Origin: Fimbriimonadaceae bacterium
GTDB taxonomy: Bacteria; Armatimonadota; Fimbriimonadia; Fimbriimonadales; Fimbriimonadaceae
Direction: 5' to 3'
Length of the DNA stretch: 64,000 nt
NCBI GenBank assembly: GCA_026129685.1
Contig: JAHCHO010000006.1
Location: forward strand, 248,001 to 312,000
Shown here: in pieces, positions 1-64,000 of the stretch
Numbering within the stretch: position 1 is the stretch's first letter
Layout: every line of letters begins with the position of its first letter
The notes under the pieces: model-generated
Database searches by the model: none
Seen by the model: the letters and a program-made list of their open reading frames with translations, nothing else
What the model was told of the DNA's origin: nothing
Translations under genes and position numbers: made by a program

Positions 1-146
1 AATTGCTCGTTCGGCATAGGGAATTCCTTGGGGGAGGGGGCCTCGATCTCGGAGATGTCGCGAATCAGCGACTCAACCGGGGCGGGCGGCGCGGTGGCAG
101 GTCCGTTGGTGGGGGTCGCCGACATCGGGGATGGCTCGCGGGTCAT
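1..146 (-). CDS. N-terminal part of an unidentified protein (cut by window edge)
   Basis: An open frame reads leftward off the window from an ATG at 146 (second in-frame ATG at 125). Only about 48 residues are visible. They begin MTREPSPMSATPTNGP, are rich in Pro, Ala and Thr, and become charged further on (SLIRDISEIEAP). There is no signal peptide or recognisable motif, so no function can be given. A -10-like TAGAAT lies at 169-164, about 18 nt upstream of the ATG. The next gene to the right is also on the minus strand and ends at 194, so the two may be transcribed separately or together. Confidence 0.45.
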   Translation of the reverse strand, partial: MTREPSPMSATPTNGPATAPPAPVESLIRDISEIEAPSPKEFPMPNEQ

Positions 147-193
147 GGTCGAGGCGACCCCGATTCTACCTTTCCGGGTGGAATCCAGGGTCG

Positions 194-634
194 TCAGGAC
201 CGGTCGCGCTCGCTCGGCGTCGAGGCGAAGGCCGAAAGGATGAAATAGCACCCGACGGGAACGGTAACGCAGGCCGAGAGGAACGCCATGATGCCGGCGC
301 CGGCGGAGCCGCGAAAGCGATCCATTTCCATCAGCCAGGCGACGAGCCACGGCACCGCGATCAGGAAGACGCCGGAGGCAAGGTAGGCCCAGCGATGGCC
401 GCCGTCCGATCGGCGGCGAAGGAACGTTCCGGGCATCACGGTAAAGCGCAGTGCGAACCCAACGATCAGGGCGCACACCCCGAGGTTCAAGAACCCACCG
501 CGCCAAGTCACGAGCGCAAACCGCTGACCGAACAAGGGGAGCACGAAGAGAACTCCCGCGACGATCAGCGAGAACAGGCCAAGGGCCACCAAGGCGGCGG
601 CCAACCGATCGATCGCCGAGCGCGCGGGGTTCAT
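194..634 (-). CDS. small four-helix inner membrane protein, unknown function
   Basis: This 146-aa protein is strongly hydrophobic, with four likely membrane helices at about residues 12-34, 48-68, 82-102 and 112-136. Short basic loops separate them (RRRSDGG between helices 2 and 3), and the C-terminal tail is polar. I do not recognise a family. The start is supported by a GAGGAG ribosome binding site eight bases before the ATG. It sits 160 nt from a lipoprotein gene on the same strand; that gap holds nothing I can identify. Confidence 0.6.
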   Translation of the reverse strand: MNPARSAIDRLAAALVALGLFSLIVAGVLFVLPLFGQRFALVTWRGGFLNLGVCALIVGFALRFTVMPGTFLRRRSDGGHRWAYLASGVFLIAVPWLVAWLMEMDRFRGSAGAGIMAFLSACVTVPVGCYFILSAFASTPSERDRS

Positions 635-793
635 TGGTTTTACTCCTCGGCCTTCGGAACAATTAGCGCATGTTCACGACGCCTTGCCCAGCATTATGGC
701 GTTCCTCTCGCGGTCCAACGCCCCCGTACCCGGCGACAGACCGGTCCTTGCCCCACAGCCGAGTCCCAGCGGCGAAAGTCCGTCTCCCAAGGC

Positions 794-1303
794 TCAGGAC
801 GCGTCCCGTTCCTTGCGGCGGAACAGAAGGTCGGGATCGGCGTTCGCTCTTTTGTCGGTCGGGACCGCCTTGAGGGTCTTGCCTCCGTCCTGAACCAGCA
901 GTTCGAGTTCGTTTCGGTCTCCTCCGAAACTCAGATGGAACTCGCCTTTGGGATCGTCTTTGCTTTCGGTATAAGTGGCGTCGGGCTTGAGAACGATTCG
1001 ATCTCCCTGGATCGTGTAGGTGCCGGTCACGGGAAAGATCATCGTGAGCACGAAGGTGCGGTCCGGCTTCAGTTCCAGAGCGATGGCCTGAGCGATGCCC
1101 TTGGCGAGGGCCCGACCAAACTCCTCGGCGGGGTTCCGGCTCGACTCGGCGCTTGACCCGCCCGTGCCGTCGGCAAAGCCGAAGTCGGCCCGATACTCTC
1201 CGGCCAAGCGCTCGGGAGTGTAGCCGCTCGCGAACAGGTTCATTTTCTGGCACCCGGACAGGGCGACCACCAATCCGATCAGCCCTGCGCAGACGGTTCG
1301 CAT
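794..1303 (-). CDS. predicted lipoprotein with a beta-rich lipocalin-like domain
   Basis: The 169-aa product starts MRTVCAGLIGLVVALSGC, a signal peptide with a lipobox (LSGC), so Cys18 should be lipidated. The mature part contains alternating short strands (KPDRTFVLTMIFPVTGTYTIQGD) like the small lipoproteins that measure expression against a threshold or bind small ligands, but this is only a resemblance. The C-terminus is basic (RRKERD). A TACAAT hexamer sits six bases before the ATG with no Shine-Dalgarno, so the mRNA may be leaderless. The 61412-61807 lipoprotein has a similar DxT-type strand pattern. Confidence 0.6.
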   Translation of the reverse strand: MRTVCAGLIGLVVALSGCQKMNLFASGYTPERLAGEYRADFGFADGTGGSSAESSRNPAEEFGRALAKGIAQAIALELKPDRTFVLTMIFPVTGTYTIQGDRIVLKPDATYTESKDDPKGEFHLSFGGDRNELELLVQDGGKTLKAVPTDKRANADPDLLFRRKERDAS

Positions 1304-1309
1304 GCGACC

Positions 1310-1315
1310 ATTGTA
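1310..1315 (-). promoter_or_regulatory. -10 element of a probable leaderless lipoprotein gene
   Basis: TACAAT on the minus strand (five of six matches to TATAAT) is separated from the ATG at 1303 by six bases (GGTCGC). Transcription would start at or next to the start codon. No clear -35 is seen. The rest of the 1304-1419 gap only holds the mirror-image signal for the divergent ABC gene. Confidence 0.4.
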
Positions 1316-1405
1316 GGGGAGATCGGTGGCTCGAGTGGGCCTTACGGCGCCAGCCCGCCTCGAACCGGGGACCCCTTTGTACCTACGCCTCTTCGCGCCT
1401 CCCGC

Positions 1406-1411
1406 TAAACT
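1406..1411 (+). promoter_or_regulatory. -10 element of a probable leaderless ABC transporter gene
   Basis: TAAACT lies eight bases before the ATG at 1420, and no Shine-Dalgarno is present between them. This is the same arrangement as at several other starts in the window. Confidence 0.35.
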
Positions 1412-1419
1412 GCCCGTTC

Positions 1420-2166
1420 ATGGTCCTTACCGAGGGTATCGCCAAGCACTTCCGTGACCCCAAGCGGGGAACGGTGAAGGCGGTCGACGGCGTTTCGTTC
1501 CGCGCCGAACCCGGTCAGATCTTCGGCCTGCTGGGGGTCAACGGCGCCGGGAAGACCACGTTGTTGCGGTTGCTCTCGACGGTGCTTCGCCCCACCTCGG
1601 GGCGCGCCAGCGTCGCCGGATACGACGTTTCGACGCATGGAGAGGACGTACGAAGGTCGATCGGGTTCATGTCCACGTCGACCGCCCTGTACGGTCGGCT
1701 CACCGTCCGCGAACAGCTGGAGTACTTCGCCGGACTCTACGGCCTGAAGGGGGCGTACGCGCGGAACCGGGTGGAGGCGGCGATCGAGAAGCTGAACATC
1801 GGCCCGTTCGCGGACGGGCTCTGCGACAAGTTCTCGACGGGACAGAAGCAGCGGGTCAGCATCGCGCGCACGATCCTTCACGATCCTCCGGTTCTGTTCT
1901 TCGACGAACCGACGACGGGGCTGGACGTGGTCACGAGCCAGATCGTTCTCGGCTTCATCGAGGCGGAGCGGCGTTCGGGCAAGACGGTCGTGTTCTGCAC
2001 CCACATCATGAGCGAGGCGGAACGTCTGTGCGACCGCATCGCGGTGATCCACGACGGGGTCGTGCGGGGGGAGGGAAACCTCGCCGAACTGCTCGAGCGA
2101 ACTCAGAAGCCGACCCTCGAGGGCGCGTTCCTTCGGCTCGTCGGGGCCGAGGAGGCTATGGCTTGA
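1420..2166 (+). CDS. ABC transporter ATP-binding protein, NatA type
   Basis: This 248-aa ATPase should power export by the permease encoded just downstream. Visible motifs are Walker A GVNGAGKT (about residue 41), signature FSTGQKQ, Walker B VLFFDEP, and the H-loop THIMSEAERLCDR. The order and length fit the NatA/CcmA group of exporters. The frame is open for a further 267 nt upstream, but ATG 1420 gives the normal family N-terminus and follows a -10-like TAAACT. The gene overlaps its permease partner by four bases, so the two are translationally coupled. Confidence 0.9.
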   Translation: MVLTEGIAKHFRDPKRGTVKAVDGVSFRAEPGQIFGLLGVNGAGKTTLLRLLSTVLRPTSGRASVAGYDVSTHGEDVRRSIGFMSTSTALYGRLTVREQLEYFAGLYGLKGAYARNRVEAAIEKLNIGPFADGLCDKFSTGQKQRVSIARTILHDPPVLFFDEPTTGLDVVTSQIVLGFIEAERRSGKTVVFCTHIMSEAERLCDRIAVIHDGVVRGEGNLAELLERTQKPTLEGAFLRLVGAEEAMA

Positions 2167-3350
2167 TCAAACACATCTTCATCAAAGAGATTCGTGAGAC
2201 GTTCCGCGACCGGCGGGTGATCTCGGGCGCGTTCGTGGGACCGATCTTCCTCATGTTCCTGTTCGTGTTCGCGTTCGGGACGATCGAGACCACCCTCAAG
2301 AAACCCAAAGCACCGGTGATCCACGTGGTGCGCTCGGCGAACGAGCCGGCGTTCCTCACCGAACTTCGGTCGAACCACGCCCTTCGGATCCAAGAGGTCT
2401 CGTCCGAGGAGGTCGGTCAGAAGCTGCTTCGCGAGGGAAAGGCCAAACTGATCCTCAAGCTCTCCCCGACGTTCGACGAGGACCTAGCCGGCCGCAAGGC
2501 GGCGACCATCCAGGCCCTCTACGATCCCGGAGAGGTCCTCTCGACGATCGCGCTTCGGACCTTCCAGGAAATGGTGAACCTCAAGAACCGTTCGGCCCTG
2601 GACCAGACGCTGCGCGTGGCGGGCATCCCGGTGGAGGCTGCCCAACCGATCGTCCTGAAGACGACCGAGCTGACCCGCGACGAAGCGTTGGGGGGCTCGA
2701 TGTTGATCGGAATGTTGCCATACCTCATCGTCATTTGGGCGTTTTACGGCGGCTTCTCGGCGGTCTCGGACCTCGTGGCGGGGGAGAAGGAGCGCACCAC
2801 TTTGGAGACGCTGTTGATCACGCCGGTCAAGCGCTTCCACGTGGCGATGGGCAAGTTCCTGGCGCTCTCGCTGATCTGCCTCGCCTCGTCGTTGTCCTCG
2901 CTCGTGACGGTGTTGCTCATCGGCGCCTCGGGGACTTCCCTTGCCCGGTCGGTGTTTCCGAACGGGATGAACCTTACACCGCTGGCGGTGGTCGCGATTC
3001 TGGCGGTGCTCGTGCCGTTGGTGGCGTTCTTCGCAGGGACGATGTTGGCGATCAGCGCCTTCGCCAAGAACACACGGGAGGCCCAGACACACCTCACGCT
3101 CCTCAGCTTCATCGTTCTGGTGCCGGCGATGGCGAGCCAGTTCATCGGATTCACCGACTGGGCCAAGGATCGGTGGGTGAGCTTCGTTCCGATTCTGAAC
3201 AGCTCGAACGCGATCCGATCGGCGCTTCTCGGGCGAGTCGATCCGACCGATCTCGCGGCGACGGTGACGACCAGCCTGTTGCTCGGGGCGGTCGGCATCT
3301 TTCTCGCGGTACGGCTGTTCGAGCGCGAGGAGGTCCTCGCTCGCATCTGA
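2163..3350 (+). CDS. ABC-2 type permease, NatB/YhaP-like
   Basis: The 395-aa membrane protein has one N-terminal helix (about residues 20-40), a large extracytoplasmic domain (about 45-175), then five or six helices in the C-terminal half. The sequence AGEKERTTLETLLITPVKR is a cytoplasmic loop typical of NatB permeases. I place the start at TTG 2163 because the family normally begins with a sequence like IKHIFIKEIRETFRDRR and a GAGGAGG motif lies seven bases upstream, inside the end of the ATPase gene. Together the pair probably exports ions, a peptide or a drug; the substrate cannot be read from sequence. Confidence 0.85.
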   Translation: MIKHIFIKEIRETFRDRRVISGAFVGPIFLMFLFVFAFGTIETTLKKPKAPVIHVVRSANEPAFLTELRSNHALRIQEVSSEEVGQKLLREGKAKLILKLSPTFDEDLAGRKAATIQALYDPGEVLSTIALRTFQEMVNLKNRSALDQTLRVAGIPVEAAQPIVLKTTELTRDEALGGSMLIGMLPYLIVIWAFYGGFSAVSDLVAGEKERTTLETLLITPVKRFHVAMGKFLALSLICLASSLSSLVTVLLIGASGTSLARSVFPNGMNLTPLAVVAILAVLVPLVAFFAGTMLAISAFAKNTREAQTHLTLLSFIVLVPAMASQFIGFTDWAKDRWVSFVPILNSSNAIRSALLGRVDPTDLAATVTTSLLLGAVGIFLAVRLFEREEVLARI

Positions 3351-3486
3351 TCGAGGTCGGCGAATGGCGAAGATCGGAGAAACCGGGAGACGGGGCGAGA
3401 CGTACCCTGATCGTGTTCGACGGAGGCGGGAATCGCGTAACCGTCGCGACAAGCACGAGTCTATAGAGACGGAAAGGCAAACGACC

Positions 3487-4311
3487 ATGGCACTCCTCGT
3501 TGCCCGAATCGCCCGAAACGCCGCGATGGCGTGTGCGCTCTTGTCGGTCGCGTCGGCGGGACTGGCGGATACGATGACGATGAGCCGTCCCATCGGTCTG
3601 GCCGGGCGAAGCGACGACTCGGGCGCGTGGGGGACGCTGATCAAAGGTCTGGGCAACCCCAACCCGCGCACGCGGATCGCGGTGGTCGAAAGCCTATCGG
3701 AGGTGCGCCTGCCTCAGAACACGGCGGCGCTGGTGGGCGCGTTGAACGATCCGGACGGTGGCGTCCGCTCGGCGGCGCGAGGGGCGCTGCGGCTTAGGAC
3801 GAGCGATCAGACGCTCAAAATCCTGGTGGCGGGAGCGAAAGAAGCCAATGGGCACGGGGTTCGGGAGATCGCGGAAGCGCTGGCCGAGTACGAAGCGGCC
3901 CGGAACCTCTCGTTGTTGGTCGCCTCCCTCGGCGACAGCTCGGAGCGCGTACGGGTCGTGGTGGTTCAGGCGATGGGCGCGTCAGCCGATTCGGCGTTCT
4001 TCTGGCCGCTCGTGCGATGTCTGCGGGACGGGGTTCCGAACGTCCGGTACGAGGCGGCGATCGCGCTGGGGGCCTTCGGCGGCGCCCGATACGGCAAGGA
4101 ACTCACCAGGCTCACGCGGCACACCGAGCCGATGGTCCGGGAGGGGGCGGCGACGGCGCTGGGGCGTTCGGGGGATCGGGCAGCGGTCCCGCACCTGCGC
4201 AAGGCGCTGGGCGATCCGAGCCTGCGCGTACGAATGGCGGCGCAGGACGCGTTGCGACGACTCGCGGGCGATCCGCCGGAACCGAGGCCGAGTCCATTGT
4301 TCAGCGCCTGA
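3487..4311 (+). CDS. exported HEAT-repeat protein (PBS lyase-like repeats)
   Basis: The 274-aa product has a signal peptide (LLSVASAGLA, cleavage near residue 28) followed by six or seven tandem HEAT/armadillo-like helical repeats of about 31 residues. Each carries patterns such as VRYEAAIALGAFG and VREGAATALGRSG. Such solenoids act as protein-binding scaffolds. The start is ATG 3487, which places the signal peptide at the N-terminus; an in-frame ATG at 3364 would add a basic, signal-disrupting leader. It lies 136 nt downstream of the ABC permease and may share its transcript. Confidence 0.75.
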   Translation: MALLVARIARNAAMACALLSVASAGLADTMTMSRPIGLAGRSDDSGAWGTLIKGLGNPNPRTRIAVVESLSEVRLPQNTAALVGALNDPDGGVRSAARGALRLRTSDQTLKILVAGAKEANGHGVREIAEALAEYEAARNLSLLVASLGDSSERVRVVVVQAMGASADSAFFWPLVRCLRDGVPNVRYEAAIALGAFGGARYGKELTRLTRHTEPMVREGAATALGRSGDRAAVPHLRKALGDPSLRVRMAAQDALRRLAGDPPEPRPSPLFSA

Positions 4312-4343
4312 CGGGCGGAACGCGGGGGAACCGCTCGCGGGTG

Positions 4344-4775
4344 CTACCAGCGTGGCTCACGACCGCCGCGATTGCCGCCTCGCCCGCCCTTGCCGCCGCG
4401 AGTTCCGCCGCCGTAGCCGCCGCGATCATAGCCGCCACCACGGTCCTCGCCGCCCCCATAGCCGCCACCGTACCCGCCGCCCTGACCACCGCCCCCTCCG
4501 TTCCCGCGGAAAGAGGCGCCCTCGCCGCCGCCCGGACGAGGACCGCGCTCCTTCGGTCTCGCTTCGCTCACGCGGATACGCCGGCCGAGCAGTTCGGTTC
4601 CGTCCATCCCTTCGATGGCCCGGGTCACGTCGCCGGCGTCGATATCGAGGAACGCGAAACCTTTGCCCTCGATGATGCGAATGTTGTCCGCCCCAAACGC
4701 GGCAAAATGAGCCGAAAGATGCTCTTCGTTGGCCGAATACGATAGGTTTCCGATAAACAGCGACGCTTTGGGCAA
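4344..4775 (-). CDS. glycine-rich RRM RNA-binding protein
   Basis: The 143-aa protein has one RNA recognition motif (about residues 1-78) with RNP2 (LFIGNL) and RNP1 (KGFAFLDI). The tail of about 60 residues is made of GGG, GGY and RGG units. Bacterial glycine-rich RRM proteins of this kind bind RNA and are often cold-induced. The start is TTG 4775: an AGGAGG lies six bases upstream and the RRM begins immediately, while upstream ATGs in the same frame would add about 100 residues of unlikely sequence. It converges with the HEAT-repeat gene. Confidence 0.85.
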   Translation of the reverse strand: MPKASLFIGNLSYSANEEHLSAHFAAFGADNIRIIEGKGFAFLDIDAGDVTRAIEGMDGTELLGRRIRVSEARPKERGPRPGGGEGASFRGNGGGGGQGGGYGGGYGGGEDRGGGYDRGGYGGGTRGGKGGRGGNRGGREPRW

Positions 4776-5018
4776 CCCGCCCCTCCTGGAGTCTCGTGAT
4801 GTCACGGACGCATCGAACGCGAGAGAATCCAGGCGATTCTGGGAAACCGTCTCCGCAACCGAGGCGAACCGAATCCGGATTATTGTACACCGACTTTTTC
4901 GAACCGGGCGACCGAACTGACCGGACTTCGCGAGACCGATCCGGCACCGGCGCGGGCGCGCGACCGGAGTCATCACGCATCGAGCCAATGGAACGTCATC
5001 CGAGGGTCCGCCATCCGT

Positions 5019-5024
5019 TATAGT
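5019..5024 (+). promoter_or_regulatory. -10 element directly before the cyclase start
   Basis: TATAGT is followed after five bases by the GTG start at 5030. There is no room for a leader with a ribosome binding site, which suggests a leaderless transcript. No matching -35 is seen. Confidence 0.4.
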
Positions 5025-5029
5025 AGGGC

Positions 5030-6397
5030 GTGCCAGATGGGCCGCCCGACCGCACGGTGTTCGTCGAAGCGCTGACCGAGACACGGTTGGCGCAGATTCG
5101 CCACGACTTGCGGACCCCCCTGAACGCGATCATCGGCTATAGCGAGATGCTCATCGAGGAGCTGGTGGACCGGGGGGCGGGGGATCTTGCGGGCGACTTG
5201 GAGAAGGTCCGCTCCTCGGGCACGCGCCTGCTCGGGCTGATCGACCGGTATCTCCGTCCGCAGCAACCGGCGGAGCAGCCCGTCGAGGCCGAAGCGGTCT
5301 CGGCGGCCAAGGGGGCGGACGACGCGATTCGTCCGGTCGCTCCCGCCGAGGTCACGGGCGAGGTGCTCGTGGTGGACGACGTCGCGGAGAACCGCGAAGT
5401 GTTGGCTCGCTACCTGCGCCGCATGGGACACCGGGTGAGAGGAGCCGCCGGGGGGCGGGAGGCGCTGGAGATGGTCGGAGAGGCGCCGCCGGACGTCGTC
5501 CTGCTCGACGTGATGATGCCGGAGATGGACGGCTTCGAGGTGTTGAAGCGCCTCAAGGGGGACGAAACCACGCGCGAGGTTCCGGTCCTGATGGTGTCGG
5601 CGCTGGACCAACTTGAAACGGTGGTCGCGTGCATCCAGGCGGGGGCGGAGGACTACCTCCCGAAGCCGTTCAACCCGATCGTGCTGCGCGCCCGCATCGG
5701 CGCATGCCTGGACAAGAAGCGGATGCGGCAACGCGAACTGGAGTACCTCGCGGAGATTCGCGCCGAGCGGGAGAAGTCGGATCGACTGTTGCTGAACATC
5801 TTGCCGCAGGCGGTGGCGGACCGACTCAAGTTGGGGGAGGGGATCATCGCGGACAGCGTGCTGGAGGCGGCGGTGCTGTTCGCGGATCTCGTGGGGTTCA
5901 CGGAGTTCGCGGGGGCCCACTCGCCCAAGGAGGTCGTGGGCTCGCTGGACGAGATCTTCTCCACGTTCGACCGGATCGCGGAACGGCACGGCCTCGAGAA
6001 GATCAAGACGATCGGGGACGCTTACATGGTGGTCGGCGGATTGCCGCCCATTGGGGATCCGCGCCTGGAATCGATGGTGCTGTTCGCGCGAGAGATCGTG
6101 TCGGCGCTCGACGAGATCAACGATCGGCGGGGGACGGCGTTTCGGTTACGGACGGGCATCCACGCCGGCCCGGTCGTGGCGGGCGTTATCGGCCGGACGA
6201 AGTTCGCCTACGACCTTTGGGGCGATACGGTGAACGTGGCGCAGAGGATGGAGGCGACGGGCATCGCGGGCCGGATTCAAGTTTCGGACGGGGTCCGGAG
6301 TCGCTTGGGGAATCGGTTCTCGTGGATTCCACGGGGTGAGATCGAGGTCAAGGGCAAGGGCCTGATGAGCGTCTGGCTGCTGGACGACGGGAGGTGA
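5030..6397 (+). CDS. HisKA-receiver-class III adenylate/guanylate cyclase
   Basis: The 455-aa protein joins three parts. A histidine kinase dimerisation box spans residues 20-50 (HDLRTPLNAIIGY, His25). A receiver domain follows at about 111-225 (Asp116/117, phosphoacceptor Asp160, Lys212). A class III nucleotide cyclase occupies about 280-450. Cyclase metal ligands Asp286 and Asp330 are present, as are Lys326 and Asp395 (adenine-type recognition), Asn402 and Arg406, so it should be active, probably making cAMP. No HATPase domain is present, so it cannot phosphorylate itself. The facing gene encodes a CheA-like ATPase and is an attractive partner. Start is GTG 5030. Confidence 0.85.
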   Translation: MPDGPPDRTVFVEALTETRLAQIRHDLRTPLNAIIGYSEMLIEELVDRGAGDLAGDLEKVRSSGTRLLGLIDRYLRPQQPAEQPVEAEAVSAAKGADDAIRPVAPAEVTGEVLVVDDVAENREVLARYLRRMGHRVRGAAGGREALEMVGEAPPDVVLLDVMMPEMDGFEVLKRLKGDETTREVPVLMVSALDQLETVVACIQAGAEDYLPKPFNPIVLRARIGACLDKKRMRQRELEYLAEIRAEREKSDRLLLNILPQAVADRLKLGEGIIADSVLEAAVLFADLVGFTEFAGAHSPKEVVGSLDEIFSTFDRIAERHGLEKIKTIGDAYMVVGGLPPIGDPRLESMVLFAREIVSALDEINDRRGTAFRLRTGIHAGPVVAGVIGRTKFAYDLWGDTVNVAQRMEATGIAGRIQVSDGVRSRLGNRFSWIPRGEIEVKGKGLMSVWLLDDGR

Positions 6398-6402
6398 CGC
6401 GA

Positions 6403-7647
6403 TCAGGCGGCCCGCTCGAATTCCTCAAGGGGGATGCGAAGCGTGATCTTGCTGCCATGTAACGGTTCGGAGGCGATCTCTGCGGAGCCGCCAATGGCCT
6501 CGATGCGATCGCGGACGGCGGCCAGACCGACTCCTCGACCGCTGAGCTCGGTGACCACGTCTCGGGTCGTGAGTCCGTCCATGAACGCGAGTTGCAGTGG
6601 GTCCGCTTTTGGCGCGCGTCGCGAGGCCACGGCGCGGCGACGGAGCGCGGCCTGGTCGAATCCGCGACCGTCGTCCGCCAGCGAGACCGCTAAACCGCGC
6701 GGCTCCCGAAGGACGGCGAGGCACAAGCGGCCCGTTGCGGGTTTGCCCTGTCTTTGACGCTCCTCGGGGGTTTCGATTCCGTGGTCGGCGGCGTTCCGAA
6801 CCAGGTGGACGAGAGCGTCACGGACGGCGGCGAAAAGCGGATGCGGGAGCTCGGCCAGGTCGGACCTTGCGGAGAGCGCGAGTTCCTTGCCGGTCTGGAG
6901 CGCCAAGTCCTCGACAAGTCCGCCAAGGAAAGAGAGGAGGGCGCTCAGGGGGACGGGGGGGTGTTCCTTCGTGGAAGCGAGCACAGCGCGCACCTCCGGC
7001 TCCGTCCGTAACGCTCGAGCGACCGCCTGAACCGCTTCCCGGTCCACCCAGAAGGTCAGAACGCGAGAGAAGCCTGGTTCTTGCCAGGTGGCCGGAGGGG
7101 GAGAAACGACGAGACGGCAAGCGATCGTCGAAACGCGCGCCATGAGCAGCATGGCCCGCGCGGCGGGCATCCGGCAGTCGGGCGCGATGACGACCCGCAC
7201 CCAAGCGGCGCCCTCCTCTCCGAGCGGGGGTTTCGGCTCGGCCTCGTCCAGTACGGGAGGCAACGAAGGGCGGTCCACGTCCGGGGACTTCAGTTGGCGT
7301 CCGGCGCGTCGCCGGCGGCAACACCCCAGTTCAATGGCCACATCGCGGATTCGGTCGCGGAGGTCGTCGTTCGGGTCGGCCGCGCCGAAGGCGGACTCAA
7401 GTTCGTGAACAAGACGGGCCAACTTGCGGTAGCCCATGCAGGCGGCGTGCGCCTTGAGGGTATGGGTGGCGCGCCGCGCGCGCTCAAGGGACCCGGGATC
7501 GGATTCGGCGCCGAGTCCGCCCGAAACCAACTTCAGCGCGCCGAGCAGCTCGTCGGCCTCGGCGAAGAAGAGGTCGCGATACGCCCGGCGGTCCTCGTGG
7601 TCTGCGTCGGTCCACTCCGCCGTTTGCGGTTGTCCATCCATTCCCAC
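6403..7647 (-). CDS. CheA-like kinase with Hpt and HATPase domains but no CheW-like domain
   Basis: The 414-aa protein starts with an Hpt domain (about 20-115) carrying the phosphohistidine motif THTLKAHA. A variable middle region follows, then a dimerisation/HATPase region (HLVRNAADHGIETPEER N-box, DDGRGFD G1, SGRGVGLAAVRDRI G2). CheA normally continues with a CheW-like P5 domain for receptor coupling; here the protein stops right after the ATPase core. The start could be GTG 7647 or ATG 7641. It ends five bases from the cyclase gene on the other strand, suggesting a two-component pair controlling cyclic nucleotide levels. Confidence 0.8.
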   Translation of the reverse strand: MGMDGQPQTAEWTDADHEDRRAYRDLFFAEADELLGALKLVSGGLGAESDPGSLERARRATHTLKAHAACMGYRKLARLVHELESAFGAADPNDDLRDRIRDVAIELGCCRRRRAGRQLKSPDVDRPSLPPVLDEAEPKPPLGEEGAAWVRVVIAPDCRMPAARAMLLMARVSTIACRLVVSPPPATWQEPGFSRVLTFWVDREAVQAVARALRTEPEVRAVLASTKEHPPVPLSALLSFLGGLVEDLALQTGKELALSARSDLAELPHPLFAAVRDALVHLVRNAADHGIETPEERQRQGKPATGRLCLAVLREPRGLAVSLADDGRGFDQAALRRRAVASRRAPKADPLQLAFMDGLTTRDVVTELSGRGVGLAAVRDRIEAIGGSAEIASEPLHGSKITLRIPLEEFERAA

Positions 7648-7682
7648 TTGGTATCTTTGGCGGGCCGCGACAAATCCTCTCC

Positions 7683-8510
7683 ATGGACGATCGTCACCAA
7701 ACCGAATCCGTCGAACTTCTGGCCATCGATCTCGACGGAACCTTGCTGAACGAGGATCGCGAGATCCCCGATGAAAACGTCCGGGCGGTGCGTCGGGCTT
7801 CGGAAGCAGGGATTCGGGTCGTGATCGCGACCGGAAGGGTCCTCAGCGCGGTTCGGCGGTACGTCGAGCGTCTGGGACTCGCGGGTCCGGTCGTTTGCTC
7901 GAACGGGGCCTACGTCGTCGACGGCGACGGCTCGGAGATCGCCCACACGGGTCTTCTTCCGGCAGGGAGGGACGCGCTCTTGGACTACGGCGAGCGCTCG
8001 GGGGCACACCTCAATCTCTATTCACGGGAGGCGCTGTACTTCTTGCGGGAGTCTCGCTGGTGCTCGGTGTACCGCCGGAGGGCGGGATTCGAGCGCACGA
8101 CGACGCTGGACGGCCGGGATGCGCGCAGGATCGAGGCGACGAAGATGCTCCTGATCGACGACCCTTCGAACCTGCCCGGGCACGTGGAGGCGCTTAGGGA
8201 GCCGATCGATGCCGGCCTGATCGCCGTCGTTTACTCGGAGCCGGAGTACGTCGAGTTTCTGAGACCGGGGGTTCACAAGGGGCGGGGCGTCGCGACGGTC
8301 GCGCGGCACCTGGGCGTTCCGGCCAACCGAGTGGCGGCGATCGGCGACTACCTCAACGACTTGGAGATGATCCGCTGGGCCGGGATCTCGGGAGCGGTGG
8401 CGAACGCCCACCCGACGGTTTTGGGGGCGGCGGATCGCGTGGTTCCTTCAAACAACGAGGCGGGGGTCGCACGATTCATTGACTCCCTGCTCCATAATGG
8501 GCAAGAATAG
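7683..8510 (+). CDS. Cof-type HAD-IIB family phosphatase
   Basis: The 275-aa enzyme has HAD motif I (AIDLDGTLL, nucleophile Asp16), motif II (ATGR), a Cof-type cap in the middle and the motif IV signature GDYLNDLEMI near residue 220. Members of this family hydrolyse sugar phosphates, flavin mononucleotide or other small phosphoesters in the cytoplasm; the exact substrate cannot be deduced. The gene is divergent from the CheA-like gene with 35 nt between starts, so the promoters must overlap. Confidence 0.88.
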   Translation: MDDRHQTESVELLAIDLDGTLLNEDREIPDENVRAVRRASEAGIRVVIATGRVLSAVRRYVERLGLAGPVVCSNGAYVVDGDGSEIAHTGLLPAGRDALLDYGERSGAHLNLYSREALYFLRESRWCSVYRRRAGFERTTTLDGRDARRIEATKMLLIDDPSNLPGHVEALREPIDAGLIAVVYSEPEYVEFLRPGVHKGRGVATVARHLGVPANRVAAIGDYLNDLEMIRWAGISGAVANAHPTVLGAADRVVPSNNEAGVARFIDSLLHNGQE

Positions 8511-8548
8511 ATGGGTCGTCCTTTACGGTCGTCCTGAACAGAGGATTA

Positions 8549-9535
8549 ATGAGGCTGCAGAGGTTGCTTTCCGGGTTCGCGTTCGTCTTGCTGGCGGGGT
8601 TTGCGTCGGCCCAGACGTTCAACGTCACCGCCCCGACGGAGGGAGCCTATCTCGGGCAGACGAACGAGGTGAAGTTCACGATCCGCGGCGCCGAACAAGA
8701 GGTGCGCGTCCGCGTGAAGGTCACCGGTCCGATCGGCGTGACGGAAAAGGAAGAGCGGTTTTCGCCCAACGTCGACGGTGAGATCGACAAGTCGATCCAA
8801 CTGAACTTCAGCGAATCGACCCCGGAAGGCAACTACGTGGTCGAGGTTTCGGCGACCGAACCGGGCAAGACGTACACGACGATCACGCGAAACGTGGTGA
8901 TCGACGTCACGAAGCCGAAGTTCCTCACGTTCAGCCCGTTGCCGAACACTTTCCAGAGCGGCATCGTCCCGATCCGCGTTCGGTTGGACGAACCGAACGT
9001 GGAGGAGTGGCGGGTCCAGGTGAACAACCAGGACATTCCCAACAACACGGGTACGACGCAAGAATTCGTGGTCAATTGGGACACGAGCCTCGTCCTTAAC
9101 GATGGCAGCCAGACGATCACGATCAAGGTGAAGGACAAGGCCACGAACGAATCCACCCAGAACATCACCGTCACGGTCGACCGAGTGCCGCCGGTGATCA
9201 CGATTCAGTATCCGCGCCAGGACAGCGACATTCAGCCCGGCGCGGATTTTCCGGTCGTGGTGGACATTGTCGATGGGGCGCAGGGCTCGGTGGACGTGAC
9301 CGGAATCGACGTGGTGTTGCGCAGCCTCAGCGGGAACTTCATCGCCCGGGTGACGCGGACCTCGTACCGGACGATCGGCAACACGGTTCGTTGGAGCGGT
9401 CGGGTCCGCAGTGGGCGGGTGACGCTGCCGTCCCAGTTCAAACTGGTGATCACGGCGGTGGACCGGGCCGGGAACGTCGCGACGCCGCAAGAGGTCGTGC
9501 TGAGTTCGGGTCGGGGCAGGGGACGGGGTCGCTAG
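8549..9535 (+). CDS. secreted protein with tandem Ig-like domains
   Basis: The 328-aa product has a clear signal peptide (LLSGFAFVLLAGFASA, cut near residue 24). About three beta-sandwich modules follow, containing repeated features such as TPEGNYVVEVSA, VTKPKFL, DKATNESTQNITVTVDRVPP and DRAGNVATPQEV, the signature of bacterial Ig-like cadherin/fibronectin-like repeats. It ends in an unusual GRGRGRGR tail. A GAGG four bases before the ATG supports the start. It is first in a closely spaced row with an outer membrane protein and a caspase-fold protein, so it is probably a cell-surface or periplasmic component of one exported unit. Confidence 0.75.
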   Translation: MRLQRLLSGFAFVLLAGFASAQTFNVTAPTEGAYLGQTNEVKFTIRGAEQEVRVRVKVTGPIGVTEKEERFSPNVDGEIDKSIQLNFSESTPEGNYVVEVSATEPGKTYTTITRNVVIDVTKPKFLTFSPLPNTFQSGIVPIRVRLDEPNVEEWRVQVNNQDIPNNTGTTQEFVVNWDTSLVLNDGSQTITIKVKDKATNESTQNITVTVDRVPPVITIQYPRQDSDIQPGADFPVVVDIVDGAQGSVDVTGIDVVLRSLSGNFIARVTRTSYRTIGNTVRWSGRVRSGRVTLPSQFKLVITAVDRAGNVATPQEVVLSSGRGRGRGR

Positions 9536-9557
9536 AACCAGGAAGTCGAAAGGAATC

Positions 9558-10718
9558 ATGCTAGTCAACGCAAGGAAGCTTAAGTCGTACGCCTTGATCG
9601 CCGCCATCGCGCCGACGGCGGCGTTGGCGCAAGTGCCCGACCTGCTGACCGCGCTCGACGCGGGCGGACGGGGCATGGGGATGGGCGGCGGGGTCAACAT
9701 GACGGGCTCCGACACCTTGGCGGCCTACTACAACCCGGCCGGATTGGGATTTGTCGATTCGCCAAGGGTTGGCCTGGCGTTCCGCAACCTGCCGCAGTCC
9801 ACCACTCGGGTATCGGGCAACTTCTCGACCCCGATCATGACCTCGGAGGGGGGGCGAGGCGCCAACACGATGAGCCACGCGGGGGTCGCCTTCCCGATGG
9901 GAGGCAAGTCCGAAGGACCCCGCCGCGTTCTCGCGGTCGCCTACACCCTCGGCGGCTACCTGTTCGACCGGCAACAGGGCACCAACCTCACGAACGGGGC
10001 GCTTCTGGTGCGGAACTACAAGAAGGACTTGCGTCTACGGACGGACTACTTCACCGTCGCCTACGCCCAGGCCAACCGTGATCAGTCGTTCAACTGGGGC
10101 GTCGGGCTGAACTACGTTCGCCAAGCGGTGACGAAGGACATCGCCGGTCAACTGGTCGACAACACGAACAACGTCGTCGGCAACATCGACAGCCGAAACT
10201 CGGAGACCGGGAACGGGCTGGGAGCCACGCTCGGGGTCCAGTTCTCGCCGAAGGGTTCTGGCAACGCGACGGTCGGCTTGAGCTACCGCACCGAAGTGAA
10301 CCTTCGGAACAACACGAACACCGCCGCCGTGTACGACACGATTCCGGCGCGCCTCGCGGGGGGGATCACCTTCCGTCGCGACGGTCTGCGGGGCGGGCGT
10401 GACTTCCTCCTCTTTGGGGGCCAGATCCAGCACTTCTTCAGCGGGAAGAACGGGAGCGACTTCGATCGGGGAACCCAGACGGTGTTCGGCGGCGGGTTCG
10501 AGTACAACTATTTTAGGGGCGCGACGCGCATCCCCTTCCGAGTGGGCTATGCGTTCGTGCCGAAGAGCTCGAGCGACTTTCTCAGCCGCAACGGCTTCAA
10601 CCTGGGCGTCGGCTACGAACCGGCGTCGGGGAACTACGGACTCGACCTGAACATGGGCTTCCCCGAACGGGGAGGCTTCGATCTCGGACTCAGCGTCTCC
10701 TACCGAATCGGTAAGTGA
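9558..10718 (+). CDS. outer membrane beta-barrel protein, PorV/UPF0164/FadL-like
   Basis: The 386-aa protein has a signal peptide (ending TAALAQ) and the hallmark N-terminus of the PorV/FadL-like group: LDAGGRGMGMGGG, then DTLAAYYNPAGLGFV. The remainder alternates amphipathic strands and ends in the aromatic strand GLSVSYRIG, as expected for a transmembrane barrel of about 14 strands. Members carry hydrophobic compounds or serve as shuttles or docking barrels for secreted proteins. The start is 22 nt after the Ig-like gene. The last codons overlap a GTG of the next frame. A diderm cell envelope is implied. Confidence 0.75.
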   Translation: MLVNARKLKSYALIAAIAPTAALAQVPDLLTALDAGGRGMGMGGGVNMTGSDTLAAYYNPAGLGFVDSPRVGLAFRNLPQSTTRVSGNFSTPIMTSEGGRGANTMSHAGVAFPMGGKSEGPRRVLAVAYTLGGYLFDRQQGTNLTNGALLVRNYKKDLRLRTDYFTVAYAQANRDQSFNWGVGLNYVRQAVTKDIAGQLVDNTNNVVGNIDSRNSETGNGLGATLGVQFSPKGSGNATVGLSYRTEVNLRNNTNTAAVYDTIPARLAGGITFRRDGLRGGRDFLLFGGQIQHFFSGKNGSDFDRGTQTVFGGGFEYNYFRGATRIPFRVGYAFVPKSSSDFLSRNGFNLGVGYEPASGNYGLDLNMGFPERGGFDLGLSVSYRIGK

Positions 10719-10738
10719 CGGGGCAAGGAAAACACGGA

Positions 10739-12121
10739 ATGTTGCGCTCTTTGACGACCATAGGAATCCTCGCCATCGCGACCGCGTCGGCGCTCGCCCA
10801 ATCGTGGAGCGACGCCTACGAACGGGGTCTCGAAGCCGCCCGACTCCAGCAGTGGGACAAGGCGCGGACCGAGTTTCAGTCGGCGATCGCGTTTCGGCCG
10901 GAGGATCAGAGTCGCCCGACCCGTCTGCCCGGTTCGATCACGGAAAGCCGCCAGTGGCGGAACGGCTCGGCCTACTCGCCGAACTTCCTGGCGGCGTATT
11001 GCGCCTACCGTTCGGGACTCGGCGCGGCGACCCGCAGCGCGGGCGAGGAGTTGCACACCACGGCGGCCAAGGAATTCGAGACCCTGATCGCCAAGGGGCA
11101 GGTGAGCGCGGAATCGGTCTACTTCCTCACGGTTTTGTACGATCGGCTCGACCAGAAAGCCAAGCGGGAGGCTTTGCTCGAGAAATACGGCGAGGCCGTT
11201 GCCCGGGGCACCTGGAAAGTGGATCGGGAAGTGATGATGCCGGAAGACGCTGCGGTGATCGCGCAAGCGATCGAGGCCAATCGTCCGGTCAAAGCGACCG
11301 ATCCGGGATCGCCGGTCACGCCAGAGCGGACGAACGTCGGCAGCATGCCCGCCGTCCGACCTCAGAATCTCGCAACGGGAGTCGGGCCGACGCCGGCACC
11401 GCTCGCCGGGCGGATTCCGGCGGCTTACGACAAGTACGCCTTGATCGTTGGCAACGGCCAGTCGAAGATCGATTCGCACTCGGTGCCCTTCGCGGCGGAA
11501 GATGCGAACTCCTTGAAGGACGCGCTGGTGACCCATGGCGGGTACGCGGAAAATCAGGTCATGGTGCTGACCAACGTCAGCGCGCAGACGATTCTGGAGA
11601 AGGCGAACGAACTGGCGGCGCAGATTCCGGAGAACGCCACCGTCCTGCTGTACTTCAGCGGCGTCGGCGTGAACTTGGACGGGAAGGACTATCTCGCCGG
11701 GGTCGACTCGGCGGGACTCAACGATTCGACGACCATGGTGAAGAAGGGCGACGTGTTCCGGGCGTTCATGAGCAAGGGCGCCAAACTCTTCGCCTTCTTC
11801 CAGGTCAATCGAACCATGAAGGACGGTCGGTATTTCGGAATGGAGATTCCGATCGTCGGATCGATCTCTCAGGCGCAGGCCACGATGCCGGGCGCCACGG
11901 TGAGCGAGATCGTGCGCAACGGAAAGCGGGTGGGGCTGTACACGAACGCGGTGATCGAGACCCTGGCAAAGTTCCGATCGAACCGCGTTCCGATCATTGA
12001 CTTCGGCTGGCAGGTGTTCTACTCGATGCGGACGGGCGGCGCGGGAAGCAGCGGCGGCAGTTCGTACCAAGTTCCCACCTTGCCGGTGCTGACGAACCTC
12101 GCATCCGACGCGCGCTTCTAG
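10739..12121 (+). CDS. exported caspase-fold protein lacking catalytic His and Cys (pseudo-caspase)
   Basis: The 460-aa product has a signal peptide (ending ASALAQ), a TPR-like helical region (about 25-180), a linker, and a peptidase C14-like p20 domain (about 232-375). The p20 landmarks are intact: DKYALIVGN, AAEDANSLKDAL and LLYFSG. However, the family's YFSGHG reads YFSGVG, with Val309 where the catalytic His should be. The usual DACRSG stretch reads FAFFQVNRT, with no Cys. It is therefore probably a non-proteolytic binding domain. ATG 10739 is chosen because the signal peptide follows at once; a GTG at 10715 overlaps the previous stop. Confidence 0.75.
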   Translation: MLRSLTTIGILAIATASALAQSWSDAYERGLEAARLQQWDKARTEFQSAIAFRPEDQSRPTRLPGSITESRQWRNGSAYSPNFLAAYCAYRSGLGAATRSAGEELHTTAAKEFETLIAKGQVSAESVYFLTVLYDRLDQKAKREALLEKYGEAVARGTWKVDREVMMPEDAAVIAQAIEANRPVKATDPGSPVTPERTNVGSMPAVRPQNLATGVGPTPAPLAGRIPAAYDKYALIVGNGQSKIDSHSVPFAAEDANSLKDALVTHGGYAENQVMVLTNVSAQTILEKANELAAQIPENATVLLYFSGVGVNLDGKDYLAGVDSAGLNDSTTMVKKGDVFRAFMSKGAKLFAFFQVNRTMKDGRYFGMEIPIVGSISQAQATMPGATVSEIVRNGKRVGLYTNAVIETLAKFRSNRVPIIDFGWQVFYSMRTGGAGSSGGSSYQVPTLPVLTNLASDARF

Positions 12122-12203
12122 AAATCGGGACCCGTCAAAACTGAAGCGATTTTGGTCGCGGCCGAACTTCCCTGACACTGGTTCGGTGCGGCTAAGGACA
12201 TCG

Positions 12204-13079
12204 ATGCGAACCCATCTACCCGTCACTATTCCGCCGGGGTCTCGACTGTTGATGAAGATCATGTCGAGCGAGCGAGCGGATCGCTACATCTCCGAAATGA
12301 TGCTTCCCTCCCTCGCGAAGGCAACGCGGGCGTTCGAGGTGAAGTTGGACGAAGTCGCCGAGCGGATGATGAATCCGTATCTCTGCCTACGCGCGGTGTT
12401 CGCGCACTACGCGTTCGCGCGTCGCGGGAAGGACCGATTCGAACTCTCCGAGCTCGCCCTGATGGCGATGGACGCGACGTTCGACAACGTGACCTACAAG
12501 CAGTTTCTGAAGAAGGACGACGCGGTCGAGCTCTGGGAAAACTTCAAGGCGATCTGCCACAAGCGTCGCCGCAAGGCGATGGAGCAGCTCAACCGGGGCA
12601 TCATCCAAGGCTTGGCGGAACTCGCCCAGGAGATCTACAAGCAAGATGGAGTGGGCAGTATCGCCGGCTGGGTCGTGGACGGCATCGAGAAGACGGAAGG
12701 CCGGGTGGAGCCGCAGTTCCTCCGGATGGTGGACGTTCGCGGGGTTGGACCGAAACTCGCCAGCGTGTTTCTTCGCGACGTGGTCTATATGTTCGGTCTC
12801 GAGGATTCGGTCGAGCCGATGGACCTTCTGTACATCCAACCGATCGACAAGTGGCTTCGCCTCATCGGTCCGTACATCGCCGCCGAGGTTTCGGAGAAGA
12901 CCGCGGACTGGGTGTTGGCGGGCAAACTCGTGAAGTACACGCGACGCGCGGAGGTGAGCGGGATTCGGTTCAACATGGGCGCCACGTACTTCGGCATGCG
13001 CGAAGTCAAGGACCCGGAAATCTACACCGAGAAGCTGGCCGAACTGCCCGAGTTGCTCGACCTGCTGGGCAATCGCTGA
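12204..13079 (+). CDS. conserved hypothetical protein with helix-hairpin-helix motif
   Basis: The 291-aa protein is mainly helical and charged. Around residues 160-185 it has a helix-hairpin-helix-like segment (DVRGVGPKLASVFLRDVVYMF), the type of motif that contacts the DNA backbone in glycosylases and related proteins. No catalytic Asp/Lys pair or iron-sulfur cysteines can be placed with confidence. An AAGGA lies five bases before ATG 12204; ATGs at 12252 and 12261 are alternatives. It could be a DNA-binding or repair-associated protein, but this rests on one short motif. Confidence 0.6.
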   Translation: MRTHLPVTIPPGSRLLMKIMSSERADRYISEMMLPSLAKATRAFEVKLDEVAERMMNPYLCLRAVFAHYAFARRGKDRFELSELALMAMDATFDNVTYKQFLKKDDAVELWENFKAICHKRRRKAMEQLNRGIIQGLAELAQEIYKQDGVGSIAGWVVDGIEKTEGRVEPQFLRMVDVRGVGPKLASVFLRDVVYMFGLEDSVEPMDLLYIQPIDKWLRLIGPYIAAEVSEKTADWVLAGKLVKYTRRAEVSGIRFNMGATYFGMREVKDPEIYTEKLAELPELLDLLGNR

Positions 13080-13154
13080 GGCGTCCGACTCCGCTGCGCG
13101 GCGACGTCCCCACTAATGAGGGGCGGTCGGCGCGGAGACACTAGGTTCATTGGC

Positions 13155-13183
13155 TTGACAGTCGAACCTGGCTTGGGTATCCT
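13155..13183 (+). promoter_or_regulatory. sigma-70 type promoter upstream of speD
   Basis: A perfect -35 TTGACA (13155-13160) is separated by exactly 17 bases from -10 TATCCT (13178-13183). Transcription should begin near 13190, about 250 nt before the speD start. Confidence 0.65.
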
Positions 13184-13189
13184 CTGCGT

Positions 13190-13440
13190 TGGCGTCACGG
13201 GTGGCCGTGGGTCGGATTCGGCCTTTCGCAAGGAAGGCTGGGTCGCGTCGGCAGAGGCCGGTACGCGACTTGTCGGACTAAACGCGAACGCGCCTTCGAG
13301 GCGAAACGGTCAGCGTGGACCGCTCGTCGTAAGAGGTTCGTTGGTGCCGAAGATTCGAACTCGATCCCGAAAGCGCGATCAGCGGGTCATTCCGTCCCAA
13401 CGGTGGGCGGAAACAACGGTCATTTGTGAGGTTGGTTTGA
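13190..13440 (+). ncRNA. long structured leader of speD or small RNA (candidate)
   Basis: This 250-nt stretch after the promoter has no supported reading frame. It can form several small hairpins: CCTT-TCGC-AAGG near 13229, CGCC-TTCGA-GGCG near 13300, and CGGTC-AGCGTG-GACCG near 13306. It leads directly into speD. It could be a regulatory leader sensing polyamines or S-adenosylmethionine, or an independent RNA. It does not match the SAM-I, 6S, tmRNA or RNase P consensus as far as I can judge. The function is unproven. Confidence 0.35.
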
Positions 13441-14055
13441 TTGTCGAACACGATCTATATCGCTTGTAGCGCACTTCTCGTCTTCGCGGCCTTGGCCGCT
13501 CCTGCTCCCATTGGGTTCTTGGACCGCCTTCGCGCGCGCTTGCGGCGCGGCGCGGAACGCGTCGAGGCCGTCGCCACCCCGCCCCGCATCCTACGGGACA
13601 GCGGTTGGCAAGTGGTTCAGTGCGACGACGTCGCGTCGTTCGAGGACTGGCTCGGGCGAGACGCGGACGGTTTGCCGCCCGGTCCCGGCGAGGAACCATC
13701 TCTTGGCTCGCATCTCCTGATCGAGCTTTTCGGGTGCGACCAGGAGACTCTCGAACTCGAGTCCGGCGTCGCTTCGGCGATGCGTCAGGCAGCGGTGGAC
13801 AGCGAGGCGACGATCGTCGAGCAGTCGTTCCACGAGTTCAAGCCCTATGGCGTTTCCGGGGCGGTGATCATCCAGGAATCCCACTACACGATCCACACCT
13901 GGCCGGAGCACGGCTACGCGGCGGTGGACCTGTTCTACTGCGGCGGAACGGTGAAGGTGCATCGGGCGGTCGAAGCGTTGCGGCGCCGGTTCAACCCGAA
14001 GCGGATCAAGTTCCTGATCGTTCGCCGAGGCATCCGAAGCGAAGTCCTCAAGTAA
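13441..14055 (+). CDS. speD: S-adenosylmethionine decarboxylase proenzyme with N-terminal hydrophobic extension
   Basis: SpeD supplies decarboxylated SAM, the aminopropyl donor for polyamine synthesis. The C-terminal domain (about residues 88-204) is a normal bacterial class 1B enzyme: LGSHLLIELFGCD, then ESHYTIHTWPEHGYAAVDLFYCG. It self-cleaves between Glu146 and Ser147 to make the pyruvoyl group; His152 and Cys167 are present. The family is usually about 125 residues, but this frame adds about 85 residues including a hydrophobic segment (about 5-24). Start TTG 13441 follows a GAGG nine bases upstream. If correct, the enzyme would be membrane-anchored. speE follows 72 nt downstream. Confidence 0.85.
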   Translation: MSNTIYIACSALLVFAALAAPAPIGFLDRLRARLRRGAERVEAVATPPRILRDSGWQVVQCDDVASFEDWLGRDADGLPPGPGEEPSLGSHLLIELFGCDQETLELESGVASAMRQAAVDSEATIVEQSFHEFKPYGVSGAVIIQESHYTIHTWPEHGYAAVDLFYCGGTVKVHRAVEALRRRFNPKRIKFLIVRRGIRSEVLK

Positions 14056-14061
14056 GGTGAG

Positions 14062-14086
14062 CCCGGTCGGCGTCAGTTCGACCGGG
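14062..14086 (+). terminator. hairpin between speD and speE
   Basis: CCCGGTCG (14062-14069) and CGACCGGG (14079-14086) form a perfect eight-base-pair stem with a nine-base loop. Only TTCG follows, so the U-tract is weak. It may attenuate rather than fully stop transcription into speE. Confidence 0.45.
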
Positions 14087-14127
14087 TTCGCTCGTGCCCG
14101 ACCCGTCTCCCGTCCTCCCATTCAACC

Positions 14128-15063
14128 ATGTCACTCATCACCCTCAACACCGGAATGTTCATCGCGGAGACGCACACGGAAGCGGCCGTGTGGCAGTTCA
14201 CCGTCGAAGAAATGCTCGTCGCGGGCAAGACGCAGTACCAGGAGTACCAAATCTGCAACATTCCGCGCTTCGGCAAGACGCTCTTCCTCGACTTCAAGAT
14301 TCAGAGCTCGATCTTAGACGAGTATGTTTTCCACGAGTGCATGGCGCAACCCGCCATGACCCTCCATCCCAACCCGAGGAAGGTCATGGTGGCGGGCGGG
14401 GGCGAGGGTGCGACCTTGCGCGAGGCTTTGCGCCACAACACGGTGGATGAGGCGGTCATGGTGGATATCGACGAGGAACTCGTCGATATGGTGAAGGAGC
14501 ACATGCCCGAATGGCACCAGGGGGCGTTCGACGACCCTCGGACGACCCTCCTCCACACGGACGCCCGAAAGTACCTGCAAGAGAACCGAGGCGCCGGGTT
14601 CGACGTGGTCCTTAGCGACCTTCCCGATCCGCTCGAAGGTGGCCCCGCGATCTACCTCTTCACGAAGGAGTACTTCCAGATCGCCGCCGATGCAATGAGC
14701 GACGATGGGGTGTTCGCGATGCAGGCCGGCTGCGCGAACTGCAACTATCCGTACCTCTTCGCCTCGTGCATGAAGACGCTGCAGGATATGAAGGAGACCT
14801 TCCCTTACGTCGCCGGGTATTTCGGGATCGTGAGCACATTCTTCATGCCCTGGGGCTTCATCGTCGCGAGCAAGAAGGAGAATCCGTTGAACTTGACGGT
14901 CGAGGAGATCGCCCGCCGTCACGCGGCCCGAGGCGTGCAGAACCGTTACTACACCCCGCGCTTCCACCAAGGCGCGTTCACCCTGCCGGAATACCTCTTG
15001 GAGGCGGTCGAAGAGCACGGGCGGGTTCTGACGGACGCAGAACCCTACATCTGGACGGCCTAG
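14128..15063 (+). CDS. speE: spermidine synthase family aminopropyltransferase
   Basis: The 311-aa enzyme transfers the aminopropyl group from decarboxylated SAM to a diamine or polyamine. It has the N-terminal beta domain, the dcSAM-binding motif GGGEGATLREALRH followed by VMVDIDEELVD, and an active-site motif reading LSDLPDPLEGG. Typical spermidine synthases have DSSDP at that position; a DL-DP form is more common in thermospermine-synthase-like and long-chain polyamine enzymes. The product may therefore not be spermidine. No Shine-Dalgarno is evident before the ATG. The place after speD supports the pathway assignment. Confidence 0.88.
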   Translation: MSLITLNTGMFIAETHTEAAVWQFTVEEMLVAGKTQYQEYQICNIPRFGKTLFLDFKIQSSILDEYVFHECMAQPAMTLHPNPRKVMVAGGGEGATLREALRHNTVDEAVMVDIDEELVDMVKEHMPEWHQGAFDDPRTTLLHTDARKYLQENRGAGFDVVLSDLPDPLEGGPAIYLFTKEYFQIAADAMSDDGVFAMQAGCANCNYPYLFASCMKTLQDMKETFPYVAGYFGIVSTFFMPWGFIVASKKENPLNLTVEEIARRHAARGVQNRYYTPRFHQGAFTLPEYLLEAVEEHGRVLTDAEPYIWTA

Positions 15064-15094
15064 CAACCTCCCGATTCCGGTCCTTGGCCGAGGG

Positions 15095-15100
15095 TAGGCT
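15095..15100 (+). promoter_or_regulatory. -10-like element at the start of the DUF4091 gene
   Basis: TAGGCT is followed after six bases by the GTG at 15107, without a ribosome binding site. It fits the leaderless arrangement seen elsewhere in the window, though the hexamer itself is a weak match. Confidence 0.3.
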
Positions 15101-15106
15101 TCGGTC

Positions 15107-16789
15107 GTGTTGCAGTGGATTCCGATCTTGGCGCTCGTCGCGATCGGTCCGACGTTGGGAACGACGATGCCTGCGCTCTCCGCTTCCAGTTTCTCGCTTG
15201 TGGCGGTCGATGAACTCGCGCCGCTCTACCCCGACTCGGCGGTCGACTCGGTCGCTCCGTTGACGACGCTTGACGCCGCGCGAGGCACGATCGCAGGCTT
15301 CCACGTCTTGGCGACGGGCCTTGAGCCGGACAAGGCGATCTCGGTTCGAGCGTCGGTCGACGGCCGCCGTCCAGCGGGATTGCGCTTATACCGGCTCATC
15401 GACGTCCCCGTCGAACGTAACACGGGTCTCGGCGAGCGGACCGAAGCGCTGGACGGGCGAACCAACCCGTTCGTCATACGCCGGGCGCCGTTTCGGGTGT
15501 ACGAGGCGCTTCGTCCCTGGGACGGCGATGCGAAGCTCGGGTCCGCAACGGCGGCGTTCCGGGTCGAGTTCGTCGTGGACGTCCGTGCCGCGACGGGACG
15601 GAGAGCCCTGCGGTTCGAGATGAGCCAAGCCGCCGCCAAGCAGAGCGTGAGCGTCGGGATCGAGGTTCATGCGGTGGTCGTACCCAAGGTAGGGCGGGAC
15701 AGCGTTCGCTACACGAACTGGTTCAGCGTGCACAACATCGCCCGGGACCACCGAGTGGCGTTGTGGAGCGAGGGGTTCTGGAAGGTGCTGGACGCCTATG
15801 CGGCGATGATGGCGCGCGGTCGGCAAAACACGTTCTGGTTCGTCTGCGGCGACTTCTTCGAAAGGCGGGGGGACGCGTTCGTGCTCGACGAGACTCGACT
15901 CGACCGATACGTCGCCACGTTCTCGCGGCACGGACTCTGGTGGATCGAAGGGGCGCCGATCGCGGGCCGCAAGGACGGCCAGTGGGAAGCGACGACCTTT
16001 GAGATCGGACTGAACAAAGCCCCGGCGACCTCGCCGCAAGGGGTGGAGACGATCGCTTCGGTGTGCGGCCAGATCCGTCGATTCCTTGCGAAGAAGGGCT
16101 GGCTGGATCGGCTTCTGCAACACGCCGCCGACGAACCGACCACGGTGAACTCGACCGACTATCGCCTCCTTGTCGGACAGATCCGCAAGTACCTCCCGGG
16201 CGTACCGATTCTTGAGGCGACGATGTGCCTTCAGGTCGTGGGTTCGGTGGACGTGTGGTGCCCGCAACTGCAGGAGTTTCAGAAGCACCGTGAGTTCTTC
16301 GAGGTTCAGCGGCGACTTGGCGACCGAGTGATGGTCTACACGTGCCTCGCACCGGGCGGTCCCTGGGTGAACCGGCTGCTGGATCAAGAAAGGCTGCGAC
16401 CGGTGATGCTTGGGTGGGGCATCGCCGCCTTCGGACTGGAGGGGTTCCTGCACTGGGGGCTCAACCATCACGGCGACAGACCATTCGAGCAGAGCGTCGT
16501 GCCGCACCCTGATCAACCGGACAACTACGCCGACAGCCTTCCGGCCGGCGATACGAACGTGCTCTACCCAGGCGCGGACGTCCCATGGAGCGGCACGCGT
16601 TTCGAGGCGCATCGCATCGGGATGGAGGATGTAGAGATGCTAAGGATGCTGGAACGCCACGACCCGGCGGCCTTCCGGGTCGTAACCGGTACCGCGTTCC
16701 GGGGCTTCGACGACTACGAGAAGGACCCGGCTCGCTACCGTCTGGCGAGAAAAGCGCTTCTTATCGCCCTTCGCTCGAAGCCGGGTTAG
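15107..16789 (+). CDS. exported DUF4091 / glycoside hydrolase 123-like protein
   Basis: The 560-aa product has a hydrophobic N-terminus (residues 3-25), a beta-rich N-terminal domain and a C-terminal TIM-barrel-like domain. The end carries the DUF4091 signature: GFLHWGLN, then DTNVLYPG and RFEAHRIGMEDVEMLRMLE. DUF4091 proteins are related to GH123 beta-N-acetylgalactosaminidases and probably act on extracellular glycans. Possible acid residues lie in HAADEPTTVNSTDY. GTG 15107 is the first plausible start and follows a -10-like sequence closely. The last 29 bases overlap the end of the phosphofructokinase gene on the other strand. Confidence 0.75.
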   Translation: MLQWIPILALVAIGPTLGTTMPALSASSFSLVAVDELAPLYPDSAVDSVAPLTTLDAARGTIAGFHVLATGLEPDKAISVRASVDGRRPAGLRLYRLIDVPVERNTGLGERTEALDGRTNPFVIRRAPFRVYEALRPWDGDAKLGSATAAFRVEFVVDVRAATGRRALRFEMSQAAAKQSVSVGIEVHAVVVPKVGRDSVRYTNWFSVHNIARDHRVALWSEGFWKVLDAYAAMMARGRQNTFWFVCGDFFERRGDAFVLDETRLDRYVATFSRHGLWWIEGAPIAGRKDGQWEATTFEIGLNKAPATSPQGVETIASVCGQIRRFLAKKGWLDRLLQHAADEPTTVNSTDYRLLVGQIRKYLPGVPILEATMCLQVVGSVDVWCPQLQEFQKHREFFEVQRRLGDRVMVYTCLAPGGPWVNRLLDQERLRPVMLGWGIAAFGLEGFLHWGLNHHGDRPFEQSVVPHPDQPDNYADSLPAGDTNVLYPGADVPWSGTRFEAHRIGMEDVEMLRMLERHDPAAFRVVTGTAFRGFDDYEKDPARYRLARKALLIALRSKPG

Positions 16790-19007
16790 GTTCGACTCGG
16801 GGTCCGGGCTGGGCAAGCATCGCGGCGGTGGCCCGAAGGTCCATCCACCACTGCTTCTTGGGCCGCTCGTTTTCGACGTCGTACGCGCGCACGATGTCCT
16901 CCAAGGGGCTCACGCGCGACTCGCTTCCGATCTGGCCGACGCAGACGGCTTCGATCTCTCCCTGTAGGGCCAGGTCCTCGAGCGTGGCCATCGCTCGGTA
17001 GACGTAACGGGTGGCCAGGATACGGTCGAACGGCGTCGGGTCGCCACCTTGTTGCAGGTGTCCCAGGACGGACCTTCGCACCTCGTAGAGGTCACCACCC
17101 TCCGCTTCGAGGAGGTCGGCGATGAACTGGGTGGTGTAGATCGGGTGGGCGCGTTCGGAGCGGATCATGACACCGAGACGCTTTCCGCGCGCAAAGCCAT
17201 CGTTGAGCATCGCCACGTCTTGGTGAAGGCCGTCGAGGGTGATGCCTTCCTCGTGAAGGTAGGCCCGCTCCGCCCCCCCGGCGAGCATCGCCATCAAGGC
17301 CAGGTAGCCGCACCGGCGGCCCATGACCTCGACGACAAAGCATCGTCGGGAGGCGACCGCCGACTGCTTGATCTTGTTCAGAGCGTCCACGATGCTGTTG
17401 AGCGCGGTATCGGCCCCGATGCTCACCTCGCTGCCGGGCAGGTTGTTGTTGATCGATGCGGGGACGCAGACGATCGGGATCGCGAAGGCCGGGAAGTTCC
17501 CTCGCTCCCGCACCAGGGTGAGGGCGGCGTCGTAGCCCGACCATCCTCCGACCACGAGCAACCCGTCAAGGGCGCGCTCTTCTAGGGTGCGAGCGATCGC
17601 GTACAGGTCCTTGCCGCTGGGGCGGACGCGGCCGGTGCCGAGTTCGGCACCCCCCAGGGAGGCCCAGTGGTCCACGTCCATCCAAGCGAAGGACCGCATC
17701 CGGTTCTCGATCAGCCCACGGAACCCGCCCTCGATGCCGAGGACGTCGTGACCGTGATCCAGTCCGAGTCGCACGGCGACACGGACGGCGGCGTTCATGC
17801 CGGGGGCGGGCGCGCCCGCGTTCAGGACCCCAATTCGGAGCCGGCGCCGCTCGGGATCGGGCGCGTGAGGCAGCGACCGGACCAAGGTCCTCTGGATGGC
17901 GAAGGACTGGGCGAACCCTCGACCCCGCAAGTCCATCGCACGGGCGAAGTCGCGCTCTTGGATCGCTCGGTTGATGTCTTGGGTGCGCGCGACGCACTCC
18001 ATGAGGGGTCGCCCGATCACGCGGTTGCGGCGCATCCCGATAACCTGGGGGACCGAGTCGGCGGCCGCTCCGAGGAGCTCTTCGACGGCGGCGACGCCGA
18101 CGAGGGTGCTCATCGTGCGATCGTACGCGCTCGGTGCGCCGCCCCGTTGCACGTGGCCGAGGATCGTGAGGCGCACATCCTCACCCAGACGGTCGGCGAG
18201 GACCTGACGGACGTGTTCGGCGCCGATGCGATTGCCGTTCCGGTCGATCGCGCCCTCGGCGACGATAACGATGCTGTCGCGCTTGCCCGCTTTTCGGCCG
18301 GCGCTCAGCACCTCGCACATCTTCCCTTCCCAGTCGTCGACGTCGGGCGGGCTCTCGGGGATGAGGACCCAGTCGGCCCCGGTTGCGAGGGCGCTCATCA
18401 GGGCCAGGTAACCCGAGTTTCGTCCCATCACCTCGACGACGAACGAGCGCTGGTGACTGGCGGCAGTGCTACCGATCGCGTCGATGGCGTCCACGATGCG
18501 GTGGAGGGCGCTGTCGGCGCCGATGGTGATGTCGGTACCCCAGAAGTCGTTATCGATCGAGCCGACGAGACCGACGACGGCGAGGTGGGGGTAGCGGTCG
18601 GCTTCATCGGGTTCGATGCGCCCGGTACCGCGCAGTTCGGCCACAAGTTCGGACCATTCCGCACGGAGGGTGTCGGCGCCGGTCAGACTTCCGTCGCCGC
18701 CGATGACCACCAGGCCATCGATCCCGAACCGGATCAAGTTTTCGACCGCCCGGAGTCGGCCCTCTCGAGTACGAAACTCTTTGCTGCGCGCCGTTCCGAT
18801 GACGGTGCCCCCTCGCTGAAGGATTCCTCCGACGGAGCCCCATTCCATCGGGCGGATGGCCTCACCGCCCTGCACGAGACCCTGGTAGCCCTCCATGATG
18901 GCGAACACGTCGGCACCGTGGTCCAGGCCGGCTCGGACAACGGCCCGGAGCGCCGCATTCATGCCCTGGGCGTCGCCGCCGCTCGTCAAGACTCCAATCC
19001 GTTTCAT
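16761..19007 (-). CDS. tandem (eukaryote-type) ATP-dependent 6-phosphofructokinase
   Basis: The 748-aa protein is two phosphofructokinase halves in one chain, like animal and fungal PFK-1 (about 780 aa). The N-half has GGDGS at 103-107 and SIDND at 150-154 with catalytic Asp152. The C-half (from about residue 390) reads SINNN at 518-522, so the catalytic Asp is Asn520, and GGWSG replaces GGDGS. This matches the eukaryotic pattern of a catalytic N-half and a regulatory C-half. Long stretches resemble muscle PFK, for example GTARSKEFRTREGRLRA, GLVGSIDNDFWGTD and VLGHLQQGGDPTPFDR, and the final KKQWWMDLR. It phosphorylates fructose 6-phosphate. Start is ATG 19007. Confidence 0.92.
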   Translation of the reverse strand: MKRIGVLTSGGDAQGMNAALRAVVRAGLDHGADVFAIMEGYQGLVQGGEAIRPMEWGSVGGILQRGGTVIGTARSKEFRTREGRLRAVENLIRFGIDGLVVIGGDGSLTGADTLRAEWSELVAELRGTGRIEPDEADRYPHLAVVGLVGSIDNDFWGTDITIGADSALHRIVDAIDAIGSTAASHQRSFVVEVMGRNSGYLALMSALATGADWVLIPESPPDVDDWEGKMCEVLSAGRKAGKRDSIVIVAEGAIDRNGNRIGAEHVRQVLADRLGEDVRLTILGHVQRGGAPSAYDRTMSTLVGVAAVEELLGAAADSVPQVIGMRRNRVIGRPLMECVARTQDINRAIQERDFARAMDLRGRGFAQSFAIQRTLVRSLPHAPDPERRRLRIGVLNAGAPAPGMNAAVRVAVRLGLDHGHDVLGIEGGFRGLIENRMRSFAWMDVDHWASLGGAELGTGRVRPSGKDLYAIARTLEERALDGLLVVGGWSGYDAALTLVRERGNFPAFAIPIVCVPASINNNLPGSEVSIGADTALNSIVDALNKIKQSAVASRRCFVVEVMGRRCGYLALMAMLAGGAERAYLHEEGITLDGLHQDVAMLNDGFARGKRLGVMIRSERAHPIYTTQFIADLLEAEGGDLYEVRRSVLGHLQQGGDPTPFDRILATRYVYRAMATLEDLALQGEIEAVCVGQIGSESRVSPLEDIVRAYDVENERPKKQWWMDLRATAAMLAQPGPRVEPNPASSEGR

Positions 19008-19071
19008 AGGCTTGAACCAGGATGGGTCCGACCGCGAAGCCGGACCCACTCGATTGTCGGTCGTTCTGGGC

Positions 19072-20484
19072 TCAGTCGCTCAGGCCAAGGTCGTCGCCGA
19101 CTTCCCTACCCGACTTGGGCTTGGGCCGGTGGCACTCGACAACGGTGACGATCGAGTCGATCAGCGATCGGGTGTCCACCACGTTGAGTTGGCGGAAGAA
19201 GAAGGCGAACTTCTCCTCCAGGGCGCCGTAGAGGGCCTCTCTTACCTCGCAAGGCAGACCCCACATCTCGGGCTTGAACGGACCGATGGCCTTCTTGCGC
19301 GTCTTGTAGTAGAACTGCGCGTCGGTCATGTTTGGCTTGCGCTCGTCCTGCGCCGAGGCGTCGAGGAACTTGTGGATGGTGTCCTTGAGCCTTGCCGGGA
19401 ACTTGGGCGCGTCGAGGAACATGTTCATGAAGCCGGTCGCGAGGTGAATTTCGAGGGTCTGGATCGCCGGGAACCGGTGGAACATCTCCTCGGGCAGGGT
19501 GCTCGCCCCGTGCTGGACGGCGCCGCCCGCCCCGTACCGCCAGGCCTCGCGGCCAAGCACTTCGAGGGTGTCGAAATCGACGGCGACCTCCTTGATGGAT
19601 CCGTCGGGCAAGACCACGCCGCCGTGGCTCGTCCCGGTCTGGACACTGATCTTGCTTAGGCCGACAAAGTCGCCAAGGGCGCGCAGCGTTTCGACGTACC
19701 CATCCATGTAGGCTCTGAGCTCTTCGGGGGTGGAGTTCTTCTCGCCCACCTCGCCGATCTCTCCACCCAGACTCACGGTGACGCCCCTCGGCTCAAGGTC
19801 TCGAACGTGCTTCGTCAACTCCGCCGATCGGTGGTAGTTGTGGAACTGCTGCTCCTTGAGGGTTGGTGGATCCAACGTCACAAGGGTACTGGTATCGATG
19901 TCGATGTTCCAGAAGCCCGCGGGAATCGCCTGGGTGATCAGGTCCTTGACCTCTTGGATCGCGCCCTCGGGGTCCGTCTTGTACTTGGACGCCTTCACCT
20001 GGAAGTGGTCGCCCTGAATGAAAAGCGGATGGAAGTAGCCTTCCTTGATCGCCGCCGCGATCACCATCGCGCTGTACTCCACGGGCGGCTGTTCGGTGTA
20101 GCTCATTTCGCTACGGGCCAGTTCGAACACGATCGCACCCGCGTTCGTCTTCTTCGCGGCTCGAAAGGCCGCGCGGCATGTGTCGTAGGTCGTGAAGCGA
20201 ATGTTCATCGCGGGCACGGTCCGGTCGGACCATAGCCCTTTCGCGCGTCCGACGTAGAACTCGTGGATGCTCGCCGGTCGAGCCCCCAAAACCTGGCCCA
20301 GCTCCCATATCATCCAACGCGCGTAGTCCTTGACCGATTCGGTCCCAAAGGCGGCCGTGCGCGCCAGTCGGTCGATGCCGCTTCCCTGCAGCTTATCCAG
20401 ATCGATCACGGTCACCGTGTCACCGGAGACCGTCGCGGCGGACTTTAGGTCCTGCCGCAACTCATAGATTGACTCGTAGATCAT
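19072..20484 (-). CDS. class II fructose-bisphosphate aldolase-like protein
   Basis: The 470-aa protein resembles class II aldolases: [29 protein letters not shown] (candidate metal-binding His), [15 protein letters not shown] and [15 protein letters not shown]. It is longer than the usual 300-360 residues, with extra N- and C-terminal helices. Between two phosphofructokinase genes on the same strand, cleavage of fructose 1,6-bisphosphate is the natural role, although tagatose-bisphosphate aldolases look similar. AAGGA lies ten bases before the ATG. It probably shares a transcript with both neighbours (83 nt upstream, 64 nt downstream). Confidence 0.75.
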
Positions 20485-20520
20485 TGGTTGTTCGTCCTTG
20501 GTAACGACGAGACGGGTACG

Positions 20521-20552
20521 GGGCGAGGGTCGCTCGGTGCGAGCCCTCGCCC
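20521..20552 (-). terminator. GC-rich hairpin between pfp and the aldolase gene
   Basis: GGGCGAGGGTCGC and GCGAGCCCTCGCCC pair over 13 base pairs with one bulged base and a small loop. In the direction of these genes no U-tract follows. It may be a partial terminator or an mRNA-stability element inside the glycolytic operon. Confidence 0.4.
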
Positions 20553-20567
20553 GCTTTTCGAGGTAGC

Positions 20568-21728
20568 TCAGTACAGGAACATCGGTTTGCCAAGCACATG
20601 CCGCACTTTCGGCCGATACTCGTTGACGTCGTAGAGTTCTCCAACGTCCACACGCTTGAGCCCGCTGGTCACCGTGCTCATGGCGATGTGGGTGTAGGAT
20701 CCATCGCGCAGGGCGACCATTCGCCCGCTCACGCCGCTCGTCATTAGGGAAACGGCGAGGTTCGCGTAGTTGACGCCGACCATCAGGTCGAGAGCGTCGG
20801 GGGCACCCGAGCGCATGAGGTAGCTGACCTGCTGGTAGATGATATGCTCACCCGTGAGTTTCTTCAGCGCCTCGCCGGTCAGTTCGCCGATACCTCCGAG
20901 CTTCTTGTGTCCGTACGCGTCTGCCTCTCCGTATTCCACGACCTGGCCGCCCTGAAAGTGCGCGCCCTCGCTGATCGTTACCATCGCATAGTTGCTCGGA
21001 TTGTCCTTCTTGTCGCGCATCACCAGGTCGGCCAGTTTCTCAACGTCGAAAGGCACCTCTGAGATGAGCGCGCGGTCCACGCTCGCGAGATATGAACTGA
21101 TGAGGCTGGTCTCTCCGCTGTTGCGTCCGAACAGCTCGATGACGGCGATGCGCTCGTGCGAGCCCGTACTCGTGCGGAGTTGGTGGATGAACTGAACGCT
21201 ACGCGTGACGGCGGTGCCGAACCCAATACAGTAGTCGGTACCGTACACGTCGTTGTCCATGGTCTTAGGAATCGCGACGACCGGAAAGTTCTCACGGTGC
21301 AGTCGCTCTCCGAAACTCAGGGTGTCGTCGCCGCCGATCGGGATCAGACGATCGATGCCCAACCACTCGAGATTCTTAAGGACGTGGGGGGTGAAGTCGA
21401 GGATGGAGTTCGGGTCCGGAGCCGGGGCGTTCGGATCCATCAGGAACACAGGAGCGTCCTTGGGCCGGACCTTCTGGGGGTTGGTGCGGCTCGTGTGAAG
21501 GAAGGTGCCACCGGTACGGTCGATGGTCCGGACCTTTCCCTTGTCAAGGGGAATGAAGCACGCGTCGTGGGTGTCGGGATCGTCAGGGTTAAGGTGGAGA
21601 AGGCCCCACCATCCCCGGCGGATTCCGACCACCTCGTGTCCCTCTTCGACCGCGCGATCGACGACCGCTTTGATGCAAGGGTTGAGTCCTGGGACGTCAC
21701 CGCCACCTGTCAATACGCCAATTCTCAT
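20568..21728 (-). CDS. phosphofructokinase, probably pyrophosphate-dependent
   Basis: The 386-aa enzyme belongs to the PfkA superfamily. It carries GGDDT at 132-136 and PKTMDND at 154-160. Asp in place of the second Gly of GGDGS and Lys in PKTMDND are the established signature of PPi-dependent phosphofructokinases, which run reversibly. The catalytic Asp is Asp158. Start is ATG 21728, directly before [10 protein letters not shown]; the frame is open further upstream. It heads a minus-strand cluster with an aldolase-like gene and the tandem ATP-type phosphofructokinase, giving one operon with both enzyme types. Confidence 0.88.
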
Positions 21729-21847
21729 GCTGTTCTCCGTCGGCTCGAAGCGCGCGACCGCAACGGGGCCCATTGGCCGGGCTTCGGCGTTCCTTCGGAT
21801 CGCGTCGACCGCCTGCCCCGATTCCACCGGTAGCCGACTCCGAGGTC

Positions 21848-21853
21848 ACTATA
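21848..21853 (-). promoter_or_regulatory. extended -10 promoter of the phosphofructokinase-aldolase cluster
   Basis: On the minus strand the sequence TGCTATAGT gives an extended -10 (TGN plus TATAGT). Transcription would start near 21841, leaving a leader of about 110 nt. No good -35 is seen, as is common with extended -10 promoters. The rest of the 381-nt divergent gap (21729-22109) holds TAAACT at about 22044 as a possible -10 for the plus-strand gene, and nothing else I can identify. Confidence 0.4.
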
Positions 21854-22109
21854 GCATCCGTTCCCGGCGGGGTTTTCGGCCCTTCGGGACCCTCGTCGGA
21901 CCGAACCGGCAAGACCGCAGGGGGCCTGGGGGGTGCTACGAAGCCAGGGGCGTTCGCCCCGGTCATTCCGAAACCAGTCGTCGACCTGCCGCCTCATGCG
22001 CGCCTCTCTTGGACGCCAGGGCACCCGAGGGGTCCGTCTGGCGTAAACTTAGCGCGGCGGCGTAACGAGAGGGCGTCGTCGACCTTGGAGCGGCCGCACC
22101 GCGATCATT

Positions 22110-23264
22110 ATGCCGAATCCGGAATTCACCGCCGACGACCGGTCCCAAAGGACGCCTTTCGGGCAGGACCCGTTCACGGCCCCCGTGGGCCGGTTGGCGC
22201 AGCCGATCGTCGCGCTCAACGCTTCGGACTCGATCGAGCGGGCGGCTTCGCGCCTCTCTCAGTCGGCGTTGCCCGCGATTCCGGTGGTCGAGGACGGGCG
22301 CTATTGCGGCGTGTTCGGGCAGCGTGCGATCTTGGCGCGTCTCGGCGAGGGCACCGAGCCCTTCCTACCGATCAAGGAGTTCGTCCAGGTGGGGGTAACG
22401 GTGCCTTCGACCGCCTCCGGCGCGGCCGCGTTGCGTGAGTTCGACGACCGCGGAACCGAGTTCATGGTCGTGCTCGACGGCGAAGGAGCGGTCGTCGGGG
22501 TGCTGACGCCCGCCGACCTCGCGAGTCCGACGGTTCGCCAGCCCCGGCCGCGGGCGATCGGCGGGATGGCGACCCCGTTCGGGGTCTACTTGACGAACGG
22601 CTCGGTGCGAGCGGGGGCGGGCGACCTCGCCCTCATGTCCACCGGAGCGCTGCTGTTCACCATTCTGGCGGGAGCGGCGATCGCCACCGACCTGCTCGTT
22701 CCTTGGTTGTCCGACCGAGGATTGCCGGAGCCGGCCATACCGTACTTCGTGGACCTCGCACCGTTGGTGGTGTTTCTTGTGGCGATGCGAGCGATGCCCC
22801 TGGCGGGCATTCACGCGGCGGAGCATCAGGTGGTGCACGCGATCGAGCGTGGCGAGCGCCTTGTCCCGGCGATCGTCCGGCGAATGCCTCGGGTCCATCC
22901 CCGGTGCGGCACGAACTTCGCGGTCGGGATCAGCCTCTTCTTGGCGCTGGCGGGATGGACCTTCGTTCCGGAGCCCCGCCTCCGTCTGATCTTGGCGGCG
23001 GCGGCGACCCTCTTGCTCTGGCGCCCGGTCGGCGGCCTGTTCCAGTACTGGGTGACGACGCGACCGCCGAGCGACAAACACCTGGCGATGGGGATTCGCT
23101 CCGGCGAGGAACTGCTCGAGATCCTGCGGACGCAGGCCGACCAGCGAACCACGATCCCAAGGCGGATTCTGGCGAGCGGGATGCTTCAGGTCATGGCGGG
23201 CGCGCTGATCGTCTACGGAATCGTTTCGCTCGTCGCTCACCTTCTCGGCTACCCTTTGCAGTAG
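22110..23264 (+). CDS. CBS-domain pair fused to a DUF1385 (YqhQ-like) membrane protein
   Basis: The 384-aa protein has two CBS motifs (about residues 24-150; note FMVVLDGEGAVVGVLTPADL), which bind adenosyl ligands. A DUF1385 region follows (about 155-384), with GGMATPFGVYLTNGSVR, GIHAAEHQVVHAIERGE and PRVHPRCGTNFA and at least four membrane helices. DUF1385 proteins such as YqhQ are poorly characterised and usually lack CBS domains, so this fusion suggests gating by an adenine nucleotide. ATG 22110 is the first good start; no strong ribosome binding site is present. rqcH begins four bases after its stop. Confidence 0.75.
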   Translation: MPNPEFTADDRSQRTPFGQDPFTAPVGRLAQPIVALNASDSIERAASRLSQSALPAIPVVEDGRYCGVFGQRAILARLGEGTEPFLPIKEFVQVGVTVPSTASGAAALREFDDRGTEFMVVLDGEGAVVGVLTPADLASPTVRQPRPRAIGGMATPFGVYLTNGSVRAGAGDLALMSTGALLFTILAGAAIATDLLVPWLSDRGLPEPAIPYFVDLAPLVVFLVAMRAMPLAGIHAAEHQVVHAIERGERLVPAIVRRMPRVHPRCGTNFAVGISLFLALAGWTFVPEPRLRLILAAAATLLLWRPVGGLFQYWVTTRPPSDKHLAMGIRSGEELLEILRTQADQRTTIPRRILASGMLQVMAGALIVYGIVSLVAHLLGYPLQ

Positions 23265-23267
23265 GCG

Positions 23268-24836
23268 ATGCGCATTCCCTTCGACAATCTGTGCTTGGCG
23301 GCGGTAGTCCGCGAGGTGTCGCCGATGGTCGGGGCGAGGGTGCAGAAGGTGCAGCAGGTCAACGAGCACACCTTGTGCCTGAACCTGTACGCCGGTGAGA
23401 GTCGCTGGCTGTTGTTCTCTTGGGACGCGCTCCACGCGCGATCGCACTTCGTCTCGCGACCGGCGACCAAGGTCCCGCTCGGCAAACTGGGGGAGGCCCT
23501 TCGGTCGAGGGTGGTGGACGGTCGGCTGATCGCGGTGCGGCAGATCGCTTGGGACCGGATGCTGGAGTTGGACTTCGGCGGGGAGAAGGGGGAGCACCGT
23601 CTCATCGTGGAGCTGATGGGCAAGCACTCGAACGTCGTGCTGACGGAGCCCGGGGGGCGCATGGTCGCCGCCGCGAAGTGGGTCGGCGCCTCGAAGTCGG
23701 TGCGGCCGATCCTTCCCGGACAGAGCTACCGCCTCCCACCGGTCGTGGAAGACGCGGGCGAACCCCGTTTTGGTCCGTTCTTGCGGAAGTGGATCGAGGC
23801 GGCCGGGGCCGGGGGGGCCGCCCGGGCACGCCGAGCACTTTTGGAGGGGGCGATCGAGCCTTGCCTAGCGCCCGGCGTCGGCGCCTATCCCCTTCCGCTC
23901 GACGTTCTGCGGCTCGCCTCCGTGCCGATCGCCTCCTACTCGCAGGGCGCGGAGGAGGGGTTCGGCCACGAGGTCGAGGTCGATCAGGCAGAAGCCTTGC
24001 GCCATCGCCTGCTGGGCAGACTGGAGAGGGTCGTGCTGGCGCGGGAAGTGGCGTTGCGAGAACTCAGCGAGGCTCGGTCCGCCCTGGACAGGGCGGGAGA
24101 GCATCAGCGGACGGGCGAACTGCTGCTCACCTATGCCCACACAATCCCGTCGGGAGCCGCCGTCGCGGACTTGTTCGACTATGATGGCAACGCGCGTCGG
24201 ATTCCCCTGGACCCAGAGCGGACGGTGATTCAGAACGCCCAGGCGCTCTTCGACCGGGCGAAGCGCACCCGCGCCAATGCGGGCCACGTCGAAGAACGCC
24301 GCCGGGTGCTGCAAGAGGGCCTCGAGGAGTTGCGCGCGTTCTTCAGCCAGGTTCGCCACGCCGCGACTCTCGACCAGTTAGCCGACCTTGAGAGCGACGC
24401 GTTGCGGCGCAGATGGCTCCACCCGCTCGGCGTCCCCAATCGGCCCGAGGATCGGCCCTACGAGGGTCACCGGGTGCGCGAGTTGGAGGGACCGGGGGGG
24501 GTACGGGTGCTCTACGGGGAGAACGCGACGGCCAACGACTACCTGACCACCCGGGTTGCGCGCCCGAACGACTGGTGGCTTCACGTGCGGGGGGGCGTGT
24601 CGGCCCATGTGATCATCCAGACGGGGAACAAACCCGAGCGGGTCGGACCGGAAGCGTTGCGCTACGCGGCCGAGGTCGCCGTGCGCAACAGCCCCCTCAA
24701 GCACTCGACGATGGTGCCGGTCGACTACACGCTCAAGAAGCACGTGCGTCGTCCGCGCGGAGCGGCACCGGGCACGGCGCTTTACACACACGAGAAGACG
24801 TTGCACGTGGACGGCGAGTTCAGTCGAACACGATGA
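23268..24836 (+). CDS. rqcH: ribosome quality control factor RqcH (NFACT protein)
   Basis: The 522-aa protein binds stalled 50S subunits carrying peptidyl-tRNA and directs alanine tailing of the nascent chain. The NFACT-N domain is at the N-terminus with Asp96-Arg97 (WDRMLEL), the conserved pair required for tRNA handling. A long coiled-coil lies at about 240-390. The NFACT-R domain is at about 410-520, with ENATANDYLTTRVA, DWWLHVRGGVSAHVII and the tail LYTHEKTLHVDG. It is somewhat shorter than the 570-aa Bacillus protein. It overlaps the alcohol dehydrogenase gene on the opposite strand by 17 bases. Confidence 0.9.
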   Translation: MRIPFDNLCLAAVVREVSPMVGARVQKVQQVNEHTLCLNLYAGESRWLLFSWDALHARSHFVSRPATKVPLGKLGEALRSRVVDGRLIAVRQIAWDRMLELDFGGEKGEHRLIVELMGKHSNVVLTEPGGRMVAAAKWVGASKSVRPILPGQSYRLPPVVEDAGEPRFGPFLRKWIEAAGAGGAARARRALLEGAIEPCLAPGVGAYPLPLDVLRLASVPIASYSQGAEEGFGHEVEVDQAEALRHRLLGRLERVVLAREVALRELSEARSALDRAGEHQRTGELLLTYAHTIPSGAAVADLFDYDGNARRIPLDPERTVIQNAQALFDRAKRTRANAGHVEERRRVLQEGLEELRAFFSQVRHAATLDQLADLESDALRRRWLHPLGVPNRPEDRPYEGHRVRELEGPGGVRVLYGENATANDYLTTRVARPNDWWLHVRGGVSAHVIIQTGNKPERVGPEALRYAAEVAVRNSPLKHSTMVPVDYTLKKHVRRPRGAAPGTALYTHEKTLHVDGEFSRTR

Positions 24837-25917
24837 CGCCGCGGGTCGCCGTCCCGGACAGCATGTCGGCGTAGGCCTCGTTGATCGACTCGAGCGGGTA
24901 CCGCCGGCCGATGAGACGGTCGAGCGGGAGTCGACCCGCGCGCCAGTGCGCGGCGTACAGCGGGAAGTCGCGGTCGGGGCGGCAGGTTCCGTAGTAACTG
25001 CCGAGGATCGCCTTCTCCTGGCGCACGATCTCGGCGCCGGGGAGGTTGGTAGCGGACCCCATGGGCGCGAGGCCGGCAAGGACCAACTTTCCGCCCGGAC
25101 GGGTGGCTCGGAACGCATGCTCCTGAACTTCCGGAAGGCCGACGCACTCGATGCAGACGTCCGCACCACGACCGTCGCAAAGGGATCGAACGGTCTCATC
25201 CACCCCGGGGCCGGCTTCCACGAACCGGTCGGCGCCGAAGTCGGCCACCATGCCGCGTTTCACATCTCGGTCCACCGCGATGAGGGGCCGTGCTCCGGCC
25301 AGTTTCGCCCCGAGGAGGGCGCTGAGTCCGACGCCGCCGGCTCCGAAGACCGCGACCGATTCCCCATCTTGAACATGCGCCGTGTTCAGGACGGCACCCA
25401 CTCCGGTCGTGACGGCGCATCCGATCACCGCCGCGATCTCGAAGGGGACCTCCGGGAGGGGAACGCAGCATACGGCTGGAACCACGGTTCGCTCGGCGAA
25501 ACAGGCGAGGGCACTGAAATGGTAGACGGGGGACCCGCGCCGCGAGAGGCGAGTCGTGCCGTCCAGCATCGTCCCTGCCCAGATCGGCCCAACGTAGGCA
25601 CGGCAGATGCCGGTTCGGCCGTGTCGGCAGTAGAAGCAATCGCCGCAATAAGGCGCCCAGTTCAGCGCCACGGCATCGCCGACCCGGACCGACGAGACGC
25701 CAGAACCAACGGCCTCGACGACGCCCGCTCCTTCGTGGCCCGGAACGACGGGGACCGGGTGGCGCGTCGCGCCGGTCATCAGGTGCCAGTCGCTGTGGCA
25801 AACGCCCGCCGCGCGGACCTTCACCAGGACTTCGCCTTTGGCGGGCGGCGCCAGATCGAGCGTTTCGATGCGAAACGGGAGCCCCGGCCCCTCGAAAACG
25901 GCGGCGCGAACCTTCAT
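24820..25917 (-). CDS. zinc-dependent alcohol dehydrogenase (MDR superfamily)
   Basis: The 365-aa enzyme oxidises an alcohol or reduces an aldehyde using NAD(P). It has the catalytic zinc ligands Cys (GVCHSD), His-Glu (GHEGAG) and Cys (GCAVTTG), the structural zinc knot [15 protein letters not shown], and the Rossmann motif [21 protein letters not shown]. The class is near that of class III-like and aryl alcohol dehydrogenases; substrate unknown. A CATACT hexamer seven bases before the ATG, and no Shine-Dalgarno, suggest a leaderless transcript. Its stop overlaps the end of rqcH. Confidence 0.88.
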
Positions 25918-25924
25918 CGAACGG

Positions 25925-25930
25925 AGTATG
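25925..25930 (-). promoter_or_regulatory. -10 element of a probable leaderless dehydrogenase gene
   Basis: CATACT is followed by CCGTTCG and the ATG at 25917. The block is nearly the same as at gcvT (TATACT, CCGGTCC, ATG at 62880). Confidence 0.4.
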
Positions 25931-25965
25931 GCTGGACCATCCTCATCGATTTTCGACCGTCCATC

Positions 25966-25994
25966 TTGACCAAAGAGTCCATATGCCTTATAGT
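25966..25994 (+). promoter_or_regulatory. sigma-70 type promoter of the first prepilin gene
   Basis: -35 TTGACC (25966-25971), a 17-base spacer and -10 TATAGT (25989-25994) give a strong promoter. Transcription should start near 26001, leaving a 20-nt leader that contains a CCGGAGGTAA ribosome binding site. Confidence 0.7.
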
Positions 25995-26021
25995 GACGGT
26001 GTCTTGCCGGAGGTAACTACC

Positions 26022-26972
26022 ATGCGTCGTGCGTTTACCCTCATCGAACTGCTCGTCGTGATCGCGATCATCGCCATCCTTGCCGCCATCCTGTTCCCGG
26101 TGTTCGCCCAGGCGAAGGAGTCCGCCCAGAAGACCTCGACCCTGTCGAGCGCGAAGCAGACGGGGTTGGCCCTGCTTCTTTACGCGGGCGATAACGACGA
26201 CGGCCTTCCGATGGGCCATCCGGTGGACGACCGATTTGGGAGCCAGACAGGCAACCCGGGCGCGCCGCTCTGGAACTACTACCCGGCGGTGCCGGCCGGT
26301 TGGGACGGCTTCCCCGAAGACGACACGATGGTGTGGCAGAACTCGACCGAGCCATACCGCAAGAACTACAAGATTCTCGAGGCGAGTGGGATGGGGGTCA
26401 CGGACGTTCCCGGGACGAACTATGCGAACCCGATCGGCGGCGTGATCCACAACACGAACTTCACGCTCAACGGTCTTCTCAGCACCTTCACGCTGAGCGC
26501 GATCGCCCAGCCTTCGCGACTCACCATGCTCTGGCAGGGCGAGTTCAAGATGAACGTGCGCGGGTACGGCGACCAGAACCCGGCGCTACGCTGCAACGCG
26601 CTCACGGCGGCGCCCTGCCGATTCAACCCGGGCGGCGTGCCTCAGGCCGGGGCGACGATGAACGCGGGCCGAAGCGACGCGGTTTGGGCGGCGTACGTGG
26701 ATGCCCTCGACACAGTGTGGGTCCACGGGCGCGGGATGATCTTCGTGGCGTCCGATTCTTCGGCTCGGTACCGCCAACTGAACCCCGGCGGTTCTCTCAG
26801 CGACGTCAACAGCTACGACGACCCGGCACGACGCTACGAGGCGGACGGGACGCAGATCGCCTACCATCGATGTCGAACCAGCCCGACGTCTCCCTATTAC
26901 TTGAGCTTCTTCCGGCCGGATTCGGAGTTCAACTATCGGTTCGGTTCGACGGTCGAAGGGTGCGGTCCGTAG
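26022..26972 (+). CDS. type II secretion/pilin-like protein with prepilin N-terminus (DUF1559-like)
   Basis: The 316-aa protein starts with a class III prepilin signal: [20 protein letters not shown]. Cleavage would be before Phe5, with Glu9 at the +5 position. The region after it, [11 protein letters not shown], is the version common in Armatimonadota. The large C-terminal domain is Gly/Asn-rich, with a degenerate H-X9-DG-like motif ([13 protein letters not shown]). Such proteins form surface pseudopili or are substrates of the type II-like assembly machine; the gspE-D operon lies 30 kb away. A good promoter and ribosome binding site precede it. Its stop overlaps the start of a small lipoprotein gene. 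Confidence 0.8.
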
Positions 26973-27112
26973 TGAAGCGTCTCTGGGTCGTTCTGCTCCT
27001 TCTCGTCGCGTCCTTCCCGATAGTGGGTTGCCGCCAAGACCCGCCGAACGTGGCACCGGTCACGGACTCGGCGTCGCCGGGAAAGGGCGGCAAGGCCCGC
27101 GCCGAGCGCTGA
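26972..27112 (+). CDS. 46-aa lipoprotein coupled to the prepilin gene
   Basis: GTG 26972 overlaps the prepilin stop (TAGTG). The product is MKRLWVVLLLLVASFPIVGC followed by 26 polar residues ending KARAER. The lipobox IVGC makes Cys20 the lipidation site. Hydropathy, lipobox and the stop-start overlap support a real gene although it is short. The second prepilin gene (60224) has the same kind of neighbour, which strengthens the call. Its role may be to anchor or escort the pilin-like protein. Confidence 0.65.
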   Translation: MKRLWVVLLLLVASFPIVGCRQDPPNVAPVTDSASPGKGGKARAER

Positions 27113-27156
27113 GGCTTCCTAGACTCGATCGTGGCTCGCCCCTTGGCCGGGCGGGC

Positions 27157-27162
27157 TATGAT
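27157..27162 (+). promoter_or_regulatory. -10 element of a probable leaderless VanZ-like gene
   Basis: TATGAT lies eight bases before the GTG at 27171, with no ribosome binding site between them. Confidence 0.4.
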
Positions 27163-27170
27163 CGTTTGTC

Positions 27171-27923
27171 GTGAAGCGCGCGCTTTCGGGACCCCTCGCC
27201 CTGTTCGCCGCCGGCCTATGCCTGGCGGTGGCGTTCTCGGTCGTAAACGCCGCGCGCTACCAGGGCCTGGCGACCGCGCCGCTCGCCCTTGCGGTCTTGG
27301 GGACGGGGTGCGCCTTGGCGATTGTTTCGGACAGGAAACGGTCCGCGAGCGCCTGGGGGTTGTTCGCCGCCGTCATGGGCCTCGCGGTGTTCGGCTGGGC
27401 GGTGTCCGAAGTTGGTCGATCGAACTTGGGCCAACTGCCAGGGGCGGTGCCAACCTTCGTGCTGGCGGTCGGGTGCGCCTCCTCCCTGGTCGCGGCTCGT
27501 CCGTCGGTCCCGGTGCCCACGATCGCCACGGTCGTCGTCCTGACGCTGGCGGTGGCGTATTTTAGCGGCGGCAAGGGTGGGGCGAGCCCGTTCGTGCAGT
27601 GGCTGTTGGATCGTGGCCTAGACCCGCAGACGGCGGAGGTCGTGGTCGTGGCGACCCGAAAGTCGGTTCACGTCGCGTTCTACGGGTGCCTTGCGCTCGC
27701 GGCGACGTCCGCGTTGCGGGCGGTCGCCGCCTCACCTTACGCGCACCGTTGGCCCGCCGCGACCCTCGCTTGGGTGGCGGGGTTCGCGACGTTCGACGAG
27801 GCGCGCCAGTCCATGTCCGCCGGCCGAAACGCGCAACCGCTCGATGTGGCGATCGACCTGGCGGGGGCGGCGCTGTTCATCCTGGCCGCAGACCGAACAC
27901 TTCGACGTCGACGCCCGGACTGA
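27171..27923 (+). CDS. VanZ-like membrane protein
   Basis: The 250-aa protein has about seven membrane helices. The C-terminal half matches the VanZ family: KSVHVAFYGCLALAA, then FDEARQSMSAGRNAQPLDVAIDLAGAALF, where the acidic/Gln motif and the Gly-Arg-Asp pattern are characteristic. VanZ-like proteins confer low-level teicoplanin resistance in enterococci, but most chromosomal members are of unknown function. The N-terminal half adds extra helices. The last 47 bases overlap the DUF2071 gene on the other strand. Confidence 0.75.
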   Translation: MKRALSGPLALFAAGLCLAVAFSVVNAARYQGLATAPLALAVLGTGCALAIVSDRKRSASAWGLFAAVMGLAVFGWAVSEVGRSNLGQLPGAVPTFVLAVGCASSLVAARPSVPVPTIATVVVLTLAVAYFSGGKGGASPFVQWLLDRGLDPQTAEVVVVATRKSVHVAFYGCLALAATSALRAVAASPYAHRWPAATLAWVAGFATFDEARQSMSAGRNAQPLDVAIDLAGAALFILAADRTLRRRRPD

Positions 27924-28617
27924 AGCAGACGTGATCCCACGGTCGAGCCGGGAAACCCACTGCATCGGTCAAATTCTGGTGTCCGCCCAGTACGCGCGCG
28001 TTGCGCAGGGGGTACGGCGGGTGGGCGACGCGCCCGGAACACAGCCGTCCGCGACGAACGGAGTAGAGGAGGTACCGCTCGACCAGAAAGAACTCGAGCG
28101 AATCGGGCGGAGCGGCAACGGGTGCACCGACAAAGGCATCGAGGGACAGCTGGGCGCAGGGCGGTCCCTCCGTTTCGGATCGGTAGCGAACGAGGTTGCC
28201 GGCCGACGACGTCTTCATCGTCGAATGAACGTAGGGCAGGCCGAAGGCGAGGCGGGCGAACGCGCACGCGGGCCATCGAGCGGCGTCGAGGCGGTAGAAC
28301 CATACGCCGGGCGCGCCGCCGTTTCGCGTCACGTAGGTACGGACGTTGGTCTCGGGGAAGGCGGACAGCCAAGGCAACGGAAACCCGAGGGTTGGGCGGA
28401 TTCCCTGCATGCGGAAAGCGACCAGCCCGACCCAAGCGTGCTCGCGACCGCCCGAGTCGGGGAACGTGTCGACCGTAAAGCCCAAGGGCAACGAAGCTTG
28501 GACGACGGCGGGGTCGGCACGAAAGTGGAGGAAGAGCAGGTCGCGCCAGGACTGGCGCATGACCGCTCGCCCAGGGGGTCGGGCGCGGAGTTTCTCGTAC
28601 CGGTCCAACTCGAGCAT
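27877..28617 (-). CDS. DUF2071 family protein (YqjF-like)
   Basis: The 246-aa protein fits DUF2071/COG3361: QSWRDLLFLHFRADPAVVQASLP near the N-terminus, then WVGLVAFRMQGIRP, ETNVRTYVTRNG and GVWFYRLDAARWPA. These are small soluble beta-rich proteins related to the acetoacetate decarboxylase fold; no reaction is established. The ATG at 28617 begins MLELDRYEKL. The gene is downstream of the PEP-CTERM gene on the same strand, with a strong hairpin between them. Confidence 0.8.
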   Translation of the reverse strand: MLELDRYEKLRARPPGRAVMRQSWRDLLFLHFRADPAVVQASLPLGFTVDTFPDSGGREHAWVGLVAFRMQGIRPTLGFPLPWLSAFPETNVRTYVTRNGGAPGVWFYRLDAARWPACAFARLAFGLPYVHSTMKTSSAGNLVRYRSETEGPPCAQLSLDAFVGAPVAAPPDSLEFFLVERYLLYSVRRGRLCSGRVAHPPYPLRNARVLGGHQNLTDAVGFPARPWDHVCFSPGVDVEVFGLRPG

Positions 28618-28631
28618 GGTTCAGACGACGC

Positions 28632-28665
28632 TTGGCCGGGTCGGCCAACCAGACGACCCGGCCAA
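28632..28665 (-). terminator. perfect 12-bp hairpin after the PEP-CTERM gene
   Basis: TTGGCCGGGTCG (28632-28643) and CGACCCGGCCAA (28654-28665) pair perfectly around a ten-base loop. It lies 25 nt after the PEP-CTERM stop. No U-tract follows in the minus direction. Confidence 0.5.
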
Positions 28666-28690
28666 AACGCTTTCCTCCGAACAGCCCGAC

Positions 28691-29383
28691 TTACTTGCGG
28701 TTGCGGCGTCGGCGCGCGGCAAGGGCGCCGAAACCAAGGGCGAGCGAGGCCATGCTGGCCGGCTCGGGAACGGCGTCGGCGTTGAAGGTCCAGTTGCTGA
28801 ACCCGCCGGTGTCACCGCCGGCCCAGTCGCTTGCGGTCAGGGTCCAGTTGCCGCCCAGCGTCTGACCAGTGAGGGTCGCGAACGAGTTGGTCGTGTTGAA
28901 CGGGGCGCCCGCGATGGGGTGGTTCTGGCGGTTGTAGGTGCCGGCGGCAATGCCAACGGTGGCACCGGCGGCGGTGGCGGCGGTCAGAAGGTCGAGTCCG
29001 CCGGAATCCACGAAGGTGTAGGTTCGACCGGTGAGGGGGGCGGCCCCGTCGCTGCCATAGTTGGAGCTGTCGCCGAAGCCGGAGAGGGAGACCGTCTGGC
29101 CGACCCGGTTTACGAGCGTGACCACCGTACCGGTGGGGCTGGTGAGGGTCATCACGACGTCGCCGGCCCACGTGTGGAACAGGCCGTTGACGGTGACGCT
29201 GTTGAAACTGGTGATCGTGGCGCCCGAGGCGACGTTGATCGTGCTGGTGATGGTGCCCTGGCTGCCGAGAGTGTTGTCGGCGCTGGCGTCGGGGATGTTT
29301 CCACCCGAACCGGGGCCATAGTCGGCGGCGAAAGCGAACGACGAAGCGGCAAGCGCCGCGATCAATAGCGTGTTTCGTACCAA
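28691..29383 (-). CDS. PEP-CTERM anchored protein with a P-domain-like beta module
   Basis: The 230-aa protein has a signal peptide (LLIAALAASSFAFAA). The beta-rich body resembles the proprotein convertase P-domain: FHTWAGDVVMTLTSPTGT, then GGNWTLTASDWAGGDTGGFSNWTF. The C-terminus is a PEP-CTERM sorting tag, VPEPASMASLALGFGALAARRRR. This predicts export, recognition by an exosortase and surface anchoring; no exosortase gene is in the window. TTG 29383 is chosen because a GGAGG sits eight bases upstream and the signal peptide follows; an upstream ATG at 29473 would bury it. Confidence 0.85.
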   Translation of the reverse strand: MVRNTLLIAALAASSFAFAADYGPGSGGNIPDASADNTLGSQGTITSTINVASGATITSFNSVTVNGLFHTWAGDVVMTLTSPTGTVVTLVNRVGQTVSLSGFGDSSNYGSDGAAPLTGRTYTFVDSGGLDLLTAATAAGATVGIAAGTYNRQNHPIAGAPFNTTNSFATLTGQTLGGNWTLTASDWAGGDTGGFSNWTFNADAVPEPASMASLALGFGALAARRRRNRK

Positions 29384-29463
29384 GGTTCTGTCCTCCTTCG
29401 AGCCTCTAGCGGGCTCTAAAACCGCGAACGAGTGCGCGAGGCCTCGATTCGTCGGTTGGGAGT

Positions 29464-29492
29464 ACTCTATCACACGCGGCGCGATTTGCCAA
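29464..29492 (-). promoter_or_regulatory. sigma-70 type promoter of the PEP-CTERM gene
   Basis: On the minus strand -35 TTGGCA (29492-29487) is followed after exactly 17 bases by -10 TAGAGT (29469-29464). An A-rich tract precedes the -35. The block TTGGCAAATCGC is also found at the rpoD promoter. Confidence 0.6.
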
Positions 29493-29542
29493 GAGGTTTT
29501 TTGACTTTTTTCGGCAGAAGCGGCAAATCGGGAACTTCCGGA

Positions 29543-29884
29543 TCAACCGAGGGCCGCGTCGCCCCTTTCGCCGGTGCGAATGCGCACCGCCTCGACGATC
29601 TCGCTCACGAAGATCTTGCCGTCACCGATCTCGCCGGTGGCGGACGCCGCCTGAATCGCCTCCAGGGCCGGCTCTAGGTCCTCGTCCTTGACGACGACCT
29701 CGATGCGCATCTTGGGCAGGAGGTTGACGGCGTAGGTGCTACCCCGGTATTTGTCCGTCCTGCCGAACTGGCGTCCGTAGCCGCGCACCTGTTCGCAACT
29801 CAGGCCGGCGACCCCGGCTTCGTCGAGCGCCGCCATTACGGCCTCGAGTTTGCTCACGCGGACGATCGCCTCGATGCGTTTCAT
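29543..29884 (-). CDS. glnB: PII nitrogen regulatory protein
   Basis: The 113-aa protein has normal PII length. It has the T-loop with Tyr46 and Tyr51 (KYRGSTY), the B-loop/C-loop sequence TGEIGDGKIFVSEIVEAVRIRTGERG, and MKRIEAIVRVSKLEAV at the start. PII binds ATP, ADP and 2-oxoglutarate and tunes nitrogen enzymes; Tyr51 is the uridylylation site in proteobacteria. No amtB or glnA is adjacent, so its target is not shown by context. ATG 29884 is used rather than an ATG nine codons upstream, because it matches the family start and has a G-rich ribosome binding site. Confidence 0.9.
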   Translation of the reverse strand: MKRIEAIVRVSKLEAVMAALDEAGVAGLSCEQVRGYGRQFGRTDKYRGSTYAVNLLPKMRIEVVVKDEDLEPALEAIQAASATGEIGDGKIFVSEIVEAVRIRTGERGDAALG

Positions 29885-29979
29885 CGAGCAAACCCCCGGT
29901 GGACGACGCATGAGTTCATGCGGGAACGTTACCCGGCGACGTTACGCCGAATCGGGTTTCCCATCCGTCCCTAAGGTCG

Positions 29980-31230
29980 GTGACTTCACGGCTCCTGCAT
30001 CCGACGGGCGTTCGCACGACCGCATGGATTGTCGCTGGAATCCTGTTCTTGGCGACGGTGACGGCCTTCGCTACCGGACGACCGAACCTCGGAGCGGGTT
30101 GCCTGATGGGACTGCTGGTCGTCGCTTCCTTGGGTTGGCAGGCCGTCCGGACCGGGGACCTCATGCTCGCGGAGACTTTCGTGGAGCGGAGCCGGGTGGA
30201 GTCGTTGAGGGCCGAACTTGCCAAGCGCGAGTTGGCGGTGGACGCGATGGCGGACGGGTTGGAGGTCGCCGTGATGATCTGCGACGAACGCGCCTCCCTG
30301 CAGTTCGCAAACCGGGCCGCCCGCGAAGCGTTCCGAATCCAGGACGGAATGGGACGCGGGATTCTCGAGGTCACGCTGTCCTACGAGTTGCAGGGATTGG
30401 TGCAAACGGCGCTCCGGGAAGGCGGGGTCCACCGCGCCGAACTGCCGTTTCGCTTCCCGGAGGACCGAATCGCCCAGGTGGTGGTCTGGCGGGACCTGTT
30501 GGATCCGGCGCGATGCGTCTTGTCCCTGACGGACATCACCAACTTGCGTCGCCTCGAGCGCATGCGTACGGACTTCGTCGCCAACGTTTCGCACGAGTTG
30601 CGCACCCCCCTCACGATTATCCGCACGATGGCCGAAACGTTGCACGACGACCCGGATTTGGACGCCGGGACGACGTCGCGCTATCTCGAACGCATCGTCA
30701 GCGAGGTGGATCGGCTGTCGATGATCTCGAACGACCTCCTGATCCTGAGCGCTGCCGAGTCGAGTCCCATCCGAAAGCAGGACTGCGATCTGGCGGAGGT
30801 GGTGCGGTCGGTGGTCACCCAGCTTTCGTTCAAGGCGCGCGAGAAAGGCCTCGATCTGGTCTACGAGGGGCCGGAGGAACTCGTCCTGACCGCCAACTCG
30901 GCGCAAATGACACAAGTTGCGCTCAACCTGGTCGACAACGCGATCAAGTACACGAACGAGGGGAGTGTTCACGTGAGCTTAGCCTCGGACGGCCGGGAAG
31001 CGGTTTTGCGGGTCCGCGATACCGGGGTGGGTATCGCCAGCGAGCACTTGGCGCGAATCTTCGAGCGGTTCTACCGCGTCGACCGAGCTCGTAGTCGGGC
31101 AAGCGGGGGCACGGGTCTGGGACTCAGCATCGTCAAGCACCTGGTCGAATCGCACGGTGGGCAGGTGCGAGTGACGAGCGAGCTGAATACCGGCAGCACT
31201 TTCGAAGCGGTCATCCCGCTCCAGGACTAA
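29980..31230 (+). CDS. PhoR-like membrane sensor histidine kinase
   Basis: The 416-aa kinase has two N-terminal membrane helices (about 15-32 and 38-58) with almost no periplasmic loop, and a PAS-like domain (about 90-185). The H-box is VSHELRTPL with His205. The ATPase core has N-box NLVDNAIKYTNEG, G1 DTGVGI, F-box FERFYRVD and G2 GGTGLGLSIVK. This is the PhoR/WalK layout, sensing inside the membrane or cytoplasm. No response regulator gene is adjacent. Start is GTG 29980. It overlaps the end of the convergent membrane protein gene by four bases. Confidence 0.88.
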   Translation: MTSRLLHPTGVRTTAWIVAGILFLATVTAFATGRPNLGAGCLMGLLVVASLGWQAVRTGDLMLAETFVERSRVESLRAELAKRELAVDAMADGLEVAVMICDERASLQFANRAAREAFRIQDGMGRGILEVTLSYELQGLVQTALREGGVHRAELPFRFPEDRIAQVVVWRDLLDPARCVLSLTDITNLRRLERMRTDFVANVSHELRTPLTIIRTMAETLHDDPDLDAGTTSRYLERIVSEVDRLSMISNDLLILSAAESSPIRKQDCDLAEVVRSVVTQLSFKAREKGLDLVYEGPEELVLTANSAQMTQVALNLVDNAIKYTNEGSVHVSLASDGREAVLRVRDTGVGIASEHLARIFERFYRVDRARSRASGGTGLGLSIVKHLVESHGGQVRVTSELNTGSTFEAVIPLQD

Positions 31231-32888
31231 CTTGGGCTGACCGTCTCGATGACGGACTCGCTCTTCGCGCGCTCGATCTCGTACCTCCAACCGGCCTCGG
31301 TCGCGCGTAGGACCTCGTTCGTCCGGATCTCTACGGTGACCGCCCACAGGTAAGAGACCGAAGCGAACGCCATCGTCAGTCCAATTGCCATGTGGGTGCG
31401 CTCCCTCCTCGAGTTTGCGGTCAGGCCAAGCAGGGCTGGCACGAACAGGACGGCGAAGGCCGACCGGATTTCGGGCGGCGCGGCGGCCGATTCGTTTAGC
31501 ACCCACGTGCCGACCACCAGGATCGAGACCAGCGGCATGGCGATCGCGGGCGAACAACGCGCCGATGGCAGGGCGTTGGCGACAAGGGCGAGGACCAGGA
31601 CGAGGGTCGGGGCGAGCGAGACGGGAACGGCTCCGACCGCCCAGATCGCGCTCGACAAAGCGATGGCGGAGACCGCCCAGCGCGGCGTACCCTTCAGGCC
31701 AGGGAGGCTCAGCAGGACAGACAAGGCGGCGGGAACCAGGGGAACAACCATGTTCGCCGCGACCCACGATGCCAGGAAGAAGCCTGCACCGGCGGCGGCG
31801 AATGGCGTCCAGTCGCGGCCGGTGCGCCGTCGTTTCGTCAGGACGAGGAGACCACCGGCGAGGGCAGACACAATCACCAGGCCAAGCACAGAAGACCGTG
31901 CTACGATGCCCATCGACAGGTCCTGGCGATTCAGCCGGGGTAGGTTCAGCCGGTCTCGGAGCTGGTTGAGAGTCCCGTCGATTTCCGCCAGGTACGCGTT
32001 GTAGCCGGCGACGCGACGCTCCTTTTCGTGCTTCACGTAGGACGAGTCGCCAGGAAGCACTGGAAGCGAGTCTCTCAACGTCCGCAACGCGGAAGCCACG
32101 GGCGCCAGTTCCCTGCCCGTTCGGGTGGCAACGAACGCTCGGCGGATGGTCTCGGCGGCGGCGTCGCCGATCGGGCTGTTCGCGAGCCCGCGTTGGGCGA
32201 CCCAACCGGCGACGCTGGTGAACACCGCGTCCGAGGTGGACGGTAGTGAATCGGGCAACACCGATTGCTCGACGAACTCGCCTCGATAGCCGCGGGCGCG
32301 CAGGAAAGCGCCGGTGACCGTCTCCGCCTCGTAGACGATGTAGTCGCTGTATTCGGCAAGGGAGGCCGCGTGCCGGATGACCTCGCACACGTCGCCATCC
32401 TCGGCGTTCGAACTTACGAGGGCATAGGCCATGGCGAGCCACACGAAGGCGTTGCCCGGGTCCAGGAGGATGGCACGACGGCAAGCCTCAACGAGGGCTT
32501 CGGCCCGCCCGGGCGCTTGGCCCTGCGCGGTCCAGGCGGCCCGATGCCGAACCACGATCACGGCCCGCGCGGCGTCGTGATCGTTCTGAACCGCGGCCTC
32601 CATGGCGTCGATGGCGGCGAGTCGCTCGCGGGGGTTTGCGGCGCGAGTCGCACGGACCAACTGGGACACAAACGGCCCAGCCCCGGATCGTTCGACGAGT
32701 TCCCGATTCCAAAGCCTGGTGGGCTCACCGCCGATCGGTCTGTTCGGGCCGAGAGGCGTGAGCCGCCACTCGTTGGTCAGAACCCCGACGTGCAACCTGA
32801 CGACCCAGTACGACGAGGGAGTGACGAGCAACCCCAAGAGGCACGCGAGGGCCACCCCCAACGCGTAATGACCGATGCGCCCACTCAT
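31227..32888 (-). CDS. large membrane protein with helical repeat domain, downstream of ECF sigma
   Basis: The 553-aa protein has one N-terminal helix (about 10-30). A soluble, Ala/Arg-rich helical domain follows (about 60-300), with TPR-like units such as ALVEACRRAILLDPGNAFVWLAMAYAL. The C-terminal membrane domain has six or seven helices (from about 325), and a short tail. I do not recognise a family. It ends the operon of ECF sigma and small membrane partner, so it may be the sensor or the target of that sigma. ATG 32888 is preferred; an ATG at 32972 would overlap the preceding gene by 59 nt. Confidence 0.6.
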   Translation of the reverse strand: MSGRIGHYALGVALACLLGLLVTPSSYWVVRLHVGVLTNEWRLTPLGPNRPIGGEPTRLWNRELVERSGAGPFVSQLVRATRAANPRERLAAIDAMEAAVQNDHDAARAVIVVRHRAAWTAQGQAPGRAEALVEACRRAILLDPGNAFVWLAMAYALVSSNAEDGDVCEVIRHAASLAEYSDYIVYEAETVTGAFLRARGYRGEFVEQSVLPDSLPSTSDAVFTSVAGWVAQRGLANSPIGDAAAETIRRAFVATRTGRELAPVASALRTLRDSLPVLPGDSSYVKHEKERRVAGYNAYLAEIDGTLNQLRDRLNLPRLNRQDLSMGIVARSSVLGLVIVSALAGGLLVLTKRRRTGRDWTPFAAAGAGFFLASWVAANMVVPLVPAALSVLLSLPGLKGTPRWAVSAIALSSAIWAVGAVPVSLAPTLVLVLALVANALPSARCSPAIAMPLVSILVVGTWVLNESAAAPPEIRSAFAVLFVPALLGLTANSRRERTHMAIGLTMAFASVSYLWAVTVEIRTNEVLRATEAGWRYEIERAKSESVIETVSPS

Positions 32889-32913
32889 CCTCTCCGCCTG
32901 GTGCGGGCGCCCT

Positions 32914-33159
32914 CTATGGCGCCAGACCGGGAGGAAGGGCGCGCAGGGGCGGCTCGGGTCCGGTGCCGACACGCAACAGGATGGCCGCCGCGAACGCGAA
33001 AAGGACCATGACCACGGCCAGCCGAAGGGCGAAACGCACTCGCTCGAAGTTCCGCGTCAGGCGAACGACGGCGACCCTTCCGCCGCGTCGGCGTTCGCGC
33101 GCGCTTTCGAGATTCCGGTACGCCCTCGACGCCTCGTCGAAGGGTTCATGTTCATGCAT
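32914..33159 (-). CDS. 81-aa single-helix membrane protein, possible anti-sigma factor
   Basis: The product starts MHEHEPFDEASRAYRNLE, has a basic segment (RERRRGGR), one membrane helix (about 47-65) and a short Pro-rich outer tail. Its ATG overlaps the sigma gene stop by eight bases, the usual coupling of sigma and anti-sigma genes. It lacks the zinc motif HxxxCxxC of common anti-sigma factors, so the role rests on position and topology only. Confidence 0.55.
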   Translation of the reverse strand: MHEHEPFDEASRAYRNLESARERRRGGRVAVVRLTRNFERVRFALRLAVVMVLFAFAAAILLRVGTGPEPPLRALPPGLAP

Positions 33160-33697
33160 CGGGTTCCCCCCATCGATCACGAAACTCGGCGCGGGCCGCA
33201 CTGAGCCGCGAGGCGACGGTTCCCTCCGGGATGCCCAGAACGAGGGCCGCCTCCCGATAGGAGAGCCCCTCGAACAGACAGAGGGCAATGACCGCTCTCT
33301 GCTCCGGGTCCAGTCCCGCCATCACGCGCCGGACGGCCACCCCCTCCGAATCGTCGTCAACGGACGCGACGGTGTCCTCGAGGGCCTGATGATGGCGCTT
33401 GCGGCATCGGACGTTGAGGGAGGCACGGAGGGTCACGGCACGGACCCACGCTTCCGGTTCGGGCAACCGGGAGACGACTTGGTACTCCCGGACGACCTTG
33501 AGCAACACCTCTTGGGTCAGGTCTTGGGCGGCTTCGCGATCCAAGACGATCGCGTAGGCGAGCCGGTAGACCAGGTCGCGATATCTTTCGACGGCCTTTC
33601 CGACGCGAAGACGGAAGGTCGGGTTTGCCCGCAACTCCTTCGAGATATCGAGAGTCGTCTCGGTGCTCGTCCTCAAACCGGTTGCCTCACGCCTCAC
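33152..33697 (-). CDS. ECF-type RNA polymerase sigma factor
   Basis: The 181-aa protein has sigma region 2 (YRDLVYRLAYAIVLDREAAQDLTQEVLLKV) and region 4 (GLDPEQRAVIALCLFEGLSYREAALVLGIPEGTVASRLSAAR) joined by a short linker. This is the layout of group 4 sigma factors responding to envelope or surface signals. GTG 33697 overlaps the permease stop (ATGTGA); a TTG seven codons later has a GAGG eight bases upstream and is an alternative. The next gene encodes a one-helix membrane protein that may hold the sigma inactive. Confidence 0.88.
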   Translation of the reverse strand: MRREATGLRTSTETTLDISKELRANPTFRLRVGKAVERYRDLVYRLAYAIVLDREAAQDLTQEVLLKVVREYQVVSRLPEPEAWVRAVTLRASLNVRCRKRHHQALEDTVASVDDDSEGVAVRRVMAGLDPEQRAVIALCLFEGLSYREAALVLGIPEGTVASRLSAARAEFRDRWGEPDA

Positions 33698-34548
33698 ATC
33701 CCGATCCCGGTGTAGTGTCGCAGGCCGTACCGCCAGAACACGCGACCGAGTCCGTAAAGAAAGACTACCCAAACAAGTTGGCCGATGATCGCCGTGGAGA
33801 CGGCTGGACCCACCAGGCGGCCGGTCAGGATCTCGGTCGGGACAGCGGTCGTGTAGTAGAACGGAAAGAGGTGGGCGAGCGCTCTCGCCCAAGCGGGAAG
33901 CAGGGCGACCGGGAAGAGTTGGCCCGACAAGAAGAGCATGGGCAAGTAATACAGCTCGAACACCGACTGTGCTTCCTGCAGGAACAGAGCCAGCATCGCC
34001 ATGGTGAACACAAAGTTGAAACTGACCAGGTGGCCAAGCACCAGGGAGGCCCAAAACTCGGGACTTGGGTGAAGACGGACGTCGACGAGGTGTCCCTGAT
34101 AGGCGACGACGAGCAGGAGAAAGAACGGGAGGAAGAGGAGCGGCCGGATCAGTCGCCACGACAGGTTGCGGAAGAAGGTGTACTGGGCGAAGCTGATCGG
34201 GCGCACCAGGTTCGTCGAAAACTGCCCCTCCCGTATCTCCATCGCGATCTCCCACATGATGTGGCTCGTGACGAAACCGCTCAGCAGGAGGATGCAGAGG
34301 TAGTAGAGGACGAAGTCGGACGCGGCGAACCCGCGGATCGCGCCACCTTGGCTCGCCGCCGCCCAGACGAGGGGCATCGTGACGGCGGTGACCACGTCGG
34401 TGGTCACCCAGATCAAGCCGGACGCGCGATAGGCCAGCCCGTCCTGGACGTAGACGTTGAAAATCGCCCGCCACTTGCGGAGAGTCGAACGCCAAGTCGG
34501 CTGGGCGATCGCGATCATCGGCAGTCCGGGGGCTTCCGAGCCATTCAC
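33694..34548 (-). CDS. ABC-2 family permease (DUF990-like), no ATPase adjacent
   Basis: The 284-aa protein has six membrane helices and the features of the ABC-2 permeases grouped with DUF990/COG4587: AIFNVYVQDGLAYRASGLIW, then EIREGQFSTNLVRPISF, and PFYYTTAVPTEILTGRL. It would need a separate ATPase and usually a second permease, neither of which is next to it. It starts 12 nt after recO and its stop overlaps the sigma gene. A second ATG at 34516 is possible. Confidence 0.75.
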   Translation of the reverse strand: MNGSEAPGLPMIAIAQPTWRSTLRKWRAIFNVYVQDGLAYRASGLIWVTTDVVTAVTMPLVWAAASQGGAIRGFAASDFVLYYLCILLLSGFVTSHIMWEIAMEIREGQFSTNLVRPISFAQYTFFRNLSWRLIRPLLFLPFFLLLVVAYQGHLVDVRLHPSPEFWASLVLGHLVSFNFVFTMAMLALFLQEAQSVFELYYLPMLFLSGQLFPVALLPAWARALAHLFPFYYTTAVPTEILTGRLVGPAVSTAIIGQLVWVVFLYGLGRVFWRYGLRHYTGIGM

Positions 34549-34559
34549 GGCATTCTACA

Positions 34560-35297
34560 TCAGGGTTCGGACAGGACTTGGAGGAAAGCTTCGTGGGCGG
34601 CCAGACGCATGCCGGCGACCGATACCCAGTAGCGATGGAGGAGGACCAGGGCCTCGTCCGACCGCTTCAGGTTCGCGGGAGGTTCTTCGAGGTCGCCAAT
34701 CCGAGCAAGGCCCAGAAGGGTTTCGGCCGACACGAGGAACCGATCGGCGCAGCCGGCGGCTAACTCGGCGCTCACGTAGCCCCCGGCTTGGGGGGAGAAC
34801 CATGCCGGGTTCTCACCGATGGGTCCGGACGACTGCGCACAACGGTCGAACTGAGGCGCGAATCCGGCGGTCTCGAGGAGCCGAACCTCGGCCCAGATTG
34901 CGGCCACGGTGGGTCGCGGGTGGTCGGCCAATGCGCGCAAAGATAGGAGAAGCAGGTCGTAGGCCTCGGGATCGGGCTGATCAAAGGGCAATACGGCGGC
35001 GTAAAGCTCGCAGAGGGCGAGGGCTCCGTGCAAGCGTTGGTAGTCGCCTCGCACGGCGCTGAACGAACCCAGCGGCTTCACTTGCGAGACGTACCGTCGC
35101 TTGGGGCCAACGCTGACCTGGGCACACACATGGGCGAGGGGCTCGCTCGCCGCGCCAAGGCGCGATCCGGCCTTACGCGCCCCCTTTGCCGTGGCCTCGA
35201 TCTTGCCCTGTTCGAGGGTCATCAGAGTCAGGGAGCGGTCGTTCTCGCCGCTGTCGCGGCGCCGCAACACGACGGCATGCAGGGTTTCCTCCGGCAA
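34560..35297 (-). CDS. recO: DNA repair protein RecO
   Basis: The 245-aa protein anneals single strands and helps RecR load RecA at gaps. The N-terminal OB-fold is present (HAVVLRRRDSGENDRSLTLMT, then GKIEATAKGARKAGSRLGAASEP), followed by the helical domain with RLHGALALCELYAAVLP. The zinc-binding cysteines found in some RecO proteins are absent. Start is TTG 35297, with GGGGAG five bases upstream. It appears to be the first gene of a minus-strand operon running through the permease and sigma genes. Confidence 0.88.
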   Translation of the reverse strand: MPEETLHAVVLRRRDSGENDRSLTLMTLEQGKIEATAKGARKAGSRLGAASEPLAHVCAQVSVGPKRRYVSQVKPLGSFSAVRGDYQRLHGALALCELYAAVLPFDQPDPEAYDLLLLSLRALADHPRPTVAAIWAEVRLLETAGFAPQFDRCAQSSGPIGENPAWFSPQAGGYVSAELAAGCADRFLVSAETLLGLARIGDLEEPPANLKRSDEALVLLHRYWVSVAGMRLAAHEAFLQVLSEP

Positions 35298-35368
35298 CTA
35301 GGCTCCCCCGATACGGGAACCGCCGCCGCCCGGAGTCGGGGCGACGGCGGTCGTCGTGAGCGAGCCGA

Positions 35369-36094
35369 TCAGGGTCGGCGAAGCAGGCCTTGCCACATGA
35401 ACTCGATGAACACGTAGTACATTCGGTCGATCATGAGCGTGAAGCGCGTCATGACGGTGGAGCCGAAGATCGCGCCGAAGCCGATCATAAGCAACCAGCG
35501 GCCCCAAAGGGTCATCTTGTTGAAGAACTTCGACTTGGTCTCGAAACTGAACAGGAAGTAGCTCATCGCGCTGATGAGCGTGATGAGGAACACGATGTTG
35601 CCGATGGCTTGCGACGGATAAAGAGCGCCCGGTTCGGGGTCCGCGGGCACGATGAAGGAGGACCACGTGTTGGGCACGATGGGCTTCATCGAGTTCTCCA
35701 TCTGCGCTCCGTAGCGGGTGAACCAGACCTGGACCTGCTGACCCGACCATAGGCCGAGGATGATCCCGATCGGGACGCGGCTGATCCAGTTGTGCTTCTT
35801 GCTGAAGACGAAGTACGCCATGATGCCGATCGGCAACAGGAACGCCCAAGCCCAGTAGCCCGGGACTTCGGGGTTGGTGCCTTCGGCGACGGTACCGACC
35901 AGTCGGTCCCACCAGGTGGGCTTCAGCGTTTCGCCCCAGAGGAAGTACAGCGCCCAGCCCGAGGCAAGCCCGAGAAAGATGTGCTCGAAGAAACGGTAGA
36001 GCTTCGTTTCCTTATAGAGCACGCTGTACAAGCCGATGGTGCAGAGCGCGCCGACGGTGAGTTTGATCAGAGGATACGAACCCGTCGTGTCCAT
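35369..36094 (-). CDS. six-helix membrane protein, last gene of the six-gene membrane cluster
   Basis: The 241-aa protein has about six membrane helices (near residues 8-27, 35-53, 80-97, 102-118, 165-185 and 195-213). An exported or cytoplasmic loop contains conserved-looking aromatics (GYWAWAFLLP, QVQVWFTRYG). I do not recognise a family. The start is ATG 36094, two bases after the preceding stop; the same frame stays open upstream, but that part is the shadow of the preceding gene. It should work with the other members of this operon. Confidence 0.7.
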   Translation of the reverse strand: MDTTGSYPLIKLTVGALCTIGLYSVLYKETKLYRFFEHIFLGLASGWALYFLWGETLKPTWWDRLVGTVAEGTNPEVPGYWAWAFLLPIGIMAYFVFSKKHNWISRVPIGIILGLWSGQQVQVWFTRYGAQMENSMKPIVPNTWSSFIVPADPEPGALYPSQAIGNIVFLITLISAMSYFLFSFETKSKFFNKMTLWGRWLLMIGFGAIFGSTVMTRFTLMIDRMYYVFIEFMWQGLLRRP

Positions 36095-36096
36095 GC

Positions 36097-37014
36097 TTAC
36101 TTCTTCCTCCGGGTCACAACCATCGCGACGTTCCCGATCACGATCGCGAGGATCATGAGGGTGAGGCACGCGTGCAAGGCGAGGTAATAACCGGTTCCCC
36201 GGCCCAGGTTGATTTGGCCCTCGAATCCGGCGACGGCCGGATGGCCGTTCTCGGCTTTGAGGCCCTTGTCCATAAGGGTCTCGATTTCGGCGACGCCGTT
36301 GAGTCCGATGACGACGCCCTTGACTTGACCGGACGCATAGTAGTTCAGCGTCTCCGGTCCCATGACGCCCGTGACCATCGCCAGGAAGGGGACCTTCTTT
36401 CCGAGGCGCTCGATCAGGATGTTCGAGGTCTTGGAGCCCGTCACGTTGATGTAGGCGGGCACGTCCTGCACGGCGCGTATGCCTTGGAGAACCGGCGACT
36501 GGAAGACGTCGGTCGGGCCTTTCCCGGGGGCGTTCTCGCGCCGACCGGCCATCGCGGTGGTCAGGTTGGACGCCATCGAGTTCGCGGTGCCTTCGGCGTT
36601 CGGGAAGTAGCCGAGGTTCACGAAGTCCTCCCAGGCCACGTAGGTGCGCTCGCCCTTTGCCTTTCGCTCCTGATTGATGGCGCGGATGACGTTCAGGGCC
36701 ACCAAAGGCGCCTGCGGGTCCGCGACCGAGAGGAGGGCGAACTTCACGTTCTTTCGCATGAGGATTCGGAGCAACGCTTCCATCTGCCCCGAACTCTCGC
36801 CGCGCGTGGATTGGGTGAAGTCGGACTGGAGGATGACGGTCTTCCCTTCCGGGATGTCCATCACCGACCGATAGAAGTCCTTGACCGGCTCTCCGGGCTT
36901 CGTCGGCACGGTGACCTTGAAGAACAAGGAGACGGTGGCGAAGACGATAAGCAGGAGGTAGAGGATGCGACGGTCGACCGTCTGTAGCTTGTCCCAAACG
37001 CCGGTGTTGGCCAT
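36097..37014 (-). CDS. two-anchor membrane protein with a soluble alpha/beta domain (cluster gene 5)
   Basis: The 305-aa protein has a membrane helix at each end (about 16-34 and 275-300). The soluble domain between them alternates strands and helices: KTVILQSDFTQSTRG, KNVKFALLSVADPQAP, AYINVTGSKTSNILIERLG and VKGVVIGLNGVAEIE. This resembles a Rossmann-like or periplasmic-binding fold, but no ligand motif is clear. Its ATG overlaps the preceding stop by one base (TAATG). I do not recognise the family; in the operon it is the main candidate for a ligand-sensing subunit. Confidence 0.7.
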   Translation of the reverse strand: MANTGVWDKLQTVDRRILYLLLIVFATVSLFFKVTVPTKPGEPVKDFYRSVMDIPEGKTVILQSDFTQSTRGESSGQMEALLRILMRKNVKFALLSVADPQAPLVALNVIRAINQERKAKGERTYVAWEDFVNLGYFPNAEGTANSMASNLTTAMAGRRENAPGKGPTDVFQSPVLQGIRAVQDVPAYINVTGSKTSNILIERLGKKVPFLAMVTGVMGPETLNYYASGQVKGVVIGLNGVAEIETLMDKGLKAENGHPAVAGFEGQINLGRGTGYYLALHACLTLMILAIVIGNVAMVVTRRKK

Positions 37015-37928
37015 TAGTTCGCTCCCGCCCGCTCAAGGCTGAGCCAGAGTCGCAGACCCATCGCGAGCGCCCCAAGGCCGATCCCGAAGTCGATCGCCCG
37101 GATGCCGGGGGTCTGTAGGTTGTCGCGGATGAACCCGCTCACCGAGGAGAGGGTGAAGTTCGTGAGAAACGGGTCCTTGTTCGTGACCTGTTCGATCCAG
37201 CCGTCCCACCCGACGACGACGGCGCCCATCAGGCTGAGCATGGCGATCATCGCCGCCGCCAGTAGGATGGTGGCCTCGACGGACCGGATTCGGAACGCTC
37301 GGTAGGCCGCCGACAGAATGAAGAACGCGATCAGGGAGAACATCGCGGCCTCCATGACCTGGAGCATGCCGTCGAAGAGCAGGTCTTTGCCGTACGCCGT
37401 CAGCGGCCAACTCTCCTCGATCTTCTGCGCGTTGGGACCGAGTCGGCTGTACCAGTCGGCGTACCCGAAGAAGGCCATCGCGACGATGCTCACCAGAAGA
37501 ACGACGCTAAACGGCCAGTCCCGCTGCTTCTTCGTGACGCGAAGCAGGTGGATGCGGACGAGCGAGAACACGCCCAGACCGAGGATGAAGGCGGTGAGGA
37601 TGTTCGCGAAGGTGCCGACCACCGGAATCGCGTCGGCGAGCCAGAAAGAGATTCCCTGGACGAAGCCGGGAGGACGCTGCTCGACCTTGACCTGGGTGTC
37701 GATCGGTTGCGGGAAGAGGAAGACCAGCACCCAGAACAGACCGGCGAGGAATATGGCGGCCGAGGCGATCGGTTTTCGCATCCGCGTCGGGGCGTAGAGC
37801 ATCGCGACCATGATGGCGAACCCAACGACCATCGCGATGGCGATCGCCATCCACAACTGGGGGGTCCCCGGTTTCGCGTTCCACATGTTGTACTCGGGCG
37901 CTTCAACCTGAGCGAGGAAGGGGATCAT
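37014..37928 (-). CDS. polytopic membrane protein (cluster gene 4)
   Basis: The 304-aa protein has seven or eight membrane helices and short loops. One loop (IDTQVKVEQRPPGFVQ) and the segment RIHLLRVTKKQRDWPF are distinctive. No transporter signature or catalytic motif is visible. ATG 37928 overlaps the DUF6754-like stop (ATGA), so the two are translationally coupled. I do not recognise the family. The number of helices fits a channel or scaffold subunit. Confidence 0.7.
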   Translation of the reverse strand: MIPFLAQVEAPEYNMWNAKPGTPQLWMAIAIAMVVGFAIMVAMLYAPTRMRKPIASAAIFLAGLFWVLVFLFPQPIDTQVKVEQRPPGFVQGISFWLADAIPVVGTFANILTAFILGLGVFSLVRIHLLRVTKKQRDWPFSVVLLVSIVAMAFFGYADWYSRLGPNAQKIEESWPLTAYGKDLLFDGMLQVMEAAMFSLIAFFILSAAYRAFRIRSVEATILLAAAMIAMLSLMGAVVVGWDGWIEQVTNKDPFLTNFTLSSVSGFIRDNLQTPGIRAIDFGIGLGALAMGLRLWLSLERAGAN

Positions 37929-38821
37929 TCGCCACCTCCCGTCGCGTTGGTGGCGTCCGGAGTGCCCGCCGGTTTCCATTCGGGCTTTTCAGGGTTGAGG
38001 AACTTCGTGATCATCCGTTCGTCCTTTGTCTGAAATCGCAGTTCGGTCGCGCCCTCTTCTTTTGGAACCCTCTTGAACCCGTCCACCAGGTTGACGCCCA
38101 TGCCGACCAGGACGGAGGCGGCGATCAGAAGCTTGCACCAGTCCTGGCCGACGAGCGACCCGACCAACACGGGCTGGCGGCTGAGGTAGGCGCTGGCCGC
38201 GTAGAACTCGTCACCGATGAGGACGTAGTCGCAGGCGGCGACGAAGAACGGCGTTTGGGTGATTTCCGTCGAACTGGCGACCTGGATCGCGCCGATCGAG
38301 TTGAGGGTCTCGGCGAGGATGAGCGACTCGGCGAAGAACTCACCCATGAGGAAGGCAGCGGCCGTCTTCTCGCGAAGGATGATGCCGGAGACGCCGGCCG
38401 CAAACGCGAACTGGCGGTCGGAGATGAAGCGCACCGAGTCCGGATCGTAGTTCTCGGGGACGCCTTCCGCCTGGTACACGTCGCGAATGATCTCTTGCGC
38501 GACGGTGTAAACCGCCGGGTCCAAGCAACAGAGTCGGATGGGGTTGGCGAACTTCGCGGCGGTCTTGGTCACGTAGGCGAAAATCTGCAGCGCCTGAACC
38601 GAGATCGCGTTGAGGCCACCGATGCCGGGGACCATCAGAACCGGCTTGCCCATCTCGGTCGCGCGTCCGATCGAATCGTCGATCGCGTTCAGACCGGGAA
38701 TCCTCCGGATGAAGAGGGTCCGGTTCGACTTTGCGCGCGCGATGTTGTACAGGATGAACGTGCAAACCAGAATCGTGTAGACGAGACCGAGCCAGCCTTT
38801 TTCGTAATAGACTCCGTCCAT
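37925..38821 (-). CDS. DUF6754-like membrane-anchored protein (cluster gene 3)
   Basis: The 298-aa protein has one N-terminal helix (about 11-28), a soluble domain with repeated Ala/Gly-rich segments (GKPVLMVPGIGGLNAISVQALQ, QFAFAAGVSGIILREKTAAAFLMGEFFAESLILAE, GDEFYAASAYLSRQPVLVGSLVGQDW), one late helix and a charged Pro-rich tail. It resembles the uncharacterised DUF6754 proteins; I give that name from memory and it should be tested with a profile search. It starts in a TAATG overlap with the preceding gene. Confidence 0.65.
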   Translation of the reverse strand: MDGVYYEKGWLGLVYTILVCTFILYNIARAKSNRTLFIRRIPGLNAIDDSIGRATEMGKPVLMVPGIGGLNAISVQALQIFAYVTKTAAKFANPIRLCCLDPAVYTVAQEIIRDVYQAEGVPENYDPDSVRFISDRQFAFAAGVSGIILREKTAAAFLMGEFFAESLILAETLNSIGAIQVASSTEITQTPFFVAACDYVLIGDEFYAASAYLSRQPVLVGSLVGQDWCKLLIAASVLVGMGVNLVDGFKRVPKEEGATELRFQTKDERMITKFLNPEKPEWKPAGTPDATNATGGGE

Positions 38822-39150
38822 TAGACCTCCGTATTCGCGGCGATCGAAGAACCCTCCTCCCGAATCGGAGGATCGTCCTTCGCCTCGATCGCGCAGAGCA
38901 ACCGTTCGACGTACTCGCGCTTGGCGAAGAGCCGCGAATAGTCGTTCACCTTGTCAAACCCAAGGATGGGCACCAGGAAAGGGGCGAACGCCACCGCCGC
39001 CTGGCTGCCGACGTAACTCAGGGGCTTGTGCATCTCAAGAAACAGCACCGCCGGGACCTCCAGACGCCTTCGCCGAATCTCCGTGGCCATCTTCGCGATC
39101 AGCCCCTCCGCTTCCGCGTCCGTCAAGTCGTCCGCCCAAAAACCTCGCAT
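38821..39150 (-). CDS. 109-aa protein of the membrane cluster (cluster gene 2)
   Basis: The product begins with an acidic helix (DDLTDAEAEGLIAKMATEIRRRRL). It continues with the distinctive segment EVPAVLFLEMHKPLSYVGSQ and a hydrophobic stretch, AAVAFAPFLVPILGF. No known family is recognised. ATG 39150 lies inside the end of the previous frame, an overlap of 116 nt, but this frame has the better protein-like composition across the overlap. Its stop overlaps the next start by one base. Confidence 0.6.
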   Translation of the reverse strand: MRGFWADDLTDAEAEGLIAKMATEIRRRRLEVPAVLFLEMHKPLSYVGSQAAVAFAPFLVPILGFDKVNDYSRLFAKREYVERLLCAIEAKDDPPIREEGSSIAANTEV

Positions 39151-39571
39151 CGCTAGGCACCCGCTCCCGGACGGCGGACAGCACTTGGTCGGCGTTGCCC
39201 GCAAAGCGCAACGTAACGCCTCGAAAGGGCGCGGTACGGGTTTCCGATTCGAGCGGCGAGAGTTTGGCCTCGGCCTCGTCCACGAGCACTCGTCGGACTT
39301 TGCTCCATTCGATCTCGGTGACGCTGATCCCGCATCGCACCCGCGCGACCGACGACGAGAGTCGGTAGTGCAAGGGCAACAGGAACTCCTGGGTGCTTCC
39401 CAAGACGACCAAGGTGCCGAGCAAGCCGAGGAGGGGCTGGCCGGTCAGAACGGCTCCGAACGCACCGGCGACGACCGCGAGCGCGATCACGACCCACCGT
39501 TTGTAAGAGTTCGCCTCGTACAGCCTGACCGTCCATGTCAGCTCGTCTTGACTTGTTGCTACCGGTTCCAC
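39035..39571 (-). CDS. PH-domain-like membrane protein (cluster gene 1)
   Basis: The 178-aa product has a short polar start, two membrane helices (about 26-70) and a beta-rich domain: HYRLSSSVARVRCGISVTEIEWSKVRRVLVDEAEAKLSPLE. That domain looks like bacterial PH-like membrane proteins. The last 39 residues (from about RLDGRGSGG) are low-complexity and are read through the start of the next gene, so the true end may be earlier or a frameshift may exist. The start is GTG 39571, the only start codon near the first helix. It heads the six-gene operon. Confidence 0.55.
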   Translation of the reverse strand: MEPVATSQDELTWTVRLYEANSYKRWVVIALAVVAGAFGAVLTGQPLLGLLGTLVVLGSTQEFLLPLHYRLSSSVARVRCGISVTEIEWSKVRRVLVDEAEAKLSPLESETRTAPFRGVTLRFAGNADQVLSAVRERVPSDARFLGGRLDGRGSGGADREDGHGDSAKASGGPGGAVS

Positions 39572-39650
39572 GTTCGGCGCGGTTCCTGTGAGCCTAGCAT
39601 TATGACGAAGCGGTTTGCCCGGAAGCACCGTCTGGGAGCAGCGGGGACGG

Positions 39651-40685
39651 TCAGGCGGTCACAAAATCGAGGAGTCGGTTGGCCCGCGACGGGTTCTTCA
39701 GCTTGCGCAAGATCTTCTGCTCGATTTGGCGGACGCGCTCACGGGTGATCTCCAATTCCTGAGCGACCTCTTCGAGCGTGCGGCTGCGACCGTCGTGGAG
39801 TCCATACCGAAGGACAATGACGGCCCTCTCCCGTTCGGGGAGTCCCGAGAGCATGGCCTTGATCAGGTCTCGCACCATGGCGCGCGCGGTGGCGTCGTGC
39901 GGGCTTTCTCCGGACGCGTCGGTGATGAAGTCGCCAAGCGCGCTGTCGTCGGATTCCCGAAAGGGCGTGTCGAGCGAGATCGGCTCGGCAAGGGCGCCGA
40001 CGAAGTCGCCCACCCGTTCCGCCGCGAGGCCGGTGGCAAGCGCGATCTCCTGAATGGTGGGTTCGCGCCGCAACTCCTGCTGCAAACGGGCGGTCGCCTT
40101 GAAGACGCGCGCGGCGATCTCGAGGGTGTGAACGGGAACGCGGATCGTACGCCCGTGGTCGCTGATGGACCGGGCGATCGCCTGACGGATCCACCACGTG
40201 GCGTAGGTACTGAAGCGGTACCCGCGTTGGAAGTCGAACTTCTCGACGGCGCGAATGAGGCCGATGTTGCCGTCCTGCATGAGGTCCTGGATGGAAAGGC
40301 CCCTTCCGACGTAACGCTTGGCGATGCTGACGACGAGGCGCAGGTTGGCTTCGATCAGGACACGCTTGCTTCGGGCGCATCCGCCTTGGGCGGCGGCGGC
40401 GAGGACACACTCCTGCTCGGCGGTCAGCAAGGGGATGCGACCGATTCGACGCAACCACGTACGGACGGAGTCCTCAAGATAGAGGCCGTCCAAGCCGGCC
40501 TCCGGGGACTCCGAGAGATCGGGCACTGCGATTCCATCCGGGTCGAAGCCATCCTCGGGCAACTCGGAATCAAGGGCGTAGGAAGGCCCTTCGATCACGG
40601 AGGAGTCCGCACGTTCCGCTCCGTGCAAACTCGGCGCATTGCCTCCAGATTCCGCCACGACCGCCAAACCCCCGCGGTGTGTCAT
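39651..40685 (-). CDS. rpoD: primary-type RNA polymerase sigma factor (RpoD/SigA family)
   Basis: The 344-aa sigma factor has region 1.2 ([21 protein letters not shown]), region 2 with the [37 protein letters not shown] core, region 3, and region 4 ending [31 protein letters not shown]. It lacks a long region 1.1, so it is shorter than most housekeeping factors. The place after dnaG, the classical dnaG-rpoD arrangement, supports the primary role. It has its own promoter at 40742-40770. The ATG has no Shine-Dalgarno; GATATATC lies just upstream. Confidence 0.9.
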
Positions 40686-40741
40686 GTTGTATCGATATAT
40701 CAGAGCGAGAACCGAGCCCGAAGGCCCAGGTTCCGAACTCT

Positions 40742-40770
40742 AATCTACAACAGGTTTGGCGATTTGCCAA
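40742..40770 (-). promoter_or_regulatory. sigma-70 type promoter of rpoD
   Basis: On the minus strand -35 TTGGCA (40770-40765), a 17-base spacer and -10 TAGATT (40747-40742) start just after the dnaG stop. An A-tract lies upstream of the -35. The hairpin-like TTGGC-AAATC-GCCAA overlaps the -35. The sequence TTGGCAAATCGC is shared with the PEP-CTERM promoter. Confidence 0.6.
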
Positions 40771-40778
40771 CCGCTTTT

Positions 40779-42560
40779 TTACGCATCGCTCTCGGAACCG
40801 TCGCGAGTCGGACGCACGTCGGCCTGCCGGACGTCGCGTCGCCCCCGAAGTCGCGCTTGGAGGGCGGCGAGTTGGGCGTCCTCGGCTTGGTCCAGACCGG
40901 CTTCGGCGAGGCGAAGGCGCTCTCGCCGGTCCCGCGCGTCGCGCAAGCGTTGGAGGCAGTCGGCCAGCCACGACTCGGAAAGCGTCGGATCTTCTTCGAA
41001 CGACAGGTCGGCAAGTTGGCCCGCCACGTCGGGATCGGACACTTGGGCCAGCCAGTCACCCGCGCTACCGATGGGCGCATCCTGCGCGAAGGCCTGGCTC
41101 AGTTCCCTTTGGACCGCGACCGCGGCGGGGGTGTAGACGAGCCCGTCTTCTCCAAGAGCCCGCCACGCGGCCGGCCTCAGCGCGGGATCGAACAACGCTC
41201 GGAACACGGCCTTCTCCTCCGGCGCGTATTTGGCCGGCGCGGCAACCCGCGGACGAACTACGGGACCGTCGAGGGGGCCGGGCGCCATCCTCGCCTGACG
41301 ACGACGCCGAACGACCTCCGACTTCAGGGCGCGCTGAGCCGAGAGTTGGTCCACCGATCCGGGATAGCGCTTGGCCATCGCGACGAGGTAACGGTCCAGT
41401 TCCATCGCGTTGCCGATGGCGGAGAGGGCGTCGACGACCTCGGTCCAATACTCGGGTTCGGCGGCGGTGTGCTTCTGGTCGATCGACCTCAACCGGAACT
41501 CGATCGGGAACACCCCTTGGGCCACGGCCCTCGCGACGGCGGCCGCTCCCTTGCCGCGCAGGAGGGTGTCCGGGTCCTCGCCTTCCGCCATCAGGGCCAC
41601 CCGGACGTCGAGGCCGACTTCGCCAAGGATCTCGGTCGCCCGCAAGGCGGCCTTCTCGCCCGCCGCGTCCGCGTCGTACAGCACGGTGACCCGCTTGCAC
41701 CAGCGCTTTAGGAGTTTGGCGTGTTCCTCGGAGAGGGCGGTGCCGAGCGAGGCCACCGCATTGGCAACGTCGGCTCGGTGGCACGCGATCGCATCGAGGT
41801 AGCCCTCCACCAAGACGGCTTCCCCGCTCTTGGCGATAGCGTCGCGCGCCTGATGGAAGCCGTAGAGGACTCGGCTCTTGCGGTAGAGCGGCGTGTCGGA
41901 CGAGTTGATGTACTTGGGAATCCCATCCCCGATGATCCGGCCCCCGAACGCGACCAGTTCACCCCGGTCGTCGCGGATCGGAAACATGAGCCGCCCCCGG
42001 AAGCGATCGTAGTAGCCTCCCGAAGAGTCTTGCTCCACCAGGAACAGGTCACGCGCCTCGCCGAGTTTGATGCCTTTCCGTTTGAGGAACCCGCCGAGGG
42101 CGTCACCGGCGTCGGGGGCGTAACCGATCTCCCACTTGACAAGGGTTTCGGCGTCGAGTCCCCGGTTCTGGCAGTACGACTTGGCTTCGGCCCCGATATC
42201 CAACTGCTGACGGAAGAACTCCTGGGCCGCCCGCATGATCGTCCGGTGGTCGGAGAGATCCTCTCGCTTCTCCCGCTTGTGAGTGAGTTTGACTCCTGCC
42301 AGGTCGGCGAGGATGCGGAGCGCCTCGGGGAACTCGACGCGTTGGGTCTTCATCACCCAGGTGAACACGTCGCCGGATTCTCCGCACGCCCAGCATCGGT
42401 AGCGCTGGACGTCCTGGCTAACAGAAAAGGAAGGGTTCGAGTCCTCGTGAAAAGGACACAAACCCTTCCAATGCTTGCCGGCCCGCTTGAGGGCGACTTG
42501 GCGACCGACGAGATCGACGAGGTCCACCCGGCTACGGATTTCCGACAGGTCGTCGGCCAC
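40779..42560 (-). CDS. dnaG: DNA primase
   Basis: The 593-aa enzyme makes RNA primers at the replication fork. The zinc finger at the N-terminus has Cys35, His38, Cys56 and Cys59 (CPFH and CWAC). The catalytic TOPRIM core includes VLVEGYLDAIACHRADVANAVASLGTAL and VTVLYDADAAGEKAALR, where the acidic metal ligands lie. The C-terminal helicase-binding domain (from about 440) is poorly conserved and highly charged. Start is GTG 42560, 15 nt after the glycine-rich gene, without a clear ribosome binding site. Confidence 0.93.
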   Translation of the reverse strand: MADDLSEIRSRVDLVDLVGRQVALKRAGKHWKGLCPFHEDSNPSFSVSQDVQRYRCWACGESGDVFTWVMKTQRVEFPEALRILADLAGVKLTHKREKREDLSDHRTIMRAAQEFFRQQLDIGAEAKSYCQNRGLDAETLVKWEIGYAPDAGDALGGFLKRKGIKLGEARDLFLVEQDSSGGYYDRFRGRLMFPIRDDRGELVAFGGRIIGDGIPKYINSSDTPLYRKSRVLYGFHQARDAIAKSGEAVLVEGYLDAIACHRADVANAVASLGTALSEEHAKLLKRWCKRVTVLYDADAAGEKAALRATEILGEVGLDVRVALMAEGEDPDTLLRGKGAAAVARAVAQGVFPIEFRLRSIDQKHTAAEPEYWTEVVDALSAIGNAMELDRYLVAMAKRYPGSVDQLSAQRALKSEVVRRRRQARMAPGPLDGPVVRPRVAAPAKYAPEEKAVFRALFDPALRPAAWRALGEDGLVYTPAAVAVQRELSQAFAQDAPIGSAGDWLAQVSDPDVAGQLADLSFEEDPTLSESWLADCLQRLRDARDRRERLRLAEAGLDQAEDAQLAALQARLRGRRDVRQADVRPTRDGSESDA

Positions 42561-42575
42561 GATCGGAGCGGGGGC

Positions 42576-43481
42576 TTAGACCTTGCCCGCCGAGACGACG
42601 ACGCCGGTCACCTGAAAGGCCCCGTCTCTCTTAAGCTTGTTGAACCGGAAAGCGACCTTGTCGTTCTTGAGATAGCGGACGATAATGGTGTCGCTGCTGA
42701 TCTCGTAGCCGTCGGGATCGCCGTGCTTCTTCAGGACGGAAGCGAAAGTCGCGCCGAACCGGACGTTGCGCCGCGTGTTGACCTTGGGATCGGTCAGGCC
42801 AACCGCCTCGATCTGGACGATCTGGTTCTGCTTGTTGACGATGAAGCCGTACCGGCTGCCGGATCGGTTGTAGACCCAACGGGTGAACTCGGCGGGTTCG
42901 ACCGCACCGCCACCGCCGCCCATGGCCGCGCCGGGACCGCCCATGCCGCCGCCCGCCCGGCCCATCCCGCCGAAGCCGGGGATTCCGCCGGGAGGGCCGC
43001 CCATACCGCCGCCGGGGATGGACGAACCCTCGGCGTCCTGTCGGAGGCGATCGCCCTGGGAGAGGCCGGACTGCTGGAGAATCGCGTCTCCGAAGCCGGG
43101 ACCCATGTCCGCCGCCGCGCCCATCGGACCTTTCTTGCCGCCCGTGGAGCCCGGAACGCCGGGGATGCCGGCGGGAGGTCCGCCAAAGCCGCCCGGAACG
43201 CCACCCGGGATGCCGATTCCCGCGGGAGGGCCGCCAAAGCCGGATCGATTCATGCCGGCTCCGGCACCGCGTCCTGCGCCGATGCCCGCTCCGCCGCCAC
43301 CACCGATCGTGACGACTTGGATTTCGTTCGGGTTGCCGAAGACGTTGACCAGTTTCAGGCCAGAATCATAGAGCTTAACGCCGACCAGACCCGTCTCGGC
43401 TTTGGTCGAAGTGCCCTGCGAGGACACGCCCGTAACGAGACTGGCGGTAGCGATGGTGATTGCGATCGTGCGTAATCTCAA
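42576..43481 (-). CDS. secreted Gly/Pro/Met-rich protein with a C-terminal beta domain
   Basis: The 301-aa protein has a signal peptide (AITIATASLVTGVSS), a short beta segment, and a long central region (about 60-195) of GGPPAGI, GGMG and GPG repeats. The globular C-terminal domain (about 200-301) includes FTRWVYNRSGSRYGFIVNKQNQIVQIEAVG and RNVRFGATFASVLKKHGDPDGYE. Repeat regions of this kind are flexible spacers. I do not recognise the globular domain; it recalls small periplasmic assembly proteins. Start is TTG 43481 with a GGAGG upstream. dnaG follows 15 nt downstream. Confidence 0.65.
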   Translation of the reverse strand: MRLRTIAITIATASLVTGVSSQGTSTKAETGLVGVKLYDSGLKLVNVFGNPNEIQVVTIGGGGGAGIGAGRGAGAGMNRSGFGGPPAGIGIPGGVPGGFGGPPAGIPGVPGSTGGKKGPMGAAADMGPGFGDAILQQSGLSQGDRLRQDAEGSSIPGGGMGGPPGGIPGFGGMGRAGGGMGGPGAAMGGGGGAVEPAEFTRWVYNRSGSRYGFIVNKQNQIVQIEAVGLTDPKVNTRRNVRFGATFASVLKKHGDPDGYEISSDTIIVRYLKNDKVAFRFNKLKRDGAFQVTGVVVSAGKV

Positions 43482-43749
43482 AGAAACCTTCCTCCGATCA
43501 GATGCCGGTTGTTCGTCTCAATCAGACGCCGTACGGGGCGTTCGGGTCACACCGGCGGGGCGCATTTGGGTATCCGCGTCCCATGGAGAGAGTGACCGAG
43601 CGGGCGCCTCGGGTATACCCAACGCATCGTCGGGCGGGGTTGCGTCGCCAGAGGTCGCCGATGCGTCCAAAGTCCCGTTCGCGGGAACCAACCCGGTCGG
43701 CGGCGGCTTCTTGGCGTCGTAACCCCGCTTGGAGGAACCCCAACAACCC

Positions 43750-44073
43750 ATGGCTTCAGAACTTGCCGTCACCGGCGCAGACTTCCCCACCAAAGTGCTT
43801 CAATCGGACGTTCCCGTCCTCGTCGATTTCTGGGCGGCCTGGTGCGGCCCGTGCCTCGCCATCGGCCCCACGGTCGAGGAGATCGCCACCGGTTACGCCG
43901 GAAAGGCCAAGGTGTTCAAGGTGGACGTGGACTCGGAACAGGATTTGGCGATCGAGCACGGCATTCAGAGCATTCCCGCCCTCTTGCTGTTCAAGGACGG
44001 TAAGGTGGTGGATCGCATTGTCGGTTCGGTCCCCAAGAAGCGGATCACCGAGATGATCGACAAGGCGCTCTGA
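43750..44073 (+). CDS. trxA: thioredoxin
   Basis: The 107-aa protein reduces disulfides in the cytoplasm. The active site is WCGPC with Cys32 and Cys35, the buried Asp is in VDFWAAWC, and the cis-Pro is in SIPALLLF. The length is normal. ATG 43750 is used; an in-frame TTG at 43729 would add seven residues. A GGAGG lies 13 bases before the ATG, which is rather far. The upstream gap (43482-43749) holds a perfect palindrome GGGTATACCC near 43612, possibly an operator. An intrinsic terminator follows. Confidence 0.92.
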   Translation: MASELAVTGADFPTKVLQSDVPVLVDFWAAWCGPCLAIGPTVEEIATGYAGKAKVFKVDVDSEQDLAIEHGIQSIPALLLFKDGKVVDRIVGSVPKKRITEMIDKAL

Positions 44074-44096
44074 TCGGCCGAAGGCCCACGACCCAA

Positions 44097-44126
44097 GCCT
44101 CGCGGCCGACCGTCGCGGGGCTTTTT
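44097..44126 (+). terminator. intrinsic terminator of the thioredoxin gene
   Basis: GCCTCGCG (44097-44104) and CGCGGGGC (44114-44121) form an eight-base-pair stem with one G-T pair and a nine-base loop, followed by TTTTT. It is the only textbook terminator I see in the window. Confidence 0.8.
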
Positions 44127-44137
44127 CGTACTCCTCC

Positions 44138-45406
44138 ATGCGTACCGTTCGGACCCGGCTCTTCGTGATGATGCTGTTGGAGTACGCCGTCTGGGGGGCT
44201 TGGGCGGCGGTCGCGGGCAAGTACCTCACCGACCCGAGGCCGGTCGGGCTCGGGTTCACGGGTTCGTATTCGGGCTTCCTCTTCAGCCTGTTGCCTCTGG
44301 GCGCGATCCTCTCGCCCTTGCTCTTCGGACAGCTCGCGGATCGGTACCTTCGGGCGGAGCGACTCCAGGGGGTGCTGTCGTTGCTGTGCGCGGGGGTGTT
44401 GTTCGCGCTTGGGAGGACAACGGATGCGACCCCGTTCCTATGGTGGATGGTGGCGTACTCGTTTCTGTTCGCACCGACGGTGACGCTGACGAACGCGATC
44501 GCTTTCGCCCATCTGAGCGACCCGACGCGCGAGTTCGGTTCGGTGCGGGTCGGGGGCACCTTCGGCTGGTTCCTGGCGCTGGGGTGCCTGGCAGGATGGC
44601 GGGCGATGGTCGGTGGCCCGGTGCCGGGAGACCTGTTCTTCGCCGCCGCCGCCTTCTCGGCCGTACTCGGGCTCTACTCGTTTCTTCTGCCCGCGACTCC
44701 TCCCGCCCACCGGGGTGGCAAGGCGCTGGCCTTCCTGGAGGCGCTCGCGCTCCTCAAAGACCGGAACTTCGCGGTGTTCTTCGGCCTGTGCTTCGTCATC
44801 GGCGCCCAGTTGGACTTCTACTACATCTTCGTCAGCGCGTTCCTAGGAACCCCGCAGAGTCTGGGAGGAGCGGGTGCGACGGCGCGAGACGTGCCGCTCC
44901 TGCTCATGATCGCGCCGATCTCGGAGTTGTTCGTGATGGGCTTCCTCGGGAAGTTGATGCCGAAGCTTGGGATCAAGCGCGCCTTGGCGCTCGGGTTCGC
45001 GGCTTGGATCGTTCGCTTCGCGGTCTTCGCCACCGCCGGTTCGGTCGGCGCCTCGGTGTTGGGCTTGGCGGTCCACGGGGTTTGCTTCACCTTCGTGTTC
45101 GCGGTCGCCTCGCTTTATGTGAATCGCATCGCTCCGCCGGCGATCCGGGCCTCCGGGCAAGCCCTGGTCACGCTGTCGCTCGTCGGGTTGGGCCGGTACG
45201 CGGGAACCTTCCTCGCGGGTTGGGTTCACAGCGGGTTCACGCGGCCGCTCGCGCGGCCGGTCTCGTCGGGGGGGCTGATCTACTCGACCACGACCGATTG
45301 GACCCGTTTCTTCGCCGTTCCACTCGGGATGACGGTGGTGGCGACGCTGCTCCTTATGGCGTTCTTCCGCGAACCTCAGTCTCCCAAGTTCGCGGCAGCG
45401 GGCTAG
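44138..45406 (+). CDS. MFS transporter, nucleoside:H+ symporter-like
   Basis: The 422-aa protein has 12 membrane helices. The N-terminus (RLFVMMLLEYAVWGAWAAVAGKYL) and LSPLLFGQLADRYLRAERLQGVL match the NupG/nucleoside symporter group of the major facilitator superfamily, as do NRIAPPAIRASGQAL and the late motif GTFLAGWVHSGF. It would import nucleosides or related compounds across the inner membrane. The ATG lies 12 nt after the thioredoxin terminator, so its promoter must be within or around that element. Confidence 0.78.
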   Translation: MRTVRTRLFVMMLLEYAVWGAWAAVAGKYLTDPRPVGLGFTGSYSGFLFSLLPLGAILSPLLFGQLADRYLRAERLQGVLSLLCAGVLFALGRTTDATPFLWWMVAYSFLFAPTVTLTNAIAFAHLSDPTREFGSVRVGGTFGWFLALGCLAGWRAMVGGPVPGDLFFAAAAFSAVLGLYSFLLPATPPAHRGGKALAFLEALALLKDRNFAVFFGLCFVIGAQLDFYYIFVSAFLGTPQSLGGAGATARDVPLLLMIAPISELFVMGFLGKLMPKLGIKRALALGFAAWIVRFAVFATAGSVGASVLGLAVHGVCFTFVFAVASLYVNRIAPPAIRASGQALVTLSLVGLGRYAGTFLAGWVHSGFTRPLARPVSSGGLIYSTTTDWTRFFAVPLGMTVVATLLLMAFFREPQSPKFAAAG

Positions 45407-45437
45407 AGTCCGGACCCTACGCGCACCGACAATCCTG

Positions 45438-45980
45438 GTGAAGATGTCGGACACTCCCAAGAAGAAGGGCGGCAAACTGCCCATCGTCGTCGCGGTCGTG
45501 CTCGTGCTCGCCGGCGGAGGCTACTTCGCGATGAAGGGCACGGGCGGGAAAGCCGCAGAGGAAGAGGTCAAGGAGGCGAAGCTCGGCCACATCGCTCCGG
45601 TGGGCGAGTTCCTCGTGAACATGGCGGACGGCCGGACCTATCTCCGCACCAACATCTCGCTCCACTTCGACGAGACGTTCGACACCCACGCGATCGAGGA
45701 GACGCAGGCGGCCATTCAGGACGCGATCGTGAACAAGCTCTCGTCCCAATCGCTCGAAGACGTCCGCACTTTGGAGGGCAAGCGAACCCTCAAGTGGCAG
45801 TTGGCGGCGGTGATCAACGCGGCGATGGAATCGGCACACGGCCACGAGAAGAAGGGGAAGACGAAGACGAAGGACGAGAAGGGACACGCTGCGCCCAGCC
45901 CACCGACCAACGAGGAAGGCTGGGATTCGGACGAAGGCCCGGTACTGAAGGTCTACTTCACGAGCTTTGTGACCCAGTAG
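45438..45980 (+). CDS. FliL-like membrane protein, not beside flagellar genes
   Basis: The 180-aa protein has a basic cytoplasmic start, one membrane helix (about 14-32) and a periplasmic domain with the FliL pattern: LVNMADGRTYLRTNISLHFDE, AIQDAIVNKLSSQSLEDVRTLEGKRTLK and the tail VLKVYFTSFVTQ. A Lys/Glu-rich insert (about 137-160) is unusual. FliL supports flagellar stator function, but stomatin/prohibitin-like complexes elsewhere use similar proteins. No flagellar gene is in the window. GTG 45438 or ATG 45444 may start translation. It converges with the LemA gene, four bases away. Confidence 0.7.
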   Translation: MKMSDTPKKKGGKLPIVVAVVLVLAGGGYFAMKGTGGKAAEEEVKEAKLGHIAPVGEFLVNMADGRTYLRTNISLHFDETFDTHAIEETQAAIQDAIVNKLSSQSLEDVRTLEGKRTLKWQLAAVINAAMESAHGHEKKGKTKTKDEKGHAAPSPPTNEEGWDSDEGPVLKVYFTSFVTQ

Positions 45981-45984
45981 CCGG

Positions 45985-46614
45985 TCAGGCGAGGTCCCGC
46001 TCGATCGCCTGGTCGTGATCGGACCGGGCGGGAGCGCTCGCTCGGGACAGCCCCTCCCGGTCGATTCGGTCGGCGTCGGGCAACGACCTCACCCGCAGGT
46101 CGTCGATCTCGAAGAACGTCTCGCGACGCAACGCCATGGCGTTGGCGACGATCGAACTCGGGAACGAGTCCAGAGCGGTGTTGAACTCCCGTACGTTGGC
46201 GTTGAAGAACCTGCGCGCGGCGGCGATGCGGTCCTCGGTGTCGGCCAGTTCGCGTTGGAGTTCGAGGAAGTGGCGCGACGCGCGAAGCTCCGGGTAGCCC
46301 TCGATTCGGCCGAGCAGGGTGTTGATGCCATGCACTAACTCGTTCTCGTCCCGGGCTTGCTCGCCCGCCGACCCGGCGGAGCGAAGGGCGGCCTCGCGGG
46401 CGCGGGCGATCCGTTCGAAGAGGTCCCTTTCGTGGTCGGCGTAAGCGCGCACGGTTCGCACCAACTCGAGAATGAGATCGTACCGCCGCTTGAGTTGAAC
46501 GTCCACGTTGGCCCAACTCTCGCGGATCATGTTTTTCAGTCGAACGAGGCGATTCTGGGTTCCGATCCAGAACACCAGCGGCAGGACGACGAGCGCGACC
46601 AGCACCCAAGGCAT
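45985..46614 (-). CDS. lemA: LemA family protein
   Basis: The 209-aa protein has a short N-terminal outside segment, one membrane helix (about 4-22) and a long four-helix cytoplasmic body. The family pattern is clear: NRLVRLKNMIRESWANVDVQLKRRYDLILELVRTVRAYADHE, then NTLLGRIEGYPELRAS and ARRFFNANVREFNTALDSFPS. LemA proteins are widespread and of unclear function. ATG 46614 overlaps the stop of the upstream gene by one base (TGATG), so they are co-translated. Confidence 0.9.
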   Translation of the reverse strand: MPWVLVALVVLPLVFWIGTQNRLVRLKNMIRESWANVDVQLKRRYDLILELVRTVRAYADHERDLFERIARAREAALRSAGSAGEQARDENELVHGINTLLGRIEGYPELRASRHFLELQRELADTEDRIAAARRFFNANVREFNTALDSFPSSIVANAMALRRETFFEIDDLRVRSLPDADRIDREGLSRASAPARSDHDQAIERDLA

Positions 46615-47294
46615 CACACGCGACCTCCCGGGCGCGAGAGCGCATAGTCCTGTCGCACGTAGCGCGGAACCCGGGCAAAGAACTCCTCGGTGGAACCCAC
46701 GATCCGCTCGATCTCCATGGGTCCGTACCGTCCGGCGGCGTTCACCGCGCACCACATACCGGCGATCTGAACCTGGAACCCCTCGGCGGCCTGAAGCCAC
46801 TCCATCATCGTTGGGTCGATGAGGGCATAGGCGAACCGAGGGTCGTCGGCCACGACGTGGTAGCGCCGGTTGAACTCGTCGCTTTCGAACTGGAGATCAC
46901 GGATGCCGACCCATCCGGCCATGTCGTCGCCGAAGTGCTGGCGCCGAATCCGCACTCGAGGGAAGGAGAAGGGCACCGCGCAGAGGGCGATTCCGTAGTG
47001 GTGCGTGGTCTGGTGCTTGCCAGACCCGGTGGTGTAGCGGTAGTCGAAGATGAACCAGCGCCCTTCTCCCGCGTCTCCGCACAGCAGGTTGCACGCCCGC
47101 TGGCTATGGCCGATGCCGAAGGGGTGGAAGGCCTGCGCGGCCGCCCAGACGTCGCCGGGCACTTCGCGGGAGAAGATCCATCCTCGGCCCTGGGCGTAGG
47201 CTTCGAGGGCCGCTCGACGCCGGTTCTCAGAGACGATCCCCCAGACGACCAGGCCGATCAGGGCCAAGGCGATGACGGGAAGGAGCCAAGTCAC
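46614..47294 (-). CDS. membrane-anchored protein co-transcribed with lemA (DUF3137-like)
   Basis: The 226-aa protein has one N-terminal helix (about 3-20) and a soluble alpha/beta domain with YAQGRGWIFSREVPGDVW, GRWFIFDYRYTTGSGKHQTTHHYGIALCAV and DPRFAYALIDPTMMEWL. Genes beside lemA often encode proteins of this general type, but I am not sure of the family. GTG 47294 follows TAGAAT by nine bases with no ribosome binding site, another probable leaderless start. Confidence 0.6.
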   Translation of the reverse strand: MTWLLPVIALALIGLVVWGIVSENRRRAALEAYAQGRGWIFSREVPGDVWAAAQAFHPFGIGHSQRACNLLCGDAGEGRWFIFDYRYTTGSGKHQTTHHYGIALCAVPFSFPRVRIRRQHFGDDMAGWVGIRDLQFESDEFNRRYHVVADDPRFAYALIDPTMMEWLQAAEGFQVQIAGMWCAVNAAGRYGPMEIERIVGSTEEFFARVPRYVRQDYALSRPGGRV

Positions 47295-47394
47295 AACGCC
47301 CTGATTCTAGCTCCGACCCGTAGCCGCTACCGGGTCGCTGCCCCTCGACGGATCAGCCAAGTCGGAGCGGCACAAAACGGGCGTCCAAACGCCA

Positions 47395-47425
47395 AGAGGG
47401 CTCCCGCCGGGTGCGGGAGCCCTCT
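47395..47425 (-). terminator. perfect 13-bp hairpin after the LTXXQ-like gene
   Basis: AGAGGGCTCCCGC (47395-47407) and its exact complement (47413-47425) enclose a five-base loop. It lies 25 nt beyond the end of the minus-strand gene at 47450. The sequence after it (TTGGCGTTTGG) has only a weak U-tract. The rest of the 47295-47449 gap shows nothing else. Confidence 0.6.
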
Positions 47426-47449
47426 GAAAGGTCGGGGCGGTGTTTGCCC

Positions 47450-48157
47450 CTAGCCGCCGCCACCGCCGCGCGGCATCTCGGCGAACTTGAAGGGCTTGCC
47501 CTTCAGTTCCTCGAGCTTGGTCTTCTGCTCGGCGGTAAGGACCTTGGCGATTTCCTCGTCCATCACCTTGGTGGCCTTTTGCATGGTCGACTGCATCTCC
47601 TCGCGGTCCATTTCGCCGTTGCGCATCCGCTCGAACATGCCCTGCATGGCTTCCTGCTGCTTGCGCTGCAGTTCCTCGAGCTTGGATTTCTGTTCGGAGG
47701 TGATGCCGAGAGCCTTCTGGCCTTCGGGTGTCATCGCGTAGCGGGATCCCGCCATTTGGACGGCGAGTTCCGAGACCCGCTTCTTCTGGTCGGGGGTGAG
47801 GACTTCGTTGATGGCCTTGTCCTGCGCCGTCTGCATCGTGCGCATCTTCTCCATTATCGCGTCGCGGTCGCCGCCACCGCCGCGCATCTCTTCCATCATC
47901 GCGCGACGGTCGTCGCGAGACTTCTGGGAGATCGCCTCGAGCTTCTTCTTCTGGTCGTCGGTGAGTTTGAGCTCGGTCTGGACGTCAGGTCGGTTGACGA
48001 GCATCCCGATGCCGCCGCCGCCGGGGCCCATCATCATGCCTTGCCGTCCACCGAAGCCGCCGCCGCCCTGGCCGCGGCCGCCTTGGGCCATCGCCGGCAA
48101 CGTCATCGCGATGACCGCGACGATCGCAACCGTCTTGAGAATCATTGAGTTCTTCAT
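47450..48157 (-). CDS. secreted Spy/CpxP-like helical protein (LTXXQ type)
   Basis: The 235-aa protein has a signal peptide (VIAMTLPAMAQ), a Gly/Met-rich linker, and a highly charged helical body with repeated LTXXQ-like units: LKLTDDQKKKLEAIS, LTPDQKKRVSELA, GITSEQKSKLEELQ and LTAEQKTKLEELK. Spy and CpxP are periplasmic chaperones that share such units; four repeats are more than the usual two. It lies 45 nt downstream of the secretin gene and may be part of the secretion operon's transcript. It ends in GGGGG. Confidence 0.75.
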   Translation of the reverse strand: MKNSMILKTVAIVAVIAMTLPAMAQGGRGQGGGGFGGRQGMMMGPGGGGIGMLVNRPDVQTELKLTDDQKKKLEAISQKSRDDRRAMMEEMRGGGGDRDAIMEKMRTMQTAQDKAINEVLTPDQKKRVSELAVQMAGSRYAMTPEGQKALGITSEQKSKLEELQRKQQEAMQGMFERMRNGEMDREEMQSTMQKATKVMDEEIAKVLTAEQKTKLEELKGKPFKFAEMPRGGGGG

Positions 48158-48201
48158 CTTGTTGTAGCTACCTCGTACTCGAATGAGGGAATTCGTGGAG
48201 T

Positions 48202-50691
48202 TCAGCGTCCTCCGCCACCCGTCTTGGGCGGGTCTCCCGCCTTCGTGGGGTCCCCGGCCTTTCCGTTCGTCTGGGTCGAGTGGCCACCACCCATCGCGGC
48301 GCCGGACATCGCGCGCTCGAGCACCTTCCTGGTCGTCGGGCTCATTTTGCCCTCCAGGTCTTGGCGCAGGTGCGAGGCGTCGTCAGGGTTGCGGACGACC
48401 CGGGGGGTCAGGAAGACGAGCAGTTCGGTCTTCTGGTTCGACTTGCTCGTGGACTTGAAGAGGTTCCCGAGGATCGGGATGTCGCCGAGCAACGGAATCT
48501 TCTTCGTCGTGGACGTGACGGTGTTGCGGATGATGCCGCCGAGGATGATCGTCTCGCCGTCCTTGACGGTTACGGTCGTATCGGCCTGGCGCTGGTTTAC
48601 GATCGGGGCGTTGAAGTCAGTGAAGCCTTGGAGGTCGTTCGCCGTCTGGACCACGTCCATCGTCACGTAGCCGTTGGCGGTGATGCGCGGGGTGACGGTG
48701 AGGACGATGCCAACGTCTTGGAAGGCATAGGTGAACGTGAGGTTTCCGTTGGCGTCTTCCCGCGACGAGAGGACGTACGGGACGCTCTGGCTGATGTTGA
48801 TCTCGGCCTGGACGTTGTTCGAGGTGAAGATGCGGGGGGTCGAGAGCACCTCGAAGCGGGTGTCCGACTTGAGGGCGTTCATGAACAGGTCCAGGTTGCC
48901 GCCGGTCAGGGAGTATTTGAACCCCTGGGGCGGATCCTGGGTGTTGCCCTGGATGTTGAAGTCCGAGCCGATCGTGCCGTTGGTACCGGTGTTGCCGAAC
49001 GCCTTGCCCTGCAGGAATGTCCACTCGACGCCGAGTTTCGAGGAGCTGTCGAGGGTGGCTTCGACGATAATCGTCTCGATCATCACCTGTTCGGGAATCT
49101 TGTCGAGCTGACCGAGGATGCTCTGGACGAGTTCGGCGTTCTCCGGGGTGGTGACGACGATCAGGCTGTTGGTGTTGGTGTCCGGGATGACGGTGATCTG
49201 GTTTTGAAGGTCGCGAATGTTGATCAGGCGGCCCTGCTCGTCGCGACCGGTCTGGCTGGATCGGTTCTGGTTGGTGCGGTTCTGGTTCTGGCCGCCGAAC
49301 CCGCCGAATCCCCCGAAACCGCCGACCTGGGCGTAGACCTCGGTGGCCAGTTCGCCGCCGTCGCCGTTCGGGTCGCCGATCGGGACGTCGAGGCTCTTGC
49401 CGTCGGCCGTGGGGGCGAAGCCCCGGTTGCCGCCACCGCCCGCACCCCCACCGGTGTTACGGTTGTTGTTCTGGTTGTTGCGGTTGTTCGTGTTGCCGGT
49501 GTTGCGGCTGGTCTGCCCGCCCGTGTTGCGTCCACCGGCTCCGGATCGGCTGCCGAAGGCCTGCTGGAAGAGGGTGGCGACCTGGTCGGCGCGCGCGTTC
49601 TGTAACGGCATCACGAAGGTCGTGTTCTGGATCGTGACCTCTTGGTCGAGCTCCTGCAACACGCGAGACACGAGCTTGTGGTTCTCCTCGGTGGCGGTCA
49701 CGATGAGGGAGTTCGTGCGGGCTTCGGAGATGACGGAGCCGATGCCGGTCTGGGCGGTGCCACCACCACCGCCGCCGAACCGGAAGCCACCCATGAAGGG
49801 GTTCTGGAACGGGTTTCCGCCGCCGGTCGTGCCGCCGCCGCGGGCGCCGTTGCGACCGAGGGGCGCGTTGGCCTGAAGGACGTTCTGGACGACGGGCTGG
49901 AGTTCGTCGGAGGAGGCGTAGGTCAAGGGGTAGACGATCGGGCGCTGGGTCTCGTCTACCTGCTTGTCGATCTCCTTAATCAGTTTCTCGACTTCGCCCT
50001 GTTGCTTGCTCGGAGCGTTGACAATGACCGAGTTGCTGTAGTCGTCCGCCGAGGCGCGGACGTTCATGCCGCTCTGGTTCCCGCCCATCCCTCCGGGCCG
50101 CATGCCGCCGCGTCCCGGCTGGAACATCGAAATCATCTGCTGGAGCGGGTTCTGCGGTTGCTGGTTCGACTGGAAGACGTCGTTCACGACCCGGGCCACC
50201 GCGCTGGCGTTGGCATACTTAATCGGATAGACCTTGAGTTCGACCTGAGGTTCCTGATTGCCGGCGAACATGCCGGCGAAGGCTGCCGGGTCGAAGCCGC
50301 CCATGCGTCCGCCCTGGTTCTGGCGCTTCTTGATCACCAAGGAGTTGTCCTCTTTCGAGAGGTCGAACTGCATCACTCCGAGGGTGGACTTGAAGATCGA
50401 GAACGCGGCGTCCAGTTTGAGGGGGTTCGGATTGGTGATCGTCATCGGCTGGACGAGGGCCGGGTCTTTGATGATCGTGATGCCGGACGCCTTCGACAGG
50501 ACCTGGATGACCAGATCCGGACTCGCGTTGCGGAAGTCCAGCTTGACGGTCTTGTTCTTGTCGAGTTTGAAGTCGGCCCACGGCTTGCTGGACTGGCCTC
50601 CTCCTCCTCCCATGAACTCGAACTGGGCGACCGCGGGGGTGACCGCCGAAAGGGCGATCGTCACTGCCAACAGATATGCTCCGTACTTCAC
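48202..50691 (-). CDS. gspD: type II secretion system secretin
   Basis: The 829-aa outer membrane channel protein has a signal peptide (ending TPAVAQ), an N0/STN-like domain (about 40-130), several N-domain repeats (for example VKVYPIKYANASAVARVVND and TFVMPLQNARADQVATLFQQ), and the C-terminal secretin core with PRIFTSNNVQAEINISQSVPYV, VGIVLTVTPRIT and TELLVFLTPRVV. Two N-domains hold long Gly- and Asn-rich insertions (about 280-310 and 385-450). GTG 50691 follows AGGAGA by about ten bases; the GTG at 50712 is an alternative. It is the last core gene of the secretion operon. Confidence 0.92.
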   Translation of the reverse strand: MKYGAYLLAVTIALSAVTPAVAQFEFMGGGGGQSSKPWADFKLDKNKTVKLDFRNASPDLVIQVLSKASGITIIKDPALVQPMTITNPNPLKLDAAFSIFKSTLGVMQFDLSKEDNSLVIKKRQNQGGRMGGFDPAAFAGMFAGNQEPQVELKVYPIKYANASAVARVVNDVFQSNQQPQNPLQQMISMFQPGRGGMRPGGMGGNQSGMNVRASADDYSNSVIVNAPSKQQGEVEKLIKEIDKQVDETQRPIVYPLTYASSDELQPVVQNVLQANAPLGRNGARGGGTTGGGNPFQNPFMGGFRFGGGGGGTAQTGIGSVISEARTNSLIVTATEENHKLVSRVLQELDQEVTIQNTTFVMPLQNARADQVATLFQQAFGSRSGAGGRNTGGQTSRNTGNTNNRNNQNNNRNTGGGAGGGGNRGFAPTADGKSLDVPIGDPNGDGGELATEVYAQVGGFGGFGGFGGQNQNRTNQNRSSQTGRDEQGRLINIRDLQNQITVIPDTNTNSLIVVTTPENAELVQSILGQLDKIPEQVMIETIIVEATLDSSSKLGVEWTFLQGKAFGNTGTNGTIGSDFNIQGNTQDPPQGFKYSLTGGNLDLFMNALKSDTRFEVLSTPRIFTSNNVQAEINISQSVPYVLSSREDANGNLTFTYAFQDVGIVLTVTPRITANGYVTMDVVQTANDLQGFTDFNAPIVNQRQADTTVTVKDGETIILGGIIRNTVTSTTKKIPLLGDIPILGNLFKSTSKSNQKTELLVFLTPRVVRNPDDASHLRQDLEGKMSPTTRKVLERAMSGAAMGGGHSTQTNGKAGDPTKAGDPPKTGGGGR

Positions 50692-50704
50692 GTTGTTCGT
50701 TCTC

Positions 50705-51487
50705 CTAACCACCGCGTCCTCTTCGGCCGCCGAAAGTTCGACCGCCGAATCGTCCGTTCATGGGCGCAACCGCCACGTCGGGCGCCGCGCTTGTTGCGCC
50801 GAACCCGGTCGTCCCGCCCGAGAAGGCATTGGGATTCCCGAAACCCGGTTGCCCGCCTTGGGGCTGACCAAACTGCCCAAACCCGCCCTGTCCGCCGATC
50901 GGGCCGCTCAGTCCCCCCGGAGGCGCGACGGCCAAGGGCCGAACGCCGCCCGCCGAGGCGAGGTACGCGTCGCCGGAGGGGAACTCCGGAATATCGATCT
51001 TGCGGACGAGACCCATCGTCGAAGTCAGCGTCAGACCGGACTCGCCCAAGGCCGACACGGACGAGCGCTTCCAACTCTGGCCCCTAATGAGGAGAACGGT
51101 TTCTCCGGTCGCGCTGTTCTGTAGTCCCGCGTAGAGTTTGCCGTCGATCTCGGCGTTACCGGTGTAGGACCAGCCCGTCTCGCCGCCCGCGAACTCGGGC
51201 GGGATGCCGTTGGTGGCGACGAACTTGCCCGACCCGGATCGGGCGGTCGCCTTGGCGACAATGGGCAGAAACACGTTCTTGCCGTTCCCGTCGGCGCGAA
51301 CGAACTTGCCGCGCGCGGTGCGGTCCTCCTCGGTGAAGCCGGACGCGTCCTTTGCGGACGCCTTGGCGGCCGGCTTACGCCGCGACGCGGTTCCGACGCC
51401 GCCGCCCTCGGGCTGCGTCAGGTAGAAGGCGGCGACCGCCACCGCGAAGAGCCCGGTGTAGAGCACGGGGCGGGAGATTTTAGCCAC
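50705..51487 (-). CDS. PilP/GspC-like inner membrane component
   Basis: The 260-aa protein has one N-terminal helix (about 8-24), a small beta domain (about 60-175; GETGWSYTGNAEIDGKLYAGLQN and VSALGESGLTLTSTMGLVRKI) and a long Gly/Gln/Phe-rich tail ending GGRRGRGG. The beta domain with a GlyGlu and Leu-Thr pattern resembles the HR domain shared by PilP and GspC, which bridges the inner-membrane platform to the secretin. The gene sits between the PilO-like gene (8-nt overlap) and gspD, the expected position. Confidence 0.6.
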   Translation of the reverse strand: MAKISRPVLYTGLFAVAVAAFYLTQPEGGGVGTASRRKPAAKASAKDASGFTEEDRTARGKFVRADGNGKNVFLPIVAKATARSGSGKFVATNGIPPEFAGGETGWSYTGNAEIDGKLYAGLQNSATGETVLLIRGQSWKRSSVSALGESGLTLTSTMGLVRKIDIPEFPSGDAYLASAGGVRPLAVAPPGGLSGPIGGQGGFGQFGQPQGGQPGFGNPNAFSGGTTGFGATSAAPDVAVAPMNGRFGGRTFGGRRGRGG

Positions 51488-52127
51488 GGTTGTTCGCCTC
51501 GCTTCTGGCCGCCATCGGCTTTGCCGGGACGGGCTTCTTTTCGACGGGGGTCACTTGGATCGCGGGGCCGTCCTTGGGGTTCTTTTTGGCGGGCGCCGAC
51601 TTCTTCAGTTCTTGGATGAACGCGGTCAGGCCGATCGTCGCGTTCACCATGTCGTTGCTCGCGTCGGCGGACGCCATCTGGAGGAGGGTGACCGCCATCT
51701 TGGTCTCCGGCTTCTCCAAGTTCCGCAGGAGCGAAACCACGTTCGGGTACCGGCCCTCGACGGTGACTAGGAACGCCATCTGGGGCAGACCTCCATCGTC
51801 CTGTATGCGCTGGGGGCGGAAGGCGGTCGCGGTGACTTGGGCGGCCTGCGCGAGGCGCGTCACCGTGCCCAGGGCCTGGGGTCCGATCTCGTCGGCAGAG
51901 CCCTTCCAGGTGAGGCTCGCCAAACTCGTCTCGATCTGCTTGGCCTTTTCGGACGCCTTCTCGGCGGTCGACCGGTCTTCTCGCCGCGCCTTCCGGACCT
52001 CCTTGAGGTTCCCCACGTTGGCGGAAGGCGGGTGAAGAGCCATCCAGAACAGCGCGACGATCGCGACGATCGCGATCACGGACACCACGTTCCACGCCTG
52101 CTCGGGCTTCAGTTTCAGTTCTTTCAT
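51480..52127 (-). CDS. PilO/GspM-like assembly platform protein
   Basis: The 215-aa protein has one membrane helix (about 14-32), a coiled-coil (about 45-75) and a ferredoxin-like domain (FLVTVEGRYPNVVSLLRNLEKPETKMAVTLLQMAS), which is the normal PilO layout. A Lys/Pro-rich tail follows. PilO dimerises with PilN in the inner-membrane platform. The ATG overlaps the preceding stop by four bases. Confidence 0.75.
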   Translation of the reverse strand: MKELKLKPEQAWNVVSVIAIVAIVALFWMALHPPSANVGNLKEVRKARREDRSTAEKASEKAKQIETSLASLTWKGSADEIGPQALGTVTRLAQAAQVTATAFRPQRIQDDGGLPQMAFLVTVEGRYPNVVSLLRNLEKPETKMAVTLLQMASADASNDMVNATIGLTAFIQELKKSAPAKKNPKDGPAIQVTPVEKKPVPAKPMAARSEANNRG

Positions 52128-53437
52128 CGGGCGGTCGAGGCGGTCGTCGTCGGGGTCGTCTTGCCCTTGGTCTTCTTCGTTCGTTCGATCACGGGCAGGT
52201 TGCCGACGATGTGCATCGTGATGGAAAACTGCACGACGGGCGTTTCTTCGATTTTGCCATTGTTGGCGAAGAGCAGCTTGACGTCTCGAAACCGCGATTC
52301 CACCGCCAGGGCCGCCAAGAACGACTCGACGGCGGCGTTGGTCATCGCCGTTCCTCTAAGGATAAACGGTTTGCCGCGCTCGAAGTTCGCCCCGGTGAGC
52401 CATAGGCCGGGGGGGGCGAGGCTGGAGACCACCGCCATCACGTCACCGATCGGTTGCGCGGGATCGAAGGCCTGGTCGAGCACGACCTGCCGCTTTTCGA
52501 GCGCCGCCAGTTTGGCGGTGGCGTCCTTGCGCGCTCGTTCGGCGTCCTGGACGTCGCGGTTGATGAGTGCCTGTTGCCGGGTGCGCTCTTCCTTGGCGTC
52601 CTCGTGGTCGAGGTAGACCATCACGGCCAGACACAAGGCCGCAAGGCAAAGCAGGAGCGCGAACCGCGATCTTCCCTGCATCGCCTGCTTGGCGCGCTTT
52701 TCGAGGACCTCCGGCAACTCCAGGTTGAACCCGGGCGTCGCGTGCCGCGAAAGGGCGTCGAGGGTGTCCGTTGGGACCAATCGTCCGGCTCCCGCGAGGT
52801 CGAACCCGCCCGCGGCGATGGTGTAGACGGGGGTGCCACCAACCAGGGCGCAGGTCCGGTGGATTTCGGAATGGAGGTCGAGATCGCCGGAGTCAGGGAT
52901 CAGGCGAGCACAGATCGTGACGCCTCCTCGAACCACGTCGATCGCGAGTCCCTCCAGGGTGCGTTGGACGACCTCGCAATCGGGGTGGCCGACCTCGACC
53001 GCCATGGCGGCGGCGCCGAAGGCAGACGGGAAGACCGCTTTCGCAGAAGCGCCGACCGCCGCCAGTTCGAGGAGGAGGTTGCGCAGGTGGGTCGTCCTTA
53101 CCGCGCCGATCACGGTGAGGCGACCTTCCGCATCGGTGTCGGCGGTGGGGACAGTGTCGTAGGCCGTTTCGGAGGCTTCGAGCGGCACGTGTTGAGGAAT
53201 CGAAAAGCGGAGGGCTTGTCGGAGCTCGGGCTTGGCGAGAGCCGGGAGTCGGACGGCTTTGACGAACGCGGTCCGGCGGCTCAGCGCGACCAGAAGGTGC
53301 TTTCGACCCTGGACGACCCCGCCGAGGGCCTGGATGCTCTCCGCCGTCACGGTCTTGCCCGTCGTAGGGTCGTGGAAGGCCACCCCGGTGGGCGACCATT
53401 CGAGGACGGGTCCGGCAAGGTTGGGGTGTCGGCTCAT
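52124..53437 (-). CDS. PilM-PilN / GspL-like fusion protein
   Basis: The 437-aa protein has a cytoplasmic actin-like part (about 1-255: LVALSRRTAFVKAVRLPAL, QALRFSIPQHVPLEASETAYD, LELPEVLEKRAK), one membrane helix (about 258-275), a coiled-coil (about 280-325) and a periplasmic ferredoxin-like domain (VVSSLAPPGLWLTGANFERG, NAAVESFLAALAVES). In type IV pili these are two proteins, PilM and PilN; in type II systems GspL combines them. It recruits the ATPase to the platform. It is coupled by four-base overlaps on both sides. Confidence 0.75.
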   Translation of the reverse strand: MSRHPNLAGPVLEWSPTGVAFHDPTTGKTVTAESIQALGGVVQGRKHLLVALSRRTAFVKAVRLPALAKPELRQALRFSIPQHVPLEASETAYDTVPTADTDAEGRLTVIGAVRTTHLRNLLLELAAVGASAKAVFPSAFGAAAMAVEVGHPDCEVVQRTLEGLAIDVVRGGVTICARLIPDSGDLDLHSEIHRTCALVGGTPVYTIAAGGFDLAGAGRLVPTDTLDALSRHATPGFNLELPEVLEKRAKQAMQGRSRFALLLCLAALCLAVMVYLDHEDAKEERTRQQALINRDVQDAERARKDATAKLAALEKRQVVLDQAFDPAQPIGDVMAVVSSLAPPGLWLTGANFERGKPFILRGTAMTNAAVESFLAALAVESRFRDVKLLFANNGKIEETPVVQFSITMHIVGNLPVIERTKKTKGKTTPTTTASTAR

Positions 53438-54690
53438 CGTTGACTCTCGAGAAGAACGGTTCTGGTCGCCGGCTCGGGGTTCCAGCCCCAGCGTTGCGCG
53501 ACCTGGCCAAAGGCGGGACGACGCGTTTTGAGGACGACGGGGCGGTTGTCGCGGTACCCCACGATCGCCTCGAACGGGTAGACGCTGCGTCCCGCACGTC
53601 CGATCACGCGGACCAGGAAGGTCTGCGTGTTCAGCGTCATCGCGTCCACGGCGTCGTACACGACTTGGTCGCTGAAACCGGGAAGGGTGAGAAGCTCGCT
53701 CAGTTCTTGGAACCCACCGCTGTCCTGGCGGGCGAGGATCGCTTGGGTGACGTCGTTCGTCATTCCCGGAATGGAGTTCAGAACGGCTTCCGACGCGGTG
53801 TTGACGTTGATCTTGCCCTCGACGTTCGTGGAGGCGACCGTCCCCAGGTTGTCGAGGATGGGTCCGGCCTGCATCGTCGGGATGTTGGCCTCGCGCAAGA
53901 GCCTACCGAGAGAGGTGACGTTGCCGAGGCGCTGGCGCGCCTGGAACAGCGCGGTCGCGGTCGCCTGATCGATCCCGCGCTGGACCATCTGCTGAACCTG
54001 GATCGTGTTGACGTTCAGCCGCGTTTCGCCCGCCCCGTTGATGTTGCGGGACGAGGAATCGACGCCGAAGAGGTCGATCAAGGCCGGCTGAAGGGTGGCG
54101 TCGCCCGAAACCAGGGGGGTGGTCGAGACGATGTCGGTCTGCGGTTCAAGAAGAGCGAGCGGGGAGAACCCCCTGACGAGCAAGAGCTCCTCGACGGAGT
54201 CGAATCGCCCGAGCTTGGCGTTGTACGGGTTCGCGAGGCCGTTGTAGTATTCGTCCTTCGCGCCTTCGGCCCGGGGGGTCTGACCGGTTTCGCGCCAGTC
54301 GAGCAGGGAGTCGATCTGTTCGTTGGTCATCGGCAGCCGCCGGAGATGGTCCTCGGTGACGGTGTTCAGGTTGATGAAGCCGGAGTCGTCCAGAATCTGG
54401 AATCGGAAGCTCTCGTTCCCGATCGCGAACTCCTCGTCGCCGAGTTGTCCAAGGTTCGCCCAGTCGTCCAGTTTGGACGCGGTGTTGGTGTCGAGAACGG
54501 TGGTGAGGTTCGCGAGGGCGTATTCGACGCCGGCTTCGGCGGCAAGGCGCGCGCGGGCGCCTTCCATGCGGTTGGACCGGGCTAAGAACTGGGTGCGCTG
54601 GGTCGCCGCCGTGATCGCGAGGACCGCCGTCAGCGACGTCACGACGAAAAGGGTCAGCACCAGGGAGGCGCCGCGCCGGGTGCGTCTCAC
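53434..54690 (-). CDS. gspK: type II secretion minor pseudopilin GspK
   Basis: The 418-aa protein has a short basic leader, RRTRRG, then ASLVLTLFVV without Glu at +5, as is usual for GspK. The large globular domain has helix-hairpin-helix-like repeats: INLNTVTEDHLRRLPMTNEQIDSLLDW and INVNTASEAVLNSIPGMTNDVTQAIL. It caps the pseudopilus tip with GspI and GspJ. Start is GTG 54690, overlapping the gspJ stop by four bases; the longer open frame upstream is a shadow. Confidence 0.88.
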   Translation of the reverse strand: MRRTRRGASLVLTLFVVTSLTAVLAITAATQRTQFLARSNRMEGARARLAAEAGVEYALANLTTVLDTNTASKLDDWANLGQLGDEEFAIGNESFRFQILDDSGFINLNTVTEDHLRRLPMTNEQIDSLLDWRETGQTPRAEGAKDEYYNGLANPYNAKLGRFDSVEELLLVRGFSPLALLEPQTDIVSTTPLVSGDATLQPALIDLFGVDSSSRNINGAGETRLNVNTIQVQQMVQRGIDQATATALFQARQRLGNVTSLGRLLREANIPTMQAGPILDNLGTVASTNVEGKINVNTASEAVLNSIPGMTNDVTQAILARQDSGGFQELSELLTLPGFSDQVVYDAVDAMTLNTQTFLVRVIGRAGRSVYPFEAIVGYRDNRPVVLKTRRPAFGQVAQRWGWNPEPATRTVLLESQR

Positions 54691-55409
54691 GGCGTCGCGC
54701 CCCCAGTGGCCGCCTGGTTGTCGAGTTCGGCGACGTCGCTCAGGGGCGGGCGAACGAGCAGGGTCCGTTGACGTCCGTTTTCGTTCGCCAAGGAATAGGT
54801 GATTCGGACGAGGAAGGGCAGGGTCCGCAGAGCGGCCTCGCGTGAATCCCATTCGGTGGTCCAGTTCGAGCCGTCGAAGAACTCGAAGGAGATGGACTCG
54901 ACGTTGGCGTTGAGCGTCCGTTCGACACCGCCCTGGGTCGGGTCGCCGTCGGCGGGGGTCTGCACGCGCAGGAACAGGCCCTGGTCGCCGTTGACGCCGC
55001 CGAAGGACGAGGTGCTCAGGGAGATTTCGCGAACGCCACCTTGCGGCCCATAGGTCTGGTTGACCTCCTCGAACGTTCCCTGGGCTTCGACGAGGCTTCC
55101 GGGGAGGTTTTCGGTCAGGGCGGTGAAGGCAACGCCGCCACCCGCGCCCCCGATGCCCTGCAGGGCGGTTCCCGCGATGAAGTAGCTCGCCAGGTCGTCC
55201 TGCAACGGGGTGAGGTAGGCCGACTGGAAGAGCCGGCGCAACTCATCCTCGAACACGAGGCGCGCGGTCTCCTCTTGTTCACCCCGTTCGATGTCGAGGT
55301 TGAAGTCAACGCCCGCCGAGAACGCTCGAGAGAGGCCGACGGTGAGGATGCCGACCATGACCATCACGACCAACAGCTCGATAAGGCTGAAGCCGGCGCG
55401 GGTCCTCAC
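54687..55409 (-). CDS. gspJ: type II secretion minor pseudopilin GspJ
   Basis: The 240-aa protein begins MRTRAGFSLIELLVVMVMVG, with a prepilin cleavage site before Phe and Glu at +5. The beta-rich domain (for example ISFEFFDGSNWTTEWDSREAALRTLPFLVRITYSL) matches GspJ. It joins the tip complex. Start is GTG 55409, overlapping the gspI stop by four bases. Confidence 0.88.
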   Translation of the reverse strand: MRTRAGFSLIELLVVMVMVGILTVGLSRAFSAGVDFNLDIERGEQEETARLVFEDELRRLFQSAYLTPLQDDLASYFIAGTALQGIGGAGGGVAFTALTENLPGSLVEAQGTFEEVNQTYGPQGGVREISLSTSSFGGVNGDQGLFLRVQTPADGDPTQGGVERTLNANVESISFEFFDGSNWTTEWDSREAALRTLPFLVRITYSLANENGRQRTLLVRPPLSDVAELDNQAATGGATP

Positions 55410-55801
55410 GGGGTGTCTCCATTGGTGGTGGTCAGGTTGTCGTAGCGGAAGACGAGGCGGGTTACCTCGGCGGAGGCGATGTTGGGGTTTCGCGGATCCT
55501 CGACGATCACGGCAACGGCGTCGAGGTTCGCCACTCCCGAGGGTTGGCTGGTCGCCTCCCAGTTCCAGTTTTCGCGCCCGTACTCGGCGAGGTTTCCGGA
55601 GGACGGAAGCACGGAGAAGTCCCCCGTGGCGAGCAGTTCGTCGATCTTGGCGACGGCGTAGCGCTGGGCTTCTTCGCGCAAACGGTTCTTGTACTCGGTG
55701 CGCGCGATTTCGCCAAAAGCGCCGAGGCACGCGACGATCCCGACGGCGAGAAGCACCACCGAGGCGAGGACCTCGAGAAGGGTGAATCCGTTCTTAGCCA
55801 C
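55406..55801 (-). CDS. gspI: type II secretion minor pseudopilin GspI
   Basis: The 131-aa protein starts MAKNGFTLLEVLASVVLLAVG, a prepilin signal with Glu at +5, followed by the GspI-type helix (EIARTEYKNRLREEAQRYAVAKIDELL) and a small beta domain. Length and order (H-I-J-K) support the name. The ATG overlaps the end of gspH by eight bases. Confidence 0.85.
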   Translation of the reverse strand: MAKNGFTLLEVLASVVLLAVGIVACLGAFGEIARTEYKNRLREEAQRYAVAKIDELLATGDFSVLPSSGNLAEYGRENWNWEATSQPSGVANLDAVAVIVEDPRNPNIASAEVTRLVFRYDNLTTTNGDTP

Positions 55802-56339
55802 GCCGCTCGAATTCTCCGGCCGCCCAACGGTCCTGCGAAAGGTCCGGCAAATTTCCGTCGATCAGCCGGGGCTGGCCGATCTCGTTGTCGAGAACCAGCG
55901 CGTACACGCGCTGTCCCTCGGTGATTTCGATGCCGCCACGGTCGCTCGAGCCGTCCGGGTAGAAGGTCAGCTGCCACTCCGAACCGGGGGCGATCGCGTC
56001 CTCGATCCGGGTCTGCCCGGTGCTGAATCCATCCGGGAATCGCCGCGTCCGCAGGGTTCGTTCGTCCCCGGAATCGACGTCGGTCGTCACGATCTCGAGC
56101 GAGTTGTCGCCGTCGCCGAGGCGCATGCGCACCGATTGTCCTCCGGAGATGGCCTCTTCCCTCGCCTGCCGAGCGAACGTGGCAAGGCCGCTCACGAAGT
56201 CGCGCTTTTCCTGGGCATCACGCAACCGCGCAAGATTCGGATAGACCATCGCCGCCATAAAGACGAGCAACGTGAGCACCACCATCATCTCGATGAGGGT
56301 GAACCCGTTGCTCGTTCGGGGGCGGCGTGAGGTCGTCAT
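55794..56339 (-). CDS. gspH: type II secretion minor pseudopilin GspH
   Basis: The 181-aa protein starts with a basic leader and GFTLIEMMVVLTLLVFM, then LRDAQEKRDFVSGLATFARQAREEAISGGQSVRM, the usual GspH/FimT beginning, and a beta domain with GSEWQLTFYPDGSSDRGGIEI. GspH sits near the tip of the pseudopilus. ATG 56339 is used because it gives a short prepilin leader; the open frame continues upstream without meaning. gspG is 29 nt upstream. Confidence 0.85.
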   Translation of the reverse strand: MTTSRRPRTSNGFTLIEMMVVLTLLVFMAAMVYPNLARLRDAQEKRDFVSGLATFARQAREEAISGGQSVRMRLGDGDNSLEIVTTDVDSGDERTLRTRRFPDGFSTGQTRIEDAIAPGSEWQLTFYPDGSSDRGGIEITEGQRVYALVLDNEIGQPRLIDGNLPDLSQDRWAAGEFERRG

Positions 56340-56368
56340 GGTTCGGTCGAGAGCGTTGTCGGGGTCGG

Positions 56369-56791
56369 CTAATTGAGATACGGGGAAATGTCCGCCGCGT
56401 TGCCCTCGCCACCCGGTTGACCGTCGGAGCCGTAGGATTCGAGGATGAAGCTGTCGTCGCCGTCGGGACCGGGGTACTCGTAGACGTACGGGAATCCCCA
56501 AGGGTCGTTGGGAATCGCCTTGTCCGCATAGGGACCGCGCCAACCGTCGACGTCCGCCGGGGCGGTGCGCAACGCGTCCAGCCCCTCTTCGGTGGTCGGA
56601 TACCGGCTCGTGTCGAGTCGGAACTGCTGCAGAAGCTGGCTCATCGCGGCGATGTCGCTCGCCGCTTTGGCCCGCTTGGTGTCGTCCGTGCGCCCGATGA
56701 CTCGGGGAACGACCAGCGCCGCCAAGATGGCCAAGATCAGGATGACCACCAGCAACTCGATTAGGGTGAAGCCCCGTCTGTTTCGTCGCAT
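56369..56791 (-). CDS. gspG: type II secretion major pseudopilin GspG
   Basis: The 140-aa protein has the leader MRRNRRG and the pseudopilin helix [20 protein letters not shown] with Glu at +5. The signature of GspG follows: SDIAAMSQLLQQFRLDTSRYPTTEEGLDAL, then GWRGPYADKAIPNDPWGFPYVYEYPG and a calcium-site-like tail. It polymerises into the periplasmic pseudopilus. A GAGG lies six bases before ATG 56791, which decides this start. Confidence 0.93.
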   Translation of the reverse strand: MRRNRRGFTLIELLVVILILAILAALVVPRVIGRTDDTKRAKAASDIAAMSQLLQQFRLDTSRYPTTEEGLDALRTAPADVDGWRGPYADKAIPNDPWGFPYVYEYPGPDGDDSFILESYGSDGQPGGEGNAADISPYLN

Positions 56792-56879
56792 ATCTGTCCT
56801 CACGCTGTTCACTAGGTTTTGTTCGCTCAATTGGGTCGAATGGGGAGTCTGACCATGGCGCGCTTCGAACCGATGGGTC

Positions 56880-58091
56880 CTACTTCACGAGCTCTTGCGC
56901 CTGGAAGATCGGCAAGACCACCGAAAGCACGACGAAGCCGACGAAGACGGCCATCAGAAGCACGATGATGGGCTCCACCATCGTCGTCAGGCGCCGCAGC
57001 CCGGTATCCACCTCGAAGTCCAACGAGTCGGACACCCGGTTCAACATTTTGGGAAGGTCGCCGGTTTCCTCGCCGATCGCGACCATGTGCGTCAGCACGG
57101 GCGGGAAGGCGCCGGAATCGTGCATGGCCTGTGCGATCGGCCGCCCTTCTCGCACATCCTCCTCGACCTGGACGCTGCTGTCGAGAAAGACCCGGTTGCC
57201 CGCCGCCATTCCGGCCAGCCGGAGGGACTCGAGAATCGGGACGCCGCCGAACACGAGGGTACCGAGGACCCGGGCGTATCGGGAAACGACCGCCTTTTGG
57301 ACGACGGGTCCGACGAGGGGCAGTCCCATCAGGGCGCGGTCGCGAACCTTCGCCCCCGCGTCGGTGGCGATCCATGCGCGGTACGCGATGAAGGAGCCGG
57401 CGAGGACCCCAAGGATCAGAAGCCCGTTCTGGGTCAGGAATCCGGTGAACCCAAGGAGCATCTTGGTCGTAAGGGGCAGGTCGCTTCCGAGGTCCTTGAA
57501 TACCCCCGAGAGCCGTGGGACGACAAAGGTCAGCAGGAAGACGACCACGAGGACGGCGACGGTGCTGAGGATGCCCGGGTACACGAGCGCGGAGACCACC
57601 TGGCTGCGTCGCGCCACTTCCCGTTCCTGGAAGTCGGCCAGGCGCGTGGCGACTTCGGGGAACTGGCCGGACGCTTCGCCCGCTTTGAGGGTCTCGGTGA
57701 AGATGGCGTTGAAGTACCGGGGATGCTTGGCGAGGGCGTCGCTGACGGGCAGGCCGCCGCGAACGTCCTCGAGGGCCTGTTCGGCGATGTGGGTGAGCCG
57801 CCCGCTCTCCGACTGCTCGGCGACGACCTGGAGAACACGGTCCAGCGGCAAGCCCGCATCGGCAAGGTCGGCGAGTCGCCTTGTGAAGAGGGCGAGATCC
57901 GAGCGGGTGATCCGACCGGAGCGTCCGCCCTGTTTCGGGCCTGAAACCGCCGCCTTGGTTTCGTCGATCTCGAGGACGACCTGACCCTGGGCGCTCAGCG
58001 TGCTGACGGCGGCGTCTCGCGACGCGGCTTCTATGAATCCCGTGCGCCTCTTCCCGGAGGGCTCGACGGCAACGTAGGCGTACGTGGTCAT
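56880..58091 (-). CDS. gspF: type II secretion inner membrane platform protein GspF
   Basis: The 403-aa protein has the typical start MTTYAYVAVEPSGKRRTGFIEA, two repeated cytoplasmic GspF helical domains (about 65-190 and 270-390), and three membrane helices (near 168-190, 220-240 and 375-398). LGTLVFGGVPILESLRLAG and ALVYPGILSTVAVLVVVFLL are family-typical. It forms the platform core moved by GspE. The ATG lies four bases after the gspE stop. Confidence 0.92.
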   Translation of the reverse strand: MTTYAYVAVEPSGKRRTGFIEAASRDAAVSTLSAQGQVVLEIDETKAAVSGPKQGGRSGRITRSDLALFTRRLADLADAGLPLDRVLQVVAEQSESGRLTHIAEQALEDVRGGLPVSDALAKHPRYFNAIFTETLKAGEASGQFPEVATRLADFQEREVARRSQVVSALVYPGILSTVAVLVVVFLLTFVVPRLSGVFKDLGSDLPLTTKMLLGFTGFLTQNGLLILGVLAGSFIAYRAWIATDAGAKVRDRALMGLPLVGPVVQKAVVSRYARVLGTLVFGGVPILESLRLAGMAAGNRVFLDSSVQVEEDVREGRPIAQAMHDSGAFPPVLTHMVAIGEETGDLPKMLNRVSDSLDFEVDTGLRRLTTMVEPIIVLLMAVFVGFVVLSVVLPIFQAQELVK

Positions 58092-58095
58092 CGGC

Positions 58096-59643
58096 TCAAA
58101 TCTCTTCGCGCTGGCACACGCGCATGACTTCTTCGGGGGTGGCCTGACCCGCCGCGACCCGGACGCGACCATCGCCCAGGAGCGTCCTCATCCCTTGATG
58201 CTCGATCGCGTAGGCTTTGAGTTCGTTGGACGACTTGTGTTCGACGGTCATGCGCCGGATCGGCTCGTCCACCCCCATCAGTTCGTAAAGGCCGGAACGC
58301 CTTCGGTAGCCGGAGCCACCGCATTTGTCGCAGCCACGGCCGCGCCGCAACATTCCGTTCGTGAGTTGGTCACGGGTGAGGCCAATCCCGATCAGTTCAT
58401 CCTCGTGGGGCTCCACCCACTCGGCGCAGTCCGAACAAACCTGGCGGATCAAGCGCTGGGCCACCACTCCGAGCAGCGAGCTAGCGACAAGGAAGGGCTC
58501 GACGCCCATATCGACGAGTCGGGTGACGGCGCCGGGCGCGTCGTTCGTGTGCAGGGTGCTGAAGACGAGGTGGCCGGTGAGAGAGGCGTGGATCGCGATT
58601 TCCGCCGTTTCCCGGTCGCGGATTTCGCCGACCATCACGATGTCAGGGTCCTGGCGAACGATGCTGCGAAGGCCGTTGGCGAACGTGAGCCCGATGTTGG
58701 CGCGCACGGGAATCTGCCCGATGCCGGGGAGTTGGTATTCAACCGGGTCCTCGATCGTGAGGATGTTTGTGGACGACGAGTAGATCTCGGAGAGGGACGC
58801 GTAGAGCGTGGTGGACTTGCCCGAACCCGTCGGCCCCGTGACCAAGATGATGCCGTAGGGTTGCGAGATCAGGCGTCGGTACTTGAGCAGCGTATCCGCG
58901 TGCATTCCGAGCTCTTCGAGACCGAGGAGCGCGGTCGTTTTGTCGAGGATGCGCATGACCACGCGTTCGCCATAGACGGTGGGCACGATCGAGCAGCGGA
59001 CGTCGATCTGACGGCCGGCGATCTGGAGCTTGATGCGCCCGTCTTGGGGCAAGCGCCGCTCGGCGATGTTCATCTCGCCGAGAATCTTGATGCGGGAGAC
59101 GAGGGCGGCGTGCATCCGCTTAGGCGGGCGCATGATCTCCTGGAGCATGCCGTCGCGGCGGTACCGAATCTTGACCTCGCGCTCGTAGGGTTCGACGTGG
59201 ATGTCGCTCGCCCCGTCCCGCACCGCCGTCGCAAAGATGAGGTTGACCATCTGGACGACGGCCGACTCGGCGGCCATCTTCTGGAGATCGGCGAGGTCGG
59301 TCGTGTCGTCGATCTCGGTGAAGCCCGAGTCGTCGGCGGGCAGCCCGCTCAGAATCTCTTCAAGGAAGTGCTCCTCGATCCGCTCTCGAATCAGGGACGT
59401 GTCCGCGTAGATAGTCCGGACGGGGCGACCGATCAGGATGCCGAGTTCATCGACCGCGGCGAGGTTGTCGTCCGACCCGATCGCCACCACGACGACGTCC
59501 CCATCAAGCGCCATCGGGAGGACCTGGCGTCGAAGGGCGAAGTCTCCCGGAGCGAGGCGCAACGCCTGCGGATCCGGCTTGACGACCGAAAGGTCGACGA
59601 ATCCGTTGAGGGGAGGGGCGGGAGAAGTGGTTTCGGCGTTCAT
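58096..59643 (-). CDS. gspE: type II secretion ATPase GspE
   Basis: The 515-aa AAA-like ATPase drives pseudopilus assembly. It has an N-terminal MshEN-like domain (about 1-130), Walker A GPTGSGKSTTLY, Asp box LTIEDPVEYQ, Walker B VRQDPDIVMVGEIRDRETAEIA, His box TGHLVFSTLHTNDAPGAVTRL, and a tetracysteine zinc element (CSDC and CDKC). All catalytic motifs are intact. It is the first gene of the eleven-gene operon. No strong promoter is evident upstream on the minus strand. Confidence 0.93.
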   Translation of the reverse strand: MNAETTSPAPPLNGFVDLSVVKPDPQALRLAPGDFALRRQVLPMALDGDVVVVAIGSDDNLAAVDELGILIGRPVRTIYADTSLIRERIEEHFLEEILSGLPADDSGFTEIDDTTDLADLQKMAAESAVVQMVNLIFATAVRDGASDIHVEPYEREVKIRYRRDGMLQEIMRPPKRMHAALVSRIKILGEMNIAERRLPQDGRIKLQIAGRQIDVRCSIVPTVYGERVVMRILDKTTALLGLEELGMHADTLLKYRRLISQPYGIILVTGPTGSGKSTTLYASLSEIYSSSTNILTIEDPVEYQLPGIGQIPVRANIGLTFANGLRSIVRQDPDIVMVGEIRDRETAEIAIHASLTGHLVFSTLHTNDAPGAVTRLVDMGVEPFLVASSLLGVVAQRLIRQVCSDCAEWVEPHEDELIGIGLTRDQLTNGMLRRGRGCDKCGGSGYRRRSGLYELMGVDEPIRRMTVEHKSSNELKAYAIEHQGMRTLLGDGRVRVAAGQATPEEVMRVCQREEI

Positions 59644-59927
59644 TCAGAGGCTAGCCACGTAGCATGACGCAACGAGGGGGGTGTTGTTCAATCACACTAC
59701 GCCCCTGACCGGGCCTGCGTACCGCGCACCCCGCACGAGCGACCTCCTCAAGCGGTCGGAGACGTTCGACATGGGACCGAAGACCCATGTCGTCCCTGAT
59801 CGGGATCGCCGCTCGGGGTCCTCGGGAGAGCGACCCGACCCGGTTCGGAGTCGCCCGGGGCACAGCCGCGCAGGTTCTGGCACGAAGGTGGGCCGATGGG
59901 TTATGCGAAACGTTTTCGGCGAACCCC

Positions 59928-59956
59928 TTGCATCGGAGCGACAAGGCAGATATATT
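59928..59956 (+). promoter_or_regulatory. promoter of the second prepilin gene, with long leader
   Basis: -35 TTGCAT (59928-59933), a 17-base spacer and -10 TATATT (59951-59956) predict a start near 59963, 260 nt before the prepilin ATG. The -10 lies in an imperfect inverted repeat (ATATATTGTTGATATAT). The leader has a hairpin GGACCG-TCAAGGAG-CGGTCC near 60131. Otherwise the 580-nt gap (59644-60223) has no supported gene. Confidence 0.5.
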
Positions 59957-60223
59957 GTTGATATATCGTTAAATGCCATGGGAAAGACACCGACGTCCCG
60001 AGCCCGTAGCACCAGAGCAAGGACCGCCTCGGCCCTGGTTCTGGGTGTCCGAGAACCCTCGTCCTGCCGTTCCGTCGGAGACATCGCCGTCACCCCCGTG
60101 CTCCAGCGAAGATTTTCAGCCAGGCTCATGGACCGTCAAGGAGCGGTCCACGACCCTTGTCCCACCGTCGGCGCCTGCTCGAAAGAAGCCGCGCCAGGGA
60201 CCCACTCAGCGAAGAGGCAATCC

Positions 60224-61102
60224 ATGAAGAAAAGCGCGTTCACGCTCATCGAACTGCTCGTGGTAATCGCGATCATCGCCATCTTGGCGGCGATCCTGTT
60301 CCCGGTTTTCGCCCAGGCGAAGGAGGCCGCGAAGAAGACCACCGACCTCTCCAACTCCAAGCAACACTCCGTCGCGATTCTGATGTACAGCGCCGACTGG
60401 GACGACTACTTCCCGCGCCAGGTCTACAAGCGACCCGGCTACGCGGTGTGGGGCTGGAACACGCCCTTCACGTGGCGAGAAGCGACGATGCCGTACAACA
60501 AGTCCGGCGGTCGAATCTACGACGACGGCACGAACAAGGTTATGCTCGCCGAAGGCGGCATCTGGGACACCCCGGCCAAGACGGGCGCCCGCGGCGTCTA
60601 CAACAGCAACCGCATCGTGATGCCGGCGTTCTGCTACTGGAACGGTCCAGCCTCGGCTTGGTGGTGCGACTCGTCGGACGACGGGATTCCTAACGGGAAC
60701 CCGGTGATGCCCTCGGTCCCGCAGACGGCGCTCGACGCTCCGGCGTCCATCGTGACGACCTGGACGGTCGGCATCAACCCGGACTGGAACGCTTCCGGCG
60801 ACTTCTCGGAGAGCGCCTGGTGGTGGTTCGGCGGCGCCCAGTGGCCGCCGGTGTTCACCGGCCCGACCTCCGGCGAGCAGTGGGACGCGGACAGCAACGT
60901 CTCCCCGAACTGGTCGATGCCCCGCTACCGCTACTCGGGCGGCCTGAACAACGCCTACGCGGACGGCCACGCACGCTACCTGAAGAAGGGTTCCTTCAAC
61001 TGGTGCAAGTACGTGTACGTGAAGGGCTTCACCACCGACTACGGCGAGAACTGGGAGTGGATCTTCGATCCGGGCCAGCCCTGCGCCGCCTTTGCCCGAT
61101 GA
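60224..61102 (+). CDS. prepilin-type protein with H-X9-DG-like C-terminus (DUF1559-like)
   Basis: The 292-aa protein starts [21 protein letters not shown], a prepilin signal with Glu at +5, and continues [16 protein letters not shown], nearly the same as the protein at 26022. The C-terminal domain is Trp- and Tyr-rich and ends with the H-X9-DG-type motif NAYADGHARYLKKGSF. It is probably a pseudopilin-like surface protein handled by the adjacent type II machinery. AGAGG lies six bases before ATG 60224; the longer upstream frame is not coding. Its stop overlaps the next lipoprotein start by four bases. Confidence 0.82.
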   Translation: MKKSAFTLIELLVVIAIIAILAAILFPVFAQAKEAAKKTTDLSNSKQHSVAILMYSADWDDYFPRQVYKRPGYAVWGWNTPFTWREATMPYNKSGGRIYDDGTNKVMLAEGGIWDTPAKTGARGVYNSNRIVMPAFCYWNGPASAWWCDSSDDGIPNGNPVMPSVPQTALDAPASIVTTWTVGINPDWNASGDFSESAWWWFGGAQWPPVFTGPTSGEQWDADSNVSPNWSMPRYRYSGGLNNAYADGHARYLKKGSFNWCKYVYVKGFTTDYGENWEWIFDPGQPCAAFAR

Positions 61103-61353
61103 AGACGCTCGTTCCTTTCCTGATCGGTTGCGCGCTCGTTCTTGCGGGTTGCTCCGGGTCGGACCAGGGCGACGTCAAGAAGGCGGAAGAAGCGGCCGCG
61201 CGTGCTCCGAAGTCGGTGGACCAACTCCCCGCCGACATGCCACCGGAAGCCAAGCGCGGCGCGGAAGCCGCCATGGGCCAGCAGCAAGCCATGAAACAGC
61301 AAATGGACGCTCAGGCCGAGGCGATGAAGCGCGCGGCAAACCAGGGCCGCTAG
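61099..61353 (+). CDS. 84-aa lipoprotein coupled to the prepilin gene
   Basis: ATG 61099 overlaps the prepilin stop (ATGA). The product begins MKTLVPFLIGCALVLAGC, with lipobox LAGC (Cys18). The mature part is a charged, Gln/Met/Ala-rich helix (AAMGQQQAMKQQMDAQAEAMKRAA) that could form a coiled-coil. It repeats the pairing of prepilin and small lipoprotein seen at 26022-27112. Confidence 0.75.
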   Translation: MKTLVPFLIGCALVLAGCSGSDQGDVKKAEEAAARAPKSVDQLPADMPPEAKRGAEAAMGQQQAMKQQMDAQAEAMKRAANQGR

Positions 61354-61369
61354 GCCCGTTCGAGAACGC

Positions 61370-61397
61370 ACGGAGGGGTCGCTCGCGACCCCTCCGT
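61370..61397 (+). terminator. perfect 12-bp hairpin after the lipoprotein gene
   Basis: ACGGAGGGGTCG (61370-61381) and CGACCCCTCCGT (61386-61397) enclose the loop CTCG. No U-tract follows; the next gene starts within 15 nt. It may be a terminator of a U-independent kind or an RNA-protecting element. Confidence 0.55.
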
Positions 61398-61411
61398 AAC
61401 TAGTGATCGCG

Positions 61412-61807
61412 ATGATCCGAAAACTTGGTCTTCTCATTCTGCTCGTCGCTCTCGTGACGGGGTGTTCGCCCGGCGAGAAGGATGCGGGTCCTGCCGCCAA
61501 GACCCTCGAGGGTAAGCCGGACGCCCGGTTCGCCGGAGTCTGGAAGACCGAGAACGGCGCCTCGACCTATACGTTCGCCGAGAACGGAGACTACGACCTG
61601 AAGGCCAAGATCACGACCCCCGGCGGGGCGATGGACACAGAATCGCAGGGATCCTGGTCGGTGAAGGGCGACACGTTGTTCATCAAGGACCCGGCGGGCA
61701 ACATCGTGCCTTACGAGCACGACCTTCAGGGGGATCGACTGTCCTTGACGCTGGCCGGAAGCAGCCTGCAGAACAAGACGGTTCTCTTGCGGCAGAAGGG
61801 TCAGTAA
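61412..61807 (+). CDS. lipoprotein with a small beta-barrel domain
   Basis: The 131-aa protein begins MIRKLGLLILLVALVTGC, with lipobox VTGC. The body is beta-rich (FAGVWKTENGASTYTFAENGDYDLKAKI, GSWSVKGDTLFIKD) and resembles small lipocalin-like lipoproteins. ATG 61412 is preferred; a GTG at 61403 is in frame. The last seven bases overlap gcvT on the other strand. No substrate can be named. Confidence 0.7.
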   Translation: MIRKLGLLILLVALVTGCSPGEKDAGPAAKTLEGKPDARFAGVWKTENGASTYTFAENGDYDLKAKITTPGGAMDTESQGSWSVKGDTLFIKDPAGNIVPYEHDLQGDRLSLTLAGSSLQNKTVLLRQKGQ

Positions 61808-62880
61808 GCGCGCTTCCAGAACCGCTTGCTCACGATCGTCGCGGGTTCGTGCTTGCCGCGAATCTCGACGGTTGCGGGAGTCCCGAGCTTGACGTCGGAC
61901 GCGATGAAGGCGAAGGCGATGCCCGCTTCAAGGATGGGCGAATACACGCCGCTGGTGATCACTCCAACCTCTCGCCCGTCGACGAACACTCTCATGCCCG
62001 GCTGGGGCAATCGCTTCCCTTCCAAGCGAACGCCTTGGAGTTTGGTCGGCGTGCCGTTCGTTCGGGCTTCGTTGATGGGACCACACCCGATAAACGCCTT
62101 CTCCTTCCCGACTACCCAGCCGAGTCCCGCCGAGATGGGATTGACGTCATCGTTCAACTCGTGACCGTAGAGAGGCAGGCCCGCCTCAACCCGTAGCAGG
62201 TCGCGCGCGCCCAGGCCGCAAGAGACCACCCCGGCGGCGGCGAGGGCGTTCCAGAGTTCGATGCCACGCTCGGCCGCACAAACGAGTTCGTAGCCGTCCT
62301 CGCCCGTATATCCGGACCGCATGCAGAAGCATGGGACGCCGTGAATGTCGGTTTCGACGATGCCAAAGGTCGGGGCTTCGCGCAGAGCCTGACCGTCCGT
62401 GGCGCCTTTCGCGAGGACCCCGGTTGCGTCTGGGCCCTGGACGGCGATCATGACGGTCGCGTCGGTATCGTCGGTCACCGTGACGTGGAACCGGTTCTGA
62501 CTCGAGATCCAGGCAACGTCCTTGGCATGGTTCGCGGCGTTGACCACCATGCGGAACGCGCCTTCGGCCACCCGGTAGACGATGATGTCGTCGACCACGC
62601 CACCCGTTGCGTTGGGGAGGAGCGAGTACTGCCCGCGCCCGTCGGCCAAGGCGGCGACGTCGTTGGTCGTGATCCACTCGAGGAACTCGAGCACCCGCTC
62701 GCCCCGGAACCACAGCCGGGCCATGTGGCTCACGTCGAACATCCCCGCTCCTTCCCGCACCGCCTTGGCCTCGGCGAGAACGCCGGCGTACTGAACGGGC
62801 ATGAGGTACCCGGCGAAGGGGACGATGCGCGCGCCGAACGCAACGTGGGCGTCGTGGAGAGGGGTCGTGAGGTCGGCCAT
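61801..62880 (-). CDS. gcvT: aminomethyltransferase, glycine cleavage system T protein
   Basis: The 359-aa enzyme moves the methylene group from the aminomethyl-lipoyl H protein to tetrahydrofolate and releases ammonia. Family features are in order: LTTPLHDAHVAFGARIVPFAGYLMPVQY, REGAGMFDVSHMARL, SLLPNATGGVVDDIIVYR, then RSGYTGEDGYELVC and GARDLLRVEAGLPLYGHEL. Other glycine cleavage genes are not in the window. TATACT lies seven bases before ATG 62880, so translation is probably leaderless; the ATG 36 nt upstream would be inside the promoter. Confidence 0.93.
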   Translation of the reverse strand: MADLTTPLHDAHVAFGARIVPFAGYLMPVQYAGVLAEAKAVREGAGMFDVSHMARLWFRGERVLEFLEWITTNDVAALADGRGQYSLLPNATGGVVDDIIVYRVAEGAFRMVVNAANHAKDVAWISSQNRFHVTVTDDTDATVMIAVQGPDATGVLAKGATDGQALREAPTFGIVETDIHGVPCFCMRSGYTGEDGYELVCAAERGIELWNALAAAGVVSCGLGARDLLRVEAGLPLYGHELNDDVNPISAGLGWVVGKEKAFIGCGPINEARTNGTPTKLQGVRLEGKRLPQPGMRVFVDGREVGVITSGVYSPILEAGIAFAFIASDVKLGTPATVEIRGKHEPATIVSKRFWKRAY

Positions 62881-62887
62881 GGACCGG

Positions 62888-62893
62888 AGTATA
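62888..62893 (-). promoter_or_regulatory. -10 element of probable leaderless gcvT
   Basis: TATACT (five of six matches) followed by CCGGTCC and ATG. The -35 region is not recognisable. Confidence 0.45.
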
Positions 62894-62931
62894 CGGTCTT
62901 GGCGGATTCGAGGCACACGACCGAGAGCTGA

Positions 62932-62961
62932 AGGGCCGCAGGAGCGGGTACCTGCGGCCCT
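62932..62961 (-). terminator. perfect 11-bp hairpin after rplT
   Basis: AGGGCCGCAGG (62932-62942) and CCTGCGGCCCT (62951-62961) pair around an eight-base loop. It lies 25 nt after the rplT stop. The following bases (TCAGCTCTC) have no U-run. Confidence 0.6.
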
Positions 62962-62985
62962 CGATTCCGATCCGGCCGGCCGTTG

Positions 62986-63333
62986 TTAGGCGATCGCTTG
63001 TTCGACGACCTTACGGAAGGCGTCCATGTCGTGGATCGCCAACTCGCTGAGCATCTTCCGGTTGACCTGCATGCCCTTCTTGTTCATGCCGTCGATCAGC
63101 ACGTTGTACTTCGTGTCGCATTGTCGGCAGGCGGCGGAGAGGCGGACGATCCAGAGACGGCGGAAGTCGCGCTTGCGTCGTCGTCGGTCCCGGAAGGCGT
63201 ACTGCCCGGACTTCATGACCTGTTCATGAGCCCGTTTGAAGACGTTCTTTTTGCGGCCCCAATATCCGGAAGCCTTGGCGATGATCTTCTTGTGGCGCTT
63301 GTGGCGCATTAAGCCGCGTTTGACGCGTGCCAT
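62986..63333 (-). CDS. rplT: 50S ribosomal protein L20
   Basis: The 115-aa protein has the L20 sequence throughout: MARVKRGLMRHKRHKKIIAKASGYWG, FRDRRRRKRDFRRLWIVRLSAACR and NRKMLSELAIHDMDAFRKVV. It is a normal length assembly protein of the large subunit. It follows rpmI by 100 nt; that gap has no gene and could hold the L20 binding structure known in other bacteria, though I see no clear match. Confidence 0.97.
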   Translation of the reverse strand: MARVKRGLMRHKRHKKIIAKASGYWGRKKNVFKRAHEQVMKSGQYAFRDRRRRKRDFRRLWIVRLSAACRQCDTKYNVLIDGMNKKGMQVNRKMLSELAIHDMDAFRKVVEQAIA

Positions 63334-63433
63334 GGTGTCGTTACCTCGTTTTCAGTCGGACCGGGTCCCAGCCGGGCGGTCGGCGCGGCGGTAGCGGTAG
63401 AGCGGGGCGGACGGGCGTCCGCAGACGACGAAA

Positions 63434-63628
63434 TCAGATTCCGAGAAGCTTCTTCACGCGCTTGGCGTCGCCGCTGGCCAACGTGGGCTCCTGCTCAAGG
63501 CGTCGCTTCTGGGACGTGCTCTTGTGCAGGAACATGTGGTTGTTGCACGACTTCCGCCGGGTGATCTTGCCCTTTCCGGTGATCTTGAACCTCTTTGAGG
63601 CCGTCTTGTTTGTCTTTAGTTTTGGCAT
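63434..63628 (-). CDS. rpmI: 50S ribosomal protein L35
   Basis: The 64-aa protein is a typical L35: MPKLKTNKTASKRFKITGKGKITRRKS, then NHMFLHKSTSQKRRLE and a C-terminal KRVKKLLG. Its first 134 bases lie inside the open frame of infC, a much longer overlap than usual. Confidence 0.96.
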   Translation of the reverse strand: MPKLKTNKTASKRFKITGKGKITRRKSCNNHMFLHKSTSQKRRLEQEPTLASGDAKRVKKLLGI

Positions 63629-64000
63629 CTTTGGTCTTCGCTTGGTGTCGGACCTCGGCCTTGGGCATCAGCACCAGAACCATCTGGTTGGCCTCCATGG
63701 TGGGGGGCCGTTCGATTTGCGCCAAGTCCGCCGTTCGGTCGATGAAAATCTGAAGCTTGTTGCGCCCGATCTCAGGGTGGGTGATCTCGCGGGCCCGGAA
63801 CTGGCACACGATGCGCACCTTATCTCCTTCCTCGAGAAAGCCCCGGGCCTTCTTGAGGTTGGTCATGATGTCGTGTTCGGCGATGCGCGGCTTGATTTTG
63901 AGTCCCTTGACCTCCTGGGTCTTCTTCTTGTGCTCCTTCTCGCGTTTCTCCGTTTCGTACTTGTGCCGACCGTAGTCGATGATCCGGCAGACGGGAGGGG
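63495..64000 (-). CDS. infC: translation initiation factor IF-3, C-terminal part (cut by window edge)
   Basis: The visible 168 residues begin PPVCRIIDYGRHKYE, so the N-terminal domain is outside the window. The IF3-C domain is complete: IKPRIAEHDIMTNLKKARGFLEEGDKVRIVCQFRAREITHPEIG, and ends near ERPPTMEANQMVLVLMPK. The frame then continues about 52 more residues (rich in Lys, Gln, His, Val), most of them out of frame over rpmI. IF-3 normally stops at this MPK position. Either a real C-terminal extension exists or a stop has been lost. Confidence 0.92.
   Translation of the reverse strand, partial: PPVCRIIDYGRHKYETEKREKEHKKKTQEVKGLKIKPRIAEHDIMTNLKKARGFLEEGDKVRIVCQFRAREITHPEIGRNKLQIFIDRTADLAQIERPPTMEANQMVLVLMPKAEVRHQAKTKDAKTKDKQDGLKEVQDHRKGQDHPAEVVQQPHVPAQEHVPEATP

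Follow-up and report, generated by a model that had tools for sequence, protein, structure and literature searches.

How does a bacterium come to encode the double-length form of phosphofructokinase (PFK), the control enzyme of sugar breakdown, when that form is known from animals and fungi? The window analyzed here, i.e., the whole stretch of 64,000 nucleotides from a Fimbriimonadaceae bacterium (contig JAHCHO010000006.1, positions 248,001 to 312,000), carries such a gene at the coordinates given by an earlier note made from the sequence alone. The open reading frame (ORF) starts with an ATG at 19007, its stop codon ends at 16761, and the 748 aa are encoded on the minus strand, which the note had not specified. 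The explanation favored here, held at a probability of roughly 0.8, is that the N-terminal half (N-half) would be an ATP-dependent PFK and the C-terminal half (C-half) an effector site for fructose 1,6-bisphosphate (FBP) or fructose 6-phosphate (F6P), that the two were fused once, and that the gene came from a Chloroflexota-like donor. The architecture, the residue pattern, the single fusion, and the cassette with its spread are computed. The features of the gene are the following:

16761..19007, minus strand: tandem ATP-type 6-phosphofructokinase (P0001), recognized by TIGR02478, two Pfam PFK domains, PFK-1 structures in the PDB, and an AlphaFold2 (AF2) model
17847..19007, minus strand: N-half (aa 1-387), putatively catalytic, with catalytic and F6P residues retained
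16761..17846, minus strand: C-half (aa 388-748), predicted regulatory, with the Mg-ATP motif lost and the pocket kept

As the earlier note had maintained, two PFK domains reside on one chain: Pfam detects both within the 748 aa, and the model TIGR02478 (6PF1K_euk) aligns with residues 2-733 at a score of 966 bits, far above its cut-off of 708. The nearest PDB structures are rabbit and human PFK-1, which align end to end (E about 1e-219); identity amounts to 49% to rabbit and 45% to yeast PFK. An AF2 model built from 27 sequences (pLDDT 89, pTM 0.90) superposes 728 residues on human liver PFK-1 (PFKL, 8w2g) with a TM of 0.95 and a Z of 48. The motifs named in the note (GGDGS at 103-107, Asp152 within SIDND, Asn520, and PKKQWW near 716-722) are all found, and QWW-type C-termini occur in rabbit and in 52/70 bacterial tandem PFKs; the yeast sequences used end before the C-terminus. 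Judged by all features testable in sequence and model, the window protein is a PFK-1-type member. It has in common with animal and fungal PFK-1 (human PFKL/M/P, yeast Pfk1/Pfk2) the order of the halves, an active-type N-half, the fusion itself, an ATP-dead C-half with a sugar-phosphate pocket, and a fold matching at a TM of about 0.95. Yeast PFK bears an N-terminal glyoxalase-like extension, which the bacterial tandem protein lacks.

The tandem form is not unique to the window; it is present in dozens of bacterial genomes. A survey of three bacterial phyla (291 genomes of Armatimonadota, 350 of Chloroflexota, and 396 of Actinomycetota) detected it in 37 of the Chloroflexota (Anaerolineae, Caldilineae) and 25 of the Actinomycetota genomes sampled (Mycolicibacterium and others), in the same form and mostly 54-64% identical to the window protein. 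Among the Armatimonadota, two of the 291 genomes exceed the family cut-off, both belonging to the window's genus. A short contig of a third congener encodes a C-terminal fragment, and the database record of one congener names it Chthonomonas sp. (Armatimonadota). Nearly all other Armatimonadota possess the bacterial PfkA form, a single-domain protein of about 320 aa with an ADP/PEP effector site. PfkA, as exemplified by the E. coli and G. stearothermophilus enzymes, is homologous to each half of the tandem protein, and its catalytic residues are kept in the N-half. The sister genera encode an ordinary single-domain PfkA that is missing from the window genome, where the only PF00365 genes are the tandem PFK and a PPi-type neighbor, with no other ATP-type PFK-A. 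A search of 72,556 plasmid records with an E threshold of 1e-100 gave no match to the tandem PFK, and thus no sign of plasmid carriage.

The two halves differ markedly in what they have conserved. The N-half of the window protein carries the ATP-type catalytic signature (GGDG, IDND), with GGDGS at 103-107, Asp152, Asp154, Arg187, Glu251, Arg279, His285, and Arg288 as key residues. The ATP, F6P, and catalytic residues of this half are intact in 70/70 bacterial tandem PFKs and are also kept in eukaryotes. The N-half would catalyze the conversion of F6P and ATP to FBP and ADP, and its residues point to an ATP-dependent PFK activity of the whole protein. The C-half of the window protein has GGWSG (487-491) at the position of the Mg-ATP motif and Asn520 in place of the catalytic aspartate. 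GGDGS is gone from the C-half of every bacterial tandem PFK, the equivalent of Asp103 being W, F, L, E, or S, and the equivalent of Arg77 is deleted in 68/69. The reading of the C-half as ATP-dead, in line with the dead C-half site of the earlier note, is borne out by the absence of the Mg-ATP motif from all bacterial C-halves surveyed. A correction is needed for Asn520, which had been listed as a PFK-1-like feature, because animals and fungi carry serine there. The bacterial tandem PFKs differ from them in having asparagine (46/70) or aspartate (19/70) at this position, with serine in three and threonine in two, and the residue has changed at least 14 times along the tandem PFK tree. Two of three Chloroflexota genomes with two different tandem PFK genes each, G294 (L015, L079) and G302 (L023, L080), have aspartate in one paralogue and asparagine in the other; the third is G296 (L017, L078). 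A highly divergent tandem PFK (L082 in G490; 48% identity to the window protein) sits on a long branch, bears threonine in the C-half and one reported in-frame TAG, and may be decaying or fast-evolving.

The sugar-phosphate pocket of the C-half has followed a different course. In the window protein it comprises Arg555, Met562, Gly563, Glu618, Arg644, and His650, and Gln653 replaces Arg252 of the E. coli enzyme. The equivalents of Arg162, Met169, Gly170, Glu222, and Arg243 are retained in 69/69 bacterial tandem PFKs and that of His249 in 68/69, while the Arg252 equivalent is glutamine in 58/69 of them and in 5/5 eukaryotes. Conservation reaches at least 98.5% in each of the six pocket columns, a level attained by 19% of C-half columns overall (binomial p 5e-5). 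At the citrate site, Lys547 (rabbit Lys557) is lysine in 66/70 bacterial tandem PFKs; rabbit Lys617 corresponds to Ala606 in the window protein. The C-half would be a degenerate copy in which Mg-ATP binding has been lost and the retained sugar-phosphate pocket serves as an allosteric site. The simplest reading of these residue patterns is that the ATP site would have been lost first, and once, and the catalytic base later and repeatedly, with the effector pocket retained throughout. An alternative is that the C-half constitutes a second active catalytic site or a structural spacer devoid of any effector role. The aspartate in 19/70 C-halves speaks in its favor and makes some residual function possible in those proteins despite the missing Mg-ATP motif; in addition, no ligand is known for a bacterial C-half. 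Since the motif is missing from every bacterial C-half and the near-invariance of the pocket residues goes beyond the needs of a spacer, this alternative is regarded as rather unlikely. The pocket could instead be conserved for folding or tetramer contacts.

If the C-half is an effector site, the nature of its ligand has to be considered. The same pocket takes fructose 2,6-bisphosphate in human PFK-1, and FBP sits in it in a human PFKP structure (PMC12203962). A search for 6-phosphofructo-2-kinase (6PF2K) with one Pfam model found none over the cut-off in 77 bacterial genomes with a tandem PFK, some of them incomplete MAGs, a difference from animals and fungi that has to be read with the fact that the genomes used as controls contained no true 6PF2K and hence provided no positive control. 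By this search, tandem-PFK bacteria seem to be devoid of a known fructose 2,6-bisphosphate synthase, which makes FBP or F6P a better guess than fructose 2,6-bisphosphate. The bacterial pocket would accordingly bind FBP, resulting in product activation, or F6P. It is conceivable that the pocket already binds fructose 2,6-bisphosphate made by an unrelated 2-kinase of a new kind, and the agreement of the pocket residues with those of PFK-1 is compatible with this idea; given that 6PF2K was found in 0/77 genomes, it is considered very improbable. Most likely, the C-half would be a sugar-phosphate effector site supplied by something other than a known fructose 2,6-bisphosphate synthase, with both ligand and activation predicted from the residues of the pocket.

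The relationship to animal and fungal PFK-1 was addressed by a tree of the N- and C-halves of 24 bacterial and five eukaryotic tandem PFKs together with 10 single PFKs. The eukaryotes were represented by animal and yeast sequences only, and long branches are present. The N-halves of bacteria and eukaryotes form one clade (support 100/98) and their C-halves another (100/100); a quicker version of the tree gave the same grouping. Fused repeats are frequent among proteins and PFK functions as an oligomer, so that repeated fusion is conceivable, in which case two PFK copies would have been joined in bacteria separately from eukaryotes, and the resemblance to PFK-1 would be convergent. This independent bacterial duplication is rejected by the AU test, forcing the bacterial halves together at a cost of 199 log-likelihood units (p-AU about 2e-62), and an independent eukaryotic duplication costs 190 units (p-AU 3e-102). 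Lopsided C-half changes common to both groups (loss of Asp103, mostly Arg252 to Gln, and Arg154 to Lys) also argue against convergence, as does the Arg54 to Trp change, which all eukaryotes show in both halves and bacteria in 69/69 C-halves and 50/69 N-halves. Convergence is the least probable of all readings considered here. The earlier note had suggested a phylogeny of both halves and had named a bacterial duplication unrelated to PFK-1 as the opposing case; what emerged is a shared N clade and a shared C clade, in keeping with its claim of half-by-half homology to animal and fungal PFK-1. Because the half trees unite the N-halves and unite the C-halves, and independent duplications are rejected, bacterial and opisthokont tandem PFKs go back to a single common fusion. 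Fusion and division of labor between the halves would have arisen once, before the bacterial and opisthokont forms separated.

The direction of descent is less clear-cut. In both halves the eukaryotic tandem PFKs hold together as a single group. The eukaryotic C-halves nest within the bacterial ones, with monophyly of the bacterial C-halves not rejected (p-AU 0.37), and the N-halves group the bacteria together weakly (71/87). A recent transfer of animal or fungal PFK-1 into bacteria, or eukaryotic contamination, would account for the end-to-end similarity to PFK-1. Trees and identities oppose it: Animals and fungi cluster apart from all bacterial tandem PFKs in both halves, and the window protein is 71% identical to that of a congener and 64% to that of Chloroflexota, but only 49% to that of rabbit. 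Moreover, the ORF is uninterrupted and has bacterial genes as neighbors, and the 3.9-Mb genome is 99% complete. Such a recent event has very little chance of being correct; an older transfer into bacteria from an unsampled protist lineage may have occurred. At somewhat short of even odds, the regulatory architecture of animal and fungal PFK-1 would be a bacterial invention, in which a fused protein lost the ATP site of its C-half and turned the remaining pocket into a sensor of FBP or F6P; opisthokonts would then have acquired the gene and later added fructose 2,6-bisphosphate as its ligand.

A 2025 review of the superfamily still treats tandem fusion as characteristic of the eukaryotic enzymes (PMC12203962), and both it and a 2024 PFK-A tree give the fused form for eukaryotes only. 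No description of a bacterial tandem PFK was found in the open-access library searched; mention in subscription journals is possible. The NCBI model TIGR02478 covers such proteins, and the sequences are therefore already in databases. What is little described is their occurrence in bacteria, the fusion common with eukaryotes, and the lack of a known fructose 2,6-bisphosphate synthase. The bacterial clade would represent living intermediates, featuring the fusion and an effector pocket, no known effector synthase, and in some members an aspartate in the C-half. With such intermediates at hand, in vitro tests could address how glycolysis came by its best-known allosteric switch.

How the gene reached the window's genus is best considered together with two genes upstream of it on the same strand, all three making up one run with gaps of 64 bp (tandem PFK to aldolase-like gene) and 83 bp:

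19072..20484, minus strand: aldolase-like protein of 470 aa (class II FBP aldolase / GatZ-like superfamily; Pfam F_bP_aldolase 2.7e-11)
20568..21827, minus strand: single-domain PFK belonging to the "mixed" group and bearing GGDD and PKTMDND as PPi-type signatures, assigned by profile matches and by a tree with Chloroflexota neighbors

GGDD and PKTMDND are signatures of PPi-type PFKs (PMC12203962). The PPi-type ORF comprises 419 aa from a GTG, with later ATGs inside, and its product clusters with the neighbors of Chloroflexota tandem PFKs, away from most homologues of its own family. The aldolase-like gene has homologues 67-70% identical beside the tandem PFK in Chloroflexota (L014, L016, L027) and was found in 0/60 relatives, congeners included. 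In trees, the window tandem PFK joins that of the congener and then an Anaerolineales sequence. Several Chloroflexota tandem PFKs have the same PPi-type and aldolase-like neighbors, in a gene order that differs from that of the window: PPi type, aldolase, tandem in the window, as opposed to tandem, PPi type, aldolase in L014 and L027. The order at 16761-21827 is a cyclic permutation of those at L027:5977-11168 and L014:5884-10959. In the congener G002/L012, the PPi-type PFK is followed by the tandem gene, and the aldolase was not found. Transfer of a three-gene cassette from a Chloroflexota-like donor fits best, and the window lineage would have taken up tandem PFK, PPi-type PFK, and aldolase together. 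Of the transfers that the earlier note could have had in mind, trees and cassette thus favor one from a Chloroflexota-like bacterium into this genus of Armatimonadota, not one from a eukaryote into this bacterium. Within the ATP-type and PPi-type pair, one enzyme might provide a controlled forward step and the other a reversible one. On the plus strand, a gene with a glycoside hydrolase 123 family catalytic domain (15107-16789) runs convergently and overlaps the end of the tandem PFK by 29 bases, and at 13441-15063 adjacent S-adenosylmethionine decarboxylase and spermidine synthase genes constitute a polyamine pair.
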